Shown piece by piece: positions 1 to 64,000 of a DNA stretch of 64,000 nucleotides. Source of the stretch: Acidobacteriota bacterium (GTDB lineage: Bacteria > Acidobacteriota > Terriglobia > Acidiferrales > UBA7541); assembly GCA_013289585.1 (NCBI GenBank), contig JABCZR010000001.1, forward strand, positions 248,001 to 312,000. Direction: 5' to 3'. Made by a program: the position numbers and the translations under genes. Below the pieces are notes generated by a model. The model was not told the DNA's origin. It ran no database searches and saw only the letters and a program-made list of their open reading frames with translations. Within the stretch, counting starts at the first letter, position 1, and each line of letters opens with the position of its first letter.

Positions 1-141
1 AAGGGTCTTATCTCCACCACCTCCCCTATCGGCAAAGCGCTTCTCAATCGCAAGGTCGGCGACGAAATCGAAGTCACCACGCCCGCCGGCAAGAAAGAGT
101 TTGAAGTCGTGCGCCTCGTCACCATTCACGACGACGAGTAA
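1..141 (+). CDS. greA: Transcription elongation factor GreA, C-terminal part (cut by window edge)
   Basis: The first 46 codons are open from base 1 and end at a TAA. The peptide has the hallmarks of the GreA/GreB C-terminal FKBP-like domain: S-P-I-G-K-A-L-L-N, then [11 protein letters not shown], then a closing E-F-E-V-V strand. GreA binds the RNA polymerase secondary channel and rescues backtracked complexes by stimulating transcript cleavage. The N-terminal coiled coil that does this lies outside the window, so GreA and GreB cannot be firmly separated; GreA is the likelier choice. Confidence 0.85.
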
Positions 142-198
142 CCCTTTTGCTATTTCACGCGTCCTACCCAGAGGATCGTAAGCTGTCTGTGAGGAACA

Positions 199-519
199 AT
201 GTATTGGGGATCAGGCCCGCAAATCGGCCTTCTAACCTGTCTCGGTTATCTCCTTTTAGCCATGGGCGCCGCGCTGGTGTGGCGAAACCGCGGCGACTTT
301 TCCGTTTGGGTTCACGACGAAATTTCCATCTTCCGCCGCACCTTTTCGCGCTACACCCCGGTCGGGCCGTTTTACATGCTCCGCGAGGAATCTCGCATCA
401 AGGCTATCCCCACTTCCTTCGTCGGCTCTCTGAGCCGCCTTCCGCGCAGCCGCGTCAATAGCGCTGCCGTCCTTTTTGCACTCGCCTTCTTTCTGTTCCT
501 CCTCGATTTCTTCGTTTGA
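199..519 (+). CDS. Small hypothetical membrane protein, two predicted TM segments
   Basis: A 106-residue ORF with an AGGA-like site just before its ATG. Residues about 8-27 form one hydrophobic helix (GLLTCLGYLLLAMGAALVW) and residues about 88-106 a second that runs to the C-terminus. The middle is polar with many Arg, Ser and Thr residues. I do not recognise the family. It stands alone between greA and the peptidase gene. Overlapping ORFs in other frames lack coherent features and were taken as shadows. Confidence 0.5.
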   Translation: MYWGSGPQIGLLTCLGYLLLAMGAALVWRNRGDFSVWVHDEISIFRRTFSRYTPVGPFYMLREESRIKAIPTSFVGSLSRLPRSRVNSAAVLFALAFFLFLLDFFV

Positions 520-673
520 GTTTTCTTCAATGAATTCCATATTCTCCGTACTTTCTTTTCTCGGTGACCCCGTTTTTTAATTCTTTCCGCGGTGATTTTC
601 CCACCCCCGATTTCCAATTTCGTTCTTCGAATTTCCATTTTCCATTTTCCTTTTTCTCTGCGATTCTTTGGTC

Positions 674-1612
674 ATGAAACCTGCTCTCATAGTCCACGGC
701 GGCGCCTGGGACATCCCTGACGAAGCCGTTGAAGCCTGCAACGCGGGCTGCCACCGCGCTCTCACTGCCGGCTGGTCCCATCTCGCACGCGGTGGTTCCG
801 CGCTCGACGCCGTCGAAGTCGCCATCATGGTTCTCGAAGACGATCCCGTCTTCGACGCCGGTTACGGCTCGCATCTCACTCTCGACGGCCGCGTCGAATG
901 CGACGCCATCATTATGAACGGCGCCACGTTGCGCTCCGGCGCGGCAGCCACTCTCCAGCGCGTCAAAAACCCCATTCAGCTCGCGCGCAAAATCCTCGAA
1001 TCCTGCCCTCACATGATGCTCGTCGCCGAAGGCGCGGAGCGTTTCGCAAAAGAAAATGGAATCAAACTCTGCAAGCCGGAGGAATTGGTCAGCGAAGCCG
1101 AGCAGGAAGCCTGGATGAAATGCAAAGTGGACAAGCACGCCGCCGAACATCATCGCGGCCACGAACAGGGAACCGTCGGCGCCGTCGCTATCGATCGTAA
1201 CGGCCATCTCTTCGCCGCCACTTCCACCGGCGGAACCTGCTGCAAACTTCCCGGTCGCGTCGGCGATTCTCCTCTCATCGGTTGCGGCTGCTATGCCGAC
1301 TACGAAGCCGGCGGCGTTTCCTGCACTGGTTACGGCGAAGCCATCATGAAAATCGTCATGGCCAAAACCGCCGTGGATCTCCTCCGCCGCCCCGCCACTT
1401 GCGTCGATCCCTCTCAGGCGGCCGACAACTGCAATCTATCCACCGCTGATCTCGCAGCCCGCGAAGCCATCCATCTTCTCGGCAAACGCACTCACGCCAC
1501 TGGCGGCCTCATCCTCCTCGACCGCCTCGGCAATCCCGCCTTCGCCTTCAACACGCCGCGCATGGCCTACGGCTACGTTGCCCCGGACGGCTCTTTCATC
1601 ACCTCCGTGTAG
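674..1612 (+). CDS. iaaA: Isoaspartyl peptidase / L-asparaginase (Ntn hydrolase, type III)
   Basis: Predicted to hydrolyse beta-aspartyl peptides and asparagine. The precursor of this family cleaves itself just before a threonine that becomes the nucleophile of the beta subunit. Here the N-terminus carries the family opening VHGGAWDIP, and G-T-V-G-A-V-A places the nucleophile near Thr167. It is followed by STGGTCCKLPGRVGDSPLIGCG, the usual substrate-binding and processing context. At 312 residues the length is normal. The ATG at 674 is preferred to a TTG two codons upstream. No signal peptide is visible, so it is probably cytoplasmic. Confidence 0.92.
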   Translation: MKPALIVHGGAWDIPDEAVEACNAGCHRALTAGWSHLARGGSALDAVEVAIMVLEDDPVFDAGYGSHLTLDGRVECDAIIMNGATLRSGAAATLQRVKNPIQLARKILESCPHMMLVAEGAERFAKENGIKLCKPEELVSEAEQEAWMKCKVDKHAAEHHRGHEQGTVGAVAIDRNGHLFAATSTGGTCCKLPGRVGDSPLIGCGCYADYEAGGVSCTGYGEAIMKIVMAKTAVDLLRRPATCVDPSQAADNCNLSTADLAAREAIHLLGKRTHATGGLILLDRLGNPAFAFNTPRMAYGYVAPDGSFITSV

Positions 1613-1766
1613 CGGGGACTTAATGTCGCTATCTTGTCCCCGGCTTTCGTAGGGTCTTTAGACCCGCCCACCCAAATCGCGCAGGGGAGTGCCTCCTGTT
1701 GTATCATCCCTCGCGCAGCCATCTGGAATTCGAGCCTCCGATGAACGCGCGCCGCAACGAGGAATC

Positions 1767-2879
1767 ATGAAACGTACATTTTCTCTGCTCGCCATCCTGC
1801 TCCTGGCCGTTACTGTCCAAGCGCAAGACCCGCCTCCGCTCATCTCGCCCGAAGTCCACTCCGACAATCGCGTCACTTTTCGCTTCCGCGGCCCCAACGA
1901 TAAAGAAGTCGCCGTCTCTCTGGAAGGCATCTCGACCCCAATCCCCATGCAAAAGGATGATCAGGGCGTCTGGAGCATCACTACCGATCCTCTCCCTGCC
2001 GATTTTTACGGCTACACCATCATCGCCGACGGCGTCAGCCTCTTCGATCCTTCCAACTTCGCCATCAAGCCCAATTTTCTCTATCGCGCCAGCGAACTCC
2101 ACGTTCCCGGCCCGTCTCTTCCTTGGGAAATCGCCGACGTGCCCCATGGCGAAATTCATCATCATTTTTACAAGTCCGCAGTTGTCGGTGACCATCGCTC
2201 CTACTTCGTTTACACGCCGCCCGGCTACGATAGTCGCGCCAAAAAACCCTATCCCGTCCTCTATCTCCTCCACGGTTACAGCGATGACGCCACCGCCTGG
2301 ACCGCCGTCGGCCGCGCCAACATCATCCTCGACAACCTCATCGCTCAGGGCAAAGCCAAACCCATGCTCGTCGTCATGCCGCTCGGCTACGGCGCTCCCG
2401 AAGTTCTTCTTCCCAACTCCGGCGTCTTCCACGATCGCGCGCTCACCGACCGCAACTTCGATAAATTCCGCGAAGCTTTGCTCAGCGAAGTCATCCCCCG
2501 CGTCGAAACCGGATACCTCGTCGTCAAGGACCGCAACTCCCGCGCCGTCGCCGGCCTTTCCATGGGCGGCTCCGAATCCTTGCTCACGGGTCTCAACACT
2601 CTGAAAACTTTTGCCTGGATCGGCGCTTTCAGCTCCGGCGGCCTCTCCGAAGACTTCGACAAGGAATTCCCCGCGCTCGATTCCAAATCCGCCCCGCCTC
2701 TCCGCTTGCTCTGGATTGCCTGCGGCACCGACGATCACCTGATCGATATCAACCGCAAACTTCGTGCCTGGCTCGCCTCCGAAAATATCCAGCACGTGGA
2801 CATTGAGACTCCCGGCTCCCACACCTGGATGGTCTGGCGCCGCAATCTCGCCGAATTCGCTCCACTCCTGTTCCACTGA
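1767..2879 (+). CDS. Secreted alpha/beta-hydrolase esterase (CE1 / esterase D-like) with N-terminal E-set domain
   Basis: A 370-residue protein beginning with a clear signal peptide (KRTFSLLAILLLAVTVQAQ). Residues about 25-120 look like the immunoglobulin-like E-set module found before CE1 esterases. The catalytic domain has the lid phrase YPVLYLLHGYSDD, the nucleophile elbow G-L-S-M-G-G near Ser265, an acid in GTDDH near 320 and the His of GSHTW near 351. Related enzymes are feruloyl or acetyl-xylan esterases; substrate is not determinable here. The ATG at 1767 has GAGG seven bases upstream; the longer reading from 1689 lacks a signal peptide at its start. The cupin gene follows 8 bases later. 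Confidence 0.88.
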   Translation: MKRTFSLLAILLLAVTVQAQDPPPLISPEVHSDNRVTFRFRGPNDKEVAVSLEGISTPIPMQKDDQGVWSITTDPLPADFYGYTIIADGVSLFDPSNFAIKPNFLYRASELHVPGPSLPWEIADVPHGEIHHHFYKSAVVGDHRSYFVYTPPGYDSRAKKPYPVLYLLHGYSDDATAWTAVGRANIILDNLIAQGKAKPMLVVMPLGYGAPEVLLPNSGVFHDRALTDRNFDKFREALLSEVIPRVETGYLVVKDRNSRAVAGLSMGGSESLLTGLNTLKTFAWIGAFSSGGLSEDFDKEFPALDSKSAPPLRLLWIACGTDDHLIDINRKLRAWLASENIQHVDIETPGSHTWMVWRRNLAEFAPLLFH

Positions 2880-2887
2880 GGCCAACC

Positions 2888-3361
2888 ATGAATAAAATCA
2901 CCGCAATCTCTGATAAAACGAAAAAGATGCTTCTCAATCTCGCGCCAGTGACAATCCTTCTCGCCGCTGTCGCCTCATCGCCGGGCCAAACCACGCATCA
3001 CGGCGTCGTAACACCTCTCGCCAGCGCCAAGCTCGCTTCCGACGGCCAACCCGCCTGCCTCAAATCCGCCCTCGAGAACGGCAATCCCGACGCCGGCCCA
3101 TCCACCTTCCTGCTCGAAGCTGCTCCCGGCTGCGTCGTCCCCGCCCATTCCCACACCGCCGAAGAACAATTGATCATCGTCCGCGGCGACGTCCTCACCG
3201 GCATGGATGGCATGTCCGACCAGACTCTCGGCCCCGGCGGCTTCGCCATGATGCCCGGCAAAGCCATGCACTGGTTCACCTGCCAATCCAAATCCCCCTG
3301 CCTCATGTTCGTCACCTTCGACCGCACCTACGACATCACCTGGGCCAAGCCCCAAAAGTAG
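2888..3361 (+). CDS. Exported cupin-domain protein
   Basis: A 157-residue protein with an N-terminal hydrophobic segment (residues about 13-31) ending near a plausible signal-peptidase site. The rest is one cupin barrel: motif 1 is P-A-H-S-H-T-A-E-E-Q with two His and a Glu as metal ligands, and motif 2 includes P-G-K-A-M-H-W with the third His. It lies 8 bases behind the esterase and is probably co-transcribed with it. Single-domain secreted cupins have varied functions, so no reaction is assigned. Confidence 0.8.
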   Translation: MNKITAISDKTKKMLLNLAPVTILLAAVASSPGQTTHHGVVTPLASAKLASDGQPACLKSALENGNPDAGPSTFLLEAAPGCVVPAHSHTAEEQLIIVRGDVLTGMDGMSDQTLGPGGFAMMPGKAMHWFTCQSKSPCLMFVTFDRTYDITWAKPQK

Positions 3362-3479
3362 CCGCGCCGTTTTACCGCCCGGCTCCACGCCGCCATCCGT
3401 CTCTGTTCAGGCCCGATTTCGGCTAGCCCGGCGCAGCGGCAACTGGCGCTAGAATAGCGGCGACTCGAAAGGACTCCTG

Positions 3480-3845
3480 ATGCCTCCCACCTTTGCAAAC
3501 GGAAAAATCTGCTATATCGAAATGCCCGCCACCGACATCGCCCGCTCCGCCGACTTCTAAAAACAAGTCTTCGGCTGGACCATCCGCAAACGCGGCAATG
3601 GCAGCACTGCCTTTGACGACGCCGTCGGCGAAGTCAACGGCACTTGGGTCCTCGGTCGCCCGTCCGCGGCAAAACCCGGCCTCCTCGTTTACATCATGGT
3701 AGGCAGCATAGCCGCAACGGTGGACGCGGTCGTAGCTCACGGCGGCGAAATCGTCCAATCCATCGGCGCCGACGCCCCCGAAATCACCGCCCGCTTCCGC
3801 GATCCCGCAGGAAACGTCATCGGCCTCTACCAGCCACCCACCTAG
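3480..3845 (+). pseudogene. Glyoxalase/VOC-fold gene interrupted by an in-frame stop at codon 27
   Basis: Read from the ATG at 3480, with GAAAGGA upstream, the frame gives a typical VOC start (NGKICYIEMPATDIARSADF) and then TAA at 3558-3560. The same frame continues as KQVFGWTIRKRGN and on to DPAGNVIGLYQPPT, ending with a TAG at 3843. VOC proteins usually have F-Y-K-Q-V-F-G-W here, so the stop replaces a tyrosine codon by a single change (TAT or TAC to TAA). The remainder is intact, which suggests a recent nonsense mutation or a base error. Full length would be about 121 codons. Confidence 0.85.
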
Positions 3846-4305
3846 CGCTCGAATGAGCCAGATCTGACTCTGGCGAGCTAAGTCAGGTTTCTGGCTTGCT
3901 ACACCAGGAGCTCTAGAAAGAAAGGCCACATGCCCTGTACGCGAGTGCCCTCGCTCACTCATATTCCTGAAGTATTACTTTAACCATATCTATAACTCTT
4001 TGCTATCGTCCGCACCTCGACACCTGTTTCATCTTTTGTTTTCAGCCGCTTTCGCATTTTTCATAGCTCCGTATCCTGTAACCCCTCTGTTCGCCTGTCC
4101 GTCGTGGCGGGCCACTCCCCTGTCCTGAGCGCAATCGAAGGACACGAAAACCGCCGGGTGTATACGAACAATTCCCATTCTGAAACCTACCTCCGCCCTG
4201 CCCTGAGCCGGGAAGGGCTCGCCCTCAGAACAACCTGTCTCCAAAGCCAAAGGACAACACCACCGCCTTTCCTATATCCTGATTCGGCGACCAAGGACCT
4301 CGCCG
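3846..4305. other. Gene-free stretch with two short inverted repeats
   Basis: No convincing gene. It contains a palindromic element around 4121-4144 (TGTCCT then GAGCGCAATCGA then AGGACA) resembling the widespread CCTGAGC-NNN-TCGAAGG interspersed repeat, and a smaller hairpin near 4204-4220 (GAGCC...GGCTC). The promoter of the downstream phosphodiesterase must lie here, but no strong -35/-10 pair stands out. Confidence 0.5.
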
Positions 4306-5781
4306 ATGAAGTTTTCGCACCGACTGCCAGCTCTGCTTTCGCTAGGAATCGCCGCGGCTTGCGGTCTCTTCTCCCCGCGATCCGCCTCCGCGCAGGAGCA
4401 GCCTCAACGCATTCCCGTCATTCTCATCTCCATCGACGGCCTCAAGCCCGAATACGTCCTCGACGCCGATGCCCACGGCCTGAAAATTCCCCATCTCCGG
4501 CGCTTCCTCAAGGGCGGCACATACTCCACCGGTGTCCACGGCGTCGTCCCCACGGTCACCTATCCCAGCCACACCACCATGCTTGCTGGCGTCTCTCCGG
4601 CGAAGCACGGCATCTACGCCAATACTACTTTCGATCCGCTTCAGAGAAATTACGGCGGCTGGTATTGGTACGCCGAGGACATCAAGGTTCCCACGCTGTG
4701 GGACGCCGCAGCCGACGCCCATCTCACTACTGTCAACGTGCACTGGCCCGTCAGCGTCTCCGCGCGCATCACCTGGAATCTTCCGCAATATTGGCGCACG
4801 GGCACGCCCGACGACCGCAAACTCCTCCGCGTCCTCGCCACGCCGGGTTTGCTCGACTCGCTGGAAAAAGATCTTGGCCCATACGCAGACGGCATCAATG
4901 AAGACATCGATGGCGACGAAAATCGCGCGAAATTTGCTTCGCGCCTCCTGGAGCTCAAACACCCAGACTTCGCTACGATTTATCTCACTGCGCTGGACAC
5001 CGAAGAGCACGCCTCCGGCCCGTTTTCGCAGCAGAGTAACGCCACGCTCGAACGCATCGACGCCGCGCTCGGAGGCATTCTCGCGACCGTCAGGCGCGTT
5101 TACGGCGATCGCGTCGTCATCTGCGTCGTCTCCGATCACGGCTTTGTCCCCGTGGACAAAGCGATCAACCTCGGCGTCGCGTTTCGCAAAGCCGGCCTCA
5201 TCGAATTCGATGATAAAAGCAAAATCAAATCCTGGAAGGCCACCATCTGGGGCAATGGAGGCTCCGCCGCGATCGTTCTGAAAAATCCGGACGACCTGGA
5301 GACAAAACAGGAAGTCGCGGAACTCCTCGCACAACTCGCCGCCGATCCCGCCAACGGCATCGACCGTATTATTCCCGAAACCGAGCTCCACGCGCGCGGC
5401 GGCTTCCCCGACGCCGTTTTTCTCGTGGCCTTGCGTACCGGTTTTTTCACCGGCGATGGCGTCTCCGGCGATCTCGTCACCGCCGCAAAATCCAAAGGCA
5501 CGCACGGCTACTGGCCCGATCTGTCCGCGATGAACGCTTCTTTTTTTGTGGTTGGCCCCGGCATCCCCGCCGCGCATTCTCTCGGCGCCATTGATATGCG
5601 CGCGATCGCCCCAACGCTCGCGCAATTCCTCGGCGTTGCTCTTCCGGCCGCCGAGACCGCGCCGCTCTTCAACATGGCAACCGTTGGTGCAATAGCGGGG
5701 CACGAAATTGACGCCATCCCCGTCTACTCTTACGATAAAAGGGGAGCACAGCCACTCTCCAGCGCGGCGGCGAACGAATAA
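4306..5781 (+). CDS. Secreted alkaline-phosphatase-superfamily phosphodiesterase (NPP type)
   Basis: A 491-residue enzyme of the type I phosphodiesterase/nucleotide pyrophosphatase family, with a signal peptide ending near SASA-QEQ (residue 30). Metal and nucleophile motifs are in the expected order: I-S-I-D-G-L (Asp44), P-T-V-T-Y-P-S-H with the presumptive nucleophile Thr85, ALDTEEH (Asp/His pair, about 230), VVSDHGF (about 277) and KGTHGYWP (last His, about 400). It probably acts in the periplasm on phosphodiesters or pyrophosphates. AAGGACC precedes the ATG. It is followed after 3 bases by a LolA-like gene, probably in the same operon. Confidence 0.9.
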   Translation: MKFSHRLPALLSLGIAAACGLFSPRSASAQEQPQRIPVILISIDGLKPEYVLDADAHGLKIPHLRRFLKGGTYSTGVHGVVPTVTYPSHTTMLAGVSPAKHGIYANTTFDPLQRNYGGWYWYAEDIKVPTLWDAAADAHLTTVNVHWPVSVSARITWNLPQYWRTGTPDDRKLLRVLATPGLLDSLEKDLGPYADGINEDIDGDENRAKFASRLLELKHPDFATIYLTALDTEEHASGPFSQQSNATLERIDAALGGILATVRRVYGDRVVICVVSDHGFVPVDKAINLGVAFRKAGLIEFDDKSKIKSWKATIWGNGGSAAIVLKNPDDLETKQEVAELLAQLAADPANGIDRIIPETELHARGGFPDAVFLVALRTGFFTGDGVSGDLVTAAKSKGTHGYWPDLSAMNASFFVVGPGIPAAHSLGAIDMRAIAPTLAQFLGVALPAAETAPLFNMATVGAIAGHEIDAIPVYSYDKRGAQPLSSAAANE

Positions 5782-5784
5782 CTT

Positions 5785-6576
5785 ATGAAAGCTAATTATT
5801 TCTGGATGGCCATTTTTCTTTTGCTGCCGGTCACCGCGACCTCGCAGACCGCCGACGAAATCGTCAATAAAGCGCTGGCGGCACGCGGCGGAGTTGACAA
5901 AATCAAGGCGGTGCAGTCCGAGCGCGTCAGTGGACGAATTACTTTTCCGCAAGGACTGGAAGGCACGTTTGTGCTCCAGCTCAAGCGTCCGCGAAAAATG
6001 CACATCGAGATCACCCTCGGCGATCAAAAAGTGATTCGCGTTTACGATGGCAAATCGGAAGGCTGGATGGTGAATCCGTTTGCAGAGAATAAGGATGTCC
6101 AGCCGATGTCCGCCGAAGATATGAAAAACATCGCGGAAGAATCCGACTTTGACGGCCCGCTGGTGGACTACAAAGAAAAGGGCAGCCAGATTGAGTTGAT
6201 CACAAAAGACAAGCTCGAAGACAAGCCCGTCTATCTTTTGAAGCTTACGAACAAGAACGGAGACGCACGTTTTTATTTTTTTGACGCGTCTACTTTTGTG
6301 CTTCTGAAATGGGAAGGGATTCGAAGGATCGAAGACAAGGAATTCCCCTGGGAATCTTTTTTTTCGGACTACCGCGACGTCCAGGGACTGAAATATCCCT
6401 TTCGAATCGACCAGGGCAGTCCGGGAACGGAGATCAAGCAGAATCTCGTCACCGATAAAATAGAAATCAACCCGAAAATTGACGACGCGGTGTTCAACAA
6501 GCCCGCCCCGCCGCCAGCGCCTCCAGCCGAAACCACACCATCGCAGGCGCCGGTGTCCGCGCAACCGCCGAAGTGA
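5785..6576 (+). CDS. LolA-like outer-membrane lipoprotein-sorting family protein
   Basis: A 263-residue exported protein (signal peptide to about residue 20, ATSQT). The phrase TADEIVNKALAARGGVDKIKAVQS is typical of the periplasmic LolA/LolB-fold proteins of acidobacteria and relatives. The body is rich in beta strands (VLQLKRPRKMHIEITLG, VYDGKSEGWMVNPF) and ends in a Pro/Ala-rich tail (PAPPPAPPAETTPSQ). It may bind a lipid or lipoprotein. It is separated from the phosphodiesterase by 3 bases. True LolA function is not shown by sequence alone. Confidence 0.75.
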   Translation: MKANYFWMAIFLLLPVTATSQTADEIVNKALAARGGVDKIKAVQSERVSGRITFPQGLEGTFVLQLKRPRKMHIEITLGDQKVIRVYDGKSEGWMVNPFAENKDVQPMSAEDMKNIAEESDFDGPLVDYKEKGSQIELITKDKLEDKPVYLLKLTNKNGDARFYFFDASTFVLLKWEGIRRIEDKEFPWESFFSDYRDVQGLKYPFRIDQGSPGTEIKQNLVTDKIEINPKIDDAVFNKPAPPPAPPAETTPSQAPVSAQPPK

Positions 6577-6746
6577 AATATGCAGGCCAACCCGCGATAC
6601 GAGGCCGCCACAGTTCGCAATTCCCGCGCCGACCGCGTTCGCTGCAGCCTGGCTCGCCGTCCTTTGCCCATAGTTGTTTCAACGCTCCGCAGCGTTCGAA
6701 AGAATGTTGCACCCGCACTGTGGAATGCATACCATAAAGTCTAATC

Positions 6747-7175
6747 ATGGAACTGGCTCTCAATCTCGTATGGGCAGGCGTGGCGCTGCTGGGGTTTGTG
6801 CTGCTGGGCGCGAATCTTTCTCGTGCTCAAAGGCTCTCGGCTCGAGAGCCAAGTAACCGGCAGAAGATCATCGCGATGACGTGTACCGTGGTGATCCTTT
6901 TTTTTGTCATCTCCATGACCGACGACTTGCACGACCTACAAATGGCTATGGAAGAGAGCAGGTCGTCGCGAGTCACATTCGAATGGGCTTCGCCCTCCCG
7001 GGTAACGGTTCACGCAGCGGTGGTTCACGCATTTCTTCTGTTCTTTGCTCCTGTGCGTTTTTCTTTTAATTTGTCGGCCGCGAGAAAACTTCTGGAACCG
7101 CTGGAAATCTCGTTCCTGCCGGCGCTCTCACGCCGATCGCTCTGCCGGCGAGCACCCCCCGCCTTGTTCTCCTGA
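6747..7175 (+). CDS. Hypothetical membrane protein upstream of the RND efflux operon
   Basis: A 142-residue ORF with hydrophobic segments at about 5-25, 44-60 and 88-105. A polar stretch TDDLHDLQMAMEESRSS lies between the second and third. The C-terminal 35 residues are Arg/Leu/Pro-rich and look less protein-like. I do not recognise the family; the position suggests a role linked to metal efflux, but this is inference. The next 176 bases (7176-7351) hold no gene and end in GGGGAGG before czcC. Confidence 0.5.
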   Translation: MELALNLVWAGVALLGFVLLGANLSRAQRLSAREPSNRQKIIAMTCTVVILFFVISMTDDLHDLQMAMEESRSSRVTFEWASPSRVTVHAAVVHAFLLFFAPVRFSFNLSAARKLLEPLEISFLPALSRRSLCRRAPPALFS

Positions 7176-7351
7176 ATTCGTTCTTATCGCGTTTAACATG
7201 CAGTTCACGGAGAACGCCGATGATGCCAGGTGCCCTTGTCTGTAGATTCTTCCATCTTGCCGGGGAACCGGCGACCGCACGGGCAGCGCGTCATGGGCAA
7301 AGACGCCTCTGCGCTAATCCAGCAAGAGGCACGAGGTAGCGGGGAGGATTC

Positions 7352-8626
7352 ATGAAAGCGGTATTGAGGTATACGAGTTTTGGATTGATTGTGATCCTGA
7401 GTTTCGCGAAAGGGAGTTTCGCGCAAAAAGCGCTGACTTGGCAGGAGATTCGCGACAAATTCGAAGCGGCGAATCCGACGTTGCGAGCGGGGGAGATCGG
7501 GATCGACGAATCGAAGGCGCAAGAGATCACGGCTTTTCTTCGTCCGAATCCGAATTTCACTCTGGCGACGGATGGGACCCAACTCGTTCGTTACCACGGA
7601 GTCTGGCAGCCATTCACGGGCACCCAGTTTTCAACTAATTTCAGCTATCTGCACGAACGGCAACATAAGCGGGAACTGCGACTAGAGAGCGCCCAAAAGG
7701 CCACCGGGATCACAACCTCGGGGCAAGCCGATTTGGAGCGAAACCTTGTCTTTAGCTTACGGATGGCTTTTGTGCAAACGCTTCAGGAAAAAGCGGTATT
7801 GGAATTGGCGAAGGAAAATCTGGCGTATTACGACCACGTGCTGGACGTAAATCGCGAGCGCTTCAAAGCCGGCGCGATTGCCCAGGTGGATTTGGACCGT
7901 CTGGAGCTTCAACGAGTGCAGTATGAATCCGACCTGCAAATCGCGGAAGAGAGTTTGGAAACTGCGAAAATCGTCCTTCTCATGCTGTTGAACGACCGGA
8001 CACCAGTGGCGCAATTTGACGTCACCGGCCCGTTTGACTTTTCGACGCAAATCGCGCCACTCGATGACATCCGGCAGACGGCGCTGGAAGCTCGGCCCGA
8101 CTTAAAGGCCGCGTTGCAATCGGTCGACAAGGCCAAGACGGATCACCGGCTCGCAATGGCAAACGGGTCGACGGATCCGACGTTCGCCGTGTGGTATACG
8201 TACAACCCCTCGTTCAACAACCCCAACGACCACCAAACGATCGGAGCCAGTATCAGCATCCCGCTGCGGATCTTTGATCGCAACCAAGGCGAAAAGAAGC
8301 GAACGGAACTGGACATTGACCGCAACGAGAAACTGATGGAAGCGACGCGGGCGCAAGTGTTCAGCGACGTGGATTCGGCATACGCTACAGTCACGAGCGC
8401 AGTGATCCTTCTTCAACCCTATAAAAGCAGGTACTTGCAACAAGCGTTGAGAGTGCGGGACACAATTGCGTTTTCCTACGAACACGGAGCGGCGTCACTG
8501 CTTGATTTTCTGAACGCGCAAGCGGATTACCGGAGCGTACAAGTCAATTACTTGAACCTGATTGCTTCCTATCTGAACGCAGCAGGCCAATTGAATCAGG
8601 CCGTGGGACGCGAGGTCATCCAATGA
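7352..8626 (+). CDS. czcC: TolC-family outer-membrane channel of a CzcC-type efflux system
   Basis: A 424-residue outer-membrane factor with a signal peptide (to about SFAQK, residue 26). The long alpha-helical repeats of TolC proteins are visible: ERFKAGAIAQVDLDRLELQRVQYESDLQIAEESLE in the first half and SYEHGAASLLDFLNAQADYRSVQVNYLNLIASYLNAAGQLNQAVG in the second. It forms the exit duct for the RND pump. Its stop overlaps the next start by four bases (ATGA at 8623-8626), which indicates translational coupling with czcB. GGGGAGG lies 6 bases before its ATG. Confidence 0.9.
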   Translation: MKAVLRYTSFGLIVILSFAKGSFAQKALTWQEIRDKFEAANPTLRAGEIGIDESKAQEITAFLRPNPNFTLATDGTQLVRYHGVWQPFTGTQFSTNFSYLHERQHKRELRLESAQKATGITTSGQADLERNLVFSLRMAFVQTLQEKAVLELAKENLAYYDHVLDVNRERFKAGAIAQVDLDRLELQRVQYESDLQIAEESLETAKIVLLMLLNDRTPVAQFDVTGPFDFSTQIAPLDDIRQTALEARPDLKAALQSVDKAKTDHRLAMANGSTDPTFAVWYTYNPSFNNPNDHQTIGASISIPLRIFDRNQGEKKRTELDIDRNEKLMEATRAQVFSDVDSAYATVTSAVILLQPYKSRYLQQALRVRDTIAFSYEHGAASLLDFLNAQADYRSVQVNYLNLIASYLNAAGQLNQAVGREVIQ

Positions 8627-9756
8627 GACGCGCGGGGTTCGAAACGATAGCCCTGGTTTTCGCGCTAGGCTTCTTTTGTTCGGGCTGCGGCGATGGCAAA
8701 GGCGATCCCAAGGCGGAAGCTCCGCCAGCCGCAAAAGTTGAGCACCAAGAAGACGTCAATGTCGTGCAGGTGGATCATCCCGAGCAGTTTCCGCTGGCAA
8801 CGGCGGCTGCGTATGAATCGACATCGAAGTTGTCCGCGACCGGCACAGTAAACCCGGATATTTCCAGGACGGTGCCGGTCATTTCGATAGCGACGGGCCG
8901 GGTTGTGGAGATTCTCGCGCGGCTTGGCGATACGGTGAAAAAGGGGCAGCTCCTGCTGCGCGTTCAAAGCGCGGACATGTCAGGCGCTTTCTCCGATTAT
9001 CGAAAGGCGGTCGCCGACGAAAAGCTGGCGCGAATCCAATTCGAGCGCGCCCAGCTTCTCTACGACAAAGGGGCCATCTCTTTGAACGATTTTCAGACAG
9101 CAGAGGACGTCGAGAACAAAGCCAAGGTTGACGTGGAGAATACGACGGAGCGCCTTCGCTTGCTGGGAGGCGATATCGATCATCCAGCCGCGATCGTCGA
9201 TATCCGCGCCCCAGTTTCCGGGGTCATTACCGACCAGCAGGTTACCAATGCCGCCGGGGTGGCCGGCCTGAGCTCGCCGAATCCGTTCACCATCTCAGAT
9301 CTTTCGAGCGTGTGGGTACTTTGCGACGTCTACGAAAACGATCTCGCGAATGTGCATGTCGGTGAAACGGCGGAGATTCGCCTGAATGCGTACCCCGACA
9401 AAGTGTTTACCGGGAGAATCAGCAACATCGGTCCGGTGCTCGATCCCAGCCTGCGCACAGCAAAAGTGCGCATTGAAGTGCCCAATCCGGGACTCATGCG
9501 CGTGGGCATGTTCGTCACGGCGACATTTCACAGTCAAAAGAAAGAAACACGGGCGAGTGTTCCGGCCTCCGCGATCCTCCATCTGCACGACCGCGACTGG
9601 GTTTACGTTCCAGCGGGGGATAAGAAATTCCGCCGCGTGGAAGTTGTTTCCGGAACGACGTTGCCGAACAACATGCAGGAAATCGTATCCGGGATAAAGC
9701 CAGGCCAGCAAGTAGTGAGTAACGCGCTGGTCTTGCAGAACACTGTGGAGCAATAG
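8623..9756 (+). CDS. czcB: RND efflux periplasmic adaptor (membrane-fusion protein, CzcB type)
   Basis: A 377-residue adaptor. The N-terminus is a probable lipoprotein signal (FFCSGC, acylated Cys near 24). The lipoyl/barrel halves are recognisable at SIATGRVVEILARLGDTVKKGQLLLRVQSADMSGAFSDY and APVSGVITDQQVTNAAG, separated by a coiled-coil hairpin (EKLARIQFERAQLLYDKGAIS). The membrane-proximal part ends with GIKPGQQVVSNALVLQNTV. It links the inner-membrane pump to the TolC channel. It is coupled to czcC by a four-base overlap. Confidence 0.9.
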   Translation: MRRAGFETIALVFALGFFCSGCGDGKGDPKAEAPPAAKVEHQEDVNVVQVDHPEQFPLATAAAYESTSKLSATGTVNPDISRTVPVISIATGRVVEILARLGDTVKKGQLLLRVQSADMSGAFSDYRKAVADEKLARIQFERAQLLYDKGAISLNDFQTAEDVENKAKVDVENTTERLRLLGGDIDHPAAIVDIRAPVSGVITDQQVTNAAGVAGLSSPNPFTISDLSSVWVLCDVYENDLANVHVGETAEIRLNAYPDKVFTGRISNIGPVLDPSLRTAKVRIEVPNPGLMRVGMFVTATFHSQKKETRASVPASAILHLHDRDWVYVPAGDKKFRRVEVVSGTTLPNNMQEIVSGIKPGQQVVSNALVLQNTVEQ

Positions 9757-9791
9757 TTGAGAACCCTTCTCGAAAACCCGAGGACGATTCG

Positions 9792-12700
9792 ATGATTCGG
9801 GCCTTCGTTACCTACGCGCTCGATCACCGTTTCATCATTCTGGCGCTCGCGATGCTCTTGCTCCTTTGGGGCGCGATCTCTTTTCACAACCTGCCGGTGG
9901 AAGCCTATCCGGACGTTGCGAACAATTATGTGCAGATCATCACCCAGTGGCCGGGGCGTGCCGCGGAAGAAGTGGAGCAGCAAGTCACCGTGCCAATCGA
10001 AATTCAGATGAATGGTATGCCGCACCTGGAGCATCTACGTTCGGTTTCTCTCTTTGGGCTCTCGAGCGTGATGCTTATTTTTGACGATCAGTCGGTTAAC
10101 GACTGGAACCGGCAGAAAGTGCTGGAAAGGCTTTCGGCGGTGACACTGCCCGCTGGTGTGACGCCGCAGATGGGCACGGACTGGAGTCCGGTGGGCCAGA
10201 TTTTCTGGTACACGCTGAGGAGCACGAATCCGAAATATGACCTCATGGAACTGAAATCCATCGAGGACTGGACGCTCGAAAAGCAATTCAAGTCCGTGCC
10301 CAACGTGGTCGACGTTTCGAGCTTCGGGGGAACCACGCGCGAATACCAGGTGCGGCTCGATCCGAACAAACTGGTGTCCTATGGTGTGAGCATTGGCCAG
10401 GTGGAGCAGCAGCTCGCCAACAACAACACCAATGCCGGCGGGAGTTTCGTGGAAGCGGGTCTGCAGCAGATCAATGTCCGCTCCGTGGGATTGTTCAACA
10501 ACGTCCGGGACATCGAGCAGACGGTGATCACCACGAAGAATGGCACGCCGCTGCGGATCATGGACGTTGCAACGGTGGCGCAAGGCCCCAAAATCCGGCT
10601 CGGGCAGATTGGAAAAGCAATTCATCGTGCGAATGGCACCGTCGTTGATACCGACGACGTAGTGGAAGGAATTGTGCTCCTGCGCAAGGGGGCAAATTCG
10701 GACGAAACCCTGGCGGGAATACACGCCAAAGTGAAAGAGCTGAATGAGCATATCCTGCCACCCGGAGTAAAGATCGTGCCGTTCCTGGATCGCAGCGACC
10801 TGGTGCATTACACCACGCACACGGTGCTGCACAATCTCACCGAGGGCATACTGCTTGTTTCCATCATTCTGTTTCTCTTTCTGGGAAATTTGCGCGGCTC
10901 GCTGATCGTGGCACTGACGATTCCGTTCTCGCTCTTGTTTGCGTCGATTTGCCTGAGTCTCAAGGAAATCCCGGCAAACCTTCTGTCACTCGGCGCGCTG
11001 GACTTCGGGATGGTCGTGGACGGCGCGGTGGTGATGGTCGAAAACATCGTTCGCCATCTGACGCACGGCGAAAGCACAACAAAAACAACCATTGAGCGCA
11101 TCCGCGATGCCGCCTATGAAGTGCAGCGGCCGGTGTTTTACGCCATCGCCATCATTATTACGGCCTATTTGCCAATCTTCACGCTGCAGCGGGTTGAGGG
11201 ACGCCTGTTCAAGCCCATGGCCTGGACGGTGGCGTTTGCGCTTCTTGGCGCGCTGCTGTTCTCCATGCTCATCGCGCCGGTCCTGGCGAGCGTGTTTTTC
11301 AAACATGGAGTCCATGAATGGCATAACCCGGTGATGGACTACCTGAAACGCTCCTACCGAAAGTGGTTGCGATGGGCGATCGAGCACCGTCTTGTGACGG
11401 TAGGTGCGGCCGGCTTTGCGTTTTGCTTGGGGCTCTTTCTGATGTTCAGTGGTGTGATTGGTTCGGAGTTCTTGCCGCACCTCGATGAAGGAGCAATCTG
11501 GGCGCGCGGGACGCTGGCGCCGAGCACGGGCCCGACCGAAGGAGCGCGAGTGATGGATGAGGCGCGCGTCGTTTTTGCGTCTTTCCCCGAGGTTAGCCAG
11601 GTAGTTTCGCAAGTCGGCCGTCCTGATGACGGCACGGATACGACAGGTTTCTTCAATACCGAATATTTTGTCGACCTCTTGCCCAAGGACAAATGGCGTC
11701 CTGTTTTCCGCAAAGACAAGGACGAGTTAATCGGAGCGATGGACCGCGAGCTGAGCAAGATTCCCGGGGTTCTGTGGAACTTTTCCCAGCCTATTTCGGA
11801 CAATATGGAAGAAGCGGTCAGCGGCGTAAAAGGCGAGCTGGCGGTAAAGATCTATGGGGACGACCTGCGGCTTCTGGAGGAAAAGGCCGACGAAATCGTG
11901 GGGATCATGCGCAACATCCCCGGGATTGAAGACCTGGGCGTTTTTCGAGTGATCGGCCAGCCAAATCTCAACTTCGTCGTGGATCGAAATGCGGCCGCCC
12001 GCTATCAGATCAATGTTGCGGACGTCCAGGACGCCATCCAGACCGCCGTGGGCGGCAACGCAGTGAGCCAGGTATTGCAAGGCGAGCAGCGTTATGACCT
12101 TGTCCTGCGTTACCAGGCGCCCTACCGGGACACAAAAGAGGCCATTGAGAATATCCGGTTGCTGTCACCCTCCGGAGCGCGAGTTTCGCTGGCGCAGCTG
12201 TCGAGAGTGGAGACGCGAGACGGCGCTTCGGAGATCTACCGTGAAGAGAATTCGCGCTATGTGGCAATCAAGTACAGCGTGCGCGGCCGCGACCTGGGTG
12301 GCGCGGTGGAAGAAGCCATTCAAAAGGTGAACGAGCACGTGAAGCTCCCCGTAGGCTATCGTATCGACTGGGCCGGCGAATACGAGAGCCAGAAGCGTTC
12401 GCAGAAGCGGCTGATGATCGTGCTGCCGCTTACGATCCTGGGAATTTTCGTCATTCTATACACGATGTTCAGCTCGGCGAAATGGGCCCTTCTGATTCTT
12501 GCGAACGTGGCCATGGCACCGGTTGGGGGATTGCTGGCGCTGCTCATCACCGGCACACACTTCAGCGTTTCGTCGGGTGTAGGGTTCCTGGCGCTTTTTG
12601 GCGTTTCGGTGCAAACCGGGGTCATCATGCTGGAATATATCAACCAGTTGCGCGTGCGCGGCCACACGATTGAGGACGCAGCCGTTGATGGAGCGGTGCT

Positions 12701-12935
12701 CCGGCTTCGGCCCATCATGATGACTATGCTCGTGGCCACCCTTGGATTGCTGCCCGCGGCACTTTCCCGGGGGATTGGTTCGGACTCCCAGCGGCCGTTC
12801 GCGATCGTCATCGTGGGAGGGCTGCTTGGAGCCTTGCTACTGAGTATCTTCCTGCTGCCGACCTTGTATGTGTGGTTCGCGGGGAATCGCGATAAGCTCC
12901 CCGAGCCCGAACCTGGCTTTGACGAGGGGCAATGA
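9792..12935 (+). CDS. czcA: Heavy-metal-type RND efflux pump (CzcA/CusA family)
   Basis: A 1047-residue inner-membrane proton-driven pump of full family length. The transmembrane-4 motif near residues 400-418 reads LGALDFGMVVDGAVVMVEN. Its Asp, Asp and Glu pattern is the signature of the heavy-metal efflux (HME) branch rather than multidrug pumps. Other landmarks are the N-terminal helix plus NLPVEAYPDVANNYVQI, and the C-terminal half repeat ending LRLRPIMMTMLVATLGLLPAALSRGIGSD. The actual ion (Zn/Co/Cd or Cu/Ag) cannot be read from the motif. It sits 35 bases after czcB, so C, B and A form one operon. Confidence 0.93.
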   Translation: MIRAFVTYALDHRFIILALAMLLLLWGAISFHNLPVEAYPDVANNYVQIITQWPGRAAEEVEQQVTVPIEIQMNGMPHLEHLRSVSLFGLSSVMLIFDDQSVNDWNRQKVLERLSAVTLPAGVTPQMGTDWSPVGQIFWYTLRSTNPKYDLMELKSIEDWTLEKQFKSVPNVVDVSSFGGTTREYQVRLDPNKLVSYGVSIGQVEQQLANNNTNAGGSFVEAGLQQINVRSVGLFNNVRDIEQTVITTKNGTPLRIMDVATVAQGPKIRLGQIGKAIHRANGTVVDTDDVVEGIVLLRKGANSDETLAGIHAKVKELNEHILPPGVKIVPFLDRSDLVHYTTHTVLHNLTEGILLVSIILFLFLGNLRGSLIVALTIPFSLLFASICLSLKEIPANLLSLGALDFGMVVDGAVVMVENIVRHLTHGESTTKTTIERIRDAAYEVQRPVFYAIAIIITAYLPIFTLQRVEGRLFKPMAWTVAFALLGALLFSMLIAPVLASVFFKHGVHEWHNPVMDYLKRSYRKWLRWAIEHRLVTVGAAGFAFCLGLFLMFSGVIGSEFLPHLDEGAIWARGTLAPSTGPTEGARVMDEARVVFASFPEVSQVVSQVGRPDDGTDTTGFFNTEYFVDLLPKDKWRPVFRKDKDELIGAMDRELSKIPGVLWNFSQPISDNMEEAVSGVKGELAVKIYGDDLRLLEEKADEIVGIMRNIPGIEDLGVFRVIGQPNLNFVVDRNAAARYQINVADVQDAIQTAVGGNAVSQVLQGEQRYDLVLRYQAPYRDTKEAIENIRLLSPSGARVSLAQLSRVETRDGASEIYREENSRYVAIKYSVRGRDLGGAVEEAIQKVNEHVKLPVGYRIDWAGEYESQKRSQKRLMIVLPLTILGIFVILYTMFSSAKWALLILANVAMAPVGGLLALLITGTHFSVSSGVGFLALFGVSVQTGVIMLEYINQLRVRGHTIEDAAVDGAVLRLRPIMMTMLVATLGLLPAALSRGIGSDSQRPFAIVIVGGLLGALLLSIFLLPTLYVWFAGNRDKLPEPEPGFDEGQ

Positions 12936-13011
12936 ACAGGTATGTAGGAGCAGAGTTGAGGCCGCGAGGATGTCGTGTAATTTTCCGGGGTAGGGAAAGG
13001 ACTCGGAGTCG

Positions 13012-13683
13012 ATGAAGAAGGAAGAAGTTCAAGCTCGGATCGAGGAGATCGGCATCGTTCCTGCCGTTCGCTTGTCTTCGGCGGAAGACGCCCGGTTTGC
13101 GACCGAGGCGGTTTCGAATGGCGGAATCCCGATCGTGGAAATCACCATGACGGTCCCGGGGGCGATTCAAGTGATTTCCGAGCTTGCAAAGTACAGTCCG
13201 GATCTAATCGTGGGAGCGGGCACGCTATTCGACACCGAAACGGCCAAGCGCTGCCTGGATGCGGGAGCTAGATTCCTGACGAGCCCGGGGCTTGACCTGG
13301 GGCTTGTTGAATTTGCGCACAAACAGAACGTTGTCGTTCTGGCCGGTGCCTTGACGCCGACGGAAGTGACCATGGCGTGGAAGGCTGGCTCAGACTTCGT
13401 GAAAGTTTTTCCGTGCTCACAAATGGGCGGCGACACATACATCAAAGCCTTGAAGCGGCCGTTTCCGCAGGTGCGATTGATCGCCGCGGGAGGCGTAAAT
13501 CAGAAGACGGCGGCCAATTTCATCCTGGCGGGAGCGTCTGCGATCGGCGTCGGAGGAGAGTTGATCCCCAGAGAGGCCATCGAACTGCGCCAGGCGGACC
13601 GAATTCATGAATTGGCGCGCAGGTTCGTGGGGTTCGTAAAAAGTGCTCGGGCTCGACTGGCGGGGGTGAAGAAGACCCACTAG
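13012..13683 (+). CDS. eda: 2-dehydro-3-deoxy-phosphogluconate (KDPG/KHG) aldolase
   Basis: A 223-residue class I aldolase of the Entner-Doudoroff pathway that splits KDPG into pyruvate and glyceraldehyde-3-phosphate. The catalytic Glu is Glu43 in P-I-V-E-I-T-M, and the Schiff-base Lys is Lys131 in D-F-V-K-V-F-P. GAGTLFDTETA and AAGGVNQKTAANFILAGASAIGVGGEL are the phosphate-binding parts of the barrel. It lies 76 bases after czcA on the same strand. A link to metal efflux is not obvious, so it is probably an unrelated neighbour. Confidence 0.92.
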   Translation: MKKEEVQARIEEIGIVPAVRLSSAEDARFATEAVSNGGIPIVEITMTVPGAIQVISELAKYSPDLIVGAGTLFDTETAKRCLDAGARFLTSPGLDLGLVEFAHKQNVVVLAGALTPTEVTMAWKAGSDFVKVFPCSQMGGDTYIKALKRPFPQVRLIAAGGVNQKTAANFILAGASAIGVGGELIPREAIELRQADRIHELARRFVGFVKSARARLAGVKKTH

Positions 13684-13779
13684 GCGGAGTTCGTGGCGTG
13701 ACGAGCTTTTTTCTTTTAGCGGATTCGCGTCTGCCGGTGGCCTTGCAGCTTCGCATGCTCCGTGAGCTACTCTGTGAGC

Positions 13780-13974
13780 ATGCCGGACGCAGTTACTCCC
13801 GTGAAAATTGAACCCGATGCCGGACTCTGCGCCACGTGTCTACACTCGCGCAGGATTGAATCTCCACATGGATCCGTTTTCTATCTTTGCGAACTTTCGT
13901 TCTCCGATGCACGATTTCCAAAGTATCCGCGCCTGCCGGTGATTTCCTGCGGCGGTTTCAAGAAAAAAGAGTAG
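13780..13974 (+). CDS. Small four-cysteine conserved hypothetical protein
   Basis: A 64-residue protein if read from the ATG at 13780 (a GTG at 13762 would add six residues). It has C-A-T-C-L-H-S-R-R near the start, then a single Cys in FYLCELS and another in VISCGGF. The spacing suggests a single small zinc site. The KYPRLPVISCGGF ending is typical of short acidobacterial zinc-ribbon-like proteins. Function is unknown. Neither start has a strong Shine-Dalgarno sequence. Confidence 0.6.
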   Translation: MPDAVTPVKIEPDAGLCATCLHSRRIESPHGSVFYLCELSFSDARFPKYPRLPVISCGGFKKKE

Positions 13975-14070
13975 TGGAGGCGGTTCGAATGGCCTATTTA
14001 TATTTCCTGATATGGTTACGTCCCTTTATGGTAAGCTATTCAGCAGGTCTCCTTTCGGTGAGGTCCTCTC

Positions 14071-15315
14071 ATGGCATCCCGCTCGCAACTTGTGGCCGGC
14101 GCGGCGTTCTTGCTGCTGGCCTGTCCCACGCGTGTTCGTGCTGACAAATTGCAATTCACCAGCAATCCCGGCGGGGCGACCGTCGAAATTGATGGTGTGA
14201 CGATCGGCACCACGCCGTGCGAGAAAGATTTTCCGGGCGGCTACTTTCACAAGACAAAGACTTCGTATGGGGCGCGGCTCGAGCATCCACTCGTCGCGCG
14301 CATCAGCCTTGCGGGCTACGCCACCAAGGAACTCACTCTTACCGAGGGACCACAGAACTGGATTTCGCTGAATGGCCGCAGCCGCGGCGAGTACTGGCTG
14401 TTCAAGACAGACCGTGTCCACGTGGAGCTTCGTCCCATTTCGGAGACTTTCACCGACGAAATTGTCGCTAGAGTCTCGGACACTAGCGCGGGGCTTCAGC
14501 CGGAACTTTCGCTCGAGGAACTGGTGCGGCAAACCAAGCCCGCCGTCGTGTACTTGACGGGACTGGACAAATCGGGCACGGGATTTCTAGTGACCGGGAC
14601 GGGCATCATCGTAACCAATGCCCACGTGGCGCGCGGCGAGGAGAGCCTGCTCACGCAACTTTCCGGTGGCCAGCAGCTGGAAGCTAAGGTCGTGTATATC
14701 GACGCGGACCTGGACATTGCTCTGGTCAAAGTAGACGGCCCGTCGGGGAGCAACGAGTGGCCGCATCTGGCTCTTGCAGACGCCACCAACGTGCGGCAGG
14801 GTGAAAGCGTGCTGGCCATCGGGAACCCGGGTGATGCGATGCTTTTCAGCGTGACAAAAGGGATCGTGAGCGGGGTTGGAAAATTTCCCAACGCCGGGCC
14901 GGGCACGTGGATTCAAACCGACGCGCCGATCAATCCGGGAAACAGCGGCGGCCCGCTGCTGAATTCGCGCGGCGAAGTGATCGGGATCAACACGCTGAAA
15001 TTGATCAAGGCGGCCAGCGCGCCGGCCGCAGCTGAAATCAGCGATGCGGGGCAGGCTTCGAACACTTCTTCGTCTTTACCCTCAACGGCGGTTCCCGATG
15101 GGACCGGCACAGTCACGATCTCTTCGGAACCGGATGGCGCGGAAAGCTTTGTGGATGAAAAATTCCTGGGGAACGCGCCAGCGTCGCTAAAACTTTCGGC
15201 GGGGAGCCACGCGATTGTTCTGAAATTTCACGGACACGGCGACTGGCGCCGCACGCTCGAAGTTCTCAAGTCCAGCAAAGTTTCTCTCAGGGCTACTCTG
15301 GAACCAAATCCTTGA
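14071..15315 (+). CDS. Secreted HtrA/trypsin-like serine protease flanked by two PEGA domains
   Basis: A 414-residue exported protein (signal peptide to about VRAD, residue 25). Residues about 26-91 form a PEGA-type repeat (FTSNPGGATVEIDG). Residues about 150-315 form a trypsin-like domain with the triad His185 (TNAHVARG), Asp215 (DLDIALVKVDG) and Ser292 (PGNSGGPLL), and GIINTLK-like closure. Residues about 345-412 are a second PEGA repeat (SSEPDGAESFVDEKFLGNAPASLKL). No PDZ domain is present, unlike DegP. PEGA domains are thought to bind surface or peptidoglycan components, so the protease may be envelope-anchored. Confidence 0.85.
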   Translation: MASRSQLVAGAAFLLLACPTRVRADKLQFTSNPGGATVEIDGVTIGTTPCEKDFPGGYFHKTKTSYGARLEHPLVARISLAGYATKELTLTEGPQNWISLNGRSRGEYWLFKTDRVHVELRPISETFTDEIVARVSDTSAGLQPELSLEELVRQTKPAVVYLTGLDKSGTGFLVTGTGIIVTNAHVARGEESLLTQLSGGQQLEAKVVYIDADLDIALVKVDGPSGSNEWPHLALADATNVRQGESVLAIGNPGDAMLFSVTKGIVSGVGKFPNAGPGTWIQTDAPINPGNSGGPLLNSRGEVIGINTLKLIKAASAPAAAEISDAGQASNTSSSLPSTAVPDGTGTVTISSEPDGAESFVDEKFLGNAPASLKLSAGSHAIVLKFHGHGDWRRTLEVLKSSKVSLRATLEPNP

Positions 15316-15361
15316 GGTTTGCTTCTTGGACGCCGATCGGCTGGGAACTACTTCTTCAAAA

Positions 15362-15415
15362 GAGAAACAGCAGGACGCCCTTTCGAGCGTCCCGCTGTTT
15401 CTCGCTACTTTTTCT
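15362..15415. terminator. Strong hairpin between convergent genes (probable bidirectional terminator)
   Basis: GAGAAACAGC-A-GGACGC pairs with GCGTCC-C-GCTGTTTCTC around an 8-base loop, giving a stem of about 16 pairs with one mismatch. On the plus strand it is followed by GCTACTTTTTCT. On the minus strand the downstream side is also T-rich. It separates the protease gene from the minus-strand coiled-coil gene. Confidence 0.85.
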
Positions 15416-15446
15416 AATGTTCTGCTTGTTCAGGAATTTACGGATT

Positions 15447-16340
15447 CTAATCCGGTGGTGCGGTCTGCGGATGGGCAGCGACGGGCGTGACGGCCGCGGT
15501 GCCGGTGCTGCTCGCCGCCAACTCCGATGCTTTGTATTTTGGCGCGCTGACGTAGCCGTGCACTTCGTTCTTGTCGATGCGGTTCACAACGATTTGTACG
15601 GGCTGCGATTCGTTTTCCGTGTGGATCCAGATGGGCTCGTAGAGATTTACTTTTTTCTTGCTCAACTGATTGTCGTCCACGATCAGTTCCACATCGTAAC
15701 TCTTGTGCTTGGTATCCACTTTGCGCAGGGAGAGCGGGAGCGGCCCCACGCGCTGGAACTGCTTGGATTTGGTGAGGTCGAACTCAAAATAGCTGCGTTC
15801 GCCGCGCTTGGCGAGCACGACTAATTCTTCATGTGTTTTCGCGATGGAGCCGTTGAGTTCGTCGCGCGTGGAACTCAGACTGCCTTCGAGATCGGACCGA
15901 TTCTTGGCTACCTGGTCTTGCGTATCCTTCAACTGCTTCTGCTGCTGTTCCAACTGGGCTTGCAGTTGTTTATAGCGCTTGTCCATGGGGGCGGTTCGCT
16001 TGGCGTTGGCGCGTGCCGGCGCGGCAGCTTTGCTGCCCGGCTGGCTGGCGCTTGGCGGCACTTCGACGGCAGCGTTCTTGGCCTCCTGAGCCGCGGACAT
16101 CTCATTCAATTTGGCGGTCAGCGTATTCAGTTCTCCCTGCATCTGGCTGATCGTGGCATTCGACACCGACTCTTGCGCGGTCAGATGGCCAACCATGATT
16201 TGTTGGCGATAGCCGTAGCCAACGGCCAGCCCGGCAACGACTACTAGCGCTACCAGAGCGCCCAGCAGCCAGCGATTTGCGCTTGCGGGGGAGGTTTCTC
16301 CCTTATGTCCGTTCTGATTCATTTCGGGGTATTCGTCCAT
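15447..16340 (-). CDS. Membrane-anchored coiled-coil protein of unknown function
   Basis: A 297-residue protein. The ATG at 16340 is chosen because CTTAGGAGGACG precedes it; the longer reading to 16511 has no such site. A short cytoplasmic N-terminus is followed by one TM helix (about 24-42). Long heptad-rich stretches come next (ISQMQGELNTLTAKLNEM and KRYKQLQAQLEQQQKQLKDTQDQV), and then a beta-rich domain of about 100 residues ending LYEPIWIHTENESQPVQIVVNRI. The architecture suggests an envelope protein with an extracytoplasmic domain. No catalytic motif is seen. Confidence 0.75.
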   Translation of the reverse strand: MDEYPEMNQNGHKGETSPASANRWLLGALVALVVVAGLAVGYGYRQQIMVGHLTAQESVSNATISQMQGELNTLTAKLNEMSAAQEAKNAAVEVPPSASQPGSKAAAPARANAKRTAPMDKRYKQLQAQLEQQQKQLKDTQDQVAKNRSDLEGSLSSTRDELNGSIAKTHEELVVLAKRGERSYFEFDLTKSKQFQRVGPLPLSLRKVDTKHKSYDVELIVDDNQLSKKKVNLYEPIWIHTENESQPVQIVVNRIDKNEVHGYVSAPKYKASELAASSTGTAAVTPVAAHPQTAPPD

Positions 16341-16870
16341 CTTCGTCCTCCTAAGATCGTGCCGCGTTCCGTTGGAAAAGCCGCGTGGCGTTTGCGCCAG
16401 CTTCGATTGGCTCGGAGAAAGGTCCCGGCACAAGAAATCTGTACCCGTGGCGTACTTTCCCGGTCTCCTCAGTGCAATAGCCATGCCGACGTGTGGAAAA
16501 GCGAGCTTCATTTAAGTTCTGCATTACCAGCGACAAACAGCGCGTTGAAAAAGTCTCAAGTTTTGGTGACAGTACTAGTCCCAGAATTAATTCCACGGCG
16601 AAGGCAGGGCTTTCTCAAATCCTTGCCGGGCTCCAATTTTTCCGCCCGACGCGTTGCTCCAACCGTTCCTCTGTGCTAGCATCCGCCCGCTAGGAGATCG
16701 GACCAGGGAAATATTGTTAGACCTTCGCCCCCGCCCCACGGGGACCCAGGTGCAGAGGCCACGTTCTCCTCCCTCAGTTCCAACTTGCCCGGCGCAGGCC
16801 CGCGCCCGAATTCTGCTGGACGGACCTCGCCGCGTCGGCCGCTTTGCGGCCGCCAGAGCCAGGAGGCTTT
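16341..16870. other. Divergent intergenic region, no gene supported
   Basis: 530 bases between two divergent genes. Short ORFs on both strands look like chance reading frames. It must contain promoters for the coiled-coil gene (minus) and for the EF-G-like gene (plus). The last bases CCAGGAGGCTTT form the ribosome-binding site of the latter. Confidence 0.5.
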
Positions 16871-19012
16871 ATGAAGAGCTATCTCACCAAGGACATTCGA
16901 AACGTTGGCATTGTCGGCCACGGCGGCACCGGGAAGACGCAACTGGTGTCGTCGTTGCTCTACACCGCGGGGATGACGCCGCGCTGGGGAAAAGTTGCGG
17001 AAGGCAGCACCACCACGGACTGGGACGAAGAAGAGATAGCGCGGAAGATTTCCATTCAGACCGGGCTCTCCTATGCCGAGTGGCCCGCAACACCCACGAC
17101 TCCGTCCGGGTCTTCAGAAAAAGTGAAAATCAATTTCATCGATCTTCCTGGGTATTCGACGTTCATCACGGAAGCGAAAGCTTCGCTGATCGCGCCGGAT
17201 GCAGCGCTGATTACCGTGGATGGGCATGTTGGCGCGCAGGTAACGACGGAAAAAGTTTGGGACTATTGCACGGAGTACGATATCCCACGGGCTTTCGTGC
17301 TCACGTGGATGGACCGCGATCTGGCGAGTTTCGAACGGTCGATGGAATCACTGGAACAAGTGTTCGGCCGCAACGTGGTAGCGCTGCAGCTGCCAATCGG
17401 AGCGGAGAGGGGCTTTCGCGGCGTCATCGACCTGGTGGCAATGAAGGCGCACATTTACAAACCCGATGGCGACGGCAAGCCTTCGATTGAAGAAATTCCC
17501 GCCGCGCTTGCCGACGACGCCAAAGAAGCGCATGAAAAGCTTGTGGAGATGATTGCCGAAGGCGACGACGAAATGATGGAGGAGTTTTTCCGCGAAGGCA
17601 CCATCCCGATCCACGATTTGATTCCGGCAGTGCGCAAAGCTATCGTTGCGGAAAAGATTTTTCCCGTTTTAATGGTTTCGTCGCTCCACAATATCGGCAC
17701 GGCCAGCCTGCTGACTTTTCTTACGGATGTGTTTCCGCATCCCGATGAGCACGCACAGGTCGGATACAAGGATCCGGACGGAAAGGGCGACCGCGTTGAG
17801 CGCAAATATGACGACAGCCAGCCGCTCTCCCTTTTTGTTTTCAAGACGCTGGCTGATCCATTCGCCGGGCGCATCAATTATTTCAAGGTAAAAAGCGGCG
17901 TGCTGAAGAATGACGCCACGCTGACCAATTTCAATCGCAATCTCCCGGAACGCTTCCAGCATATCCAGGTCGTGCAGGGCAAGCAGCTCACGGAAGTCGG
18001 CGAACTCCACGCCGGGGATATCGGGGCCATTGCCAAACTGAAAGAAACAACTACGGGCGAAACGCTGGGCGACAAAGCTTCCCCCATCTATTATTCGCCT
18101 GCGCGACTGCCGGAGCCTTCGATTACCTTCGCGATCGAACCGAAGACGCGGGCCGACGAAGACAAGATCGGCGTCTCGATTCACAAAATTCTCGAGGAAG
18201 ATCCGGCTTTGCGTTTCATGCGCGACCCGCAGACCAAGGAATTTCTGCTGGCTGGTTCCGGCCAGCAGCACATCGAAGTTGTGGTGGCTAAGCTGCACAA
18301 GCGGTATCACGTGGACCTCACGCTGAAGCCGCCGAAGGTTCCGTACCGCGAGACGATACGCGGCAAGGCCGACGCGGAAGGCAAGCACAAGAAGCAGTCG
18401 GGCGGGCACGGCCAGTTCGGCGTTTGCCGCATCAAAATGGAACCGATCGAGCGCGGCAAGGGCGTCGAGTTCGTGGACGACGTTTTTGGCGGCGCGATTC
18501 CGCGGAACTGGATCCCATCGGTTGAAAAGGGCATTCGCGATGCAGCGGCGCGAGGCTATCTTGCCGGTTTTCCCGTCGTGGATTTCCGCGCGGTGCTGTA
18601 CGACGGGAAATATCACGACGTCGATTCGTCGGACATGGCTTTCAAAATCGCAGGCTCACTGGCCTTCAAGGAAGCGATGAAGCAGGCGCGGCCCGCGCTT
18701 CTCGAGCCCGTCATGCACGTGGAAGTGTACGCGCCTGATCAGTATTCCGGCGACCTGATGGGCGATCTCAGTTCACGGCGCGGACGAATCGCGGGCAGCG
18801 AAGCACGGGGCCACAACGTGATCATCAAGGCGCAGGTGCCGCTGGCGGAAATGCTTTCCTACGCGAACGACCTGACTTCCAAAACGCAGGGCCGCGCGAG
18901 CTACTCGATGGAGTTTTCCCATTACGATTACGTCCCGAGCGAACTCGCGGATAAAGTGATCGCCGCGCACAAGGCCGCGCACGGGGAGCAACTTGTCGAA
19001 GAAGAAGCGTAG
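16871..19012 (+). CDS. Elongation factor G-like GTPase (EF-G2 type paralogue)
   Basis: A 713-residue five-domain translation GTPase; the ATG at 16871 follows AGGAGG. The P-loop is G-H-G-G-T-G-K-T (16-23). G3 is D-L-P-G-Y (91-95) with Tyr where canonical EF-G has His. G4 is T-W-M-D (145-148) in place of N-K-x-D. Domains III-V include GGHGQFGVCRIKMEPIERG and LMGDLSSRRGRIAG. The DxPGY form is known in the EF-G2/FusA2-like branch, so this is probably not the main translocase. No ribosomal protein genes are nearby. The G4 change may weaken guanine binding. Confidence 0.88.
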   Translation: MKSYLTKDIRNVGIVGHGGTGKTQLVSSLLYTAGMTPRWGKVAEGSTTTDWDEEEIARKISIQTGLSYAEWPATPTTPSGSSEKVKINFIDLPGYSTFITEAKASLIAPDAALITVDGHVGAQVTTEKVWDYCTEYDIPRAFVLTWMDRDLASFERSMESLEQVFGRNVVALQLPIGAERGFRGVIDLVAMKAHIYKPDGDGKPSIEEIPAALADDAKEAHEKLVEMIAEGDDEMMEEFFREGTIPIHDLIPAVRKAIVAEKIFPVLMVSSLHNIGTASLLTFLTDVFPHPDEHAQVGYKDPDGKGDRVERKYDDSQPLSLFVFKTLADPFAGRINYFKVKSGVLKNDATLTNFNRNLPERFQHIQVVQGKQLTEVGELHAGDIGAIAKLKETTTGETLGDKASPIYYSPARLPEPSITFAIEPKTRADEDKIGVSIHKILEEDPALRFMRDPQTKEFLLAGSGQQHIEVVVAKLHKRYHVDLTLKPPKVPYRETIRGKADAEGKHKKQSGGHGQFGVCRIKMEPIERGKGVEFVDDVFGGAIPRNWIPSVEKGIRDAAARGYLAGFPVVDFRAVLYDGKYHDVDSSDMAFKIAGSLAFKEAMKQARPALLEPVMHVEVYAPDQYSGDLMGDLSSRRGRIAGSEARGHNVIIKAQVPLAEMLSYANDLTSKTQGRASYSMEFSHYDYVPSELADKVIAAHKAAHGEQLVEEEA

Positions 19013-19044
19013 AGACTCACAATAATCGCATTTATCCCCCCGTT

Positions 19045-19082
19045 CTATACTCTTCCCAGCATTGGTGCTATACTTGTATAGC
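19045..19082 (+). promoter_or_regulatory. Palindromic operator/promoter of the toxin-antitoxin pair
   Basis: GCTATAC-TT-GTATAGC at 19067-19082 is a perfect 7+7 inverted repeat lying 8 bases before the antitoxin ATG. A further half-site CTATAC is at 19045-19050. TATACT inside the palindrome is a good -10 box. This fits autorepression by the ribbon-helix-helix antitoxin. Confidence 0.7.
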
Positions 19083-19090
19083 GAGGTTTT

Positions 19091-19315
19091 ATGCTGGCTA
19101 TCCGACTTCCGCAGGACATTGAAAAACGCCTTGAAAAGCTGGCCCGACGCACCGGGCGTACCAAGACCTACTATGTCCGCGAGGCCATCCTCCAGCACCT
19201 GGATGATCTCGAGGACATCTATTTTGCGGAACAGGCGCTGGAACGCGTTCGCAGCGGCGAGGAGCACACCGTACCGCTCAAAGACGTATTGAAACGTCAT
19301 GGCCTGGAAGGTTGA
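19091..19315 (+). CDS. Ribbon-helix-helix antitoxin (RelB/CopG-like)
   Basis: A 74-residue antitoxin. It begins with the beta strand [36 protein letters not shown], the typical N-terminal RHH DNA-binding unit. The acidic tail ([26 protein letters not shown]) would wrap the toxin. Its 3' end overlaps the toxin gene by 17 bases, so the pair is co-translated. The upstream palindrome is its probable operator. Confidence 0.88.
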
Positions 19316-19616
19316 ACTGTCCGCCACGGCGGAACGGGAGCTCAGCAAACTCGACACACAACACTCCAAGCGTATCTTGAAATTCCTTAAGGAACGAATC
19401 GCCAAACTGGACAATCCACGCAGCGTCGGAAAAGCGCTGCAGGGTTCGCGTCTAGGCGAATTTTGGAAGTATCGCCTGGGAGATTTCCGGTTGATTTGCA
19501 AGATAGAGGACAAATTGCTGCTGGTGCTTGTCCTGCGCATCGGCGATCGGAAAGAGATCTATCGCCAGTCCTTCGCCGAGAGCATCTGGCTCCAGAGCGC
19601 AGGAGCACGCGGGTAA
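19299..19616 (+). CDS. RelE/ParE-family toxin
   Basis: A 105-residue toxin of normal length. The pattern is [32 protein letters not shown], then [18 protein letters not shown], then [13 protein letters not shown]. This is the RelE/ParE fold with the core basic strand ([10 protein letters not shown]). RelE members cut mRNA on the ribosome whereas ParE members poison gyrase; the sequence leans to RelE (GDRKEIYR ending). It overlaps the antitoxin gene by 17 bases. Unlike the two TA loci near 56-57 kb, this one appears intact. Confidence 0.87.
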
Positions 19617-19643
19617 TTCGACGGAACCTTCGCGCGAAACGTG

Positions 19644-20018
19644 TTAATTATGTTGGCTTACGCTCAGGACGTTACCGTCCGTGTCCTTGAACCAGGCTAC
19701 TTTATCTCCATTAGGAGTGGTCCAGATCCCGCGTTCGCGATCCTGGACGAAGGGATATTTTTCCGTGGCCACGCCTTGTTTCACGAGCCAGGCGACGACC
19801 GCTTCGATGTCGTTCACCGCCCAGCCCAGGACCGTGCTCTGAAGAGGAGTGAAATTCGGAACCTTGGAAATCCGAATGTTGTTTTGGCCGGTATTCATGA
19901 CCAGAGCAAATTGATCCAGGCTCACAAACTTAAACCCCAGCTTACCTTCGTAAAAACCTCTGGCCTTGTCGTAATCCTTGGTTAGAACAAAACCCGTCAT
20001 TTTTCCTGAAGCGAGCAT
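19644..20018 (-). CDS. VOC-family (glyoxalase/bleomycin-resistance fold) protein
   Basis: A 124-residue single-domain VOC protein. TGFVLTKDYDKARGFYEGKLGFKFVSLDQFALVM is the first beta-alpha-beta-beta unit, and TTPNGDKVAWFKDTDGNVLSVSQ the last. The start at 20018 has GGGAGG five to six bases upstream. An alternative ATG at 20072 would overlap the upstream gene's stop as ATGA and add 18 residues. It is probably co-transcribed with the methyltransferase gene. Ligand unknown. Confidence 0.82.
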   Translation of the reverse strand: MLASGKMTGFVLTKDYDKARGFYEGKLGFKFVSLDQFALVMNTGQNNIRISKVPNFTPLQSTVLGWAVNDIEAVVAWLVKQGVATEKYPFVQDRERGIWTTPNGDKVAWFKDTDGNVLSVSQHN

Positions 20019-20068
20019 CTTTGCCTCCCGGACTGCTTTGATCGAATCATTGGAAACTGAACTATCTA

Positions 20069-20644
20069 TCATCCTAGCTTCGGCAAGAACATTCCCGTTT
20101 GTCTTGTGTGCGCTTCGAATTTTTCGCCAAACTCTCGCGTCAGCCAGACTTCTTCTTTGCGCGCCTTCCAGTAAAACGCCAGCAACGTGATAGCGAATGC
20201 GAGCAGGCCACGCAGTTCGCCGAGTACCAGCGCCGTCCCCGCCATCGCGAGTAACATGCCGGTATAGATCGGATGCCGAATGCGCCGGTAGGGACCGGTA
20301 CGAATCAATTCGTGTTCTTCGCGGATGCTGACAACCGCGCTCCAGTTCGCGCCCAGGTGCCAGCGCGCCCAGATGGCAAACGCTACTCCCGCAGCCGTCA
20401 ACGCCACGCCGATTACCGCAGCGGACGAAGTGTCCGCCACGAATCGCTTGCCGAGCCAGCCGACACTTGTCCACTTATAAAAGAGCAGCGAGTAGGCGAC
20501 CACTAAGGGGATCATGCGCTGAAAACGCGCCAGGACGGACTCTGATTTTTTCGCCACTTTGGACGACAGCGCGGAAATCGCCCAGTAAAGAAAAAACACC
20601 ATCCAACAGCCGATGGCGAACGGGAATAATTTTGAGGTATTCAT
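20069..20644 (-). CDS. Isoprenylcysteine carboxyl methyltransferase (ICMT)-family membrane protein
   Basis: A 191-residue integral membrane protein with about five hydrophobic helices. The family signature is near the C-terminus: LIRTGPYRRIRHPIYTGMLLAMAGTALVLGE followed by a helix and EEVWLTREFGEKFEAH. This matches the SAM-binding core of ICMT/PEMT-like methyltransferases. The ATG at 20644 begins MNTSKLFPF; the longer reading upstream is not membrane-like. It overlaps or abuts the VOC gene downstream. Bacterial substrates of this family are mostly unknown. Confidence 0.8.
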   Translation of the reverse strand: MNTSKLFPFAIGCWMVFFLYWAISALSSKVAKKSESVLARFQRMIPLVVAYSLLFYKWTSVGWLGKRFVADTSSAAVIGVALTAAGVAFAIWARWHLGANWSAVVSIREEHELIRTGPYRRIRHPIYTGMLLAMAGTALVLGELRGLLAFAITLLAFYWKARKEEVWLTREFGEKFEAHTRQTGMFLPKLG

Positions 20645-20758
20645 ATGAAATTCGGACTGAACCATCGCGGAGAGTGTGACACCAGCAAGCCCGGATTGTC
20701 TAAGGTACGATGGGTTCCGCCAAATTGGAGCTTGCCGGTAACGAAACTGCCGCCAAAA

Positions 20759-21955
20759 ATGGTGGACATGATGAAGAAAAAATCTATCCGCAAACTTGGT
20801 CCGCAAACACAGGCCATTCACGGCGGCGAAGCCAATCGCCATGGCGTGAACGGGCCGATCGTGACGGAGGTTGTGCACTCCGCGACGTTCACGTTTTCTT
20901 CCACGGAAGAAATGAAACTGTGGGCCGAAGGGAAAAACAAGGCCTACATCTACACGCGTTACGGCAACCCCACGCTCACGGTCGCGCAGAAAAAAATCGC
21001 GGCGCTCGAAGGCGCCGAAGCCGCCATTGTCACTTCTTCCGGCATGGCTGCGATTTCTTCTTCTTTGCTGGCGGCGCTAAAGGCCGGCGATGAACTCATC
21101 TCCACGGCGCAACTGTACGGCGGCTCCTACCGGCTGATGCGTGACATCTTTCCGAACATGGGAATCAAAGTCCATCACGTGGGCACGGATCTGGCCGGCA
21201 TGGAAGACCTCGTGAATTCGCGCACGAAAGTTCTCTACGTCGAGACGCCGACGAATCCCACGCTGCGCCTGGTGGATATTCACAAAGCCGTGGCCTTTGC
21301 GAAAAAACACAAGCTGGTCTCCATCATTGACAATACCTTTGCGACGCCGATTTTACAGAACCCCATCGCTCTCGGTTACGACATGGTGGTGCACAGCGCC
21401 ACCAAGGCGCTTGCCGGCCACTCCGATCTGATCGCCGGTGTCTCCGTGGGCAACGCGCACTGGATGGAGCGGGTGCGCCAGATGATTATTTATCTCGGCG
21501 GGTCAATGGATCCGGGCGCGGCGTATTTTCTGATTCGCGGAATCATGACGCTCGGGGTGCGCGTGGAGCGCCAGTGCGAAAACGCCATGGCGGTCGCCAA
21601 ATTTCTGGAAAAGCATCCGAAGGTCGAGCGCGTGCATTATCCGGGTTTGAAGTCGCACCCGGATCACAAGCTGGCGAAGAAACAGATGCGCGGCTTTGGC
21701 GGGATGCTGGCTTTTGATGTGAAGGGCGGGCTTCCCGCGGCGCGGCGATTCTGCGATCGCGTGCGGCTCTTTCTGCTAGCAGCGAGTTTGGGCGGGGTCG
21801 AGTCGCTGGTGATTTTGCCGATCTACAGCTCGCACTACAACATGAGTCCGGAAGAGTTGCGGCGCGCGGGCGTCAGTCCGGGAACGGTACGCGTTTCGCT
21901 GGGCTTGGAAGATAAAGAAGATTTGATCGAAGATTTGAAGCAGGCGCTCGCTTAG
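20759..21955 (+). CDS. PLP-dependent trans-sulfuration enzyme (cystathionine/methionine gamma-lyase family)
   Basis: About 398 residues of the Cys/Met metabolism PLP family. Landmarks: ETQAIHGG-like start (GPQTQAIHGGEA), YTRYGNPT, SSGMAAISS, the tyrosine loop LYGGSYRLM, DNTFATP, and the PLP lysine in V-H-S-A-T-K-A-L-A-G-H-S-D. The end reads GVSPGTVRVSLGLEDKEDLIEDL. It could be cystathionine gamma-synthase, beta/gamma-lyase or methionine gamma-lyase. Start choice is uncertain: ATGs at 20759, 20768 and 20771 are all possible, and the further upstream reading to 20645 is unlikely. It is divergent from the ICMT-like gene. Confidence 0.88.
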   Translation: MVDMMKKKSIRKLGPQTQAIHGGEANRHGVNGPIVTEVVHSATFTFSSTEEMKLWAEGKNKAYIYTRYGNPTLTVAQKKIAALEGAEAAIVTSSGMAAISSSLLAALKAGDELISTAQLYGGSYRLMRDIFPNMGIKVHHVGTDLAGMEDLVNSRTKVLYVETPTNPTLRLVDIHKAVAFAKKHKLVSIIDNTFATPILQNPIALGYDMVVHSATKALAGHSDLIAGVSVGNAHWMERVRQMIIYLGGSMDPGAAYFLIRGIMTLGVRVERQCENAMAVAKFLEKHPKVERVHYPGLKSHPDHKLAKKQMRGFGGMLAFDVKGGLPAARRFCDRVRLFLLAASLGGVESLVILPIYSSHYNMSPEELRRAGVSPGTVRVSLGLEDKEDLIEDLKQALA

Positions 21956-22012
21956 CTCGCCTAATCATCCATCCACAAAAATTTCTTTCGACCAATTTTC
22001 GCGTGAAGCAAA

Positions 22013-22834
22013 TTATTTTTTCGCGCCCGCCGGTACGGGAACGGCCGCCGGATTGGCTTTGGAACCGGGAGCGGGTGCGGTGGCCTGCGTAGAGGCGGCC
22101 CATTCATCCCGCTCTGGAAGCAGGGATTTCACGATGTCTTCCAGTTCGTGCGAACTTTTCACGTGGTCCGGGTAGTTGTGCGCCGTGATGTCGAAAATCT
22201 TGCCGTGCTTGGCGCGGACTTCCTGAAGTTCTTCCTGCAGGCGGACGGCAATGCGCTTGGCATTGAGCGAATCGGTTTCCGGCAGCACGAGAGCGAATAG
22301 ATCTGGAGCAAGGCGGTAGATGGAATCCGATGGCCGCAGTTTGCGGGACATGGCTTTGGCGGCGTCGCTCCAGGCTGCGGAGCTCTCTTCGTTATTCTTC
22401 GCCGATGCGACCGTGGGCTTGGCTTTCAGCAGCAGGAGCGAAAGCGTTTTCTGCAGGGTCATGGCGCGGCGGTATTCCATCGTAAGGCGATCCCAGAAAT
22501 GGTTTTGGTCCGGCATGGAGTGCAGCAGGTCCACGCTGGCCTGTTGCTGCAAGGTGACGTTGCGCTCCAGCTCTGCCAGGATTTGTTGCTTGAGCTGGCG
22601 CACAGTGCGCTGGCGCTCGAGCAGGTAGCCGACGAAAAGAAGAGTCAGCCCGCAGAAACCGAAAAAGGCGACGCGGAGCGTCCACATGTTGCCGATGGGA
22701 TGGAGGAACACCAGAGGGTACATGAATGCCGCCAGGCCGCTGGCCAGCACCAAGACAAAGACCGCGGCGAGGATGGTGAGCTGCAGCTCACGGCGCTCGA
22801 GGTCATCTAACTCTTTTCGATTCAGTGTCCCCAT
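22013..22834 (-). CDS. Membrane protein with a degenerate GGDEF-like domain
   Basis: A 273-residue protein. Two TM helices (about 18-42 and 52-70) are followed by a coiled stretch (LKQQILAELERNVTLQQQASVDLLHSMPDQNHFWDRLTMEYRRA) that resembles the usual linker and first helix of GGDEF domains. The site that would read GG(D/E)EF is A-P-D-L-F in YRLAPDLFALVLPET, so cyclase activity is unlikely. The C-terminus is Ala/Pro-rich. A sensory or scaffold role is plausible but unproven. Confidence 0.65.
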   Translation of the reverse strand: MGTLNRKELDDLERRELQLTILAAVFVLVLASGLAAFMYPLVFLHPIGNMWTLRVAFFGFCGLTLLFVGYLLERQRTVRQLKQQILAELERNVTLQQQASVDLLHSMPDQNHFWDRLTMEYRRAMTLQKTLSLLLLKAKPTVASAKNNEESSAAWSDAAKAMSRKLRPSDSIYRLAPDLFALVLPETDSLNAKRIAVRLQEELQEVRAKHGKIFDITAHNYPDHVKSSHELEDIVKSLLPERDEWAASTQATAPAPGSKANPAAVPVPAGAKK

Positions 22835-23060
22835 GATGTTTTGTGTAGGCCCCTCCCGGCCAACGGCAAGCTGTCTGAGGCGGGTTCGCCTCTAAATGCA
22901 CTTCCATCATCGGAGCAGGAAGCACGCGGCACAATGGGCGCGCGGTACTGTGTGGCGCATGCGGTACTGTCCCGTTTTGGGAATAGGAGGAACTTAAGGA
23001 CAGGGGGGTGTCGAGGGAGGCATGGCTGCGAAGGGGCGGGGCGTCTGTGACATCAAGAAC

Positions 23061-23087
23061 GGCTGGCCTCGGAAGGCCAGCCCTACA
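23061..23087 (-). repeat. GTAGG-type palindromic interspersed repeat
   Basis: GGCTGGCCT-CGGA-AGGCCAGCC is a perfect 9-base-pair hairpin. Read on the minus strand it is preceded by GTAGG. The same layout (GTAGG then a hairpin with a TTC loop side) recurs twice at 38366-38437, so these belong to one repeat family. Confidence 0.65.
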
Positions 23088-23156
23088 GAAGCAAGTTCGC
23101 AGCAAGCACACTCTTCAAGAGCAGAGCGGATCGTTCAAAAGGCCGGCCAAAAAGCA

Positions 23157-23191
23157 AAACGGCCGGCACACCGAAGTGGGCCGCCCGTTTT
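23157..23191 (-). terminator. Terminator of the cold-shock gene
   Basis: On the minus strand AAAACGG pairs with CCGTTTT around a GC-rich inner stem (GGCGGC/GCCGGCC-like). It is followed by GCTTTTTGG. It begins about 20 bases after the csp stop codon. Confidence 0.7.
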
Positions 23192-23210
23192 GAATTTTTG
23201 TGAAGTGAAA

Positions 23211-23417
23211 TTAGAGGGGCTGTACGTTCGAGGCCTGCAGGCCCTTGGGGCCCTTGGTGACTTCGAATTCAACCGCCTGGCCATCATTCAACGACTTATA
23301 GCCATCAGCCACGATCGCGGAGAAATGGACGAAAACGTCCTCGCCGCTCTGGCGCTGGATGAAACCGAAGCCCTTGCTGGCATTGAACCACTTCACTGTT
23401 CCTTGTTCTTTACTCAC
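23211..23417 (-). CDS. Cold-shock-domain protein (CspA family)
   Basis: A 68-residue single-OB-fold RNA chaperone. RNP1 is K-G-F-G-F-I and RNP2 is V-F-V-H-F, inside [16 protein letters not shown]...DVFVHFSAI. The end [16 protein letters not shown] is normal. The start codon is GTG. The leader holds two CAGCTG hexamers (23436-23441 and 23447-23452) that can pair as a small hairpin close to the start, which might regulate translation. The gene has its own terminator on each side. Confidence 0.95.
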
Positions 23418-23560
23418 TGCTGTACTCGTTTCTGTCAGCTGGGTTACAGCTGAACATTAGTTCTTTAAGCTATCTGATGCCTCAAGTTCCGAGCCCCTCA
23501 ACAGAGCTTCGGCCGTCTTCAAGCCTTGTGCCCAGCGCCCGCAAAGCAGGCTCATGGCAC

Positions 23561-23592
23561 AAAAAAAAGGCCGCAAGTTTGACCTTGCGACC
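23561..23592 (-). terminator. Rho-independent terminator after the TetR gene
   Basis: On the minus strand GGTCGCAAG-GTCAAA-CTTGCGGCC forms a 9-pair stem with one G-T pair. It is followed by eight T residues (A residues 23561-23568 on the plus strand). It separates the TetR gene from the cold-shock gene. Confidence 0.9.
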
Positions 23593-23684
23593 GCTTTACA
23601 ACCCAAAGGCGATACAAGAGCAACAAACGCAAAAACAGAGTACCACGGGAGAGTACCTTTTTCAAGTGCTTTCTTGAAAATTCG

Positions 23685-24323
23685 CTAGCTCCTTGTTTTC
23701 AGCGGCTTGCGGCGATTGCTGGCGGCTTTGCTCTCGGGCCGGGTGCGGTAAGGGCCAAGAAGCGCCTCGAGGTCGCGGCGGACCCAGTTGGAGAGAGTGC
23801 CCTGGCGGAAGACGGCCCAGTCCAACATGGAGCCGCCGTTTACTTGCTGGATGAGGCGCGCGAGTTCGGTGGTGTCGCAGGGGATCACCTCGCCAGCGGC
23901 AAAGGCGGCGTCCAGGAGCTTGCGCGTTTCCTCGCGGATGGTTTTGAATTGCGCGAGCGTGATGGCGCGGAAGTCGGGGTCGGTGAGATCGATTTGGAGA
24001 TAGGCGAGGCCATTGGCCAGGGCTTCGGGGGTGGAAGCGAAACCGGAGCAATCGACGAAGAGCTCGACGAGAGCTTGCAGGGACGAGGCGTATTTTGCGC
24101 GAGCGGCGGCGAACTGCGCGGGGACGGCGGCGGGAGCGGTTTTGACGGTGGCGAGGAGAAGAGCGCGCTTGGTGCCAAAGCGCTGGATGAGTGTGGCGGG
24201 GACGACGCCGGCTTCCTTGGCGACGTCGGCGAGGGTGAGGTCGACGGGGCTGCGGCGCTGCATGACGCGGGCGGTGGCGGCAAGGATGGCTTCGTCGGAG
24301 GTTTCGCGGGGACGGGGTGACAT
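23685..24323 (-). CDS. TetR-family transcriptional regulator
   Basis: A 212-residue regulator. The N-terminal HTH is recognisable: SDEAILAATARVM...VDLTLADVAKEAGVVPATLIQRFGTKRALLLATV. The C-terminal ligand domain is helical (LFVDCSGFASTPEALANGLAYLQIDLTDPDFRA). The ATG at 24323 has GAGGAG upstream; a longer reading is not supported. It is divergent from the SDR gene. The 117-base gap contains a palindrome overlapping the promoter region, so it very likely controls itself and the SDR. Confidence 0.9.
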   Translation of the reverse strand: MSPRPRETSDEAILAATARVMQRRSPVDLTLADVAKEAGVVPATLIQRFGTKRALLLATVKTAPAAVPAQFAAARAKYASSLQALVELFVDCSGFASTPEALANGLAYLQIDLTDPDFRAITLAQFKTIREETRKLLDAAFAAGEVIPCDTTELARLIQQVNGGSMLDWAVFRQGTLSNWVRRDLEALLGPYRTRPESKAASNRRKPLKTRS

Positions 24324-24361
24324 TTTTCGGAAACTCCTCAGCGGTGGTAAACCAGCATAAC

Positions 24362-24411
24362 TGAATGGCCGTTCATTTTCCACTTGACATTAGTGAATGA
24401 CTGTTTACTAT
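24362..24411 (+). promoter_or_regulatory. SDR promoter with probable TetR operator
   Basis: TTGACA (24384-24389) and TACTAT (24406-24411) with a 16-base spacer make a good sigma-70 promoter reading toward the SDR gene. A near-perfect palindrome TGAATGGCCGTTCA lies just upstream at 24362-24375. A second, imperfect one (AGTGAATGACTGTTTACT) sits between -35 and -10. Confidence 0.65.
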
Positions 24412-24440
24412 TAGCGTGTTGTTCCTGCCGGAGGTGACCT

Positions 24441-25490
24441 GTGACCGACAATTCCACTTATCATCCGCCCGATCTACGCGGCAGGGTCGCATTGGTAGCT
24501 GGTGCAACGCGGGGCGTGGGCCGCGGCATGGCGCTGGCGCTGGGCGAAGCGGGAGCGACGGTGTATTGCACAGGGCGCAGCACGCGTGCACAGAAGAACC
24601 GGCGTTCGGCGGCGGCGCGGCGTAATTCCGCGGCGGCAAGGAAGGCCCTGCCCGACAAATACTACGCAAATCGTCCGGAGACGATCGAAGAGACGGCAGA
24701 GCTGGTGAGCGTGCGCGGCGGAAAAGGCATTGCCGTCGTAGTGGACCATCTGGAGCCGGGGAAAGTTGAAAAGCTCATCGCGAAAATTCGCAAGGAGCAA
24801 GGGCAGCTTCACGTGCTGGTGAACGATATTTCGGAGAGCGCGGAGCAGGAGTTCGGCAAGACCTTTTGGCAAGTGGATCTGGCGAAAGGATTCGCGCTGT
24901 TTCGCAACGCGGTGCACACGCACATGATCACCAGCCACTTTGCGGCGTCGTTGCTGATCGAAGGCGCGAAGAAATCGAAGAAGAGCGGGCTGATTGTGGA
25001 GATTGGTGATGGGGATTCGTACTCCTATCGCGGAAATATGTTCTACGACCTGATCAAGACCACGGTGATACGACAGGCTTTTGCGATGGCGTACGAATTG
25101 CGGCGGAAGAATGTCGCGGCCATTGCGCTGACCCCGGGATTCCTGCGCTCGGAGATCATGCTGGAACGGTTTGGGGTGAAGGAAGCGAACTGGCGGGAGG
25201 GCATAAAGAAGGACCCGAACTACGCCGCGTCGGAAACTCCGCTGTATGCAGGACGCGCCATCGCGGCGCTGGCTGCTGATCCGAACATCATGAAAAAATC
25301 CGGCAGGGTGTTTAGTTCGTGGGGGCTGTCGGATGAATATGGATTTTGCGACGCGGACGGTGCGCGTCCGCACTGGGGGCGGCATTTTGCCGCCAGATAT
25401 GGCGACCACATGAATCCCTGCGACGAGGGGTTTTACAAGTACTGGTTCGGCGGGGCGATCGAAGCGGTTTTTCCGGATTGGCCAAAATAG
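24441..25490 (+). CDS. Short-chain dehydrogenase/reductase (SDR)
   Basis: A 349-residue NAD(P)-dependent oxidoreductase starting at GTG with GGAGGTG upstream. The cofactor motif is G-A-T-R-G-V-G-R-G (21-29) in VALVAGATRGVGRGMALALGEAGA. The catalytic Tyr and Lys are Tyr202 and Lys206 (MFYDLIKT). It is longer than classical SDRs because of an insertion (about 50-80) and a C-terminal extension (AARYGDHMNPCDEGFYKYWFGG). The divergent TetR gene suggests induction by a small molecule, perhaps the substrate. Confidence 0.88.
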   Translation: MTDNSTYHPPDLRGRVALVAGATRGVGRGMALALGEAGATVYCTGRSTRAQKNRRSAAARRNSAAARKALPDKYYANRPETIEETAELVSVRGGKGIAVVVDHLEPGKVEKLIAKIRKEQGQLHVLVNDISESAEQEFGKTFWQVDLAKGFALFRNAVHTHMITSHFAASLLIEGAKKSKKSGLIVEIGDGDSYSYRGNMFYDLIKTTVIRQAFAMAYELRRKNVAAIALTPGFLRSEIMLERFGVKEANWREGIKKDPNYAASETPLYAGRAIAALAADPNIMKKSGRVFSSWGLSDEYGFCDADGARPHWGRHFAARYGDHMNPCDEGFYKYWFGGAIEAVFPDWPK

Positions 25491-25508
25491 CACATCCAAA
25501 ATAAATCC

Positions 25509-25543
25509 TTGACACGCTCACTGTACTAGTGTATTAGTACAGT
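25509..25543 (+). promoter_or_regulatory. Promoter and perfect palindromic operator of the GntR-ABC operon
   Basis: TTGACA (25509-25514) and TATTAG (25532-25537), spacer 17. The palindrome ACTGTACTA-GTGTAT-TAGTACAGT (25520-25543) is a perfect 9+9 repeat that covers the spacer and -10 and ends at the base before the ATG. Transcription would start at or next to the start codon, giving a leaderless message. Confidence 0.75.
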
Positions 25544-25930
25544 ATGCTCCTGCATCTCAACGCGTCCTCGGGCGTCCCGGTTTACCTGCAGCTGGAAGCG
25601 CAGGTGAAGCAGGCGGTGGCCGCGGGCGCGCTGCGCACCGGCGAGGCGCTGCCTTCCACGCGAAAGCTGGCCGCCGAGCTGCGCATCAATCCCAACACCG
25701 TGGCACGGGCTTACCAGGACCTGGAGCGCGACGGCGTGACCCGTAGCGTGCCGGGCGGCGGAACGTTCGTGGCGGACGGCCTTCCCGGACTCCTGAAGAG
25801 CGAAAAAGTGAAACGGCTGCGGCCTCACGCACGGCAGCTGGCAGTGGAAGGGCGGCAACTGCGTCTGACGCGCGAAGAGACCATGAAATTGCTGGAAGAA
25901 GAACTCGACAAACTGGGAGGCCAGCCATGA
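25544..25930 (+). CDS. GntR-family regulator, YtrA subfamily
   Basis: A 128-residue regulator with an N-terminal winged helix: GVPVYLQLEAQVKQAVAAGALRTGEALPSTRKLAAELRINPNTVARAYQDLERDGVTRSVPGGGTFV. The short helical C-terminus without a ligand domain is typical of the YtrA group, which usually controls a neighbouring ABC transporter. That is the case here: its stop overlaps the ATPase start (ATGA at 25927-25930). No Shine-Dalgarno precedes its ATG. Confidence 0.92.
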   Translation: MLLHLNASSGVPVYLQLEAQVKQAVAAGALRTGEALPSTRKLAAELRINPNTVARAYQDLERDGVTRSVPGGGTFVADGLPGLLKSEKVKRLRPHARQLAVEGRQLRLTREETMKLLEEELDKLGGQP

Positions 25931-26868
25931 GCGAAGCGGCCATATTGACGGAGGGCCTGAGCAAGTCGTTCGGAACGCAGGCCGCGGTTTCGAACTTGAA
26001 TCTGCAGATTCAGCCAGGAGCGGTATACGGATTCCTGGGACGCAATGGCGCCGGGAAAACGACGACAATGCGGATGCTGCTGGGGCTGGTGCGGCCGACC
26101 AAGGGCAAGATGCGGGTGCTGGGGCTCGACCCGTCGCTTGAGACGGAGCTGATGCGCATCCTGGAACGCGTGGCGTTTGTGCCGCAGCGCAAGCAGCTTT
26201 ATGGATGGGCGACGCCGGCGGAACTGGTGAGCATGAACAAGGCGTATTTTCCGCGCTGGTCGGATGAAGCGGCGGCGGGGCTGGCGCAACGGCTGGAAAT
26301 TCCAATGAAGACGGCGTTCAAAAAGCTGTCCATCGGGAACCAGAGCAAGGTCGCACTGCTGCTGGCGCTGGCGCAGGGAGCGGAAGTTTTGATTCTGGAC
26401 GAGCCAACTGCCGGGCTGGATCCGGTGATGGTGGACGAAATCCTGCGCACGCTCATTGAGGACCACGTCAGCCAGGGACGGACAATTTTTGTGTCAAGCC
26501 ACCATCTCGGCGAGGTGGAACAGATTTGCGACTGGGTGGGGATTCTGGAAGAGGGCAGGCTGCTGCTGGAGGCGCGACTGGAAGAGATTCGCCAGGAATT
26601 CCGGCTGGTGATTGTATCGGGCGAAAACCTGCCGGATGCGCCATCGGCCGACGTAGTTTCCGCGATGACCGACGGCCGCTTCCGCCGATACGTGCTGGCG
26701 CGCGAGGCGGAAAGTTTCGCGGCAGGACTACGCGGCCAGGGCGCCGCGATTCTGGAGATTTCCCCGATTGGCTTGCGGGAACTGTTTCTACACCTCGTTC
26801 GCAAGGAGGCACCATGTACGCCTGGAAATGCTGGCGCGAAAGCCGCGCCCGTTTCTTCTTTCTCTTGA
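25927..26868 (+). CDS. ABC transporter ATP-binding protein
   Basis: A 313-residue ATPase. Walker A is G-R-N-G-A-G-K-T (38-45), the signature is L-S-I-G-N-Q-S-K (a variant of LSGGQ), Walker B is LILDEPTAGLD, and the H-loop is SSHHLGEVEQ. It is of the drug- or antibiotic-export type. It is coupled to the GntR gene upstream. Its last 55 bases overlap the permease gene. Predicted partner: the 262-residue permease. Confidence 0.93.
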   Translation: MSEAAILTEGLSKSFGTQAAVSNLNLQIQPGAVYGFLGRNGAGKTTTMRMLLGLVRPTKGKMRVLGLDPSLETELMRILERVAFVPQRKQLYGWATPAELVSMNKAYFPRWSDEAAAGLAQRLEIPMKTAFKKLSIGNQSKVALLLALAQGAEVLILDEPTAGLDPVMVDEILRTLIEDHVSQGRTIFVSSHHLGEVEQICDWVGILEEGRLLLEARLEEIRQEFRLVIVSGENLPDAPSADVVSAMTDGRFRRYVLAREAESFAAGLRGQGAAILEISPIGLRELFLHLVRKEAPCTPGNAGAKAAPVSSFS

Positions 26869-27602
26869 CGATGTCTTCAGCGACTGCGCTCCTGTTCACT
26901 CTCATGCAAGGGGTCAGAGAACGGGACGGCTGGTGGTATTTCGACCGTCAGGCCTACACGCGCGATCCGGCAACGATGGTTCAATTGGTCAGCATGATGG
27001 TTCTCATCGGATTGTGGTGCAGCGGTTTTCTTTCGCCGCTCTTTCTCGGAGCTACCGCTTCCGGGAGCGAGATCGAACCTGGAACGATTGAGTACCTGTG
27101 GACGCGGCCGCGGACAAGGGCATCGGTAACGTGGACCCACTGGTGTATCTGCCTGGCGGAAATGGTCGTGGTGGCAGTTGCTCCCACGTACCTTGCGGCG
27201 GCGATCCTCGGCAAACTCACGGGGTTTTGGTACTTTCCATTGCTCCTGATGGCTCCCTGGATGACGGTGATCGTTGGACTGCCCATACTGGGCCTTACGA
27301 CGCTGATGACCGCGTTGCGGCGCAGCGCGAGCGGCGGATTGATTTATACCGCGGCGGTGATAAGCGTGTATGTGGCCGTTCGTCAAATTATCACCGTTCC
27401 GTTGCACCTCAATCTGCCGCCTCTATTTGCTGGGCCTCTCGTCTGGCTGATGAACAGCACACCATTCGTTCCGGTGAACCTCGCGCACCCCCTGTTTCCC
27501 TGGATGGGCCCGTTCCCCTGGGGTTCGTTAATGCGCTGTATTTTTCTGGCGGCGGCGTTTCCACTGGCTGCGCAATATCTTCTCAAACGCGCCGAAGTTT
27601 AG
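26814..27602 (+). CDS. ABC transporter permease
   Basis: A 262-residue membrane protein with about six hydrophobic segments, starting MYAWKCWRESRARFF. The ATG has AAGGAGG five bases upstream, inside the ATPase gene, so the two genes overlap in different frames. LGATASGSEIEPGTIEYLWTRPRTRASV is the typical ABC-2 type feature (a short amphipathic coupling region). It probably forms the export channel with the preceding ATPase. Confidence 0.85.
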   Translation: MYAWKCWRESRARFFFLLTMSSATALLFTLMQGVRERDGWWYFDRQAYTRDPATMVQLVSMMVLIGLWCSGFLSPLFLGATASGSEIEPGTIEYLWTRPRTRASVTWTHWCICLAEMVVVAVAPTYLAAAILGKLTGFWYFPLLLMAPWMTVIVGLPILGLTTLMTALRRSASGGLIYTAAVISVYVAVRQIITVPLHLNLPPLFAGPLVWLMNSTPFVPVNLAHPLFPWMGPFPWGSLMRCIFLAAAFPLAAQYLLKRAEV

Positions 27603-27620
27603 GGGCGACTGGTGTTTTAA

Positions 27621-28769
27621 CTAAGGCGTCTTGTCTTTGAGGTCCAGGACGATTTTCAAAATTTCATCCGCGAGCTGGCCGGAGTGCACGCCGTCCATGT
27701 TCGCCAGGACGACGACCCCGGCGCGCCGGTCCGGCACGACGGCGAAGGCCGTGCTGGTGCCCTGCTGGCCACCAGTGTGGGCCAGGATGTGCACGCCAAA
27801 TTTTTCGACCACGCCCCAGCCCAGGCCGTAGCTCGTCAGTTTGCCATCGGCAGTCTTCTGGGAGGTCCACATTAGGTCCCGCGTGGCGTGTTGCAGGAGT
27901 TTATCGGCGAGAATCGCGGCTTCGAAATGCGCCATGTCATCCGCGGAAGAGATCAGTCCGCCACCGGGAATCTTGTAACTGGAGTCCAGGACGCCGGCGT
28001 TTTGGACCACTCCGGCTTTGTCCTTGTGATAGAAGCGCGTGCGGTGGGGTATCACGGCAAAGAAATTATCAGCCTGCGTCTGCTCCATTCCCGCGGGGCG
28101 AAAGATATTTTCCTTCACGTAGTCGACGTATTTTTCCGACGCGGCGCCTTCCAGGACGCAGCCGAGCAGCGTGTAGCCGTAGGTTGAATAGTTGAACTTT
28201 GTGCCGGGCCTGGCGGCCAGCGGGTCGTTGGCGAAAATCTGCAGCGATTCCTCCGTGCTCGAGAAATGGCGCGCGCTGTCGTCCGGGACGTCGCCCTTGC
28301 CGTCAGGATTGTAGTGCCGGATGCCGCCGAGGTGGCCCAGGAGCTCGCGGGTGGTAATCGGCCAGTCTTTCTTGGGGAAGGCCGGGCAGTATTTCTGGAC
28401 GGGCGCGTCGAGGTCCAATTTGCCGCGCTCGTTAAGCTGCAGGATGGCCACGGCGGTAATCGGTTTGGAGATCGAGCCCAGCCGGAAGAGGGTCGACGAG
28501 GCCGCCGGAGTGTAGTCCTCCAGATCGGCCATGCCAAATCCCGCGGACCACAGTGGTTCCCCGTCGAGCACGACTGCGGCTGCGATTCCCGGCACGCTGT
28601 TCGCGGACATGAAACTGGAGACCGCTTTTTCGATGGCCGCGCGCTTCTCGGCAGGGATGCCCCTCTCTTGTGCGCAGAGACTTGCGGCGCCAGCCAGAAG
28701 CAGGACGAGCAGCGAGGTGATTGGAGTTCGCAGCAAGTTTGAACCGTGCAGTGGTAGGCGGCTTTTCAC
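27621..28769 (-). CDS. Secreted serine hydrolase of the beta-lactamase/PBP fold (class C-like)
   Basis: A 382-residue exported protein (signal peptide to about LCAQE). The S-x-x-K motif is S-I-S-K (99-102), with preceding TLFRLGSISKPITA. The second motif is Y-S-T (in FNYSTYGYTLLG) instead of Y-S-N, and the third is H-T-G-G instead of K-T-G. These variants occur in esterase/EstB-like and D-aminopeptidase-like members, so beta-lactam resistance should not be assumed. It converges with the ABC operon, with 18 bases between them. Confidence 0.88.
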   Translation of the reverse strand: MKSRLPLHGSNLLRTPITSLLVLLLAGAASLCAQERGIPAEKRAAIEKAVSSFMSANSVPGIAAAVVLDGEPLWSAGFGMADLEDYTPAASSTLFRLGSISKPITAVAILQLNERGKLDLDAPVQKYCPAFPKKDWPITTRELLGHLGGIRHYNPDGKGDVPDDSARHFSSTEESLQIFANDPLAARPGTKFNYSTYGYTLLGCVLEGAASEKYVDYVKENIFRPAGMEQTQADNFFAVIPHRTRFYHKDKAGVVQNAGVLDSSYKIPGGGLISSADDMAHFEAAILADKLLQHATRDLMWTSQKTADGKLTSYGLGWGVVEKFGVHILAHTGGQQGTSTAFAVVPDRRAGVVVLANMDGVHSGQLADEILKIVLDLKDKTP

Positions 28770-28911
28770 GGAGGCACCTCGCCGGGGAGTCTAACCCAAA
28801 GAGCCGGCGCCGGAAATGGCGGCGAAGGGGTGGCGAAGTGTGGTGAGAGCGTCAACCCCTCTCCACCGGAATGCATTGACCCGGGTGTGAGCCGGTACTT
28901 ACCATGGAGAG

Positions 28912-30693
28912 ATGAACCAACGGCTGCATCTGGCGGCAAGCGTCATCCTGCTTTCGGCGGGCCTTCTGGGTTGCGAGGACGCAGGGAAGAAGCCCGTCCA
29001 GGCACACGTTCCGGCGGTTGCGCCGGCGCCAGTGGCCGCGGCAGCCGTGCATGCGCCGCCGGAACTTCCGGCTTTGCCACTGACGACGCCGGGTCGCAAG
29101 CCACCCGTTTCGCTCTTGCCGCCGGTTCCCAGCGGGAAAGCGTATTTGATCGCCAAGGTCCGGGAAAAGTTTGCTTCCGGCGAGCAGAACTATAAAGCCG
29201 GCCATCTGGAAGCCGCGCGCAAGGATTTTGACGATGCTGTGGACTGGATGCTCGAAAGCGGGTACGACCCCAACAGCGATCCGCAGTTGAGCGAACTGTT
29301 TCATCGCGTGGTGGACACGGTGTATGCCTACGAATTGCAGGCCTTCCGCGCGGGAGACGGATTCAGCGAAGCGCCCGCCGTGCCCGCGGCGATTGACGAA
29401 GTCGCGGAGATGACTTTTCCGGTAGACCCCGGCCTGAAGGCACGCGCCGAGGAAGCTGCCAAGAACAGCCCTCACGACCTGCCCCTGACGGTGAACGACG
29501 AAGTCCTTTCTTTTGTCAATTTCTTTCAGACGCCGCGCGGGCGCGCGATCGTGGAAACCGGATTGCGCCGAGCCGGACGGTACCGGGAGATGATCTCGCG
29601 CGTTTTGCGCGAGGAAGGCGTGCCGCAAGACCTGATTTATCTGGCGCAGGCGGAGAGTGCGTTTCAGCCGCTGGCACTTTCGCGCGCGGGCGCGCGCGGC
29701 ATCTGGCAATTCGTGGCTTACCGCGGGAAGGAGTACGGTCTTCGTCAAACGTGGTGGATTGACGAACGCCAGGATCCGGAGAAAGCCACGCGCGCCGCCG
29801 CGCAGCACCTGCGCGATCTTTACAATCAGTTCGGCGACTGGTACCTGGCGATGGCCGCCTATAACTGCGGCCCGGGCAACGTGCAGAAAGCCATCGAGCG
29901 CACCGGCTATGCCGATTTCTGGGAGCTCTACAGCCGCAAGGTACTTCCGCGCGAAACGAAAAATTATGTGCCTATCATCCTGGCGCTGACGCTCATCGCC
30001 AAGGATGCGGCGCACTACAATGTACTGGTGGAGGCGGAAGCGCCGGTGCCGACGGACATCGTAAAAATCGGGCGGCCCATCGATCTTCGGCTGGTGGCAG
30101 AAACGATTGACGTGGATGTGGAGACGCTGCGAGCGCTCAATCCTTCGCTGTTGCGTCTGGCCACTCCCGACGATCCTTCATTCGAATTGCATTTGCCGCA
30201 GGGGACCGCCCCGAGATTCTCCGCCGAGATTGCGGACATTCCTCCGGACAAGTGGGTCAGTTGGCGCCGCCATCGCGTGGAAGCGGGCGAGACGCTCACA
30301 TCCCTCGCGAAAAAATACCGCGTGACGTCCGCGGCCATCGCCGACGCCAACAACCTGCCGAGGACCGCGGCGCTGGATCCGGGTGAGAAGCTGATCATCC
30401 CCGCGACGCAACCGCAGATGGAAACGAAGCGGCGATTGGTCAGTTACCGCGTGCGAAAAGGCGATACGCTGCTGGGAATCGCGGACCGCTTCAGCGTGGA
30501 CTCCGATGACGTTCGCAAATGGAACCGGTTGAAATCCAATAAGGTGAGCCGCGGGATGGTCTTGCGCATTTACACCCTCGGTGGCGCGCCGGAGACATCC
30601 CCGGTGCACGCGCATGCCAAGGCGAAGAAGAAGGCCCCCAGCGCTTCGACGGGCAGTACGCCAGGTGGGGCTGTAGCCGCAAACCATAATTAA
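28912..30693 (+). CDS. mltD: Membrane-bound lytic murein transglycosylase D-like lipoprotein with LysM domains
   Basis: A 593-residue lipoprotein with lipobox L-L-G-C (Cys about 21). A Pro/Ala-rich spacer follows. The SLT domain spans about 225-360: the catalytic Glu is in [23 protein letters not shown], and [13 protein letters not shown] matches the family. Two LysM repeats lie near the C-terminus ([27 protein letters not shown] and [25 protein letters not shown]), with a more degenerate one before them. It cleaves peptidoglycan in the periplasm and remains outer-membrane attached. Confidence 0.92.
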
Positions 30694-30947
30694 GCCTTGT
30701 ATTTTAAGTGCGTTACGGGAAACATGACGCAGCTTGCGAACGCCCTTCGCACTCTGCCTGGACGGCGCTTCCCGCCGGCTGACCGGCGACCCGTCAAGGA
30801 AATCCGCAGAAAGCTTGACAACTCCCGGCGAGTACGATAACAACGGCGCAAGGGCGGGGTAGGATTTTAGAGCGCTCCGGCCGGAACAGCGACGCACGGG
30901 CCCGCTTTCCGCGAGGCGGTCCTCAAATTCCCCCAGGGGAGGACGGA

Positions 30948-31250
30948 ATGGATTTCGAGAAAGATAATCTGGAAGACGACAACGAGCTGTCACGGCTGGA
31001 AGACGACGAGGAGTTGGCCGGCGAAACCGAGGAGATCGTTGAAACAGAAGAGGAAGAACTCGTAATCGTGGGAGACGATTCCGAGGAAGAAGCTCCCGCT
31101 CCGAAGCCCGCAGCCAAACCGGCGGCGAAGAAGCCTGCCAAGAAAGCCGCAAAGAAAAAACCTGCAAAGAAGAAAAAAGCAGCGAAGAAATCCAAGCCGA
31201 AAAAGAAAGCGGCAAAGAAGAAGTCCGCAAAGAAGAAAAAACGGCGCTAA
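30948..31250 (+). CDS. Acidic-headed, lysine/alanine-tailed histone-H1-like protein
   Basis: A 100-residue protein in two halves. Residues 1-45 are strongly acidic (EDDNELSRLEDDEELAGETEEIVETEEEEL). Residues 50-100 consist of repeats of A-K-K/P-A-K-K and end K-K-K-K-R-R, like the C-terminal tail of histone H1 and bacterial H1-like proteins. It probably binds nucleic acid, with the acidic head possibly tuning affinity. GGGGAGG lies about 6 bases before the ATG, and a good terminator follows. Confidence 0.75.
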   Translation: MDFEKDNLEDDNELSRLEDDEELAGETEEIVETEEEELVIVGDDSEEEAPAPKPAAKPAAKKPAKKAAKKKPAKKKKAAKKSKPKKKAAKKKSAKKKKRR

Positions 31251-31280
31251 ATACATAGCGATTGAAAATTCTCTTGCCGG

Positions 31281-31317
31281 AAAGGCCGGGACGTGAGTCC
31301 TGGCCTTTTCTTTTTTC
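31281..31317 (+). terminator. Rho-independent terminator after the H1-like gene
   Basis: AAAGGCC-G-GGAC-GTGA-GTCC-T-GGCCTTTT forms a stem of about ten pairs. It is followed by CTTTTTTCGG. Confidence 0.9.
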
Positions 31318-31460
31318 GGAATGGCGTCTCCCGGAGCGGAACGGGGGCGGTGCAGACCCTCTTCCCATCTTGAACTTCCGGTCTCTCGATTCAGGAATGT
31401 GACGGGGTCCGCGCATCTGCTGCTTGCCAGAAGCCGCAAGTACCACTAGCATAAACCCGT

Positions 31461-32264
31461 ATGTTACGGGCGCTGGAACAGATACGGCGGATGCGGGGAG
31501 GGGCGCAATCGCACTTGATGCGCTGCGCGGACGACAATTACTATGTGGTGAAATTTAAAAATAACCCTCAGCATCGGCGCGTCCTGGTCAATGAACTGCT
31601 CGGAACCAGACTGGCGGCGCGGCTGGGCTTGCCGACCGTCCCGGTAGCCATCGTCGAAGTTTCCGAGGAGTTGATCCGGCTGACGCCGGAGCTGGCCATG
31701 GAGCTGCCGCGCTCGCGGATTCCGTGCCAATCTGGGCCACAGTTCGGCTCGCGCTACCCCGGAGATCCGCGGCAACTGACTCTGCACGATTTTCTCCCGG
31801 ATGAGCAGCTGGGTGAGGTTGAAGATCTGCATACTTTCGCGGGGATGCTGGTCTTCGACAAGTGGACCTGCAATACCAACGGCCGGCAGACGGTGTTCTT
31901 CAAGGAAAAGCAGGAGGACGCAGTTCACTACGAAACGCGGATGATCGACCAGGGCTTCTGCTTCAACGCCGGTGAGTGGAATTTTCCCGATGCGCCCTTG
32001 CGCGGCTTGTACGCCCGCAATCGCGTCTATCAGGGCGTCACCGGGATGGAATCGTTTGCGCCTTGGATCGAGCGATTGGAAAAGGGAGTGACCGAGCGAG
32101 TTCTTGACGAAGTCAGCCTGGAGATCCCGCCCGCGTGGTACGAAGATGATTATGACGCGCTGTTGCGGCTACTCGAACAGCTGCACCGCCGCCGTCCGCG
32201 CGTGCCGGATCTGATCCTCGAAGCCAAGAGAACCAATCGCCAGCCGTTTCCGAACTGGATGTGA
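31461..32264 (+). CDS. HipA-like protein kinase (HipA_2 family)
   Basis: A 267-residue kinase-fold protein. The active-site set is visible: ATP-binding Lys31 in Y-V-V-K-F, Glu45 in V-N-E-L-L-G (helix C), catalytic Asp133 with Asn138/Asn140 in F-D-K-W-T-C-N-T-N, and metal-binding Asp163 in M-I-D-Q-G-F. It thus looks catalytically competent. The opening LRALEQIRRMRGGAQSHLM is the family start, although no ribosome site is visible before it. Unlike classical HipBA there is no HTH partner; a DUF3037 gene follows after 3 bases. The target is unknown. Confidence 0.82.
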   Translation: MLRALEQIRRMRGGAQSHLMRCADDNYYVVKFKNNPQHRRVLVNELLGTRLAARLGLPTVPVAIVEVSEELIRLTPELAMELPRSRIPCQSGPQFGSRYPGDPRQLTLHDFLPDEQLGEVEDLHTFAGMLVFDKWTCNTNGRQTVFFKEKQEDAVHYETRMIDQGFCFNAGEWNFPDAPLRGLYARNRVYQGVTGMESFAPWIERLEKGVTERVLDEVSLEIPPAWYEDDYDALLRLLEQLHRRRPRVPDLILEAKRTNRQPFPNWM

Positions 32265-32267
32265 ACC

Positions 32268-33137
32268 ATGGATGAAATTTCTGCCGCACGGCAAAGTGCC
32301 GAGACGGAAAACGTAGAACGAACCTGCGCCTACCGCATCCTGCGCTATACGCCGAACCTGGTCCGCGACGAGTGGGTGAACATCGGCGTACTGCTTTTCG
32401 ATCCCGTGTCCGGCGAACGACGGCTGCGCTTGATCGAGGAAGCAGAGGAGTACCGGCGCGTGCGACGGCTTCACCCCGGGGCCGATGAATTGCTTCTCCG
32501 CGCCCTTCGCGACGACCTGGAAGATCGGTTTCAATCGGCGGCGGCACTCGGCAATGGCGGCGGGAGCAGCAGCAACTGGCTGCAGGTCCTGGCCAAGTGG
32601 GACGAGACGCTTTCGAACACGCTGCAGCTCGCTCCGCAGAAAGGCGTCTTTGCCGCGGACCTGGACGCCGAACTCGAGCGCCTGTATGCCGATCACGTGG
32701 CTCCACAGCGCACTGGCGGCCGCGTGGGCGCGCCGCGCACTCGCGCAGCGATGCGCGCGTATTGCTCGCAAGTCTTCCGGCAGGCGCGGCTGTGGGATCG
32801 TCTGGAAAAATCCGTTCGGGTGGAGGAATTCACGTTCCCGGGAGATCCCATGCGCATCGACTACAGCTATCGCCGCAACGGGACTCGCGGATTTGTCCAC
32901 ACACTCTCCGTTACGCGCTCCCCGAACGACAGCAAGGTCCTCGCTTATACCGCGAAACACATCACTGCCAAATCTTCCTTGAAAACCGAATTTGCCGCGG
33001 TCACCGACGTGCCCCTGGACGCCGGCGACAGCCGCCACCATTTTGTGCGTGACGCGCTTCGCGAGGCAGGCATTGAACCCGTGCCGCTGGAGGGCTTCGC
33101 CGTATGGGTGGCCAAGCTGAAGTCCCTGCTGCAATGA
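32268..33137 (+). CDS. DUF3037-family protein paired with the HipA-like kinase
   Basis: A 289-residue protein. CAYRILRYTPNLVRDEWVNIGVLLFDP is the characteristic DUF3037 opening, and RLHPGADELLLRALRDDLEDRF follows. A Gly/Ser linker (about 97-103) separates a second part with SYRRNGTRGFVHTLSVTRSPNDSKVLAYTAKHI, a beta-rich region. It has no known catalytic motif. The 3-base gap from the kinase gene and conservation of the pairing in many bacteria (from general knowledge) suggest a functional two-gene unit. Confidence 0.8.
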   Translation: MDEISAARQSAETENVERTCAYRILRYTPNLVRDEWVNIGVLLFDPVSGERRLRLIEEAEEYRRVRRLHPGADELLLRALRDDLEDRFQSAAALGNGGGSSSNWLQVLAKWDETLSNTLQLAPQKGVFAADLDAELERLYADHVAPQRTGGRVGAPRTRAAMRAYCSQVFRQARLWDRLEKSVRVEEFTFPGDPMRIDYSYRRNGTRGFVHTLSVTRSPNDSKVLAYTAKHITAKSSLKTEFAAVTDVPLDAGDSRHHFVRDALREAGIEPVPLEGFAVWVAKLKSLLQ

Positions 33138-33205
33138 GCAGGAAGGAGGATCAGCCGGACGATGCCTGGGCGAGAAAAGCGGGAGCGATCTCCGGTCGGG
33201 GGCTT

Positions 33206-34426
33206 TCAGGAACCCACGGCGAGAACCAGCAGCGTGGCGTCGTCCTGCCAGTGATTTCCGCTGAACTCCGCCACCACCGCCAGGATTTTCGATTGCAATT
33301 TCTCGGCGGACAAGCCGCGATGCTCTTTCAGCACCCCCAGCAAGCGCGCTTCGCCGAACTCCTCGTCCGCGGGACTGCACGCCTCCGTGATGCCGTCGGT
33401 GAACAAAACCACGCGATCACCCGCGGACAACTGCGCCGAGCCTCGCTCGTAGATCCGGCTGTCGAAAACGCCCAGGACTGTGCCGCCTTCCCGCAATCGC
33501 TCGTGCGAGCCGTCGGCATGCACTACAAAGGGCGCGTTGTGCCCGGCGTTGACGTAATCCAAGCGCCCTATAGGCCCATCCAGCTGCGCATAGAAAAAAG
33601 TGATGAAGCGGTCGCTGGCAGTATTCCGGAAGATCAGGGAATTCAGCCGGCTGCAGAGAAGATCCGGCGCCAGCGCAGCCGAGGCCAGTCCGCGCACCGC
33701 CGCTTGCAAATTGGACATCAGCAGCGCGGCGGGCATGCCTTTTCCCGCCACGTCGGCGATGCACAGGCCAAACGTTTTTTCATCGAGGGGAAGGATGTCG
33801 AAATAATCGCCTCCCACCAGCTGGGCGGACTGCCACACGCTGGCGATTTCATATCCCGGCATTTGCGGAATGTCGCGCGGCAAGAGTTTTTCCTGGATGG
33901 CTTTGGCTTCGGCGATCTCGCGTTCTTGTTCCTGCTGGTGAAGCAGCGCCTCTTTCCGCGCGCGGGCCTCCACGGCTTCCCGCCGGCGCGTTTCGCGGCG
34001 ATCGCGCCCCAGGCTGATTTGCTTTTGCAGGATCTCCAGCAACCGCGTGTTAGTCCAGGGCTTTTCCACAAAATCGCTGACCCCATATTGCATGGTCTCG
34101 ACCGCCAGGCCCACCGTGGCCCATCCGGTCATGGCCACCACCGGCGGAGGGTCTTCCATCTCCTTGAGCCGGCTGAGCACATCCAGGCCTTCTCGCCCCG
34201 AAGTGGTATCGCGCGCATAGTTCAGATCGATGAGGAGAATGTCGAACTCCTGGCGGGTCGCCAGCGCCAGCAAGTCCGCCGGCGAATTCACGGTTTCGAT
34301 GCTGTAGCCGTGCCCTTTGAGCAGCAGCCGCAGTGCGTCCAAAACGTCTTGCTGGTCATCGGCGATCAGAATTCGCGGCTGCATGGTTTCATGGTCCGAG
34401 GCGATTTCAAGTGTCGCGGTAAACAT
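33206..34426 (-). CDS. Response regulator with PP2C/SpoIIE-type serine phosphatase output domain
   Basis: About 406 residues. The receiver domain (first 130) has the DD pair in LIADDQQD, the phosphoacceptor Asp in ILLIDLNYA, and the conserved Lys in VEKPW. A coiled-coil linker (RREAVEARARKEALLHQQEQEREIAEAKAIQEKLLP) joins it to the PP2C/SpoIIE domain, whose metal motifs are VGGDYFD and CIADVAGKG and which ends SGNHWQDDATLLVL. Phosphorylation would activate dephosphorylation of an anti-sigma antagonist. Start uncertain: ATG 34426 or 34384, neither with a strong ribosome site. No cognate histidine kinase is adjacent. Confidence 0.88.
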   Translation of the reverse strand: MFTATLEIASDHETMQPRILIADDQQDVLDALRLLLKGHGYSIETVNSPADLLALATRQEFDILLIDLNYARDTTSGREGLDVLSRLKEMEDPPPVVAMTGWATVGLAVETMQYGVSDFVEKPWTNTRLLEILQKQISLGRDRRETRRREAVEARARKEALLHQQEQEREIAEAKAIQEKLLPRDIPQMPGYEIASVWQSAQLVGGDYFDILPLDEKTFGLCIADVAGKGMPAALLMSNLQAAVRGLASAALAPDLLCSRLNSLIFRNTASDRFITFFYAQLDGPIGRLDYVNAGHNAPFVVHADGSHERLREGGTVLGVFDSRIYERGSAQLSAGDRVVLFTDGITEACSPADEEFGEARLLGVLKEHRGLSAEKLQSKILAVVAEFSGNHWQDDATLLVLAVGS

Positions 34427-34662
34427 GGCTGACCACTTCTCACTTCTCCAGGTTCGGGAATCCAACCCGCCTCAAGCTAGTGGGGCAGTCAGATAGCCAG
34501 TGCGGCACACGAGTAACAGCTTTGCTGTGAATGATATGTCGAATATCCAAGAAAAAGGGAGCGCCGCTGTCTGGCCAAAAGCGGGAACGGCCGTCCCAAT
34601 TTCGGACGCCCTCTGGAGAGCAGGAGGAAAGCGCTTGTTCTTCCCAGGAAAGAGTCCGCGGC

Positions 34663-36066
34663 TTACAGGACGGGCTCGCTCCAGGTTTCCAGCGTCTCCT
34701 TCACCTTGTGGAGGAACTGGTGCGCGATGGCGCCGTCCACCACGCGGTGGTCGTAGCTGAGCGTCACGTAACACATCGAGCGGATGGCGATCGAATCGTT
34801 GATCACCACCGGCCGCTTCTCGATAGCGCCGAGGCCCAGGATACCCACGTTCGGCTGGCTAATCACCGGCAGGCCGAACAAACCGCCGAAAACGCCTGGG
34901 TTGGTTATCGAAAACGTACTTTCCTGCACCTCTTCGGGTTTTAATTTTTTGGAACGCGCCCGCTCCGCGAGGTCGTTCATCGTCCGCTGGATGCCGAGGA
35001 TGTTTTTCTCATCCGCGTTTTTCACCACCGGCACAAGCAAGCCCCAATCGAGCGCCACGGCGATGCCGATGTTGATCTCCTTGTGCAGGACGACGTTCGT
35101 GCCGTCCAGCGAAGCGTTCAGCGTGGGGAAGGCGCGCAAGCCGGCCACCGCGGCCTTCACGAAAAACGGCATGAACGTGAGCTTGGTCTCGTAGCGCTTT
35201 TCAAATTCGTCCTTGGACTTGGCCCGCAGCGCGGCCACCTTGGTCATGTCGATTTCGTCGACAGAATACACGTGCGCGGAAACGCGCTTCGAAGCCACCA
35301 TGTGCTCGGCGATGCGCTGCCGCATGGTGCTCATGGGCTGGACTTCGTAGTGGCCGAAGTACATTTTTTCGCGGGGCACAGCGGTTTCGAGCGTCACGTG
35401 CGCTTGCCCGCCGGAAACTCCCGGCGCGGAGGGTGGAGGTGCAGGCGCTGCGGGAGGAGGAGGCGGTGTTGGCCGTGAAGGTGCAGCCGAAACGGCGGAC
35501 GCAGGCGGGGTCGCAGATGGTGCGCCTCCCGCTGCAGCCGCAATCACCGCTTCAATGTCTTGCTTGCTGATTCTTCCTCCCGCTCCAGTACCGGCCACCG
35601 TGGAAAGGTCGATACCATGCTCCGAAGCCATGCGGCGGACCAGTGGCGAACTGTGGATGCGCTCGCCTGTTGCGCTTGAAGATGCGGGCACAGCCGCGGT
35701 TTGCGCACTGACAGGAGGAGCAGCCGGAGCAGGCTTTGCAACAGGAGCGGGCGTTGGCGCGGCTGGGGCTGGAGTTTTGACAGGAGCCGGCGCTTCTGCC
35801 TTTGCTGGGGCTGGCGCAGCCGCCGATCCGGCGGCATCGATTACGCCAACAATCGTCTGAATGGGCACAGTCTGCCCCTCACCGACTTTGATCTCCTTCA
35901 GCACGCCCGCCGAGGGCGACGGAATTTCCGCGTCCACCTTGTCCGTGGAGATTTCGAACAGCGGCTCGTCGCGCTCGACCTTGTCGCCCGGCTTCTTCAG
36001 CCACTTGGTGATGGTTCCCTCAAAAATGCTTTCCCCCATCTGGGGCATTACGATGTCTACGGCCAT
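34663..36066 (-). CDS. 2-oxo acid dehydrogenase E2 (dihydrolipoamide acyltransferase)
   Basis: A 467-residue enzyme. The lipoyl domain carries lysine in EISTDKVDAEIPSP (about 42). An Ala/Pro-rich linker follows. The E3-binding domain reads SSPLVRRMASEHGIDLSTVAGTGAGGRI (about 138-170). A second Pro-rich linker leads to the catalytic domain ending Y-D-H-R-V-V-D-G. The acyl group (acetyl or branched chain) cannot be set from motifs. It is the last gene of the minus-strand complex cluster, 27 bases after E1 beta. Confidence 0.92.
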   Translation of the reverse strand: MAVDIVMPQMGESIFEGTITKWLKKPGDKVERDEPLFEISTDKVDAEIPSPSAGVLKEIKVGEGQTVPIQTIVGVIDAAGSAAAPAPAKAEAPAPVKTPAPAAPTPAPVAKPAPAAPPVSAQTAAVPASSSATGERIHSSPLVRRMASEHGIDLSTVAGTGAGGRISKQDIEAVIAAAAGGAPSATPPASAVSAAPSRPTPPPPPAAPAPPPSAPGVSGGQAHVTLETAVPREKMYFGHYEVQPMSTMRQRIAEHMVASKRVSAHVYSVDEIDMTKVAALRAKSKDEFEKRYETKLTFMPFFVKAAVAGLRAFPTLNASLDGTNVVLHKEINIGIAVALDWGLLVPVVKNADEKNILGIQRTMNDLAERARSKKLKPEEVQESTFSITNPGVFGGLFGLPVISQPNVGILGLGAIEKRPVVINDSIAIRSMCYVTLSYDHRVVDGAIAHQFLHKVKETLETWSEPVL

Positions 36067-36093
36067 GATCGCTCTCCTCTACTCGTTCGAATC

Positions 36094-37104
36094 CTAATAG
36101 CGCGCCAATTCCTTCGCGGCGTCAAAAACTTTCTTCGCGTTGGGCAGAAAATATTCTTCCAATGTCGGTGCGTAGGGCACCGGCGTATCCAGCGACGTCA
36201 CGCGCATCAGCGGCCCATCCAGGTCGCCGAATGCCTTCTCGCAAAGAATCGCCGCAATCTCGCCAGCGATTCCGCCCGTCTTGGTGTCTTCGTGCACCAC
36301 CAGACACTTATTGGTCTTTCTCACAGAGTTCAAAATCGTTTCTTCATCCAGCGGCAGCAATGTTCGCAGATCGATCACTTCCGCTTCGATCCCTTCCTTC
36401 GCCAGCGCGTCCGCTGCTTCGAGCGACGTGTGCATCATCGCAGCGTAGGAAAGGATGGTCAGGTGTTTCCCCTCGCGGCGCACCGCGGCCTTGCCGATCG
36501 GCACGGTGTAGTCCTCTGCGGGCAGTTCTTCCTTGATGCGCCGGTAGAGAAACTTGTGCTCGAAAAACAGCACCGGATTATTGTCGCGCACCGCGGCCTT
36601 CAGCAATCCCTTGGCATCATACGGCGTCGAAGGATAAATCACTTTCAATCCCGGCGTGTGCACGAAGTACATCTCCGGGTTCGCCGAATGAAACGGCCCG
36701 CCATGCACACCGCCGCCCGAGGGTCCGCGGATCACCATCGGCGCCGGCGCGTTCCACAGGTAGTGCCCCTTGGCCACGAAATTCGTAATCTGGTTAAACG
36801 CGCAAACGATGAAGTCGATGAATTGCATCTCCACAATCGGGCGCAATCCCACGTAGCTCATCCCGCAGGCCGCGCCGATGATGGCGCTCTCGCTGATGGG
36901 CGTGTCGATCACGCGCTCCCATCCAAACCGCGCCAGCAGCCCCTCGCTGGTCTTGAACGCCCCGCCGTAAACGCCCACGTCTTCGCCGAGCAGCACCACG
37001 GCCGGGTCGCGTTCCATCTCCTCAAACATGGCCTGCTTGATGGCCTCGAGAAACGTCACCGGTGCGCCGCCGCCTTCATTTCCGTTTGGTTTACCGCTCG
37101 CCAT
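36094..37104 (-). CDS. 2-oxo acid dehydrogenase E1 beta subunit
   Basis: A 336-residue TPP-dependent E1 beta subunit starting MASGKPNGNEGGG at 37104, 2 bases after the E1 alpha stop, with GGAG upstream. The longer reading to 37377 overlaps E1 alpha and is not credible. Landmarks: LLGEDVGVYGGAFKTSEGL, DTPISESAIIGAACG, and APTLEEYFLPNAKKV at the C-terminus. It pairs with E1 alpha in the decarboxylase tetramer. Confidence 0.93.
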   Translation of the reverse strand: MASGKPNGNEGGGAPVTFLEAIKQAMFEEMERDPAVVLLGEDVGVYGGAFKTSEGLLARFGWERVIDTPISESAIIGAACGMSYVGLRPIVEMQFIDFIVCAFNQITNFVAKGHYLWNAPAPMVIRGPSGGGVHGGPFHSANPEMYFVHTPGLKVIYPSTPYDAKGLLKAAVRDNNPVLFFEHKFLYRRIKEELPAEDYTVPIGKAAVRREGKHLTILSYAAMMHTSLEAADALAKEGIEAEVIDLRTLLPLDEETILNSVRKTNKCLVVHEDTKTGGIAGEIAAILCEKAFGDLDGPLMRVTSLDTPVPYAPTLEEYFLPNAKKVFDAAKELARY

Positions 37105-37106
37105 GG

Positions 37107-38354
37107 CTATCTCCGCGCCTTTCTCGATGCGCGTGCCGGCGCGGCCTTCACCGTTTTCTTCGCTGCTGCCTTCACGGCGATTTTTGCCGCCGGTTTCCCC
37201 CCGTTTGCGGACTTCTCCACCGCGCGCGGCGTATCCCCAAAATGTATCGGAGCATTCGCGCCGCCGGAGCCTTTGCCCGACCCGAATCCCGGCACGGTCC
37301 ATACAGCTTCCACGCTCGATTTCGGCGGCGTTACCTCCGCGACGGGCCGCTCCCACTGCGCGCGAATCTTGTGGCAATCGTCGCCGGTGCAGTAAACGCC
37401 CTCCGCTGCCAGCTCCGCGGGCGGCATCGGCGAATTTTCCGCAAACTCGCGTTCCGCCGCGAGCAGCGTATCCAGTTTCTCGTCAATCTCTTTCTTGCTC
37501 TTCGCGTCGAGAAGTTTTTCGCCGGTCAAATATTTTTCATAAAGCGCGATGGGATCGCGCGCTTCCCAGTAGGCACGCATCTCTTTCGGCACATATTCCG
37601 CCGGATCGTGCTGCGCGTGTCCCAGCCGGCGGAACGTCTTGGCTTCGATGAGAATCGGCCCTTCGCCCGCGCGCGCCCGGTTGACCGCTTCCTTGGCCGT
37701 CGAATACATCGCCACCACGTCGTTGCCGTCCACAATGTAGCTGTCGATGCCATAGGCTTTCGCGCGGTCCGCCAGATTCTCGAGCGGCACCTGCTTGCGC
37801 ACCGGCGTCGAATACGCCCACAAATTATTTTCCAGGATCAGCACGAACGGCGCTTTCTGTGTCGCCGCAAAATTTAGCCCTTCGTGAAACACGCCCGTGG
37901 AACTCCCGCCGTCGCCGATCCACGTCATGGCCACAATTTTCTGTCCCAGGTAGCGCCCCGCCATGGCCACTCCGGTCATCACCGGAATCAGATCGCCCAG
38001 CATGGAAATTGGCGAAACGATATGCAGGTTGTCGAGGTCGCCAAAGTGGCTGGTGCCGTCCTTGCCCTTGGTCGGCGAGTCGTACTTGGCCATGTGCTGC
38101 ATGAAAATGTCGCGCGGCGGCACGCCCTTCACCAGCAGCGCCCCGATGTTGCGGATCATTGGCGCCAGCCAGTCCTTTTTTTCCAGCGCGTACGCCGACC
38201 CCACGGAAATCGCTTCCTGCCCCAGGCTGGAATAAAGCCCTCCGACAATTTTGTTCTGCCGGAACAGCTTCACCATGGTGTCTTCCACGGCGCGGTTCAG
38301 CCGCATGTAGTAGTACAGGTCCAGGTACTGCTGCCGCGTGAGTTCCTTCTTCAT
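37107..38354 (-). CDS. 2-oxo acid dehydrogenase E1 alpha subunit with basic Ala/Lys tail
   Basis: A 415-residue TPP-binding subunit. The start at 38354 (MKKELTRQQYLD) has GGAGCAGGG upstream; a longer reading runs into a repeat. The TPP motif is W-I-G-D-G-G-S-S-T-G, ending N-L-W-A-Y, and the phosphorylation-loop region is RRLGHAQHDPAEY. After the normal end, about 75 extra residues include GSGKGSGGANAP and a basic tail rich in KAA/AKK repeats ending RASRKARR. This tail is unusual; it resembles the H1-like tail at 31 kb. Confidence 0.92.
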   Translation of the reverse strand: MKKELTRQQYLDLYYYMRLNRAVEDTMVKLFRQNKIVGGLYSSLGQEAISVGSAYALEKKDWLAPMIRNIGALLVKGVPPRDIFMQHMAKYDSPTKGKDGTSHFGDLDNLHIVSPISMLGDLIPVMTGVAMAGRYLGQKIVAMTWIGDGGSSTGVFHEGLNFAATQKAPFVLILENNLWAYSTPVRKQVPLENLADRAKAYGIDSYIVDGNDVVAMYSTAKEAVNRARAGEGPILIEAKTFRRLGHAQHDPAEYVPKEMRAYWEARDPIALYEKYLTGEKLLDAKSKKEIDEKLDTLLAAEREFAENSPMPPAELAAEGVYCTGDDCHKIRAQWERPVAEVTPPKSSVEAVWTVPGFGSGKGSGGANAPIHFGDTPRAVEKSANGGKPAAKIAVKAAAKKTVKAAPARASRKARR

Positions 38355-38365
38355 CCCTGCTCCGG

Positions 38366-38437
38366 TAGGGCAGGCATTCTTGCCTGTCCCGCCTTCCGTC
38401 ACATTCTTCAAAGGACAGACAGGAATGTCTGTCCTAC
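38366..38437 (-). repeat. Two GTAGG-type palindromic repeats, one overlapping the lipB stop
   Basis: Hairpin one is GGGCAGGCA-TTCT-TGCCTGTCCC at 38368-38390. Hairpin two is GGACAGACA-GGAA-TGTCTGTCC, perfect 9+9, at 38413-38434. Each is bordered by GTAGG. The second encodes the last residues of LipB, V-G-Q-T-F-L-S-V-L. Related unit: 23061-23087. Confidence 0.75.
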
Positions 38438-39154
38438 TTCTGCCGCCGCAGGCTGCCCGGCTTCCTGAAGTTTATCCAGTAATTCGGCTCGCGAAGTTTC
38501 CTTCATTTCGAGGCCAAAAACGTCTCCAAGATGCTTCGCGATTCGCGGGGCTACTTCATTCTGCTCCACTCGCCGCTCCATCAATTTCTCCAAAGATGTC
38601 GCCTTGCGATCCGCGATCCCGCACGGCACGATCAAATCGAAAAAGCGCAAATCCGTCGAAACGTTGTACGCAAAGCCGTGCGAAGTCACCCAGCGGCTGA
38701 TGTGCACGCCGATAGCGGCGAGTTTTTCCTCTGCACCGCTCTCTCCTACCCAAAGCCCTGTTTTCCCGCCGACGCGTCCGGCCGCAATTCCAAGCTCAGC
38801 CGTGGCCCGAATCATCGCCTCTTCCAGCATGCGCACATACCACACCACGTCGCGCCGGATTGCGCCCAGATTCAAGATCGGATAGCCCACAAGCTGCCCA
38901 GGCCCATGATAGGTAATGTCGCCACCGCGGTCCGTAGCATGAAACTCTACGCCCTTCTGCTTCAGGACGTGTTCAGAAGCCAGCAAATTCTCGCGCTTCC
39001 CGCTTCTCCCTTGCGTTATGACGTGCGGATGCTCGCAGAGCAGCAGCACATCCTCGATCAACCCGACCTTCCGCGCCGTCACGACGCGCTTCTGCAGCGC
39101 CCACGCCTCCGCGTAACCCATCCATCCCAGGTCGACTATGTGGCAGATCTTCAC
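38408..39154 (-). CDS. lipB: Octanoyltransferase (lipoate biosynthesis)
   Basis: A 248-residue LipB. Signature motifs: RGGDITYHGPGQLVGYPIL, the catalytic Lys/Ala region AAIGVHISRWVTSHGFAYNV and catalytic Cys in I-V-P-C-G-I. It transfers octanoyl from acyl-carrier protein to the lipoyl domain, here most likely the E2 encoded downstream. The last 9 residues come from an interspersed repeat (see 38366-38437) and are probably not functional. It lies 26 bases after lpd; lipA is not in this window. Confidence 0.94.
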   Translation of the reverse strand: MKICHIVDLGWMGYAEAWALQKRVVTARKVGLIEDVLLLCEHPHVITQGRSGKRENLLASEHVLKQKGVEFHATDRGGDITYHGPGQLVGYPILNLGAIRRDVVWYVRMLEEAMIRATAELGIAAGRVGGKTGLWVGESGAEEKLAAIGVHISRWVTSHGFAYNVSTDLRFFDLIVPCGIADRKATSLEKLMERRVEQNEVAPRIAKHLGDVFGLEMKETSRAELLDKLQEAGQPAAAEVGQTFLSVL

Positions 39155-39180
39155 CAGTCACCAATCACGAGTCACAGTCA

Positions 39181-40578
39181 CTACACGTTAATCTGCAATC
39201 CCCGCACGCTCGCGAACGCATCCCCTAATCCTTCCCACACAGTCGGATGCGCGTGCACCATGTTCATCATGTCGTCGATGGTGCCTTCGAGGTTCAACAC
39301 CGCCGCCGCTTCCGACAGAATCTCCGTCGCCAGCGGCCCGATGATGTGAATCCCCAGCACTTCGCCGTACTTCTCGTCGGAGACCACCTTTATGAAACCG
39401 CCATGGTTCCCCAGGATCGTCGCCTTGCTGTTCCCCACGAACGGGAACTTGCCCACTTTCACGGCATAGCCCGCGTCGCGCGCCTGCTTCTCCGTTAATC
39501 CGATCGACCCAATTTGCGGCTCGCAATAGGTCGCGTTGGGAATGCGCGTTTTCACAATCTGGTGCGCCGGCTTACCGGCGATGTGCGTCACCGCAATGAT
39601 TCCTTCCATCATTGCCGCGTGCGCCAGTTGCGGAAGCCCAGCCACTATGTCGCCGATGGCGTAGAGCCCTTTCTCCGCCGTCTCCATGTAATCGCCGACC
39701 TGCACAAACCCGCGATCCAGCTTGGCTTTCGATTTCTCCAGTCCGCAGCCTTCCGTCATCGCCTTGCGCCCCACCGCCAGCAGCAGCTTTTCCGCTTGCA
39801 GCGTCTGCGCCTTCCCGTCCTTATCTTTGAACGAAACGGTGACGCCCTTTGCGTCCTTCTTCACCGACTCCACCGCGCAGCTGGTAAATACCTGGATGCC
39901 CTTTTTTTGAAAAGCTTTGGTTAACTCCGCGGAAATTTCTTCGTCTTCGACTGGCACAACGCGAGGCAACGCTTCCAGAATAGTCACCTGGGTGCCAAAT
40001 GAATTGTAAATCGAAGCGAACTCCACTCCCACGGCACCGGCGCCGACTACAATCAGGGTTTTCGGAATCTCTGGGAGCTCGATGATCGAACGGTTGGTGA
40101 GAATGGGCGTGTGGTCCGTCTCTATGCCGGGGAGGGATTTTGCTTCCGAGCCGCTCACCATGAGGATGTTCGACGCTTCAATGGTGGTCTTCTTGCCGTC
40201 TTTCTCGACGCTGATCTTGCCCGGCCCTTCGTATCTGCCCCAGCCCTGCACCCATTCGACTTTGTTTTTCTTGAACAAGAACTCGATGCCCTTGGCATGC
40301 TTCTTGACGATCTTGTCTTTCCTCGCCAGGATGTTCGCCCAATTGATTTTCAGGCCGCTGACTTCAAACCCCAGCTCGGCGCCATTCTTGAAGTGGTCGT
40401 AGACATCGGCATGGTGCAGGAGCACCTTGGTGGGAATGCAACCGACGTGCAAACAGGTTCCGCCGAGAAACGGATCCTTTTCCACGACGACCGTTTTCAG
40501 GCCCAGCTCGCCCGCCCGGATGGCTGCCACATACCCGCCCGGACCGCTCCCGATAATCGCTACATCGTACTTTGCCAC
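39181..40578 (-). CDS. lpdA: Dihydrolipoyl dehydrogenase (E3)
   Basis: A 465-residue flavoprotein. FAD-binding G-S-G-P-G-G-Y opens the protein, the redox disulfide is in G-G-T-C-L-H-V-G-C-I-P-T-K, NAD binding is GAGAVGVEFASIYNSFG, and the C-terminal catalytic base is in H-A-H-P-T-V-W-E. It reoxidises the lipoyl arms of the 2-oxo acid dehydrogenase complex encoded downstream on the same strand. It is the first gene of that cluster. Confidence 0.95.
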   Translation of the reverse strand: MAKYDVAIIGSGPGGYVAAIRAGELGLKTVVVEKDPFLGGTCLHVGCIPTKVLLHHADVYDHFKNGAELGFEVSGLKINWANILARKDKIVKKHAKGIEFLFKKNKVEWVQGWGRYEGPGKISVEKDGKKTTIEASNILMVSGSEAKSLPGIETDHTPILTNRSIIELPEIPKTLIVVGAGAVGVEFASIYNSFGTQVTILEALPRVVPVEDEEISAELTKAFQKKGIQVFTSCAVESVKKDAKGVTVSFKDKDGKAQTLQAEKLLLAVGRKAMTEGCGLEKSKAKLDRGFVQVGDYMETAEKGLYAIGDIVAGLPQLAHAAMMEGIIAVTHIAGKPAHQIVKTRIPNATYCEPQIGSIGLTEKQARDAGYAVKVGKFPFVGNSKATILGNHGGFIKVVSDEKYGEVLGIHIIGPLATEILSEAAAVLNLEGTIDDMMNMVHAHPTVWEGLGDAFASVRGLQINV

Positions 40579-41028
40579 TCGTAGTCTCCCTTCCGCAGGG
40601 GCCAGAACCAGTGAGCTGTTGATGCTGCACCGGAGTCACGCTCGAAAAATCTCGAGGAGGGTCAGGCCGATAAGGCGGGGCGCCAGCCGTTTGTGTCCTA
40701 ACGCCATTCAAACGTTGAAAAAGCCGCCCACGCTTACGGCGCAGACGGCTGCGTCCCAGCAAACATGAAATTTTAACAGTCGCACGCTCCCCTCGCAACC
40801 TTGGGCAGTCCAAAGACAATGCCCTCGGCCGCCGGCCGGAAACGGCACGGCGCCGATTCCCGTGCCAGAACCTGCATAACGTCCTCCCGGTGTTTTCCAC
40901 TGTCCGTACAAATACGGCTTGCTTTTGTATTTACCTAAGGGTACAGTTCTGCTCCTCACATCACGGACCCTGACTGAGATCGCCCGTGCGGACATCCCAG
41001 ACGCCCTTGCGAAGGGAGGAAATGGGCC
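40579..41028. other. Divergent intergenic region
   Basis: 450 bases between lpd (minus) and a small zinc-ribbon-like gene (plus). Short ORFs on either strand have no recognisable content and were left out. GGGAGGAAATGGGCC at its right edge is the ribosome site of the next gene. The promoter of the dehydrogenase cluster should be here, though no clear consensus pair is seen. Confidence 0.5.
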
Positions 41029-41244
41029 ATGATCATGAAATCCGGGGAACACTGGCATTGCACCAACCCAGCGTGTGGCTGCACGGTACTGGTGGAAATC
41101 AATGGTGTGGTGAACGGCGCAAACCCGCGCTGCGCCTGTGGCGGCCTCATGAAAAAGGACTACTCTCCGCCCGTCTTCCGCTATCTCGATTTCCTCTATC
41201 CCCAGGAGCCGGCGCTCGCGCACCGGACTTCTAGCGAGGACTGA
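41029..41244 (+). CDS. Small zinc-ribbon-like protein
   Basis: A 71-residue protein. Four Cys in two pairs, W-H-C-T-N-P-A-C-G-C and P-R-C-A-C-G-G, suggest a zinc ribbon of the type that binds metal structurally. The tail (SPPVFRYLDFLYPQEPALAHRTSSED) is polar. GGGAGG lies upstream. It is followed after 3 bases by a membrane protein gene. Function unknown. Confidence 0.65.
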   Translation: MIMKSGEHWHCTNPACGCTVLVEINGVVNGANPRCACGGLMKKDYSPPVFRYLDFLYPQEPALAHRTSSED

Positions 41245-41247
41245 CTC

Positions 41248-41658
41248 ATGCGCTCCGAACTTTCGAATGACACAACCGGCCCACGGCCTACAACCACTCT
41301 GGCTTTTCGCGGTGGACTCGTGCGCACCTTCGGTGGCCTGGCCACTTTCCTGGTTGTAACCTTCCTCTGCTCCGGAATCTACATCCTCGATGACCTTTTC
41401 GCGAATCCCATCGCCGCGCAGGCGGCCGCTCTGATCTCCGGAGCTTTTGTGATCGCATTGGGAACGATCCTGCTTTTCTACCTCCTCAAGCCGGGGAGCG
41501 CGCCGAAAAAAATCCGCCACAAACAGCAAGGACACGAGGCCTTGCGGATGAAGCCGCAATACGTGCAGGAACTTTCTTTATCGGATGGCCGCGAAGAAAC
41601 CCGCGAGGATTCGTTGTATCAACGCGTCTATGTGGATCACTCGCGCGTCAAGCCCTGA
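41248..41658 (+). CDS. Small membrane protein with two TM helices, unknown function
   Basis: A 136-residue protein. Helices are at about 27-47 (FGGLATFLVVTFLCSGIYIL) and 58-80 (AALISGAFVIALGTILLFYLL), and the remaining C-terminus is charged (KIRHKQQGHEALRMKPQYVQE). It is 3 bases after the zinc-ribbon gene, so the two are probably co-transcribed. I do not recognise the family. Confidence 0.55.
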   Translation: MRSELSNDTTGPRPTTTLAFRGGLVRTFGGLATFLVVTFLCSGIYILDDLFANPIAAQAAALISGAFVIALGTILLFYLLKPGSAPKKIRHKQQGHEALRMKPQYVQELSLSDGREETREDSLYQRVYVDHSRVKP

Positions 41659-41672
41659 TTTTATCCCGCGTC

Positions 41673-42200
41673 TCACGCCCGCGGGATGGCGGGAAAATAA
41701 CGCTCTTCCAGGATCGCCCGGTGGTGCATCGCATGGCCGGCAATCATAAAAGCCAGCGCTCGCACGGTGACTTCCTTTTGACTGGCGACGCCGCGCCGCC
41801 CCCAGGCTTCCTCCGGAAAGGAGCGAAAGAGCGCCAGGCTCGCGGTGCGCACAGCCGCAAATTCCTCTGCAAGTCCAGCCAGCATCCGTTCTCCAAACGC
41901 GCCGTTGCGGACAAAATCATCCTGTTCGAACCCCGGCAGCGGCGTCTGGTCGCCGCGCGCAATCCGAAGCGCCCGGTACGTGAAAATGCGCTCCGTGTCG
42001 GTAACATGCCCGAGCGTTTCCTTAACCGTCCATTTCCCGGGCGCGTACCGAAAACTTCCGTCCCTTTCGCTCCGCCCCGCAAACAACTGCAGCATCTGCA
42101 CGCGCTGGGCTTCCAGAAAGCCCAATACATCGCTTCCCGGAACTTTCGATATGTAGTTCGCGTAAAACTCGGCGTACTCCGTCGGCTCGGGTCTCTTCAT
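41673..42200 (-). CDS. DinB-family protein
   Basis: A 175-residue four-helix-bundle protein. The metal ligands are the histidines in VKETLGHVTDTER and GHAMHHRAILEER, as in DinB/YfiT-type proteins, which bind a divalent metal and in some cases act as thiol-dependent transferases. ATG at 42200 has GAGGAG upstream. The stop codon lies in a perfect 8-pair hairpin (41663-41670 with 41680-41687) that may help terminate. Confidence 0.85.
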   Translation of the reverse strand: MKRPEPTEYAEFYANYISKVPGSDVLGFLEAQRVQMLQLFAGRSERDGSFRYAPGKWTVKETLGHVTDTERIFTYRALRIARGDQTPLPGFEQDDFVRNGAFGERMLAGLAEEFAAVRTASLALFRSFPEEAWGRRGVASQKEVTVRALAFMIAGHAMHHRAILEERYFPAIPRA

Positions 42201-42309
42201 GGAGCTCCTCAATTCTTGGGCTGGGATTATACCGCTGGAAGGAACTCGCGCGCACGCACAAGCGATTCGAACGCGTAAGGAAGAGGAACCGCAGCGGACA
42301 ATTCGGACT

Positions 42310-43545
42310 TCAGGACAGTGCCACGGCCATTTCGCCTGCGGAAGCAACCTGCTGTCGACCGGCGGCCTCGGTTGCCGCTTCCAGCTTTCGATGCACAAAG
42401 ATGGCGGACGCCACTGTTGCCACGCAGCAGGTCCACGGGATCACCGGTGAGATCCAGAAGAGATTCGGCGCGTAGCCCAGCGCTACAAACCATGCCAGAA
42501 CCACCAGCAAGCCATACAGCACGCCGGTTACGCGTTCCCGCTGGCCCCAACGCAAGGGAAACGCGCACAAAGACTGCATCATCACGCTAAATGGATACGC
42601 CACGACCAGATCGATAAAGTAATGCTCACCCGTGCCCAGCGTGGCAAACGCGGTGAATACCACAAACATCATCGCGATCCCGCGCTCCCAAACCGACAGC
42701 CCGCGCGAATACCACCACGCCAGCAGCACCCACGCCATGTGCAGCGAAGGAATCGCGTTCTGCACACCCTTTACCGCAATCGGTTCGCGCAGCAAATGCG
42801 CCGCCTGCGCCGTCGTCATGGGATGCCAGGGAAAATCCTGCAAGAAAATGTGCGCGGGCCCCAGTGCGGGAAACAGGTTGTAGAACAGCAGACCAATCGG
42901 CCCCGTCAGCAAAAATGCGGCCATTGCTGGAAATGCTTTCTCGCGGCCGCGCAGCAATTGGCCCGCATACACCATGGCCATGGGTATCGGCAACGCGATG
43001 TACAGTGCTACTCCAATGGCTCGGAACCACGGTAAAACCGCGAACGCCTGCCCCACAAGAAAAGCAAGTTGCACATGCAAGCTGGCGTCAAAGGAGAACA
43101 GGTAGAGATCGAGCGTCTTCGGATGCCACGCCTGAATCTTCTCCAGCGCGAATCCCGCGCTCACCATGAACGCCGAAAAAAGAAATGATGGCGCGAACGC
43201 CAGCATCAGCAGTTTCTGCTTCTCCCCTTGCGACCAAACGGCGCGAAGCCCTAGCACCACCAGGCTTCCCAGTCCCAGAAACGAAACGCAACTCTCCCAG
43301 TTTGGCCGATAATGAAAATGCCACGCGCTGATCACGCCCAGACCGGTGCCGGCAAGGGTTAGAAACCCCAGGTCCAGCCAGGATCGCCCCACGCGAAGCA
43401 GCACCAGAATTACGCTGGCGAGCGTCAGGGTGAAAAAAAGAAACGGCATCGCGTTCCCGGCGAAATACGCATTCGTGACGAGGAATATCGCCCCGCCGAT
43501 TATCGCGATGGTCAGCAGGATTTTAGCGGCTGTTGGCAGTTTCAT
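42310..43545 (-). CDS. Polytopic PAP2-superfamily membrane protein
   Basis: A 411-residue protein with about ten hydrophobic helices. PAP2-type catalytic motifs are present: I-P-S-L-H-M-A-W (motif 2, His) and G-T-G-E-H-Y-F-I-D-L-V-V-A-Y-P (motif 3, His/Asp). This matches the inositol-phosphorylceramide-synthase-like PAP2_3 group rather than soluble phosphatases. ATG at 43545 is preferred to a TTG nine codons upstream. Substrate (lipid phosphate or head-group transfer) unknown. Confidence 0.75.
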   Translation of the reverse strand: MKLPTAAKILLTIAIIGGAIFLVTNAYFAGNAMPFLFFTLTLASVILVLLRVGRSWLDLGFLTLAGTGLGVISAWHFHYRPNWESCVSFLGLGSLVVLGLRAVWSQGEKQKLLMLAFAPSFLFSAFMVSAGFALEKIQAWHPKTLDLYLFSFDASLHVQLAFLVGQAFAVLPWFRAIGVALYIALPIPMAMVYAGQLLRGREKAFPAMAAFLLTGPIGLLFYNLFPALGPAHIFLQDFPWHPMTTAQAAHLLREPIAVKGVQNAIPSLHMAWVLLAWWYSRGLSVWERGIAMMFVVFTAFATLGTGEHYFIDLVVAYPFSVMMQSLCAFPLRWGQRERVTGVLYGLLVVLAWFVALGYAPNLFWISPVIPWTCCVATVASAIFVHRKLEAATEAAGRQQVASAGEMAVALS

Positions 43546-43760
43546 GCTTTTGGATGCGGACTCTTCGCGCAAAAACCGGGCCGGTATTTGCTGCTTCAGC
43601 GCCCGCTTCGCCCGCCTTCCTTATTATTCGAGCATGAATGGGAAGAGCTCGCGGGGGAAAGCGCCGCGGTTGTGCCCAAGGCGTGACGCCGAATATCTTT
43701 TTCCGCGGAAGATTCTTCGCTTCTTGTTTGGAGTTCCTTATTGCAAGATAACGCCTGCTT

Positions 43761-44711
43761 ATGAGCGTTCCCGATCGCAAGACCACACGCGTAGCCTTTC
43801 AGGGCGAGCCCGGCGCTTTCAGCGAAGCCGCCGCGGTCCAGCTTCTTGGCGACTGGATCACCACCGTTCCCTGTCCTACTTTTGATGCCGCCTTCAGGGC
43901 CGTCCCGAAAGGCGCCGCCGACGCCCTCCTGGTGCCCGTGGAAAATTCTCTCGCCGGCTCTGTCGTCCGCGTCTACGATCTTCTTCTCGAAAGCGATCTC
44001 GGGATCGTTGCGGAAACGATTCTCCCCATCGAGCACCAGCTCATCGGCTGCCCTGGCGCAACGCTCGAAGGCATTCGCTCGGTCGCTTCGCATCCCATGG
44101 CTCTTGCACAGGGCGAGAAGTTTTTTCTCGCCCACCCGAATCTCAAACGCGTTCCCACGGAAGACACCGCCGGCAGCGTCCGCGAGGTCATCACTCGCGG
44201 CGACAAATCCGCCGCCGGCATCGCTGCCCGCCGCGCCGCCGAGCATTATCGCGGCGTGATTCTCGCCGAGAACATCCAGGACAACATCGAGAATTTCACC
44301 CGCTTCGTCCTTCTTATCCCGGTTGTGCGAGAAGGCTCCAGCGAATCAGAGAACTCTCCTCGTTTCGCCTCTGCCGGTGTAACCGATTTGATGACCGAAC
44401 TGCGCGTTAGACAGCGGGAACAATTCGAATCTGGCTCGCTACTAAAGATGTCCGTCGCTCTGCGCCTTGCGCACCAGCCCGGCGCGCTCCTCGCCGCGCT
44501 CGAGCCCTTCGCTCGCCACGGCATCAATCTGATGAAAATCGAAAGCCGCCCGATTCACGGCACGCCCTGGGTCTATCAGTTCTTCCTCGATCTCCTAGCC
44601 GAATCACCCGACCAGCTCCATGCCGCTCTGGAGGAAGTTCGCCGCGCTACGAACTTTCTCCGTATTCTCGGCCTTTATCCCGTCGCGAAACAGGATCCCC
44701 CTCAAAAATAA
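43761..44711 (+). CDS. pheA: Prephenate dehydratase with ACT domain
   Basis: A 316-residue monofunctional enzyme of phenylalanine synthesis: prephenate to phenylpyruvate. The catalytic Thr-Arg-Phe is in N-F-T-R-F, and LVPVENSLAGSV matches the active site. The C-terminal ACT domain (HQPGALLAALEPFARHGINLMKIESRP) is the phenylalanine feedback site. No chorismate mutase domain is fused. It converges with the sigma-factor gene, and they share a hairpin at the end. Confidence 0.94.
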   Translation: MSVPDRKTTRVAFQGEPGAFSEAAAVQLLGDWITTVPCPTFDAAFRAVPKGAADALLVPVENSLAGSVVRVYDLLLESDLGIVAETILPIEHQLIGCPGATLEGIRSVASHPMALAQGEKFFLAHPNLKRVPTEDTAGSVREVITRGDKSAAGIAARRAAEHYRGVILAENIQDNIENFTRFVLLIPVVREGSSESENSPRFASAGVTDLMTELRVRQREQFESGSLLKMSVALRLAHQPGALLAALEPFARHGINLMKIESRPIHGTPWVYQFFLDLLAESPDQLHAALEEVRRATNFLRILGLYPVAKQDPPQK

Positions 44712-44734
44712 AAAGGCCGGCGTCTCCGCCGGCC
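44711..44734 (-). terminator. Hairpin terminator, mainly for the sigma-factor gene
   Basis: GGCCGGCG-TCTC-CGCCGGCC is a perfect 8-pair stem (44715-44734). On the minus strand it is followed by TTTTTATTTTT, a good U-tract, which fits the sigma-factor gene. On the plus side the tract is poor but the stem lies just after pheA. Confidence 0.85.
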
Positions 44735-44795
44735 TCTGTCTCCTTGTTTCTTTACGTCGTTACTTCGTTACCTCATTACTTCGATTTTCCAGTCC

Positions 44796-45446
44796 TCAGC
44801 AATAGCTGCACTCCGGATCGCCCATCCCTCCAGCCATGCCGTCCTTCATCCGCCGCAGACGCCGCCCCAGCCGCTCGGCAAGCTGATGCCGCGCGCGCCA
44901 CAACCGCGCCTTCAGTGTGTTTTCCGTGACGCCGAGCTTCTTCGCGGCTTCCCCCGTCGAATAGCCCTGCACTTCGCGCAGCACAAACGCCGTCCGCAGG
45001 AGCGGCGAGAGCTCGTCCAGATTTTCGCTGATTATTTCGCGAATCTCCGTGCTCGCAAACACTTGCTCCGGGGTTGGCCCGTCATCCGCAAAGCGCTCCG
45101 CCGCCGGCAGCTCGTCCTCGCGCGGCGACTCATCCAGCGAAACTGCCGGACGCGCCTTCGCGCTTCGCCGCCGCATCAGCGCCGCGTTGATCACGATGCG
45201 CGTCAGCCACGTCGAAAATTGCGAGCGGCCTTCGAATCGCTTCAAATTGCGGTACGCGGACAGCATTCCGTCCTGCAGCGCGTCTTCCGCATCTTCCGTG
45301 TTTCCCAGCACCCGCAATGCCGTCTGAAACAACGGCCGCTGGTACCGGCGGAAGAGCGTCTCCACCGCGCGCTGATCTCCCCGCTGCCCCGCACGGATGA
45401 GCTTCTCTTCGTTCAGTTGCATGCCCACTGCTAGTTGTGTTGCCAT
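44796..45446 (-). CDS. ECF-family RNA polymerase sigma factor
   Basis: A 216-residue sigma-70-family protein. Region 2 is FRRYQRPLFQTALRVLGNTEDAEDALQDGMLSAYRNLKRFEGRSQFSTWLTRIVINAALMRRR. Region 4 is LDELSPLLRTAFVLREVQGYSTGEAAKKLGVTENTLKARLWRARHQLAERL. A C-terminal tail ends G-D-P-E-C-S-Y-C. No anti-sigma gene is adjacent. It is 59 bases after the EmrB-like gene on the same strand and could be part of that operon or independent. Confidence 0.92.
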   Translation of the reverse strand: MATQLAVGMQLNEEKLIRAGQRGDQRAVETLFRRYQRPLFQTALRVLGNTEDAEDALQDGMLSAYRNLKRFEGRSQFSTWLTRIVINAALMRRRSAKARPAVSLDESPREDELPAAERFADDGPTPEQVFASTEIREIISENLDELSPLLRTAFVLREVQGYSTGEAAKKLGVTENTLKARLWRARHQLAERLGRRLRRMKDGMAGGMGDPECSYC

Positions 45447-45505
45447 CGTTGCCCCCCATTACGTCTGTAAAACTCGTTGCGGAACGCCACGCGCCGAAGC
45501 ATTTC

Positions 45506-47095
45506 TCAGTGCGCCGAAATCGTGCCGGCCGGCGCTCGCGGCTTCCTCATCAGCAGCAAAACCGGAATGATCGAGAAAAACACGACTCCCAGCATTTTGA
45601 AATTGTCGATAAACGCCATCATCACCGCCTGCCGCTGCACCGTGTTGTAAATCATCCCGTGTGCCTGCGCGCTCGCTTGCGCCACCGTCGAGCCCGCTGC
45701 CACCAGCTTCGTCTGCAAGCCGTTCAGCATGTTGTGATACGACGCGCTGTAATCGTTTACACCCTCCATCAGCCGTGCTTGATGAAACTGCGTGCGTCGG
45801 TCCAGCATCGTCGTCACCGTCGCAATTCCCACGCTGGCCCCGATATTCCTTGCCAAATTGATGATTCCCGTTCCCATGTTGCTTTTTTCCCGCGGCACGT
45901 AGGCAAACGCGGCCACGTTGATGGGAATGAACAAGAACGCCAGTCCAAAGCTCTGCAGCATGCGCGCGCGCACCGCGTGCCCGTAATCCAGCTGCAAATC
46001 CCAGCCCGCCATCAGAAACAGCGCCGACGCCGACACGATGCACCCGAACGTGATGAGAAATCGCGTGTCTACCTTCGACACCAGGATCCCCACGACCGGC
46101 ATCATGCACATGATCACCGCTCCGCCCGGCGACAGTGCCATTCCCGCCAGCTGCGCTGTATATCCCAGCAGTTCCTGCAAGAACTGCGGGATCAGGACTG
46201 TGCTGGCGTACAAAACGAATCCCAGAAAAAACATCGCCATCGTCGAAATCGCAAAATTGCGGTCCTTCAGCATCCGCAAATCGACGACCGGCTCCTTCTG
46301 CCGCAATTCCCAAATGATTCCCGAGATAATTCCGAACACCATCAGCGCAAAAAACACGCGAATAAAATTCGACGACAGCCAATCGTCGCGCTGCCCCTTG
46401 TCCAGCACGATCTGCATGCTCCCGAGGCCCAGGCTGATCAATCCGATACCGATGTAATCGATCCGGAATCCGGCCTTGATATTCGCCTTCTTCATGTACG
46501 GCGGGTCGCTGATCAAAAAGCTCGTCAGGATCAGCGAAATGATTCCCACCGGTACGTTGATGTAAAAAATCCATCTCCACGAAAAATTGTCCGTAATCCA
46601 GCCGCCCAACCACGGCCCGATCGTCGGCGCCACAACCACTGCAAGTCCGTACACTGCAAACGCCATGCCACGCTTCTCCAGCGAAAACGTGTCGTTCAGA
46701 ATCGCCTGTTCGCTCGGTTGCAGCCCTCCGCCGCCCGCGCCCTGTAAAATCCGGCAAACCACCAGCACGCCCAGGCTTGGCGCCAGCCCGCACAAAAACG
46801 AACTCACCGTGAACAGCGCCACACACGACATGTAAAACCGTTTCCGGCCGAACACTCCGGAAAGCCATCCCGACAGCGGCAGCACAATCGCGTTCGAAAC
46901 CAGGTACGAAGTCAGCACCCAGGTCGATTCGTCCCGCCCCGCCGACAGATTTCCTGCAATGTGCGGCAACGCCACGTTGGCGATGGACGTGTCCAGCACC
47001 TCCATGAACGTCGCGAGCGTCACCACCACGGCGATCACCCAGGGGTTGATCGACCCGTCCGGCATCCTCAACTTCGCTAGAATTCTGTCTCGCAT
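45506..47095 (-). CDS. emrB: DHA2-family MFS drug-efflux transporter (EmrB type)
   Basis: A 529-residue transporter with 14 predicted TM helices. The opening WVIAVVVTLATFMEVLDTSIANVALPHIAGNL has motif D1, and motif A (SGVFGRKRF) and motif C (RILQGAGGGGLQPSEQAIL) are conserved. Driven by proton import, it exports drugs through the EmrA adaptor and TolC channel encoded just upstream. Confidence 0.93.
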   Translation of the reverse strand: MRDRILAKLRMPDGSINPWVIAVVVTLATFMEVLDTSIANVALPHIAGNLSAGRDESTWVLTSYLVSNAIVLPLSGWLSGVFGRKRFYMSCVALFTVSSFLCGLAPSLGVLVVCRILQGAGGGGLQPSEQAILNDTFSLEKRGMAFAVYGLAVVVAPTIGPWLGGWITDNFSWRWIFYINVPVGIISLILTSFLISDPPYMKKANIKAGFRIDYIGIGLISLGLGSMQIVLDKGQRDDWLSSNFIRVFFALMVFGIISGIIWELRQKEPVVDLRMLKDRNFAISTMAMFFLGFVLYASTVLIPQFLQELLGYTAQLAGMALSPGGAVIMCMMPVVGILVSKVDTRFLITFGCIVSASALFLMAGWDLQLDYGHAVRARMLQSFGLAFLFIPINVAAFAYVPREKSNMGTGIINLARNIGASVGIATVTTMLDRRTQFHQARLMEGVNDYSASYHNMLNGLQTKLVAAGSTVAQASAQAHGMIYNTVQRQAVMMAFIDNFKMLGVVFFSIIPVLLLMRKPRAPAGTISAH

Positions 47096-47161
47096 CGTGT
47101 TCGAATCTCTGGCCCTGTTTGTGTTACGTACTACCGTGCCGCTCCCTATCTTTATTCCCCG

Positions 47162-48469
47162 TTAATTTGTAATCACCGTCGCGTCCACGTTCATCCCGGG
47201 CCGCAACACCGTCTTCTCCGAAGGAATCGCGTCCAGCACGATCTTCACCGGAATCCTCTGCACCACCTTCACGAAATTCCCCGTGGCGTTTTCCGGCGGC
47301 AGGAGGCTCAGTACCGAACCTGTCGCTCCCGCGATCGAGTCCACGTGTCCGCTGAACGTCTTCCCGTACGTATCCACTTTCACTTCCGCCTTCTGTCCCG
47401 GCCTCATTTTCTTGAGTTGCGTCTCTTTGAAATTTGCCGTCACCCACACGTCCTGCAGCGGTACGACCACCAGCAGTCCCTGCCCCGCTTGCACGATCTG
47501 TCCCGTCTCGACTTGTTTATGCGTGGCCACACCGTCCACCGGCGCGACGATCTCCGTGTAGCTCAAGTTCAACTGCGCCGCATCCAGCGCCGCTCGCGCT
47601 TGCTCCACCTTCGCTAGTTTCGCCTGCGCATCCGCGGTCTTCATGCCCACCTGCTTCTCGTCCGCCAGCGCTACCGCAACTCCTGCTTGTGCTTGTCCCA
47701 CTTTCGCCCTGGACGAATCCCGTTGGGCTTTGGACACTTCCACGTTGCGCCGCGCCTGCTCCAGTTTTTCCTGATCTGCTTTCAGCGCGCTCGCACTCGC
47801 ATCGGCATTCGCCTTCGCGGCGTCATATTGTTGTTTCGAAATTTCGCCCTTCTCCATCAGCGGCGTGTATCGCGCCAGGTCCGCCTGCGCCAGCTCGGCG
47901 TTCGCCCGGCTCTTCTCCACGTTCGCTTGCGCGTACGCCAGATCCGCCGTCTGTGCCTGCTCGTATGTCGCCTGTGCCCGCGCCAGATCGGCCTGTGCCC
48001 CTAGCAGTTGCGCATCCGCGTTCGAATTGCCGCTCGCCACGTTCTCCCGCGTCCGCGGCACATCCACTCCCGCGGAGCGCGCTTCGCTTTCCGCGAGCGC
48101 CAATTGCGCTTTCGCTTGATCCAAAGCCGCCTGGTAATCGCGCTGGTCAATCTTCACCAGCACTTGTCCCGTTTTCACCGGCTGGTTGTCGTCCACCAGA
48201 ACCTGAGCTACGCGCCCATAAATCTTCGAAGCCATCGGGGTGATGTGCCCATCCACCTGCGCGTCGTCCGTGCTCTCCCGATTGTGGTAGTACACGAGCA
48301 ACGCAACGAGCGCGACAAGCACGACGACGCCTCCCGCAAACAGCAAACGCCTCACCTTGGGATTCGCTAACCCTTTGGGCGCGGGAGTTTCCTCCAATGA
48401 CAGCTGCTCCTCCGTCACCCGCGGCGCTTTCGATGCGTTTTCCAGCCCGACTTCGATCTCGATGCTCAT
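47162..48469 (-). CDS. emrA: HlyD/EmrA-family membrane-fusion protein
   Basis: A 435-residue adaptor. The ATG at 48469 follows GAGGAAACG; one N-terminal TM helix (about 43-63) is followed by DDAQVDGHITPMASKIYGRVAQVLVDDNQPVKTGQ, the EmrA signature. A very long coiled coil of Ala/Glu/Lys repeats (about 110-290) and the second barrel half VAPVDGVATHKQVETGQIVQ complete it. It connects EmrB to the STAS-TolC protein encoded 7 bases upstream. Confidence 0.93.
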   Translation of the reverse strand: MSIEIEVGLENASKAPRVTEEQLSLEETPAPKGLANPKVRRLLFAGGVVVLVALVALLVYYHNRESTDDAQVDGHITPMASKIYGRVAQVLVDDNQPVKTGQVLVKIDQRDYQAALDQAKAQLALAESEARSAGVDVPRTRENVASGNSNADAQLLGAQADLARAQATYEQAQTADLAYAQANVEKSRANAELAQADLARYTPLMEKGEISKQQYDAAKANADASASALKADQEKLEQARRNVEVSKAQRDSSRAKVGQAQAGVAVALADEKQVGMKTADAQAKLAKVEQARAALDAAQLNLSYTEIVAPVDGVATHKQVETGQIVQAGQGLLVVVPLQDVWVTANFKETQLKKMRPGQKAEVKVDTYGKTFSGHVDSIAGATGSVLSLLPPENATGNFVKVVQRIPVKIVLDAIPSEKTVLRPGMNVDATVITN

Positions 48470-48476
48470 CGTTTCC

Positions 48477-50153
48477 TCACCTCGAATAAACCTTTTCCAT
48501 CTGCCCGATGGCTCTGGCCAGGTCCGCACGCGCCTGATTGAAGCGGTACAACGCCGCGATTTGGTTGTCGTTCGCGCGTGCCAGCGAATCCTGCGCCTGG
48601 ATCACTTCGATGTTGTTGGCCACTCCGGCATTGAAACGGTCGCGCGCCTGGTCCACTTCCTCTTTCGAAAGCTGTACACCCAGGTTTGCCACCTGCACTT
48701 CATTCCGCGCCGATTCCAGGTTGACCAGCGCCGTCTTCACTTCCAGCCCGATCTGGTTGCGTAAATCGTCCCGCTGCTGTTCCAGCTTTCGAATCTCCAA
48801 GTCTGCGCGCACCACTTCGGCGTGAATTCGCCCCCCGGTAAACAGCGGCAGATTCACTGTCGCTTCGTAGTTGTACGTTGGAAGCGTGGTGTTCGACGAA
48901 GTGCCGATGTAGGTGAAATTCCCGTCGAACCGCAGCGACGGCAGCCGCGAATCCTGCGCCGCCTTCTTGTCGTATCCCGCGGCCTTGATCTGCGATTCCA
49001 GCGATTTCCATTCCTGCCGTCCCGCATAGGCCAGCTCCAGGCTGGTGTCTACTTCCGGCTGCGGTGTATCAAAAAAACTCAGCGAATCCGCCAGTTCGAG
49101 CGGCTGCCGCGGATCGAGATTAAGCAGCCGGCTCAAAGCGTAAAGTGAAGTCTCGCGGTCTGTTTCCGCTTGGATGAATCTCTGCTTTTCGTTTTGCAGC
49201 TCCACGTTGGCGCGTAGCGTATCGATTCCCGTGCCTACTCCTTCTTTCTGCAAATCCGCCGCCTGGTCGTACAACGCTTGCGCCAGTTCCACGCGTGATT
49301 GCGATGCCTGCACGTTCGCCATCGCACGCAGCGTCCCGATGTACTGCGAGACCACCAGCAAAATCACCTGCTCGCGTGTCGACAGGCTGGTCTCCTGGCT
49401 TGCTCCCATCGTCGCCCGCGCCGCCTGATACCTCCGCCACAACGTCAAATCGAAAACCGGCATTCCAAACGTCGGCCCGGCGGAAAAAACCTGAAAGGGT
49501 CCGATGGTCTTTGGAAATCCCGGAAAGGGAGACTTGCCGCCGAACTCCGCGAGCACGTTGATCTTCTCCGCCTGATCGGTAAGTGTTGCATTTGCATGCG
49601 GCAGCAATTCCGCACGCGAAATATTTTTGTCCTGCTCGCTCTGCGCTGCGGTCAATACCGCAATTTGCGCCGTGGGATTCTGCTTCAGCGCCAGCGCCAC
49701 CGTCTGATCCAGCGTCAATCGCAACACTTGCGTAGGCGCGTTAGCCGGCAGTGCGGCTTGAAGGTTCTTTCCTTGCGCCCGCGTTGCGCCCGGGATCAAC
49801 ACCAGGCTGAAAAACGCCACATAGAAAATAATGTGCGAGCCCTTCCGTTTTTCCTTGTGGCCTCCGCTTGCGTCCTGCTTTTCGCTCTTTATGATTTCGT
49901 GCACGATGGCTTGGTTCAGGCAGCCCTCCGCGACCAGTTGCCCCCCTTGCCGGTAGATCTCTTTCAACAGCACTTTTCCGGCCGCATCGATGAAGCTCAC
50001 GCCGCAAAGATCAATGTGGAATTTCTCTTGGGGCGACGCCGCATGTAGCTCGCGCCAGCACTGCTCCAGCGCTGCCACCCAGGGTCCAGCAACGCGACCC
50101 TCTACTCCCAAGACGGTTTTTCCACGTTTTTTTTCAGTTGTAATTCTAAGCAT
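48477..50153 (-). CDS. TolC-family outer-membrane channel fused to an N-terminal STAS domain
   Basis: A 558-residue protein. Residues 1-95 are STAS-like (TVLGVEGRVAGPWVAALEQCW, then HIDLCGVSFIDAAGKVLLKEIYRQG). A hydrophobic signal-like segment follows (KGSHIIFYVAFFSLVLIPGATRAQG, about 102-127), and then the TolC body: LTLDQTVALALKQNPTAQIAV, FNAGVANNIEVIQAQDSLARANDN. No in-frame ATG, GTG or TTG suitable for a separate TolC occurs between the parts, so this is a real fusion in the sequence given. It is the first gene of the emr operon. Confidence 0.85.
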   Translation of the reverse strand: MLRITTEKKRGKTVLGVEGRVAGPWVAALEQCWRELHAASPQEKFHIDLCGVSFIDAAGKVLLKEIYRQGGQLVAEGCLNQAIVHEIIKSEKQDASGGHKEKRKGSHIIFYVAFFSLVLIPGATRAQGKNLQAALPANAPTQVLRLTLDQTVALALKQNPTAQIAVLTAAQSEQDKNISRAELLPHANATLTDQAEKINVLAEFGGKSPFPGFPKTIGPFQVFSAGPTFGMPVFDLTLWRRYQAARATMGASQETSLSTREQVILLVVSQYIGTLRAMANVQASQSRVELAQALYDQAADLQKEGVGTGIDTLRANVELQNEKQRFIQAETDRETSLYALSRLLNLDPRQPLELADSLSFFDTPQPEVDTSLELAYAGRQEWKSLESQIKAAGYDKKAAQDSRLPSLRFDGNFTYIGTSSNTTLPTYNYEATVNLPLFTGGRIHAEVVRADLEIRKLEQQRDDLRNQIGLEVKTALVNLESARNEVQVANLGVQLSKEEVDQARDRFNAGVANNIEVIQAQDSLARANDNQIAALYRFNQARADLARAIGQMEKVYSR

Positions 50154-50441
50154 AATTACGCCCCAGTGGTCCCTAGTAGATGCATCGGGAGGGCCGTTGG
50201 ATGTTAATTCTTGTTAGCGGCTAAATAGGTGAATTACAAGGAGTTGCTGGAATATTTGGAAATGGAAAGAAATGGAAAATGACGATATATGGGCTACTGA
50301 TTAAATGAGGTCTGTAAATTAAAGACCAAATATGGGCTGTTAGCCGTCGGCCTCTATCAATTTCCACCGCAACTCGCCCCACCTGGACACCTGCAGCGCC
50401 TACGGCCACTGCGCGCGGCACCGTCCTTGAAGTGTGCTTCT
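50154..50441. promoter_or_regulatory. AT-rich upstream region of the emr operon with repeat structure
   Basis: 288 bases, with 50220-50345 far richer in A+T than the rest. ATATGGGCT occurs at 50287-50295 and 50330-50338. Between them is the inverted repeat GGTCT (50309-50313) and AGACC (50323-50327). These could be regulator sites for the STAS-tolC-emrAB operon. No gene is seen. Confidence 0.45.
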
Positions 50442-50912
50442 CTATTTCTTCACGGCAATCGCTTGCAATTCAAAGTGTGCGCCCAGCAACAAAGACCCTG
50501 CGCCGACAAATTCCCGCGCTGGAAAATCTTTCGTCGTGAAGTAGCTTCGGTAGATTGGATTGAACGTGTTGAACAGCGAAAGGTCCGTGCACGAAATCTG
50601 TACATACACCAGGTCGTCCATGGTCATGCCGGCCTGCGCGAGTACCGCCTTTTCGGTGTCCAGGAGGTTCTTGATCTCGTCCTCAATTTTCTCCGGTGCT
50701 TTTCCCGTTTTCGAATCCAGCCCCAGCCGCCCCGCAAGATAAAGAGTGTTCCCTGACAAGATCGCATCGCTGAAGGGAAGTTGCGACGATTTATCCGGCA
50801 GATTGATGGCCTTCCTTGTCGGTTGAATCGTAACCTGCGAAAACGCTCCGCGTACCGTAAAGATTCCCGCCACCACGAGAATCACTGCCAGAAAACTAAT
50901 GCGACGATTCAT
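50442..50912 (-). CDS. Exported RidA-family protein
   Basis: A 156-residue protein with a signal peptide (RRISFLAVILVVAGIFTVRGAFSQ). The RidA/YjgF body includes GNTLYLAGRLGLDSKTGKAPEKIEDEIKNLLDTEKAVLAQAGMTMDDLVYVQISCTDLSLFNTFN. Classical RidA is a cytoplasmic imine deaminase whose arginine is critical; this exported form lacks an obvious equivalent near its end, so activity is uncertain. ATG at 50912 has GGAGG upstream. Confidence 0.82.
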   Translation of the reverse strand: MNRRISFLAVILVVAGIFTVRGAFSQVTIQPTRKAINLPDKSSQLPFSDAILSGNTLYLAGRLGLDSKTGKAPEKIEDEIKNLLDTEKAVLAQAGMTMDDLVYVQISCTDLSLFNTFNPIYRSYFTTKDFPAREFVGAGSLLLGAHFELQAIAVKK

Positions 50913-51064
50913 GTGCGTCCTCCATTCGAATGCCCTGCCCGCTATCCCGCGCGAGTGTAATCCCCAAATCACTCTTCGGCAAGCCGCCGGCGTTACCTGC
51001 CGGCCGGACAGCTGAATCCGGCCTGCGTTCGAACGTTCCGGTTTCTTCCGCATCTTTTCGCAAA

Positions 51065-52066
51065 CTAAAAAGCAATAAATCCTGTTCGAATGAAATACAG
51101 CGAAGTCAGTCCGACTCCCAGCCACAGCAACACGCCCTGCAACAGTGGCCGCCAGCCCACTTCCTTCAGCGTCGCGCGCGAAATTCCCGTCCCAATCAGG
51201 AATAGCGTCGCCGTCAGTCCGAATCTCCCCAGCGTGAAAAATGTTTTCGAAGTCGCATGCTGCGCCGGCAGGTAGGTGTTCGCCACGGCTGCGAGCAGAA
51301 AGAACAAGATAAACCACGGAAACTGGATTCGAACGCCTGCGTCGCCCGCACTCGCGCCAGCCTCGGTGGTGTCGCGTTCGAACGCCGCAGCAACCGCCTT
51401 TTGCGCGCGCCCCCGCTTGATCGCCGCGGTGATCAGCGCCAGTGGAACAATCCACAGCGCGCGTGCAAGTTTCACCGTCGTCGCGATCACCAGAGCCTGC
51501 GCGCCATATTTCGTGGCCGCGCCAACCACGGAACTGGTGTCGTGAATCGCCAGCGCGGCCCACAGTCCGAATTGCGATTGCGAAAGTTGCAGCGCGTTTC
51601 CAATCGGCGGAAAAATCAGCAGCGCCACGGAATTCAGAATAAATATCGTGCCGAGCGAAACCGCCATTTCTTCCTCGTCGGCTTGCAGGATGGGGCCCAT
51701 GGCCGCGATGGCGCTGCCGCCGCAGATGGCCGTGCCGGCGGTAATCAGGAAAGAGGAGTTGCCGCGCACCCGCAACACCTTGCCGAGCGTCAAGCCCAAC
51801 ACGAGCGCGAACGAAATTCCCAACGCGGTGTAGACGAATCCGCTCCGGCCGGCTTTCAGGACTTCGTGGAGATTCATGCCGAATCCGAGAGCGACAACGG
51901 AAACTTGCAGGAGGACGCGGGCGGCGGTGCGGCTAGCGGATGGGTAGGGGTGCGTGAAGCTGAGACCGAACAGAATTCCGGCGAGGAGTGCGACGGGCGG
52001 CGAAAGAATTCCGGTGAACGAAAGTGCGAGCGCGACAAGGAAAATAATTGGGGAGAGAAGTTGCAT
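51065..52066 (-). CDS. YeiH-type putative sulfate exporter family transporter
   Basis: A 333-residue polytopic protein with about ten TM helices. The family phrase ITAGTAICGGSAIAAMGPILQADEEEMAVSLGTIFILNSVALLIFPPIG is present, together with DTSSVVGAA. Family members (YeiH/UPF0324) are conserved membrane proteins annotated as putative sulfate exporters. ATG at 52066 is preferred to a GTG at 52111 because the first helix starts there, but neither has a clear ribosome site. Confidence 0.82.
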   Translation of the reverse strand: MQLLSPIIFLVALALSFTGILSPPVALLAGILFGLSFTHPYPSASRTAARVLLQVSVVALGFGMNLHEVLKAGRSGFVYTALGISFALVLGLTLGKVLRVRGNSSFLITAGTAICGGSAIAAMGPILQADEEEMAVSLGTIFILNSVALLIFPPIGNALQLSQSQFGLWAALAIHDTSSVVGAATKYGAQALVIATTVKLARALWIVPLALITAAIKRGRAQKAVAAAFERDTTEAGASAGDAGVRIQFPWFILFFLLAAVANTYLPAQHATSKTFFTLGRFGLTATLFLIGTGISRATLKEVGWRPLLQGVLLWLGVGLTSLYFIRTGFIAF

Positions 52067-52131
52067 GGAGCGCAAGAAGAGTATCAGGGGAACGGCGATG
52101 AGTGCCAGCACGAGGCACGCGGATCAGGGGA

Positions 52132-53025
52132 TTATCGCCGAGGTTTTTCCGGCGATGTCGAGGCCGCAGGTGAAGCGGGCGCTATGGATGGCGACGCGGC
52201 TGCCGGTGCGGCTGCGGGCGCATGGGGAGGCGCGAGGATGGCGGCGATAATTTTTCCGATAGCTGCCTGGCTGACCTTGCAGTTGCGATCGTAGATGCGG
52301 CACTGGGCCAGCGTGAAGTTGCAGCCACAGGTACAGGAATTGGCGTTGAATTTGTGGAACGCGACGGTTTTTTGTTCGGGCGTGAGCTTGGAAAGATCGA
52401 CGCCGGGAAGCTGGCTGGCGCGGTCGGCGTGCTTCAGGAAAATTTCTCCGGTGTCCTCAAACGTTTCCACTTTGATGTCGCCGATGGGCAGGCCGAGGAG
52501 CGAACGGATTTCCGTTTCATAAAGGACGGGGTCGCGCAGGCCTTCGTGTTTTTGCACGACACGGCCTTCGGCGTCGAGCACAAAAGAAGTCGGCAGCGCG
52601 GGGATGCCGCCGTATTCGAGGCGGAGGTCGTCGGTCGCCAGGGCCACGGGATAATTAATGTGGAATTTTCCGACGAATTTCTTGATGGCCTCGGGATCGT
52701 CGTCGTCCACGACAAGGCCGAGGATCTGGAGGTGGTCTTTGTATTTATTCTGCAGCTCGATGAGGTCGGGGATTTCGGCGCGGCAGGGTCCACACCAGGT
52801 GGCCCAGAAATTCAGGAGGATGACTTTGCCCTTGGAATCCGCGAGGGTGACGGGCTTGCCGTCGATTCCGGCGAGCTTGAAGTCCGGCGCGGGATCAGGA
52901 TTGCGGACAAAGCGGATAGTGGGCTGCTGGTCTTCCTGAGCAGCAACGAAGGAAGGAGCGACACAAAAAAGTAAGGCACTCACGATGTAACGAACAAGCG
53001 CGGAGCAGTGAGAGTGGAGCTTCAT
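52132..53025 (-). CDS. TlpA/ResA-like thioredoxin-fold protein with Cys-rich C-terminal extension
   Basis: A 297-residue exported protein (signal peptide to about FVAAQ). The redox motif is W-A-T-W-C-G-P-C in NFWATWCGPCRAEIPDLIELQNKY. The normal domain ends about residue 165. The extra C-terminus has a Cys cluster (N-S-C-T-C-G-C-N-F-T-L-A-Q-C-R-I-Y-D-R-N-C), a plausible metal or redox site, and then an Ala/Pro/Ser tail. AAAGGACG precedes the ATG. It may deliver electrons to periplasmic thiols. Confidence 0.85.
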   Translation of the reverse strand: MKLHSHCSALVRYIVSALLFCVAPSFVAAQEDQQPTIRFVRNPDPAPDFKLAGIDGKPVTLADSKGKVILLNFWATWCGPCRAEIPDLIELQNKYKDHLQILGLVVDDDDPEAIKKFVGKFHINYPVALATDDLRLEYGGIPALPTSFVLDAEGRVVQKHEGLRDPVLYETEIRSLLGLPIGDIKVETFEDTGEIFLKHADRASQLPGVDLSKLTPEQKTVAFHKFNANSCTCGCNFTLAQCRIYDRNCKVSQAAIGKIIAAILAPPHAPAAAPAAASPSIAPASPAASTSPEKPRR

Positions 53026-53161
53026 GGCGTCCTTTATAGGAAAGCACAATGCGGGAGCGACGCCAAGTGGCGAGTTCTCCTGAGTTGCATTGTCGGATCA
53101 GGTTGGGGCAGGCGCGGCGCTATCTAGGATTGGAGAAGGAAGTAGTGGTAGGCTCTGGAGC

Positions 53162-53569
53162 ATGAAAGGCCAGCTGAAAGTGTCTTCATCAGCGGAGTAC
53201 ATCGCGAAGCTGAAAGAGCCGCGGAAGAGCGACATTGCGGCGCTCGACAAACTGATTCGCAAGGCGGCGCCGGAGTTGGAACCGTTCATTCAGGTCGGGA
53301 TGCTGGCGTACGGCCACATGAAGTACAAATACCCGAACGGGCGCGAGATGGACTGGTTCCGCATTGGCGTGGCCAGCAATGCCAGCTACATTTCGTTGTA
53401 CGTTTCCGCGGGGGACGGCAAAGGCTACCTCGCCGAACGCTTCAAAAAGACACTCCCCAAAGCCGAAATCGGCAAATGCTGCGTGCGCTTCAAACGGCTG
53501 AGCGATCTGGACGAAGCCGTGCTCGCGAAACTGATTCGCAAAGGCGTAGCCGCCCCGGCGAAAATGTAG
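53162..53569 (+). CDS. DUF1801-family protein
   Basis: A 135-residue cytoplasmic protein. LDKLIRKAAPELEPFIQVGMLAYGHMKYKYPNGREMDWFRIGVASNASYISLYVSAGDGKGYLAERFKKTLPKAEIGKCCVRFKRLSDLDEAVLAKLI is the DUF1801 fold (YdhG-like). ATG at 53162 follows TCTGGAGC. Function unknown; it stands alone. Confidence 0.82.
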   Translation: MKGQLKVSSSAEYIAKLKEPRKSDIAALDKLIRKAAPELEPFIQVGMLAYGHMKYKYPNGREMDWFRIGVASNASYISLYVSAGDGKGYLAERFKKTLPKAEIGKCCVRFKRLSDLDEAVLAKLIRKGVAAPAKM

Positions 53570-53872
53570 ACAACGATTCGCGGAAGAAATCTTGTGATGG
53601 CAGATGACCCTTCACGTCTAGCCCGCGCGTGGCAGAGAAAACTGCGGGAAAAAATTCAAAAGCCCCACACGCAAAACCCACGTATGGAGCACCCGCGGCA
53701 GCTGGCCACCCGTCAGCTCGTAAGACTGCTTCATTTTTTCCGACACGATTCAGGGAATTCCTTCACTACCTATCTGAAAGCTACGGGCCGTTGAGGTGAC
53801 CTCGGAAGTGAGCCCGAGTGACACCGTTGATCGCGCGGGGGTCCGGAATTCCGGTTACGAGGGAGGAGCACC
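53570..53872. other. Gene-free stretch
   Basis: 303 bases with no convincing gene. The largest frames have no recognisable content. GGGAGGAGCACC at its right end is the ribosome site of the next gene. Confidence 0.5.
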
Positions 53873-54184
53873 ATGCCGCAATATATGAAGTTAGCAGAAA
53901 ATTGGACGCTGGCAGCCAATACCAGTTTGTGGGGTTATTGGGTGAGCTGGGAAAACATTCCGGGGGTGGGCCCGAATATGGGTCCGCTGCTGATCGGCGC
54001 GGATCCGGTGTCGCATCAGAGTGCCGAGACGGATATGGCGGTATTCGACCTGGCCAAATGCCGGCGTGCGCCTGACGCAGCCGGCAAGACCGAAGTGTTC
54101 TATCAATTCGGCTTCCGGAACTTTAGCCAGATCGATGCCAAGTTCGGGTTCGAAATGATCGTATTCCGAGACTTGATGCCGTAA
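53873..54184 (+). CDS. Hypothetical protein, first of a two-gene pair
   Basis: A 103-residue protein of unknown family with GGGAGG seven bases before its ATG. It is Trp/Phe-rich (WTLAANTSLWGYWVSWENIPGVGPNMGP) and ends FGFEMIVFRDLMP. Codon use and ribosome site support it as real. The next gene begins 12 bases later. No catalytic motif is seen. Confidence 0.6.
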   Translation: MPQYMKLAENWTLAANTSLWGYWVSWENIPGVGPNMGPLLIGADPVSHQSAETDMAVFDLAKCRRAPDAAGKTEVFYQFGFRNFSQIDAKFGFEMIVFRDLMP

Positions 54185-54195
54185 GGAGATCGAAA

Positions 54196-54414
54196 ATGAA
54201 AATCACAGTGTTGACCGACCAGGACGGAAAAGTTCTGGCCACGGTTCGTCACCCCGAAGAAAAGCCAAAAGGTTCGGCCCCAAAGTTCGGCCTGCGGGCC
54301 GTGGCGCCGGGACACAAGCTGCATGAGTTCGAGATGCCCACTCACATGGAAAAAATGCAGTCGGCGGAAGAACTCCATCGGGCGTTGAAGGAACATCTCA
54401 CGAAGAAAAGTTGA
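54196..54414 (+). CDS. Small hypothetical protein, second of a two-gene pair
   Basis: A 72-residue protein with AAGGAG upstream. MKITVLTDQDGKVLATVRHPE at the start and a helical end (HMEKMQSAEELHRALKEHL) suggest a compact alpha/beta fold. It is co-directional with the preceding gene, 12 bases away. I do not recognise it; the pair might work together. Confidence 0.6.
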   Translation: MKITVLTDQDGKVLATVRHPEEKPKGSAPKFGLRAVAPGHKLHEFEMPTHMEKMQSAEELHRALKEHLTKKS

Positions 54415-54426
54415 GACGAAATCAAA

Positions 54427-54524
54427 ATGTGGAGCACCAGGCAGGCACGCCTTTCCTGGTCGCGTACCGGATAGAAAAGAACGAGGTGCGAATCCTCGCA
54501 GCTCTTCACGCCGCCCGGGAGTAG
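54427..54524 (+). pseudogene. Relic of a ParE-family toxin gene
   Basis: The frame at 54441 reads A-G-T-P-F-L-V-A-Y-R-I-E-K-N-E-V-R-I-L-A-A-L-H-A-A-R-E then TAG. This is nearly identical to the C-terminal part of the ParE toxin at 57254-57682. In front of it ATGTGGAGCACC matches that toxin's start (W-W-S-T), so most of the middle has been deleted and the two parts are out of frame. The TAG stands where the ancestral protein had Trp. Confidence 0.8.
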
Positions 54525-54563
54525 CCGGAAGAACTTGAGTAGGGCCTGAGCTGCGGCGCCGGG

Positions 54564-55364
54564 CTAGGACGCGGCTCCGCGGGCGGCGGCTTTGAAGATG
54601 GCGAAGGTGGCGCCCTGCGGGTCGGCCATGACGGATATGCGGCCGACATTTTCAAAATCCGTGGGGGGCACATAGAGCTTTGCGCCGAGATTTTTTGCGG
54701 CAGTGGCAGTGGCGTCGCAATCGGAAACGGTGAAGTACGCCAGCCAATGAGCCGGCACGCCGGGCTGCCGATGAGACGCGGGCGGGATTCCGCCTATAAA
54801 TTCCTCGCCGTTCTTGATGTGCCAGTAATTGTGAGCGAGATCTTCGTCTTCCTTCATGATCTGCCAGCCAAAGAGATCGGAATAGAATTGTCCAGCGCGC
54901 GCCTGATCCGGAGTACTTAAGTCCGCCCAGCAGAGCGTTCCGTGTGAGGTGCTGATTCCGATGCCGGTGTTTTTTTTGGCCTGCCAGAGACAGAAGGTGG
55001 CGCCGGTGGGATCCTGCACGACAGCCATGCGGCCGGCGTCGAAAACATCAAAGGGCGGCGCGATAACTGTGCCGCCGAGTTCGGTGGCGCGGGCGGCGGA
55101 AGCGTCAGTGCTTTCCACGCCGATGTACAGACTCCAGTGCGGGGGAACGCCGCGAGAGAGTTGGTCAGGACGAAGCGTGCAACCTGCTGCGGCGTCGCGT
55201 CCCTCGAGCTGAAAAATCGTATAGAAGTCGTTGGGGCCCATGGGCATGTTGTTGGCGGACCAGCCAAAGAGTTTGGAGTAGAAGGCGATGGCGGCGTTTT
55301 GGTCGGTGGTGGCGAGTTCGACCCAGCAAAATGCGCCAGGGGAGTGTTTTGCAATGTTTGACAT
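54564..55364 (-). CDS. Two-domain VOC (glyoxalase-fold) protein
   Basis: A 266-residue protein with two VOC domains: residues about 10-128 (FCWVELATTDQNAAIAFYSKLFGWS...DPTGATFCLWQAKK) and about 135-258 (LCWADLSTPDQARAGQFYSDLFGWQ...DPQGATFAIFKAA). The double-domain layout is common for bacterial glyoxalase-like proteins of unknown substrate. No ribosome site is strong. It is separate in orientation from the pair before it. Confidence 0.86.
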   Translation of the reverse strand: MSNIAKHSPGAFCWVELATTDQNAAIAFYSKLFGWSANNMPMGPNDFYTIFQLEGRDAAAGCTLRPDQLSRGVPPHWSLYIGVESTDASAARATELGGTVIAPPFDVFDAGRMAVVQDPTGATFCLWQAKKNTGIGISTSHGTLCWADLSTPDQARAGQFYSDLFGWQIMKEDEDLAHNYWHIKNGEEFIGGIPPASHRQPGVPAHWLAYFTVSDCDATATAAKNLGAKLYVPPTDFENVGRISVMADPQGATFAIFKAAARGAAS

Positions 55365-55440
55365 AGTGCAGGAAGCCTACTCCCGAGCAGGGATGGAAAC
55401 AAGAGGGCGGGAGGAGAGGGCGAAGGCGGGGCGGCGAAAT

Positions 55441-55470
55441 GGGGGAAAAGTCAGAACCCGCACCTTTTGA
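55441..55470. repeat. Local GTCAAAACCC repeat, copy 1
   Basis: GGGGGAAAAGTCAGAACCCG followed by CACCTTTTGA. Matching copies are at about 56389-56424, 57624-57656 and 58920-58950, within 3.6 kb. It is a dispersed element of about 30-40 bases. Confidence 0.6.
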
Positions 55471-55602
55471 TAAACCAAACCCCAAAGGGATGCGGCACCC
55501 AAGAAATTGCTAGCCCGCTAAGGGTGTCCCACCCGCCTTGGTAAGGACAAGATGGTAGGATTGCGTGAATGAGAGGGGAGAAACGCTGGGGCCCCGCAAA
55601 TA

Positions 55603-55639
55603 CATCCGGAGCGCAAATAATGCGCTTCGGACCGCAGGC
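55603..55639. repeat. Local hairpin repeat, copy 1
   Basis: CATCCGGAGCGCA-AATAA-TGCGCTTCGG folds into a hairpin. A second copy at 57665-57701 has the same outline. Confidence 0.6.
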
Positions 55640-55681
55640 CGTGACACGCCGCCGCGGCACGTAAACCATTTGCAATTGTAC

Positions 55682-55703
55682 CTTATAAAGGATACCCTAT
55701 AAG
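55682..55703 (+). promoter_or_regulatory. Possible operator of the HigBA-like pair
   Basis: CTTATA and TATAAG form a perfect 6+6 inverted repeat with a 10-base spacer, ending 2 bases before the toxin ATG. This position suits autorepression by the XRE antitoxin. Confidence 0.5.
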
Positions 55704-55705
55704 AG

Positions 55706-56064
55706 ATGGCATGGCAGGTTGATTTCTTCGCGAACGAGCGCGGCCATGCACCGGTGGAGGGTATCTGACGAGGCTGCCGGTCCCTCACCGGGCGAAAGTC
55801 CTGGCGCTGATCAAGATGCTGGAACAGGAAGGGCCGAATCTGCCGTTTCCTTACTCTTCGCAGGTGCGAGGAAAGCTGAGAGAGCTGCGTACTCAGCAAG
55901 GCAAGGACAAGCTGCGAATCTTCTATTTTGGGGACGCGAGAAGGGTGTTTGTTCTCTTGCACGGGATCGTGAAACGAAGCGCACAATTGCCGGAGGAAGA
56001 TATTCGCGTTGCGGAAGCGCGGATGGAGCAGCATGGACGGCGGCAGGAAGGAAAAAAGAAATGA
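55706..56064 (+). pseudogene. HigB/RelE-like toxin with a one-base frameshift
   Basis: From ATG 55706 the frame reads MAWQVDFFANERGHAPVEG then TGA at 55766-55768. From about 55766 another frame continues LTRLPVPHRAKVLALIKMLEQEGPNLPFPYSSQVRGKLRELRTQQGKDKLRIFYFGDARRVFVLLHGIVKRSAQLPEEDI, a clear phage-derived Gp49/HigB-like toxin. One base is missing around 55760-55765 (GAGGGTATCTGACG; five bases stand where six are expected). Full length would be about 119 residues. The antitoxin downstream is intact. Confidence 0.85.
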
Positions 56065-56426
56065 CGACGCGATGGAAGCGGTTCTATCAGAAACAGATGG
56101 AAGATGCGAAGCTGCGGGACCTGGTGGAAAGCGAGCTGGAGAATCTGCAGCTGGGAGTGCAGATTGCGAAGTTGCGGGCGGCGGAGAATCTGAGCCAGAC
56201 AAAGCTGGCGGCGAAGGCGGAGATGAGCGCGCCAAAGATTTCGGCGATGGAGAATGAGCCGCGGAATTTGACGATTGGGACGTTGATCCGGGTGGCGCAT
56301 GCGCTGGACCGCAGGGTGGAAATTAAATTGGTAAGAAGGAAAGGGGCGAAGGCTTTCCAGGCTCATGGTAAACCGGGGCGCGGACGAAATGGGAGGGGAG
56401 AGTCAAAACCCGCAGCCTTTAGATAG
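56061..56426 (+). CDS. XRE-family HTH antitoxin of the HigBA-like pair
   Basis: A 121-residue protein that starts as ATGA overlapping the toxin stop. The helix-turn-helix is LGVQIAKLRAAENLSQTKLAAKAEMSAPKISAMENEPRNLTIGTLIRVAHALDRRVEIKL. The normal antitoxin ends about residue 95; the last part (GRGRNGRGESKPAAFR) is encoded by the local GTCAAAACCC repeat, so the 3' end has been altered. It would still be able to bind DNA. Confidence 0.85.
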   Translation: MTTRWKRFYQKQMEDAKLRDLVESELENLQLGVQIAKLRAAENLSQTKLAAKAEMSAPKISAMENEPRNLTIGTLIRVAHALDRRVEIKLVRRKGAKAFQAHGKPGRGRNGRGESKPAAFR

Positions 56427-56468
56427 TGTGTTTCACAGGCGGGCAGCGCCGGAGTACAATCCACGGCC

Positions 56469-56909
56469 ATGGTTCCGAAAGCGGGATATTTCACGCCACT
56501 GCTGCACGTCATGGATGTGCGGCGCTCGATTCGCTTCTACGAATTGCTGGGATTCGAGCTCATCGATCTGGAGGGCGATCCTGCATGTCCCGGCTGGGCG
56601 CGCATGCACTGCGAGGGCGGCGCCGTGATGTTCCTGTTGGCGGAGGAGCCCTTCGATCCCACCAAGCATGCCCTGCTCACGGCCATGTATACCCCGGACC
56701 TGCCTGCGTTCCGCGAGCACCTGTTGGCGAACGGCGCCGCGGTGCCCGCGATCACCTATCCGGGATACATGCCGAGCGGAAGTCTCTCGTTGCGCGACCC
56801 CGACGGCTACATCATCGACATCCATCATTGGAGCGATGCGGAACACACGGCCTGGCTGAAGAACGTCGAGCAGAAGAAGAAGGTCGGAGTGCTGCCGACC
56901 AGTCAGTAG
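56469..56909 (+). CDS. VOC-family protein (glyoxalase/bleomycin resistance)
   Basis: A 146-residue single-domain protein. FTPLLHVMDVRRSIRFYELLGFELIDLEG is the first module, and SLSLRDPDGYIIDIHHW the last. HCEGGAVMFLL lies between. The fold is clear but the substrate is not. It sits between two toxin-antitoxin loci. Confidence 0.86.
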   Translation: MVPKAGYFTPLLHVMDVRRSIRFYELLGFELIDLEGDPACPGWARMHCEGGAVMFLLAEEPFDPTKHALLTAMYTPDLPAFREHLLANGAAVPAITYPGYMPSGSLSLRDPDGYIIDIHHWSDAEHTAWLKNVEQKKKVGVLPTSQ

Positions 56910-56970
56910 CGTCCCGCTGAGATGGAGAAAGGCCAAACCCGCAGGCTGCGGCACTGGCTGTTGCAATGCA

Positions 56971-57000
56971 GCGTAATACAGCGTATCATTGCGTATTATG
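56971..57000 (+). promoter_or_regulatory. Triple GCGTA direct repeat at the ParD-like gene start
   Basis: GCGTA begins at 56971, 56981 and 56991, exactly 10 bases apart, running into the ATG at 56998. TAATAC and GTATTA add an inverted repeat. Sites on one helix face suit cooperative binding by the RHH antitoxin. Confidence 0.6.
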
Positions 57001-57243
57001 GGTACGCTGAAAACAATCAGTTTCCGGATTCCGGCCGATACCGTGGAGTCGCTGGACGAGCTGGCCGAGAGCATGGATCGCGACCGCAGCTACGTGCTGA
57101 ACGAGGCAGTGGAAAATTATCTGCGGCTCAATGAGTATCACGTCAAGCTGATGCAAAAGGGGCTGCGCGCGGCGAAAGAAGGAAAACTGGTTTCGCACGC
57201 GGATGTAAAGAAAATGATCAGCAAAATGGGCCGCTCCAAGTAA
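56998..57243 (+). CDS. Ribbon-helix-helix antitoxin (ParD/CopG-like)
   Basis: An 81-residue antitoxin. TLKTISFRIPADTVESLDELAESMDRDRSYVLNEAVENYLRLNEYHV is the RHH DNA-binding unit, and KLMQKGLRAAKEGKLVSHADVKKMI the toxin-binding tail. ATG at 56998 is preferred to a TTG at 56989. It is 10 bases before the ParE toxin gene. Confidence 0.87.
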   Translation: MGTLKTISFRIPADTVESLDELAESMDRDRSYVLNEAVENYLRLNEYHVKLMQKGLRAAKEGKLVSHADVKKMISKMGRSK

Positions 57244-57253
57244 CGGCGAGCCA

Positions 57254-57682
57254 ATGGTCATCTGGTGGAGCACGCCGGCCACGCAACAACTGTCCGCCGT
57301 GCACGAATACATCGCAGCCAATGACAAGGCCGCGGCAACCGAAACCGCAAACTACATCTGGGATTCCGTGGACATCCTCGCGAGCCATCCGTTTGCGGGA
57401 CGTAGCGGACGCGTGGCGGGTACACGCGAGCTGGTTATTGCAGGCACGCCTTTCCTGGTCGCGTACCGGATAGAAAAGAACGAAGTGCGCATTCTCGCAG
57501 TTCTTCACGCCGCCGGGAATGGCCGGAAGAGTTTTAGCGCAGGCGATAGGAGCCGCCGCCGAGGAAATCGAGGAGGCCGAGGCCGCGGAGGATTTGGAGT
57601 TGCTGGCGGATTTTGTCGCGCACGTGGGAGGGGGAAAAGTCAAAACCCACAGCCTCCGCAAAACCATCCGGAGCGCAAATAG
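57254..57682 (+). CDS. ParE-family toxin with an altered, extended C-terminus
   Basis: 142 residues against about 95-100 for the family. VIWWSTPATQQLSAVHEYIAANDKAAATETANYIWDSVDIL and SGRVAGTRELVIAGTPFLVAYRIEKNEVRILAVLHAA are ParE. The normal end would be R-E-W-P-E-E-F-stop; at 57511-57516 one C is missing (GCCGCCGGG against GCCGCCCGGG in the relic copy). The frame then reads GNGRKSF and runs 45 residues of Arg/Gly-rich, non-homologous sequence. The ancestral stop is at 57535-57537. The toxin may be inactive. Confidence 0.85.
   Translation: MVIWWSTPATQQLSAVHEYIAANDKAAATETANYIWDSVDILASHPFAGRSGRVAGTRELVIAGTPFLVAYRIEKNEVRILAVLHAAGNGRKSFSAGDRSRRRGNRGGRGRGGFGVAGGFCRARGRGKSQNPQPPQNHPERK
57534..57650 (-). 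pseudogene. Winged-helix end of a Dam-replacing/DpnI-type endonuclease (fragment)
   Basis: The minus-strand frame ends S-H-V-R-D-K-I-R-Q-Q-L-Q-I-L-R, then G-L-G-L-L-D-F-L-G-G-G-S-Y-R-L-R-stop, as in the C-terminal HTH of Dam-replacing (DRP/DpnI-like) restriction enzymes. The preceding frame (to 57734) is made of local repeats, so the catalytic part is missing. Its stop overlaps the ancestral ParE stop on the other strand. Confidence 0.6.
57624..57656. repeat. Local GTCAAAACCC repeat, copy 3
   Basis: GTGGGAGGGGGAAAAGTCAA followed by AACCCACAGCCT. It joins the Dam-replacing fragment to other repeated DNA. Confidence 0.6.
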
Positions 57683-57701
57683 CGCGCTTTAAACCGAAGG
57701 C
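57665..57701. repeat. Local hairpin repeat, copy 2
   Basis: CATCCGGAGCGC-AAATA-GCGCGCTTT, with flanking similarity to the copy at 55603-55639. Confidence 0.55.
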
Positions 57702-57870
57702 TGGGGCACACGGCTCTATAAATACTACCGTCAAGAAGTGCGAAATAGCCCTTTCTGCGTACCGGGACCCTGTTCAAAACAAGACATTCTCCTGACACAA
57801 GAAACGCAAAACGCACGACTTATCCCCGTTGGCCAGGGAAATGCACTACTGCCCAATGAAGGTGATGGCC

Positions 57871-58158
57871 ATGAGAAGTCAACAGTATGTGAAAACGGGA
57901 ATTTGCGAAAAATATCAAACGCTATTGGAGGAATGCGAGAGAGCCTTGGCGAACTGGAATGAGCGCCGGGCGAAGATTACTCAGTCACGGCTGGTCGGGA
58001 AGGAAGAAGGGGACGAACTTCTGCGGTTGCAAGTGAAGTACGCTCGAGCTTACACGGTGTTGCAGAACCACACGCCCCACTGCACATTTTGCCAGTTGGT
58101 GAAACGGCTTGAAAGGCGAGAGTCGGATGCCGTCTTTGACGGCGCGCGATACCGCTGA
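57871..58158 (+). CDS. Small protein of a duplicated family, copy A
   Basis: A 95-residue protein starting at 57871 (GAAGGTG upstream), chosen by alignment to copy B. Shared features: I-C-E-K-Y-Q-T-L-L-E-E-C-E-R-A-L, EEGDELLRLQ, ARAYTVLQNHTPHCTFC. An HxxxCxxC group near residue 75 suggests metal binding. I do not recognise the family. It is paired by sequence with the gene at 61368, and the DNA upstream is also conserved. Confidence 0.65.
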   Translation: MRSQQYVKTGICEKYQTLLEECERALANWNERRAKITQSRLVGKEEGDELLRLQVKYARAYTVLQNHTPHCTFCQLVKRLERRESDAVFDGARYR

Positions 58159-58190
58159 TCTTCTGCAGCCTAGGCACCCTCCAGCGGCCG

Positions 58191-58493
58191 TCATGTCAGG
58201 CTGAAGTAGTGGAGGAAGACACCGAGCGCTGCGCTGAGAATCAGACCGACAAGAAATAAAGTGTAATCGCGGGTTTTACCCTTTTTCTCGCTCTGAATTC
58301 CATCCTCTTCGAGTTTCTCGACGACCCATCTCGCTTCCTCTGTGGGAGCTTCATTTTGCCAGTTAGAAAGGCCGGCAACGCATTCGTTGAGTTGCTTCAT
58401 CGTTTCGTCCATCTCCAGGGACTTTTTCCGCAGTTCCGCAAGCAGTTCTTTTGCGGTCGCTTTGCCTCGGATTTGAGTTCTATCGTGCTTCAC
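58191..58493 (-). CDS. Hypothetical tail-anchored membrane protein
   Basis: A 100-residue protein (GTG start). The soluble part is helical (KELLAELRKKSLEMDETMKQLNECVAGLSNWQNEAPTEEARWVVEKLEEDG), and the last 22 residues form one TM helix (YTLFLVGLILSAALGVFLHYFSL). No family is recognised. It lies in the accessory interval. Confidence 0.5.
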   Translation of the reverse strand: MKHDRTQIRGKATAKELLAELRKKSLEMDETMKQLNECVAGLSNWQNEAPTEEARWVVEKLEEDGIQSEKKGKTRDYTLFLVGLILSAALGVFLHYFSLT

Positions 58494-59126
58494 GGTAGCT
58501 ATCTCTCTGCAACTCAGATGCTTCGATCAGCCATCAAAATTCACTAGTACGCACGTCCTCCTGTATATGGCATGGAAATGCAAATCTTCCTCGTACTTCC
58601 GAGGGCCGAGAAGCAGCGCGAATTCAACGACATACAGGATCTGTAGTCCTGTAAATAGTCTCAATCCCCCCAAGATATCCTGGGCGAGCCGATCAGTTTG
58701 GCGATTTGATGAGAGTGCTGAAATTCCGCGCAATCATGATTGCGACCCTGACCTTGCCAAAGAGAATTTTGGTTCCAGGCTCCGTAATGCGTGTCTTAAC
58801 GGAGGTTTGCGGCGCAGAAGAAACAGGCTCTGACGGGAACGACGACCGAGATACGAGAAGAGAAGCTAAACCCACAGCCCTCGGGCCAAAGGGCGCCGGG
58901 GAAGGGACCAAGGCGGGGCGGGGGGCGAAGTGGCAGGGAGTCAAAACCCTCATCGTTTGAACCGATGTCTGCGGCGTCCGGTCTTAATTCGTCTCTTGAT
59001 GGAAGAACGTCCAGAACGCATGAGTCAGATAAGGGTCGTCAGACACAACCCTTAGAACGCTATTGGTTTCAGTTTCTTCCAGCAGAAAATTCCCTTTTTC
59101 GTGACGGATTCTAAAGGTCAGCTCCC
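58494..59126. other. Gene-poor accessory stretch with decayed coding traces
   Basis: 633 bases. A minus-strand frame at about 58527-58733 reads RLAQDILGGLRLFTGLQILYVVEFALLLGPRKYEEDLHFH, which looks like a piece of a membrane protein, but no intact gene exists. The right half contains a copy of the GTCAAAACCC repeat (58920-58950). It could be remains of a larger restriction-modification or other accessory locus. Confidence 0.4.
58920..58950. repeat. Local GTCAAAACCC repeat, copy 4
   Basis: GGGGGGCGAAGTGGCAGGGA followed by GTCAAAACCCTC. Upstream flank AAGGCGGGGCGG matches that of copy 1. Confidence 0.55.
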
Positions 59127-59570
59127 TCAATAAAACTTTTCGAAGCTTTTTGCGCAGTCTTCGGGCGAGCGGACAATGAGGATTCCGTGTGCCACGCCCG
59201 TATTGATGGCAATTTGTAGACCGAGCTGCTGCATGGCGAAGCCGACGGAATGGATGACGTGAGAAGTGCCGGAAACCCAGATGGAGCCGTTGGGTTTGAG
59301 GACGCGCTGGCAGGCGGCGAGCCAGGCGGTGTTGAATTCGTGATTGGCGGCTGGGCCCTGGGATTTGTCCCAATCGCCTTTATGGACGGAGACCATTTTG
59401 CCGGCGTGGCAGGTGATGCCGCCGTTGGAGAGGAAATAGGGCGGGTCGGCGAAGACGAGGTCGACGGAATTCTCCGGAATAGAGGAGAGGATTTCCAGGC
59501 AGTCGCCTTGGTAGAGGCGGAGGTGGTGCTTTTCGTCGTTGAAAACGGGGGTGGGGAGAGATTTGGGCAT
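59127..59570 (-). pseudogene. Truncated DNA adenine methyltransferase (DpnA/M.DpnII-like)
   Basis: 147 residues of an enzyme that is normally about 270-300. GDCLEILSSIPENSVDLVFADPPYFLSNGGITCHAGKMVSVHKGDWDKS carries the catalytic D-P-P-Y and the SAM-linked region. ACQRVLKPNGSIWVSGTSHVIHSVGFAMQQLG follows. After that the frame departs from the family (NTGVAHGILIVRSPEDCAKSFEKFY) and stops, so the C-terminal part is missing. The family methylates adenine in GATC. The start has no ribosome site but lies next to four GATC sites. Confidence 0.75.
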
Positions 59571-59576
59571 GATGAT

Positions 59577-59597
59577 GATCGATCGGGATCGTTGATC
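59577..59597. promoter_or_regulatory. Cluster of four GATC sites before the methyltransferase gene
   Basis: GATC at 59577, 59581, 59587 and 59594, four in 21 bases. If the enzyme recognised GATC, as its family does, the cluster could make expression methylation-sensitive. Confidence 0.5.
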
Positions 59598-59687
59598 AGA
59601 TGGGTATAGGAGTCAAGCGGGGGGAAGAAGGAATGAGGTAAGGAAATAGAGAAGTAAAGAAGGAAGAAAAGAGAAAGGCGCGCGCCG

Positions 59688-60152
59688 CTAAAAGCGCAGG
59701 GAGACGATCCAGAAGGAGCAGCCGATGGCGACTAGATCTTCGACCAGGGCGATGACGAAGTCGGGGACGCGGAGGGCTTTGACGGAGCGGGTGCGGAGCT
59801 GGTAGCCGGCGAAGGCGCCGACGAGAGCGCCGACGACGGCTATAAGAATGCCGAGGATGACTCCTTCACCGCGGCCGGTGGCGAGGCACGCGCCGGCAAA
59901 ACCGCCCAGGAGGATGCGGGCGATGAGGCCGGGAGGGGCGGTGCGGCTGGGAGTTTTCGGGAGCTTGTCGCTGATGAGCTCGAGGAGAGCGAGCACGGTG
60001 AAGATGACGGCGGCGGGAGTGTTGCCGATCCAGGCGAGGAGGCGCGGGAGCTTGAGCCAGCCGAGGTGCGTGGCCCAGGCGGTGGCGGCGACGGGAGTGA
60101 GCGAGCGCAAGCCGGTGAGCACGCCGATGAGAAAGACGAGAAAGAACGTCAT
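59688..60152 (-). CDS. DUF4126-family membrane protein
   Basis: A 154-residue protein with about four TM helices. FLVFLIGVLTGLRSLTPVAATAWATHLGWLKL and LLELISDKLPKTPSRT are the DUF4126 signature, and YQLRTRSVKALRVPDFVIALVEDLVAIG closes it. Function unknown. Confidence 0.82.
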   Translation of the reverse strand: MTFFLVFLIGVLTGLRSLTPVAATAWATHLGWLKLPRLLAWIGNTPAAVIFTVLALLELISDKLPKTPSRTAPPGLIARILLGGFAGACLATGRGEGVILGILIAVVGALVGAFAGYQLRTRSVKALRVPDFVIALVEDLVAIGCSFWIVSLRF

Positions 60153-60330
60153 GAAGGCCTCCGGGATCGCTGTTCGTTTTCAGCATTCAGTTATCAGTTT
60201 TCCGGCAGAGAAGCAAAAGAATTTGCAAGGCTATCCGTTTCAGCAGCTGGTCGTTCGTTTCAAGTTTTCAGCAAGACAGGAACTGGAAGCTGGAGGAGCA
60301 GGCAGGAGCGGGAAATTCGGGGAGATCGTT

Positions 60331-61053
60331 TTACTTATGGCTCTGGAGTGTGGACTCGGGGTGAAGTTGCAGCGAGGAGATGGTTTTCTCGAAAGGGCGG
60401 AGGATTTTGCCGAGATCGGCCTGAGTGATGGGAACGGCGGAGCTGGAGGCGGGAGTGGAAACGACCTGAAGAAAAAATTCGTAGCACGTTCCATTCGAAT
60501 AGCCGGCGTAGTCGCGGTTGAAGGTGGATTCGGAGGTGATGAGGCCGCGGTCGCGCCAGTAAAAAGGGATGCCTTGAACGATGGTTTTGTCGGCGGCGCC
60601 GGACCCATCGGAATCCGGAGGAGCGACGAAGGAGCGGCAGGACTCGGCGGTGGCTTGGGGATTCACGGCAAATTGAAGATGACCTTCGGAGAAAGTGGTG
60701 TTGGGATAGGCGTCGGAGGGAATCTCGACGGTGGCGATCAGCAGGGCGCCGGGCTGATCGGATTGGAGTTGCTGCTGGGTCTTGAGGGACGAACCGTCGG
60801 CGAGGTCTTCTTCGGCGAGAGAGTAGGTTCGGGGATAGCGGAAGGAGACGCCGTAAGCGGGATTGTTGTAAACGGAGAATGCGGAATCACGGGGCGCGTG
60901 TTTTGAGGATGAAGGCGCGGGTGTTTGCGCTTTGACAATGGACGAGCGAGTGGGTGTGGAGCGGGCGCGGGTGGTGTTGCAGCCGGAGAGGCACACCGGA
61001 ATTGCGAGCAACACGAGCAACAGGAGAAGAATGATTCGCCGCCGGGTGTGCAT
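60331..61053 (-). CDS. Putative outer-membrane lipoprotein
   Basis: A 240-residue protein with AGGAGG before the ATG. Lipobox L-S-G-C (Cys about 25) after a hydrophobic stretch. The mature part has AFSVYNNPAYGVSFRYPRTYSLAEEDLADGS, a fold seen in PsbP/MOG1-like proteins, and a C-terminus with TYEFFLQVVSTPASSS-like sequence. No enzymatic motif is seen. Confidence 0.7.
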   Translation of the reverse strand: MHTRRRIILLLLLVLLAIPVCLSGCNTTRARSTPTRSSIVKAQTPAPSSSKHAPRDSAFSVYNNPAYGVSFRYPRTYSLAEEDLADGSSLKTQQQLQSDQPGALLIATVEIPSDAYPNTTFSEGHLQFAVNPQATAESCRSFVAPPDSDGSGAADKTIVQGIPFYWRDRGLITSESTFNRDYAGYSNGTCYEFFLQVVSTPASSSAVPITQADLGKILRPFEKTISSLQLHPESTLQSHK

Positions 61054-61367
61054 GGGAAAGCCTCCTTGTCCAAACGCTGTCGGTAGAAGGAGCAGGGGGA
61101 CGGCCATTTGCTATGACACTAATTTCATTTGAGATAGCAAGGAGAGCGTTGGCCGAAAGCGTGGGGCCGCGGCCACGGTGTTGGCGGGGAGACGCAGAGC
61201 ATCGGCGTTGGCTAGTAAAAATTACAATCGAAAAGTGGAGAATCAGGCCTTTCTTCGTACCGGGACCCAGCCTCCGAAAAGCGGATTTTTGTTTCAAAGA
61301 CCACAAAACGCGGGAGTTACGTTCGTTGGGGAACAAAATGCACATACGACGGTGAAGGGAGAAGCGT

Positions 61368-61667
61368 ATGAGCAACCAACTCTCCATCAAAACAACGGTC
61401 TGTAGCGAATACCAGAGGTTCCTCGAAGAGTGTCAGGGCGCGCTGGAGATCTGGAACAAACGGCGTGACGAGTTTTCTCAGTCTGGCTCGATTAAAACGG
61501 AGGAAGGCGACGAACTCCTGCGCTTGCAAGCAAATTTCGCACGAGCTTACGCGGTATTGCAGCACCACTCGCGCGACTGCGAATTGTGTGACCTGGTTTC
61601 GCGGATCGAGGGGCGCGATTCTGAAAACAGTTGGGAGGCGTTCTCCGACAACACGCAGTACGTTTGA
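61368..61667 (+). CDS. Small protein of a duplicated family, copy B
   Basis: A 99-residue paralogue of the protein at 57871: V-C-S-E-Y-Q-R-F-L-E-E-C, EEGDELLRLQANFARAYAVLQHHSRDCELC. GAAGGGAGAAG precedes the ATG. Its upstream 120 bases also match copy A. Unknown function. Confidence 0.65.
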   Translation: MSNQLSIKTTVCSEYQRFLEECQGALEIWNKRRDEFSQSGSIKTEEGDELLRLQANFARAYAVLQHHSRDCELCDLVSRIEGRDSENSWEAFSDNTQYV

Positions 61668-61768
61668 GCGACCGCCTTTTTGTGGTGGACGAGAATCGAA
61701 GCTCTGCGTTGGAAGGAAAACGGCGCGACGGAAATGCAGGAGCGGTGCGATTCGCGCTGATTTAGCCG

Positions 61769-61852
61769 CTAGTAGTTACAGTACTCCAGAAATCCCCAAG
61801 CCTTGTAATTCTTGCCGCGGTATTTGAAGCACAGGATTGGCATCTCCCTCAT
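61769..61852 (-). CDS. Possible 27-residue small ORF
   Basis: Reads M-R-E-M-P-I-L-C-F-K-Y-R-G-K-N-Y-K-A-W then G-F-L-E-Y-C-N-Y-stop. It has a protein-like composition, but no strong ribosome site for the first ATG. It lies in a 249-base gap (61668-61916) that otherwise holds nothing clear. Confidence 0.25.
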   Translation of the reverse strand: MREMPILCFKYRGKNYKAWGFLEYCNY

Positions 61853-61916
61853 TTCAAATAATTTAAAAAGGCCCGCGAAGGAAAAACATCTGCGACTTAT
61901 CTGAGTGGAGGTGCTT

Positions 61917-62531
61917 ATGATTCTTACCAAACGGCACTACCTGGCGATCGGAAGTTCGGTGTTGCTGGCGGCCGCACTGACCCTGGCTGCCAAGACATTG
62001 CCGGACCGCGCCGACCCAGTGACGCTGACCGAGGACACAGCGATACACGTGACGCTGGACCAAGCCCTGTCCAGTAACCGGAGCAACCCGGGAGACCATT
62101 TTGAGGCCACGGTCTCCGAGCCGGTCGTTGTAGACGGCAAGACGGTAATTCCACAGGGTGCTCACGCCGAGGGGTTAGTCGTTGACGCCCATCAATCCGG
62201 CAGGCTGATGGGCCGAGCGCGGTTGCAGCTTGCGCTGCAGTCCGTGGCGGTGGACGGGCAGAACTACGATGTTCGGACCATCCCACATCCGCGCGTTGGC
62301 CACGGCCATGCAAAACATAACCTCGGCTGGATTGGCGGTGGAGCGGCTGGAGGAGCTGTAATTGGCGCGCTGGCCGGAGGAGGAACGGGCGCGCTGATCG
62401 GCGGACCGATAGGTGCGGGAGCCGGAACGACGGTCGCCCTTTTAACGGGAAAGAAGGACATCAAACTCGCCCCCGAGACTCCGATGACGTTTAAGCTGGC
62501 GGAACCAGTGACGATCAACGTGAAAGGCTGA
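61917..62531 (+). CDS. Exported glycine-zipper protein
   Basis: A 204-residue protein with GGAGGTG upstream and a signal-like N-terminus (TKRHYLAIGSSVLLAAALTLAAK). PGDHFEATVSEPVVVDGKTVIPQGAHAEGLVVDAHQSGRLMGRARLQLALQSV is conserved in acidobacterial proteins. The glycine zipper GGGAAGGAVIGALAGGGTGALIGGPIGAGAGT (about 139-170) probably inserts into a membrane. Role unknown; envelope-located. Confidence 0.75.
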   Translation: MILTKRHYLAIGSSVLLAAALTLAAKTLPDRADPVTLTEDTAIHVTLDQALSSNRSNPGDHFEATVSEPVVVDGKTVIPQGAHAEGLVVDAHQSGRLMGRARLQLALQSVAVDGQNYDVRTIPHPRVGHGHAKHNLGWIGGGAAGGAVIGALAGGGTGALIGGPIGAGAGTTVALLTGKKDIKLAPETPMTFKLAEPVTINVKG

Positions 62532-62650
62532 CAGTTCGTCTAGCCTCCTATCTATAATGTGAAAAAGGCGGGCGCGATTCGTGCCGAAATTTGGCCGAGG
62601 GCGCTCGCCTGCCTTTTCTTCCGAACCAAACTGCGCCGATAGGGTGCGGG

Positions 62651-63322
62651 CTAGAACTGATTGAGGCGTTTGGCGGGTTGGAGGAAGGCGACGCCGCAGC
62701 GGAAGAGTTTTTCTTCGGGAAGTTCGACGACGGAGATGATCTGCGCGGGAATGAAAATGGAGATTTGGCCGACGACGTAAGGAACGGCGATTTCGATGAG
62801 CGAGCGTTTGTAGTAGGACTTTTTGCTTTTGAAGCGCAGCCCGCCGCGGGACATGTCCTCGCAGAGGACGATGTCGTCTCCGCGCTCTGGATGGCGGACG
62901 AGGGCGGTGTAGTTGACCTTGGCGCGAGGATGCTGGCGGCGCTCCTTGCGAGGAGCGTCGGGCTCTTGGACAGGGGGCAGAGGCATGGTGAGAACCGCGG
63001 CGCGCGAAAGCGGGGGAAATTCCACGCTCCAAAAATTCAGGTTGGGATCAACGAAGGCGAGGCCGTAAGTATGGATGCCATTGGAGGAGCCCATTTCGCC
63101 GACGATGCGGACGGCAGTTTCGCTGTTGCGATCGGGGCAACGAAGGATGAGCTCCTGTTCGGGAGAAAGCTCGTGATGAGAAACGATGCCGGCGCCGTGG
63201 AGGCTGAGGAGGACGGTGTTGGTAGGCTCAGAGAAGACTTTGCCGTCGAGATCGCTGCCGATCAGGAGGATGGGAACTTCTTTAGGGATGCGGCCAGTGA
63301 TACGCACAACCTGCAGTGGCAA
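62651..63322 (-). CDS. PilZ-domain protein
   Basis: A 223-residue protein. The C-terminal PilZ domain (about 124-215) has the c-di-GMP motif R-K-E-R-R-Q-H-P-R and then D-M-S-R-G-G. The N-terminal part (about 1-110) is a second beta-rich domain of PilZ-like shape without the binding residues. It probably senses c-di-GMP and controls motility or surface functions. The TTG start at 63322 is uncertain. Confidence 0.82.
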   Translation of the reverse strand: MPLQVVRITGRIPKEVPILLIGSDLDGKVFSEPTNTVLLSLHGAGIVSHHELSPEQELILRCPDRNSETAVRIVGEMGSSNGIHTYGLAFVDPNLNFWSVEFPPLSRAAVLTMPLPPVQEPDAPRKERRQHPRAKVNYTALVRHPERGDDIVLCEDMSRGGLRFKSKKSYYKRSLIEIAVPYVVGQISIFIPAQIISVVELPEEKLFRCGVAFLQPAKRLNQF

Positions 63323-63545
63323 GTGACCAGCCAGAGGAGAGGGCGCGGCGGGACATTCTGGTACCTAATCGTGTGAGGGAGGAAGGATTGACGAGCCCGT
63401 GGCCTTATTTAGTGGGAGCGAATGCTTCGGGAGAACGTGCGGCGAGGCAGGAAACGTTCCAGATTGGGATTCGTGGACTGAAATGAAATGTGGGCGCGTG
63501 GAAAGAGGAGCACCACTCATCGACGACGAGATGGAGCCCGATAGG

Positions 63546-64000
63546 TTAGGGCTGTGACGTCGATGCTGAGGTTGCAGAAGCGTTGCCGATGGCGTCGCCG
63601 TTGACGACGAGCTCGACGCGGCGGTTGCGCTGGCGGCCTTCGGGAGTGTCATTCGAAGCGACCGGCTGCGTCCGGCCAAAGCCGCGCGCGGCAATCGAGG
63701 AAGGCGGGACACCCTCTTCCGCGAGAAAATCGCGCACGGAATCGGCGCGGCGCTCGGAGAGCTGCTGATTGAAATCGTCACCGCCGACACTGTCCGTGTG
63801 ACCTTCAATCTGCAGAGACAGGCCGGGATGGGCGAGAACGATGCCGGAAATTTTCGCTAGCTTCTCGCGGGCGCCCGGCTTGAGCGTATAACTGCCGGTG
63901 TCGAAGAGGACGTCGGACATGTTGACGATAAGGCCGCGGGCGGAATCGCGCGTCTGCAAAATGGAATTCAGCTGGTTGAGGAGTTGCGCGCGAAGCTGGG
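63546..64000 (-). CDS. OmpA-family protein, C-terminal part (cut by window edge)
   Basis: The frame is open to base 64000. The visible part reads ...[131 protein letters not shown]. The OmpA_C peptidoglycan-binding Asp and Arg are in E-G-H-T-D and R-Q-R-N-R-R-V-E. The N-terminal part is outside the window. It links the outer membrane to the cell wall. Confidence 0.9.

Follow-up and report, generated by a model that had tools for sequence, protein, structure and literature searches.

The HipA-like kinase gene in the window (the whole stretch of 64,000 nucleotides analysed here, from an Acidobacteriota bacterium) and the DUF3037 gene that follows it form a pair which, as judged from sequence comparisons, is a vertically inherited and catalytically altered branch of the HipAD system. 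The reading that we favour, though at a little short of an even chance, is that of a chromosomal, inherited complex of HipAD type in which the kinase-like subunit would be non-catalytic or only weakly active. This reading builds on the co-inheritance of the two genes, a largely taxonomic tree, low dN/dS ratios and a kinase fold that retains the ATP-site Lys, Glu and Asp.

Organization of the locus

The two open reading frames are intact and lie on the forward strand with a gap of 3 bases, as the preliminary description had placed them and as the ORFs and Pfam matches uphold. The kinase-fold protein (31461..32264, 267 residues) was assigned from Pfam, PADLOC, alignments and an AlphaFold2 model, and its two-domain partner (32268..33137, 289 residues) from Pfam, PADLOC and a model. 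The kinase matches the Pfam family HipA_2 (PF20613) over residues 8-140 with an E-value of 3.5e-15 and 56.3 bits (gathering cut-off 27); the partner matches DUF3037 (PF11236) with an E-value of 8.3e-15 and 55.5 bits (cut-off 22.6), the domain spanning residues 22-144 (32331..32699, forward strand). The genome to which the window belongs holds one copy of each family. NCBIfam profiles gave 0 matches, and PDB sequence searches with the two proteins gave no significant match (best E-values 0.31 and 0.36).

The pair is flanked upstream by a lytic-transglycosylase/LysM (SLT) gene (28912-30693) and downstream by a convergent response-regulator/SpoIIE gene, both identified by Pfam, and genes of pyruvate-dehydrogenase type, named by eye, also lie downstream. 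Directly 5' of the pair is an acidic-then-lysine-rich, histone-H1-like ORF (30948-31250); an ORF in a similar place at another locus (L073) matches HC2 with 39.9 bits, just below the cut-off of 40. No HipB-like gene (HTH antitoxin or HipS) was found among the Pfam-scanned neighbours, namely the transglycosylase/LysM gene, the H1-like ORF and the response-regulator/SpoIIE gene, and for these neighbours the earlier remark that the locus has no HipB is borne out.

A motif scan and aligned loci reveal a promoter-like TTGCCA-17-TAGCAT (31424..31452, forward strand) that stops 8 bases 5' of the kinase ATG; 1 such motif was found against 0.4 in shuffled sequences, and the hexamer regions are discernible across 9 aligned loci. 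Because the hexamers lie so near the ATG, the sequence suggests that the kinase mRNA may be leaderless. A hairpin scan also picked out a terminator-like hairpin 3' of the upstream H1-like ORF (31279..31310, forward strand), the count of such hairpins (2, against 2.8 in shuffles) being not above chance.

A kinase fold with Asn at the catalytic position

The AlphaFold2 model of the kinase (pLDDT 91.6) has a fold that is, on structural comparison, HipA/CtkA-like, with Z scores of 15.3 to CtkA and 13.1 to Shewanella HipA. Lys31, Glu45 and Asp163 fit the Lys, Glu and Asp of the ATP site. The loop after helix 125-136, defined from alignments and the model, comprises codons 138-143 (Asn-Thr-Asn-Gly-Arg-Gln; 31872..31889, forward strand). 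In the fetched sequence of E. coli HipA this loop reads FQWLIGATDGHAKNF and contains D309 and N314; the aligned loop of the window kinase reads FDKWTCNTNGRQTVF. We take D309 to be the catalytic base of HipA, N314 to have an active-site role as well, and Asp210 of HipT to be the equivalent of D309. Asp210 is termed catalytic in excerpts of the HipT paper (PMC10627512), and the title of a PDB entry names a HipA(D309Q) variant.

In the MAFFT alignment and in two hhalign comparisons, the position of D309 and of the loop Asp of relatives is taken by Asn140. N314, five residues past D309, aligns with Val145 in the MAFFT alignment; one hhalign comparison makes the loop two residues shorter and places Gln143 opposite the Asn found in the usual motif. 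If the loop is indeed two residues shorter, Gln143 may stand in for N314. On alignment and model, the protein is a kinase fold without the catalytic Asp, which is how pseudokinases are defined structurally. The preliminary description had credited the kinase with all active-site residues; this stands for Lys31, Glu45 and Asp163 and fails for the catalytic Asp, since Asn140 occupies its position and the Asp133 named instead sits in helix 125-136 of the model. As a candidate catalytic base Asp133 was rejected, because it lies in that helix and is also kept where the usual Asp stands seven residues later.

The alignment used for conservation has 68 rows, 9 of them repeat fetches, two loci lacking a kinase ORF (L097 and L098) having been dropped. 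Lys31, Asn44 and Glu45 are identical in 68/68 rows, and Asp133, Asn138, Arg142, Gln143 and Asp163 in all 67 rows that have letters there. The invariance of these last five residues counts against a non-catalytic reading, under which it must also be weighed that kinases with Asn140 could be active.

The partner protein

The model of the partner (pLDDT 90.8, with a pTM of 0.58 that leaves the relative placing of the domains unsure) consists of the N-terminal DUF3037 domain and a C-terminal domain formed by residues 154-289 (32727..33134, forward strand). The top fold matches of the latter are PD-(D/E)XK nucleases: Can2 (Z 10.6 over 123 residues), PspGI (10.4) and Cdn1 (9.8). Asp198 is retained in at least 90% of 22 partners. 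The (D/E)xK residues are not recognisable in this domain, the strand expected to carry them reading VHTLS or similar, and they are likewise lacking in the partner of the PDC-M66 pair at locus L215. We read the C-terminal domain, from its modelled fold and its sequence, as a putative nuclease fold without an active site.

Pairing of the two families

The kinase and the DUF3037 protein are paired far beyond chance, as a count of their adjacency, proposed in the preliminary description, makes plain. Among 101 relatives, the kinase lies directly upstream on the same strand in 62 of 64 partner places, decayed copies counted. Across 297 genomes of the Acidobacteriota, a HipA_2 match lies no more than 1.5 kb upstream of 63/67 DUF3037 matches; conversely, a partner accompanies 63 of the 72 HipA_2 matches above the cut-off and 0/17 of those below it. 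The pair is also present in 78 of the best 80 of at least 545 named loci. Of these 80, 78 are labelled Acidobacteriota or a subgroup thereof, such as Terriglobia or Candidatus Acidiferrum; the other two, labelled Bacillota (L151) and Betaproteobacteria (L174), are apparently the same as loci of genomes G055 and G006, which belong to the window's family and genus, respectively.

In a sample of 200 genomes of the class, 154 carry the kinase (133/162 among those of good quality). Both genes occur in 146 of the 200, the kinase only in 8, the partner only in 9 and neither in 37. When the 40 genomes of family f7 are set aside, because their partner-like match is another protein (see below), the corresponding counts are 107, 7, 9 and 37. 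Among the listed partner matches of at least 240 bits, 101/107 have a listed kinase match directly upstream, and of the remaining six, G009 and G045 have an upstream kinase according to the set of 101 relatives. Two of the 8 kinase-only genomes are less than 60% complete, and the three inspected (G019, G041 and G086) have Asp at position 140. At a further locus (L221), a kinase with Asp140 (2289-3158) has no downstream partner and adjoins a divergent ORF of 144 residues that is DUF3037-like (3504-3938).

Residue 140 was compared with pairing in three sets of loci. Among 58 non-repeat kinases with the motif (9 repeats left out, and the fragment L095 being without the motif), where a partner means a partner match within the same fetched locus, Asn140 is present in 40, all 40 with a partner, and Asp140 in 18, of which 7 have a partner, or 8 if L081 is counted, where a PF11236 match starts directly after the kinase at the contig end. 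In the best 80 of the at least 545 named loci, which overlap the set of 58, all 75 kinases with Asn140 and 3 of the 5 with Asp140 have a partner. The 21 matching loci from IMG/VR comprise 14 with Asn and 7 with Asp, and all but one of them (L273, Asp) have a partner match. Asp140 members thus have partners too, which also weighs against a non-catalytic reading.

In a tree of 89 kinases, residue 140 changes state at least 5 times, and strong branch support requires three of these changes. Two large clades consist mostly of Asn140 kinases; their deepest split has weak support. The association between Asn140 and pairing did not reach significance in a test that corrects for ancestry, with L081 set to 'paired' by hand: of 4 independent pairs, about 3 are in agreement and none in opposition (median p 0.25). 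Both the test and the 89-kinase tree omit the 9 repeats, four repeats among the named loci (L156, L158, L164 and L174), the named loci L103-L151 and L224.

Family f7 has a pattern of its own. The four fetched f7 loci carry the kinase without an adjacent partner, and PF11236 matches in 1 of 5 f7 genomes, unlinked to the kinase. A second partner profile (A2) matches in 39 of the 40 f7 genomes that have the kinase. None of the 12 such matches fetched (L274-L285) has a kinase match inside its 5-kb stretch, and in 12/12 the aligned C-terminal part resembles an S24-peptidase domain. Pfam analysis of six recovered S24 in 6/6 and DUF3037 above the cut-off in one, weakly in four and not in the remaining one. 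In the protein at L284 (2500-3318), for instance, a DUF3037-like N-terminal domain is fused to an S24 (LexA-type) peptidase-like domain. We had considered f7 to prove that cells tolerate the kinase in the absence of DUF3037, and dropped the argument in view of the A2 matches elsewhere in 39/40 of its genomes; the family is no clear evidence either way on this point.

Inheritance, loss and selection

Leaving extra copies aside, the best full-length matches become less identical as taxonomic distance grows. A quick-method tree of 71 kinases, with family labels assigned by hand and without the 9 repeat loci and the fragment L095, requires 11 changes for 11 groups, one of which is a subtype label (minimum 10, shuffled mean 29.9). 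Family f1 needs 3 of these changes and f11 needs 2, and L225, which comes from another class, is placed among the f1 kinases. Such placements suggest that extra copies may have passed from one lineage to another. Of 38 fetched kinase loci, 18, from families f1, f2, f6, f7 and f12, have the SLT transglycosylase gene upstream; the other 20, including all those of f4, f8 and f11 and the extra copies, are without SLT in the stretch fetched.

The corresponding sites were fetched from ten congeners that lack the full pair there. In five of them (G017, G018, G019, G024 and G028) the neighbours are the same and both genes are missing from between them. In G025 the response-regulator gene is absent together with the pair, G032 retains 21 kinase codons, the end of the partner survives in G030, G021 shows some 2.7 kb in which neither gene is matched, and in G022 the contig ends at the site. 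Fragments of the pair also occur at the site in G006 and G016 and on another contig in G029. For two other genera, both genes are missing from the site in G041, and the 3 kb that follow the transglycosylase in G048 contain no match; a transglycosylase match was absent from three further genomes. The pair has thus been lost repeatedly in the window's genus, which suits an accessory role in defence or as a toxin-antitoxin pair. Taken together, the taxonomic tree and the empty sites and remnants indicate an old pair that moves little and can be dispensed with.

The dN/dS ratios of the intact copies compared are low. The dN/dS of the kinase is 0.068-0.141 between the window and 5 congeners and 0.060-0.172 in 7 other pairs, and that of the partner is 0.145-0.209 for the 5 congeners; many dS values exceed 1, which makes these ratios rough.

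Searches of mobile elements with the kinase gave hits in 2 of 72,556 plasmid records, which share 25-28% identity with it and have no partner match nearby, and in 0 of 50,697 phage records. One HipA-family kinase on a Peribacillus plasmid (L183, 3977-4753) lies by a glycosyltransferase and near rhamnose genes, with no DUF3037 among 9 annotated features. A partner of another subtype (L214) matches one Klebsiella phage record at 29% identity and no plasmid record. In IMG/VR, 21 loci match, 20 of them with a partner match downstream. We considered these as phage genes and rejected the idea, since the flanks of 20 of the 21 (L253-L272) are like those of cellular Acidobacteriota loci, L273 being the exception; the contigs L253-L272 are, to judge by these flanks, probably host sequence. 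The pattern that marks mobile defence systems (patchy, hopping between lineages, borne on plasmids or phages) was thus not found, L225 being the exception in the tree.

Interpretation

In the inherited complex that we favour, the two proteins would form a stable assembly whose kinase-like subunit would bind ATP and phosphorylate weakly or not at all. The complex would then act as a nucleotide-gated switch, associated with nucleic acid, of growth or of the response to phage, in contrast to a kinase toxin that is freely active and whose antitoxin is disposable. A more particular history, possible if on the whole doubtful, is that HipAD became fixed in an ancestor of much of the class and that in two large clades both enzymes were switched off and kept for binding and signalling.

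An ordinary HipAD toxin-antitoxin or abortive-infection system, which we consider a serious contender though still rather improbable, would have a kinase that works in spite of Asn140 and is toxic to the cell, perhaps through phosphorylation of a translation factor, until DUF3037 neutralises it and phage frees it again. The homology to PDC-M66A and PDC-M66B (E-values 7.9e-10 and 6.6e-9) speaks for such a system, as do relatives proven in defence, in which, according to excerpts of two papers, the kinase is toxic without DUF3037 (PMC12548924) and a predicted catalytic residue is required (PMC13092281). The tight pairing (62/64, 63/67 and, in the best named loci, 78/80) suits a toxin and its antitoxin, as do the repeated loss of the pair and the lack of any partnerless Asn140 kinase in two overlapping sets; however, 8 of the 154 kinase-bearing class genomes have no partner match, the three inspected being Asp140, and the catalytic Asp itself is replaced by Asn140. 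The largely vertical, class-wide inheritance also argues against it, together with the scarcity of the kinase on plasmids (2/72,556 records, at 25-28% identity) and its absence from the phage records (0/50,697).

SelO pseudokinases transfer AMP. A changed chemistry, in which the Asn-x-Asn/Asp-x-Arg-Gln loop would support another nucleotide reaction with DUF3037 as regulator or substrate, would account for the strict conservation of Asn138, Arg142, Gln143 and Asp163 (67/67) and of Lys31, Asn44 and Glu45 (68/68) and for the low dN/dS, but this conservation could be structural, and we think such a chemistry unlikely. It is very improbable that the pair once served in defence and is now decaying: remnants and empty sites do occur within the window's genus, but dN/dS is well below 1 in intact copies and both ORFs of the window are intact.

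If the more particular history, with HipAD fixed in an ancestor and both enzymes switched off, is true, the pair would be a domesticated immune module in which a kinase-fold protein of altered catalysis is complexed with a partner whose nuclease fold lacks the catalytic residues. HipAD has been published only recently. The branch described here keeps the pair class-deep, and many of its members, all of them partnered, have a changed catalytic Asp; it so offers a natural experiment on the roles of both proteins. It also calls for caution, since profile-based tools may tag an inherited and possibly non-catalytic module as phage defence.

Comparison with known systems

With HipBA and HipBST the window kinase shares the kinase fold (Z about 11 to 13). 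It differs from them in covering HipA only from about residue 145 onwards, in having no HipB among the scanned neighbours and in that the catalytic Asp is not conserved. A 2021 phylogeny of HipA kinases makes no mention of DUF3037 in its main text (PMC8262856).

A second subtype, in which HipA_2 is followed by a short DUF3037 protein, has the same gene order as the window pair and is adjacent in 30 of 30 cases; it occurs also on Bacteroides and Parabacteroides plasmids. It differs in its partner, which mostly lacks the C-terminal domain (open frame of at most 203 codons in 25/30), and in its kinase loop, which is Asp-Arg-Thr-x-x-Asn in the 8 examined. Loci L206-L213 belong to this subtype with the Asp...Asn loop, and many f11 genomes hold both subtypes.

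For HipAD, or DS-6, the DefensePredictor paper lists Brenes & Laub 2025 as its reference 35. The PADLOC profile PDC-M66A matches the kinase with an E-value of 7.9e-10 and 36.4 bits, and PDC-M66B matches the partner, over residues 20-146 only, with 6.6e-9 and 33.6 bits, both judged by E-value rather than by PADLOC's own cut-offs; 29 of the 30 kinases of one set (A1) match PDC-M66A at an E-value of 0.01. Against the 36 and 34 bits of the window, the L215 pair, a closer PDC-M66 match within the phylum, reaches 140 and 188 bits. PDC-M66 is the PADLOC name for the HipA-DUF3037 pair of Retron-Sda1, according to excerpts of PMC12548924, which also report that the retron-adjacent HipA-like kinase and DUF3037 protein protect against phage Bas51 without the retron. 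In the same excerpts, deletion of the kinase abolishes defence and deletion of DUF3037 is toxic (PMC12548924), and the earlier suggestion that DUF3037 may be the cognate antitoxin agrees, by analogy, with these relatives. DS-6, renamed HipAD, consists of a HipA-related kinase and a DUF3037-DUF1829 protein, for which AlphaFold3 predicts a complex; a predicted catalytic residue of DS-6A is required for defence, which the mutant loses (DefensePredictor, PMC13092281, in excerpts). From the figure legends of that paper, DS-6 appears to have come from an E. coli screen. The claim of the preliminary description that the pair is an undescribed system is therefore withdrawn, since the PADLOC profiles and what is available of PMC12548924 and PMC13092281 already cover it as PDC-M66, DS-6 or HipAD.

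Several features set the window branch apart from DS-6. DS-6B carries DUF1829, which matches in 0/22 partners of the window branch and not in L215. DS-6A needs a catalytic residue, whereas the catalytic Asp is changed to Asn140 in the window branch, a comparison of motifs that rests on PADLOC-matching relatives rather than on the DS-6 or Sda1 sequences themselves. DS-6 was probably drawn from an E. coli screen, whereas the window branch is chromosomal and largely vertical. Because the intact catalytic residue that DS-6 needs is absent here, we do not file the pair as a plain member of HipAD. The partner here also carries a second domain, which may differ in kind from the DUF1829 of DS-6B. Both protein families are common to the window and to the PDC-M66 pair of Retron-Sda1, and, as in HipAD, a HipA-like kinase is accompanied by a DUF3037 protein and no HipB.
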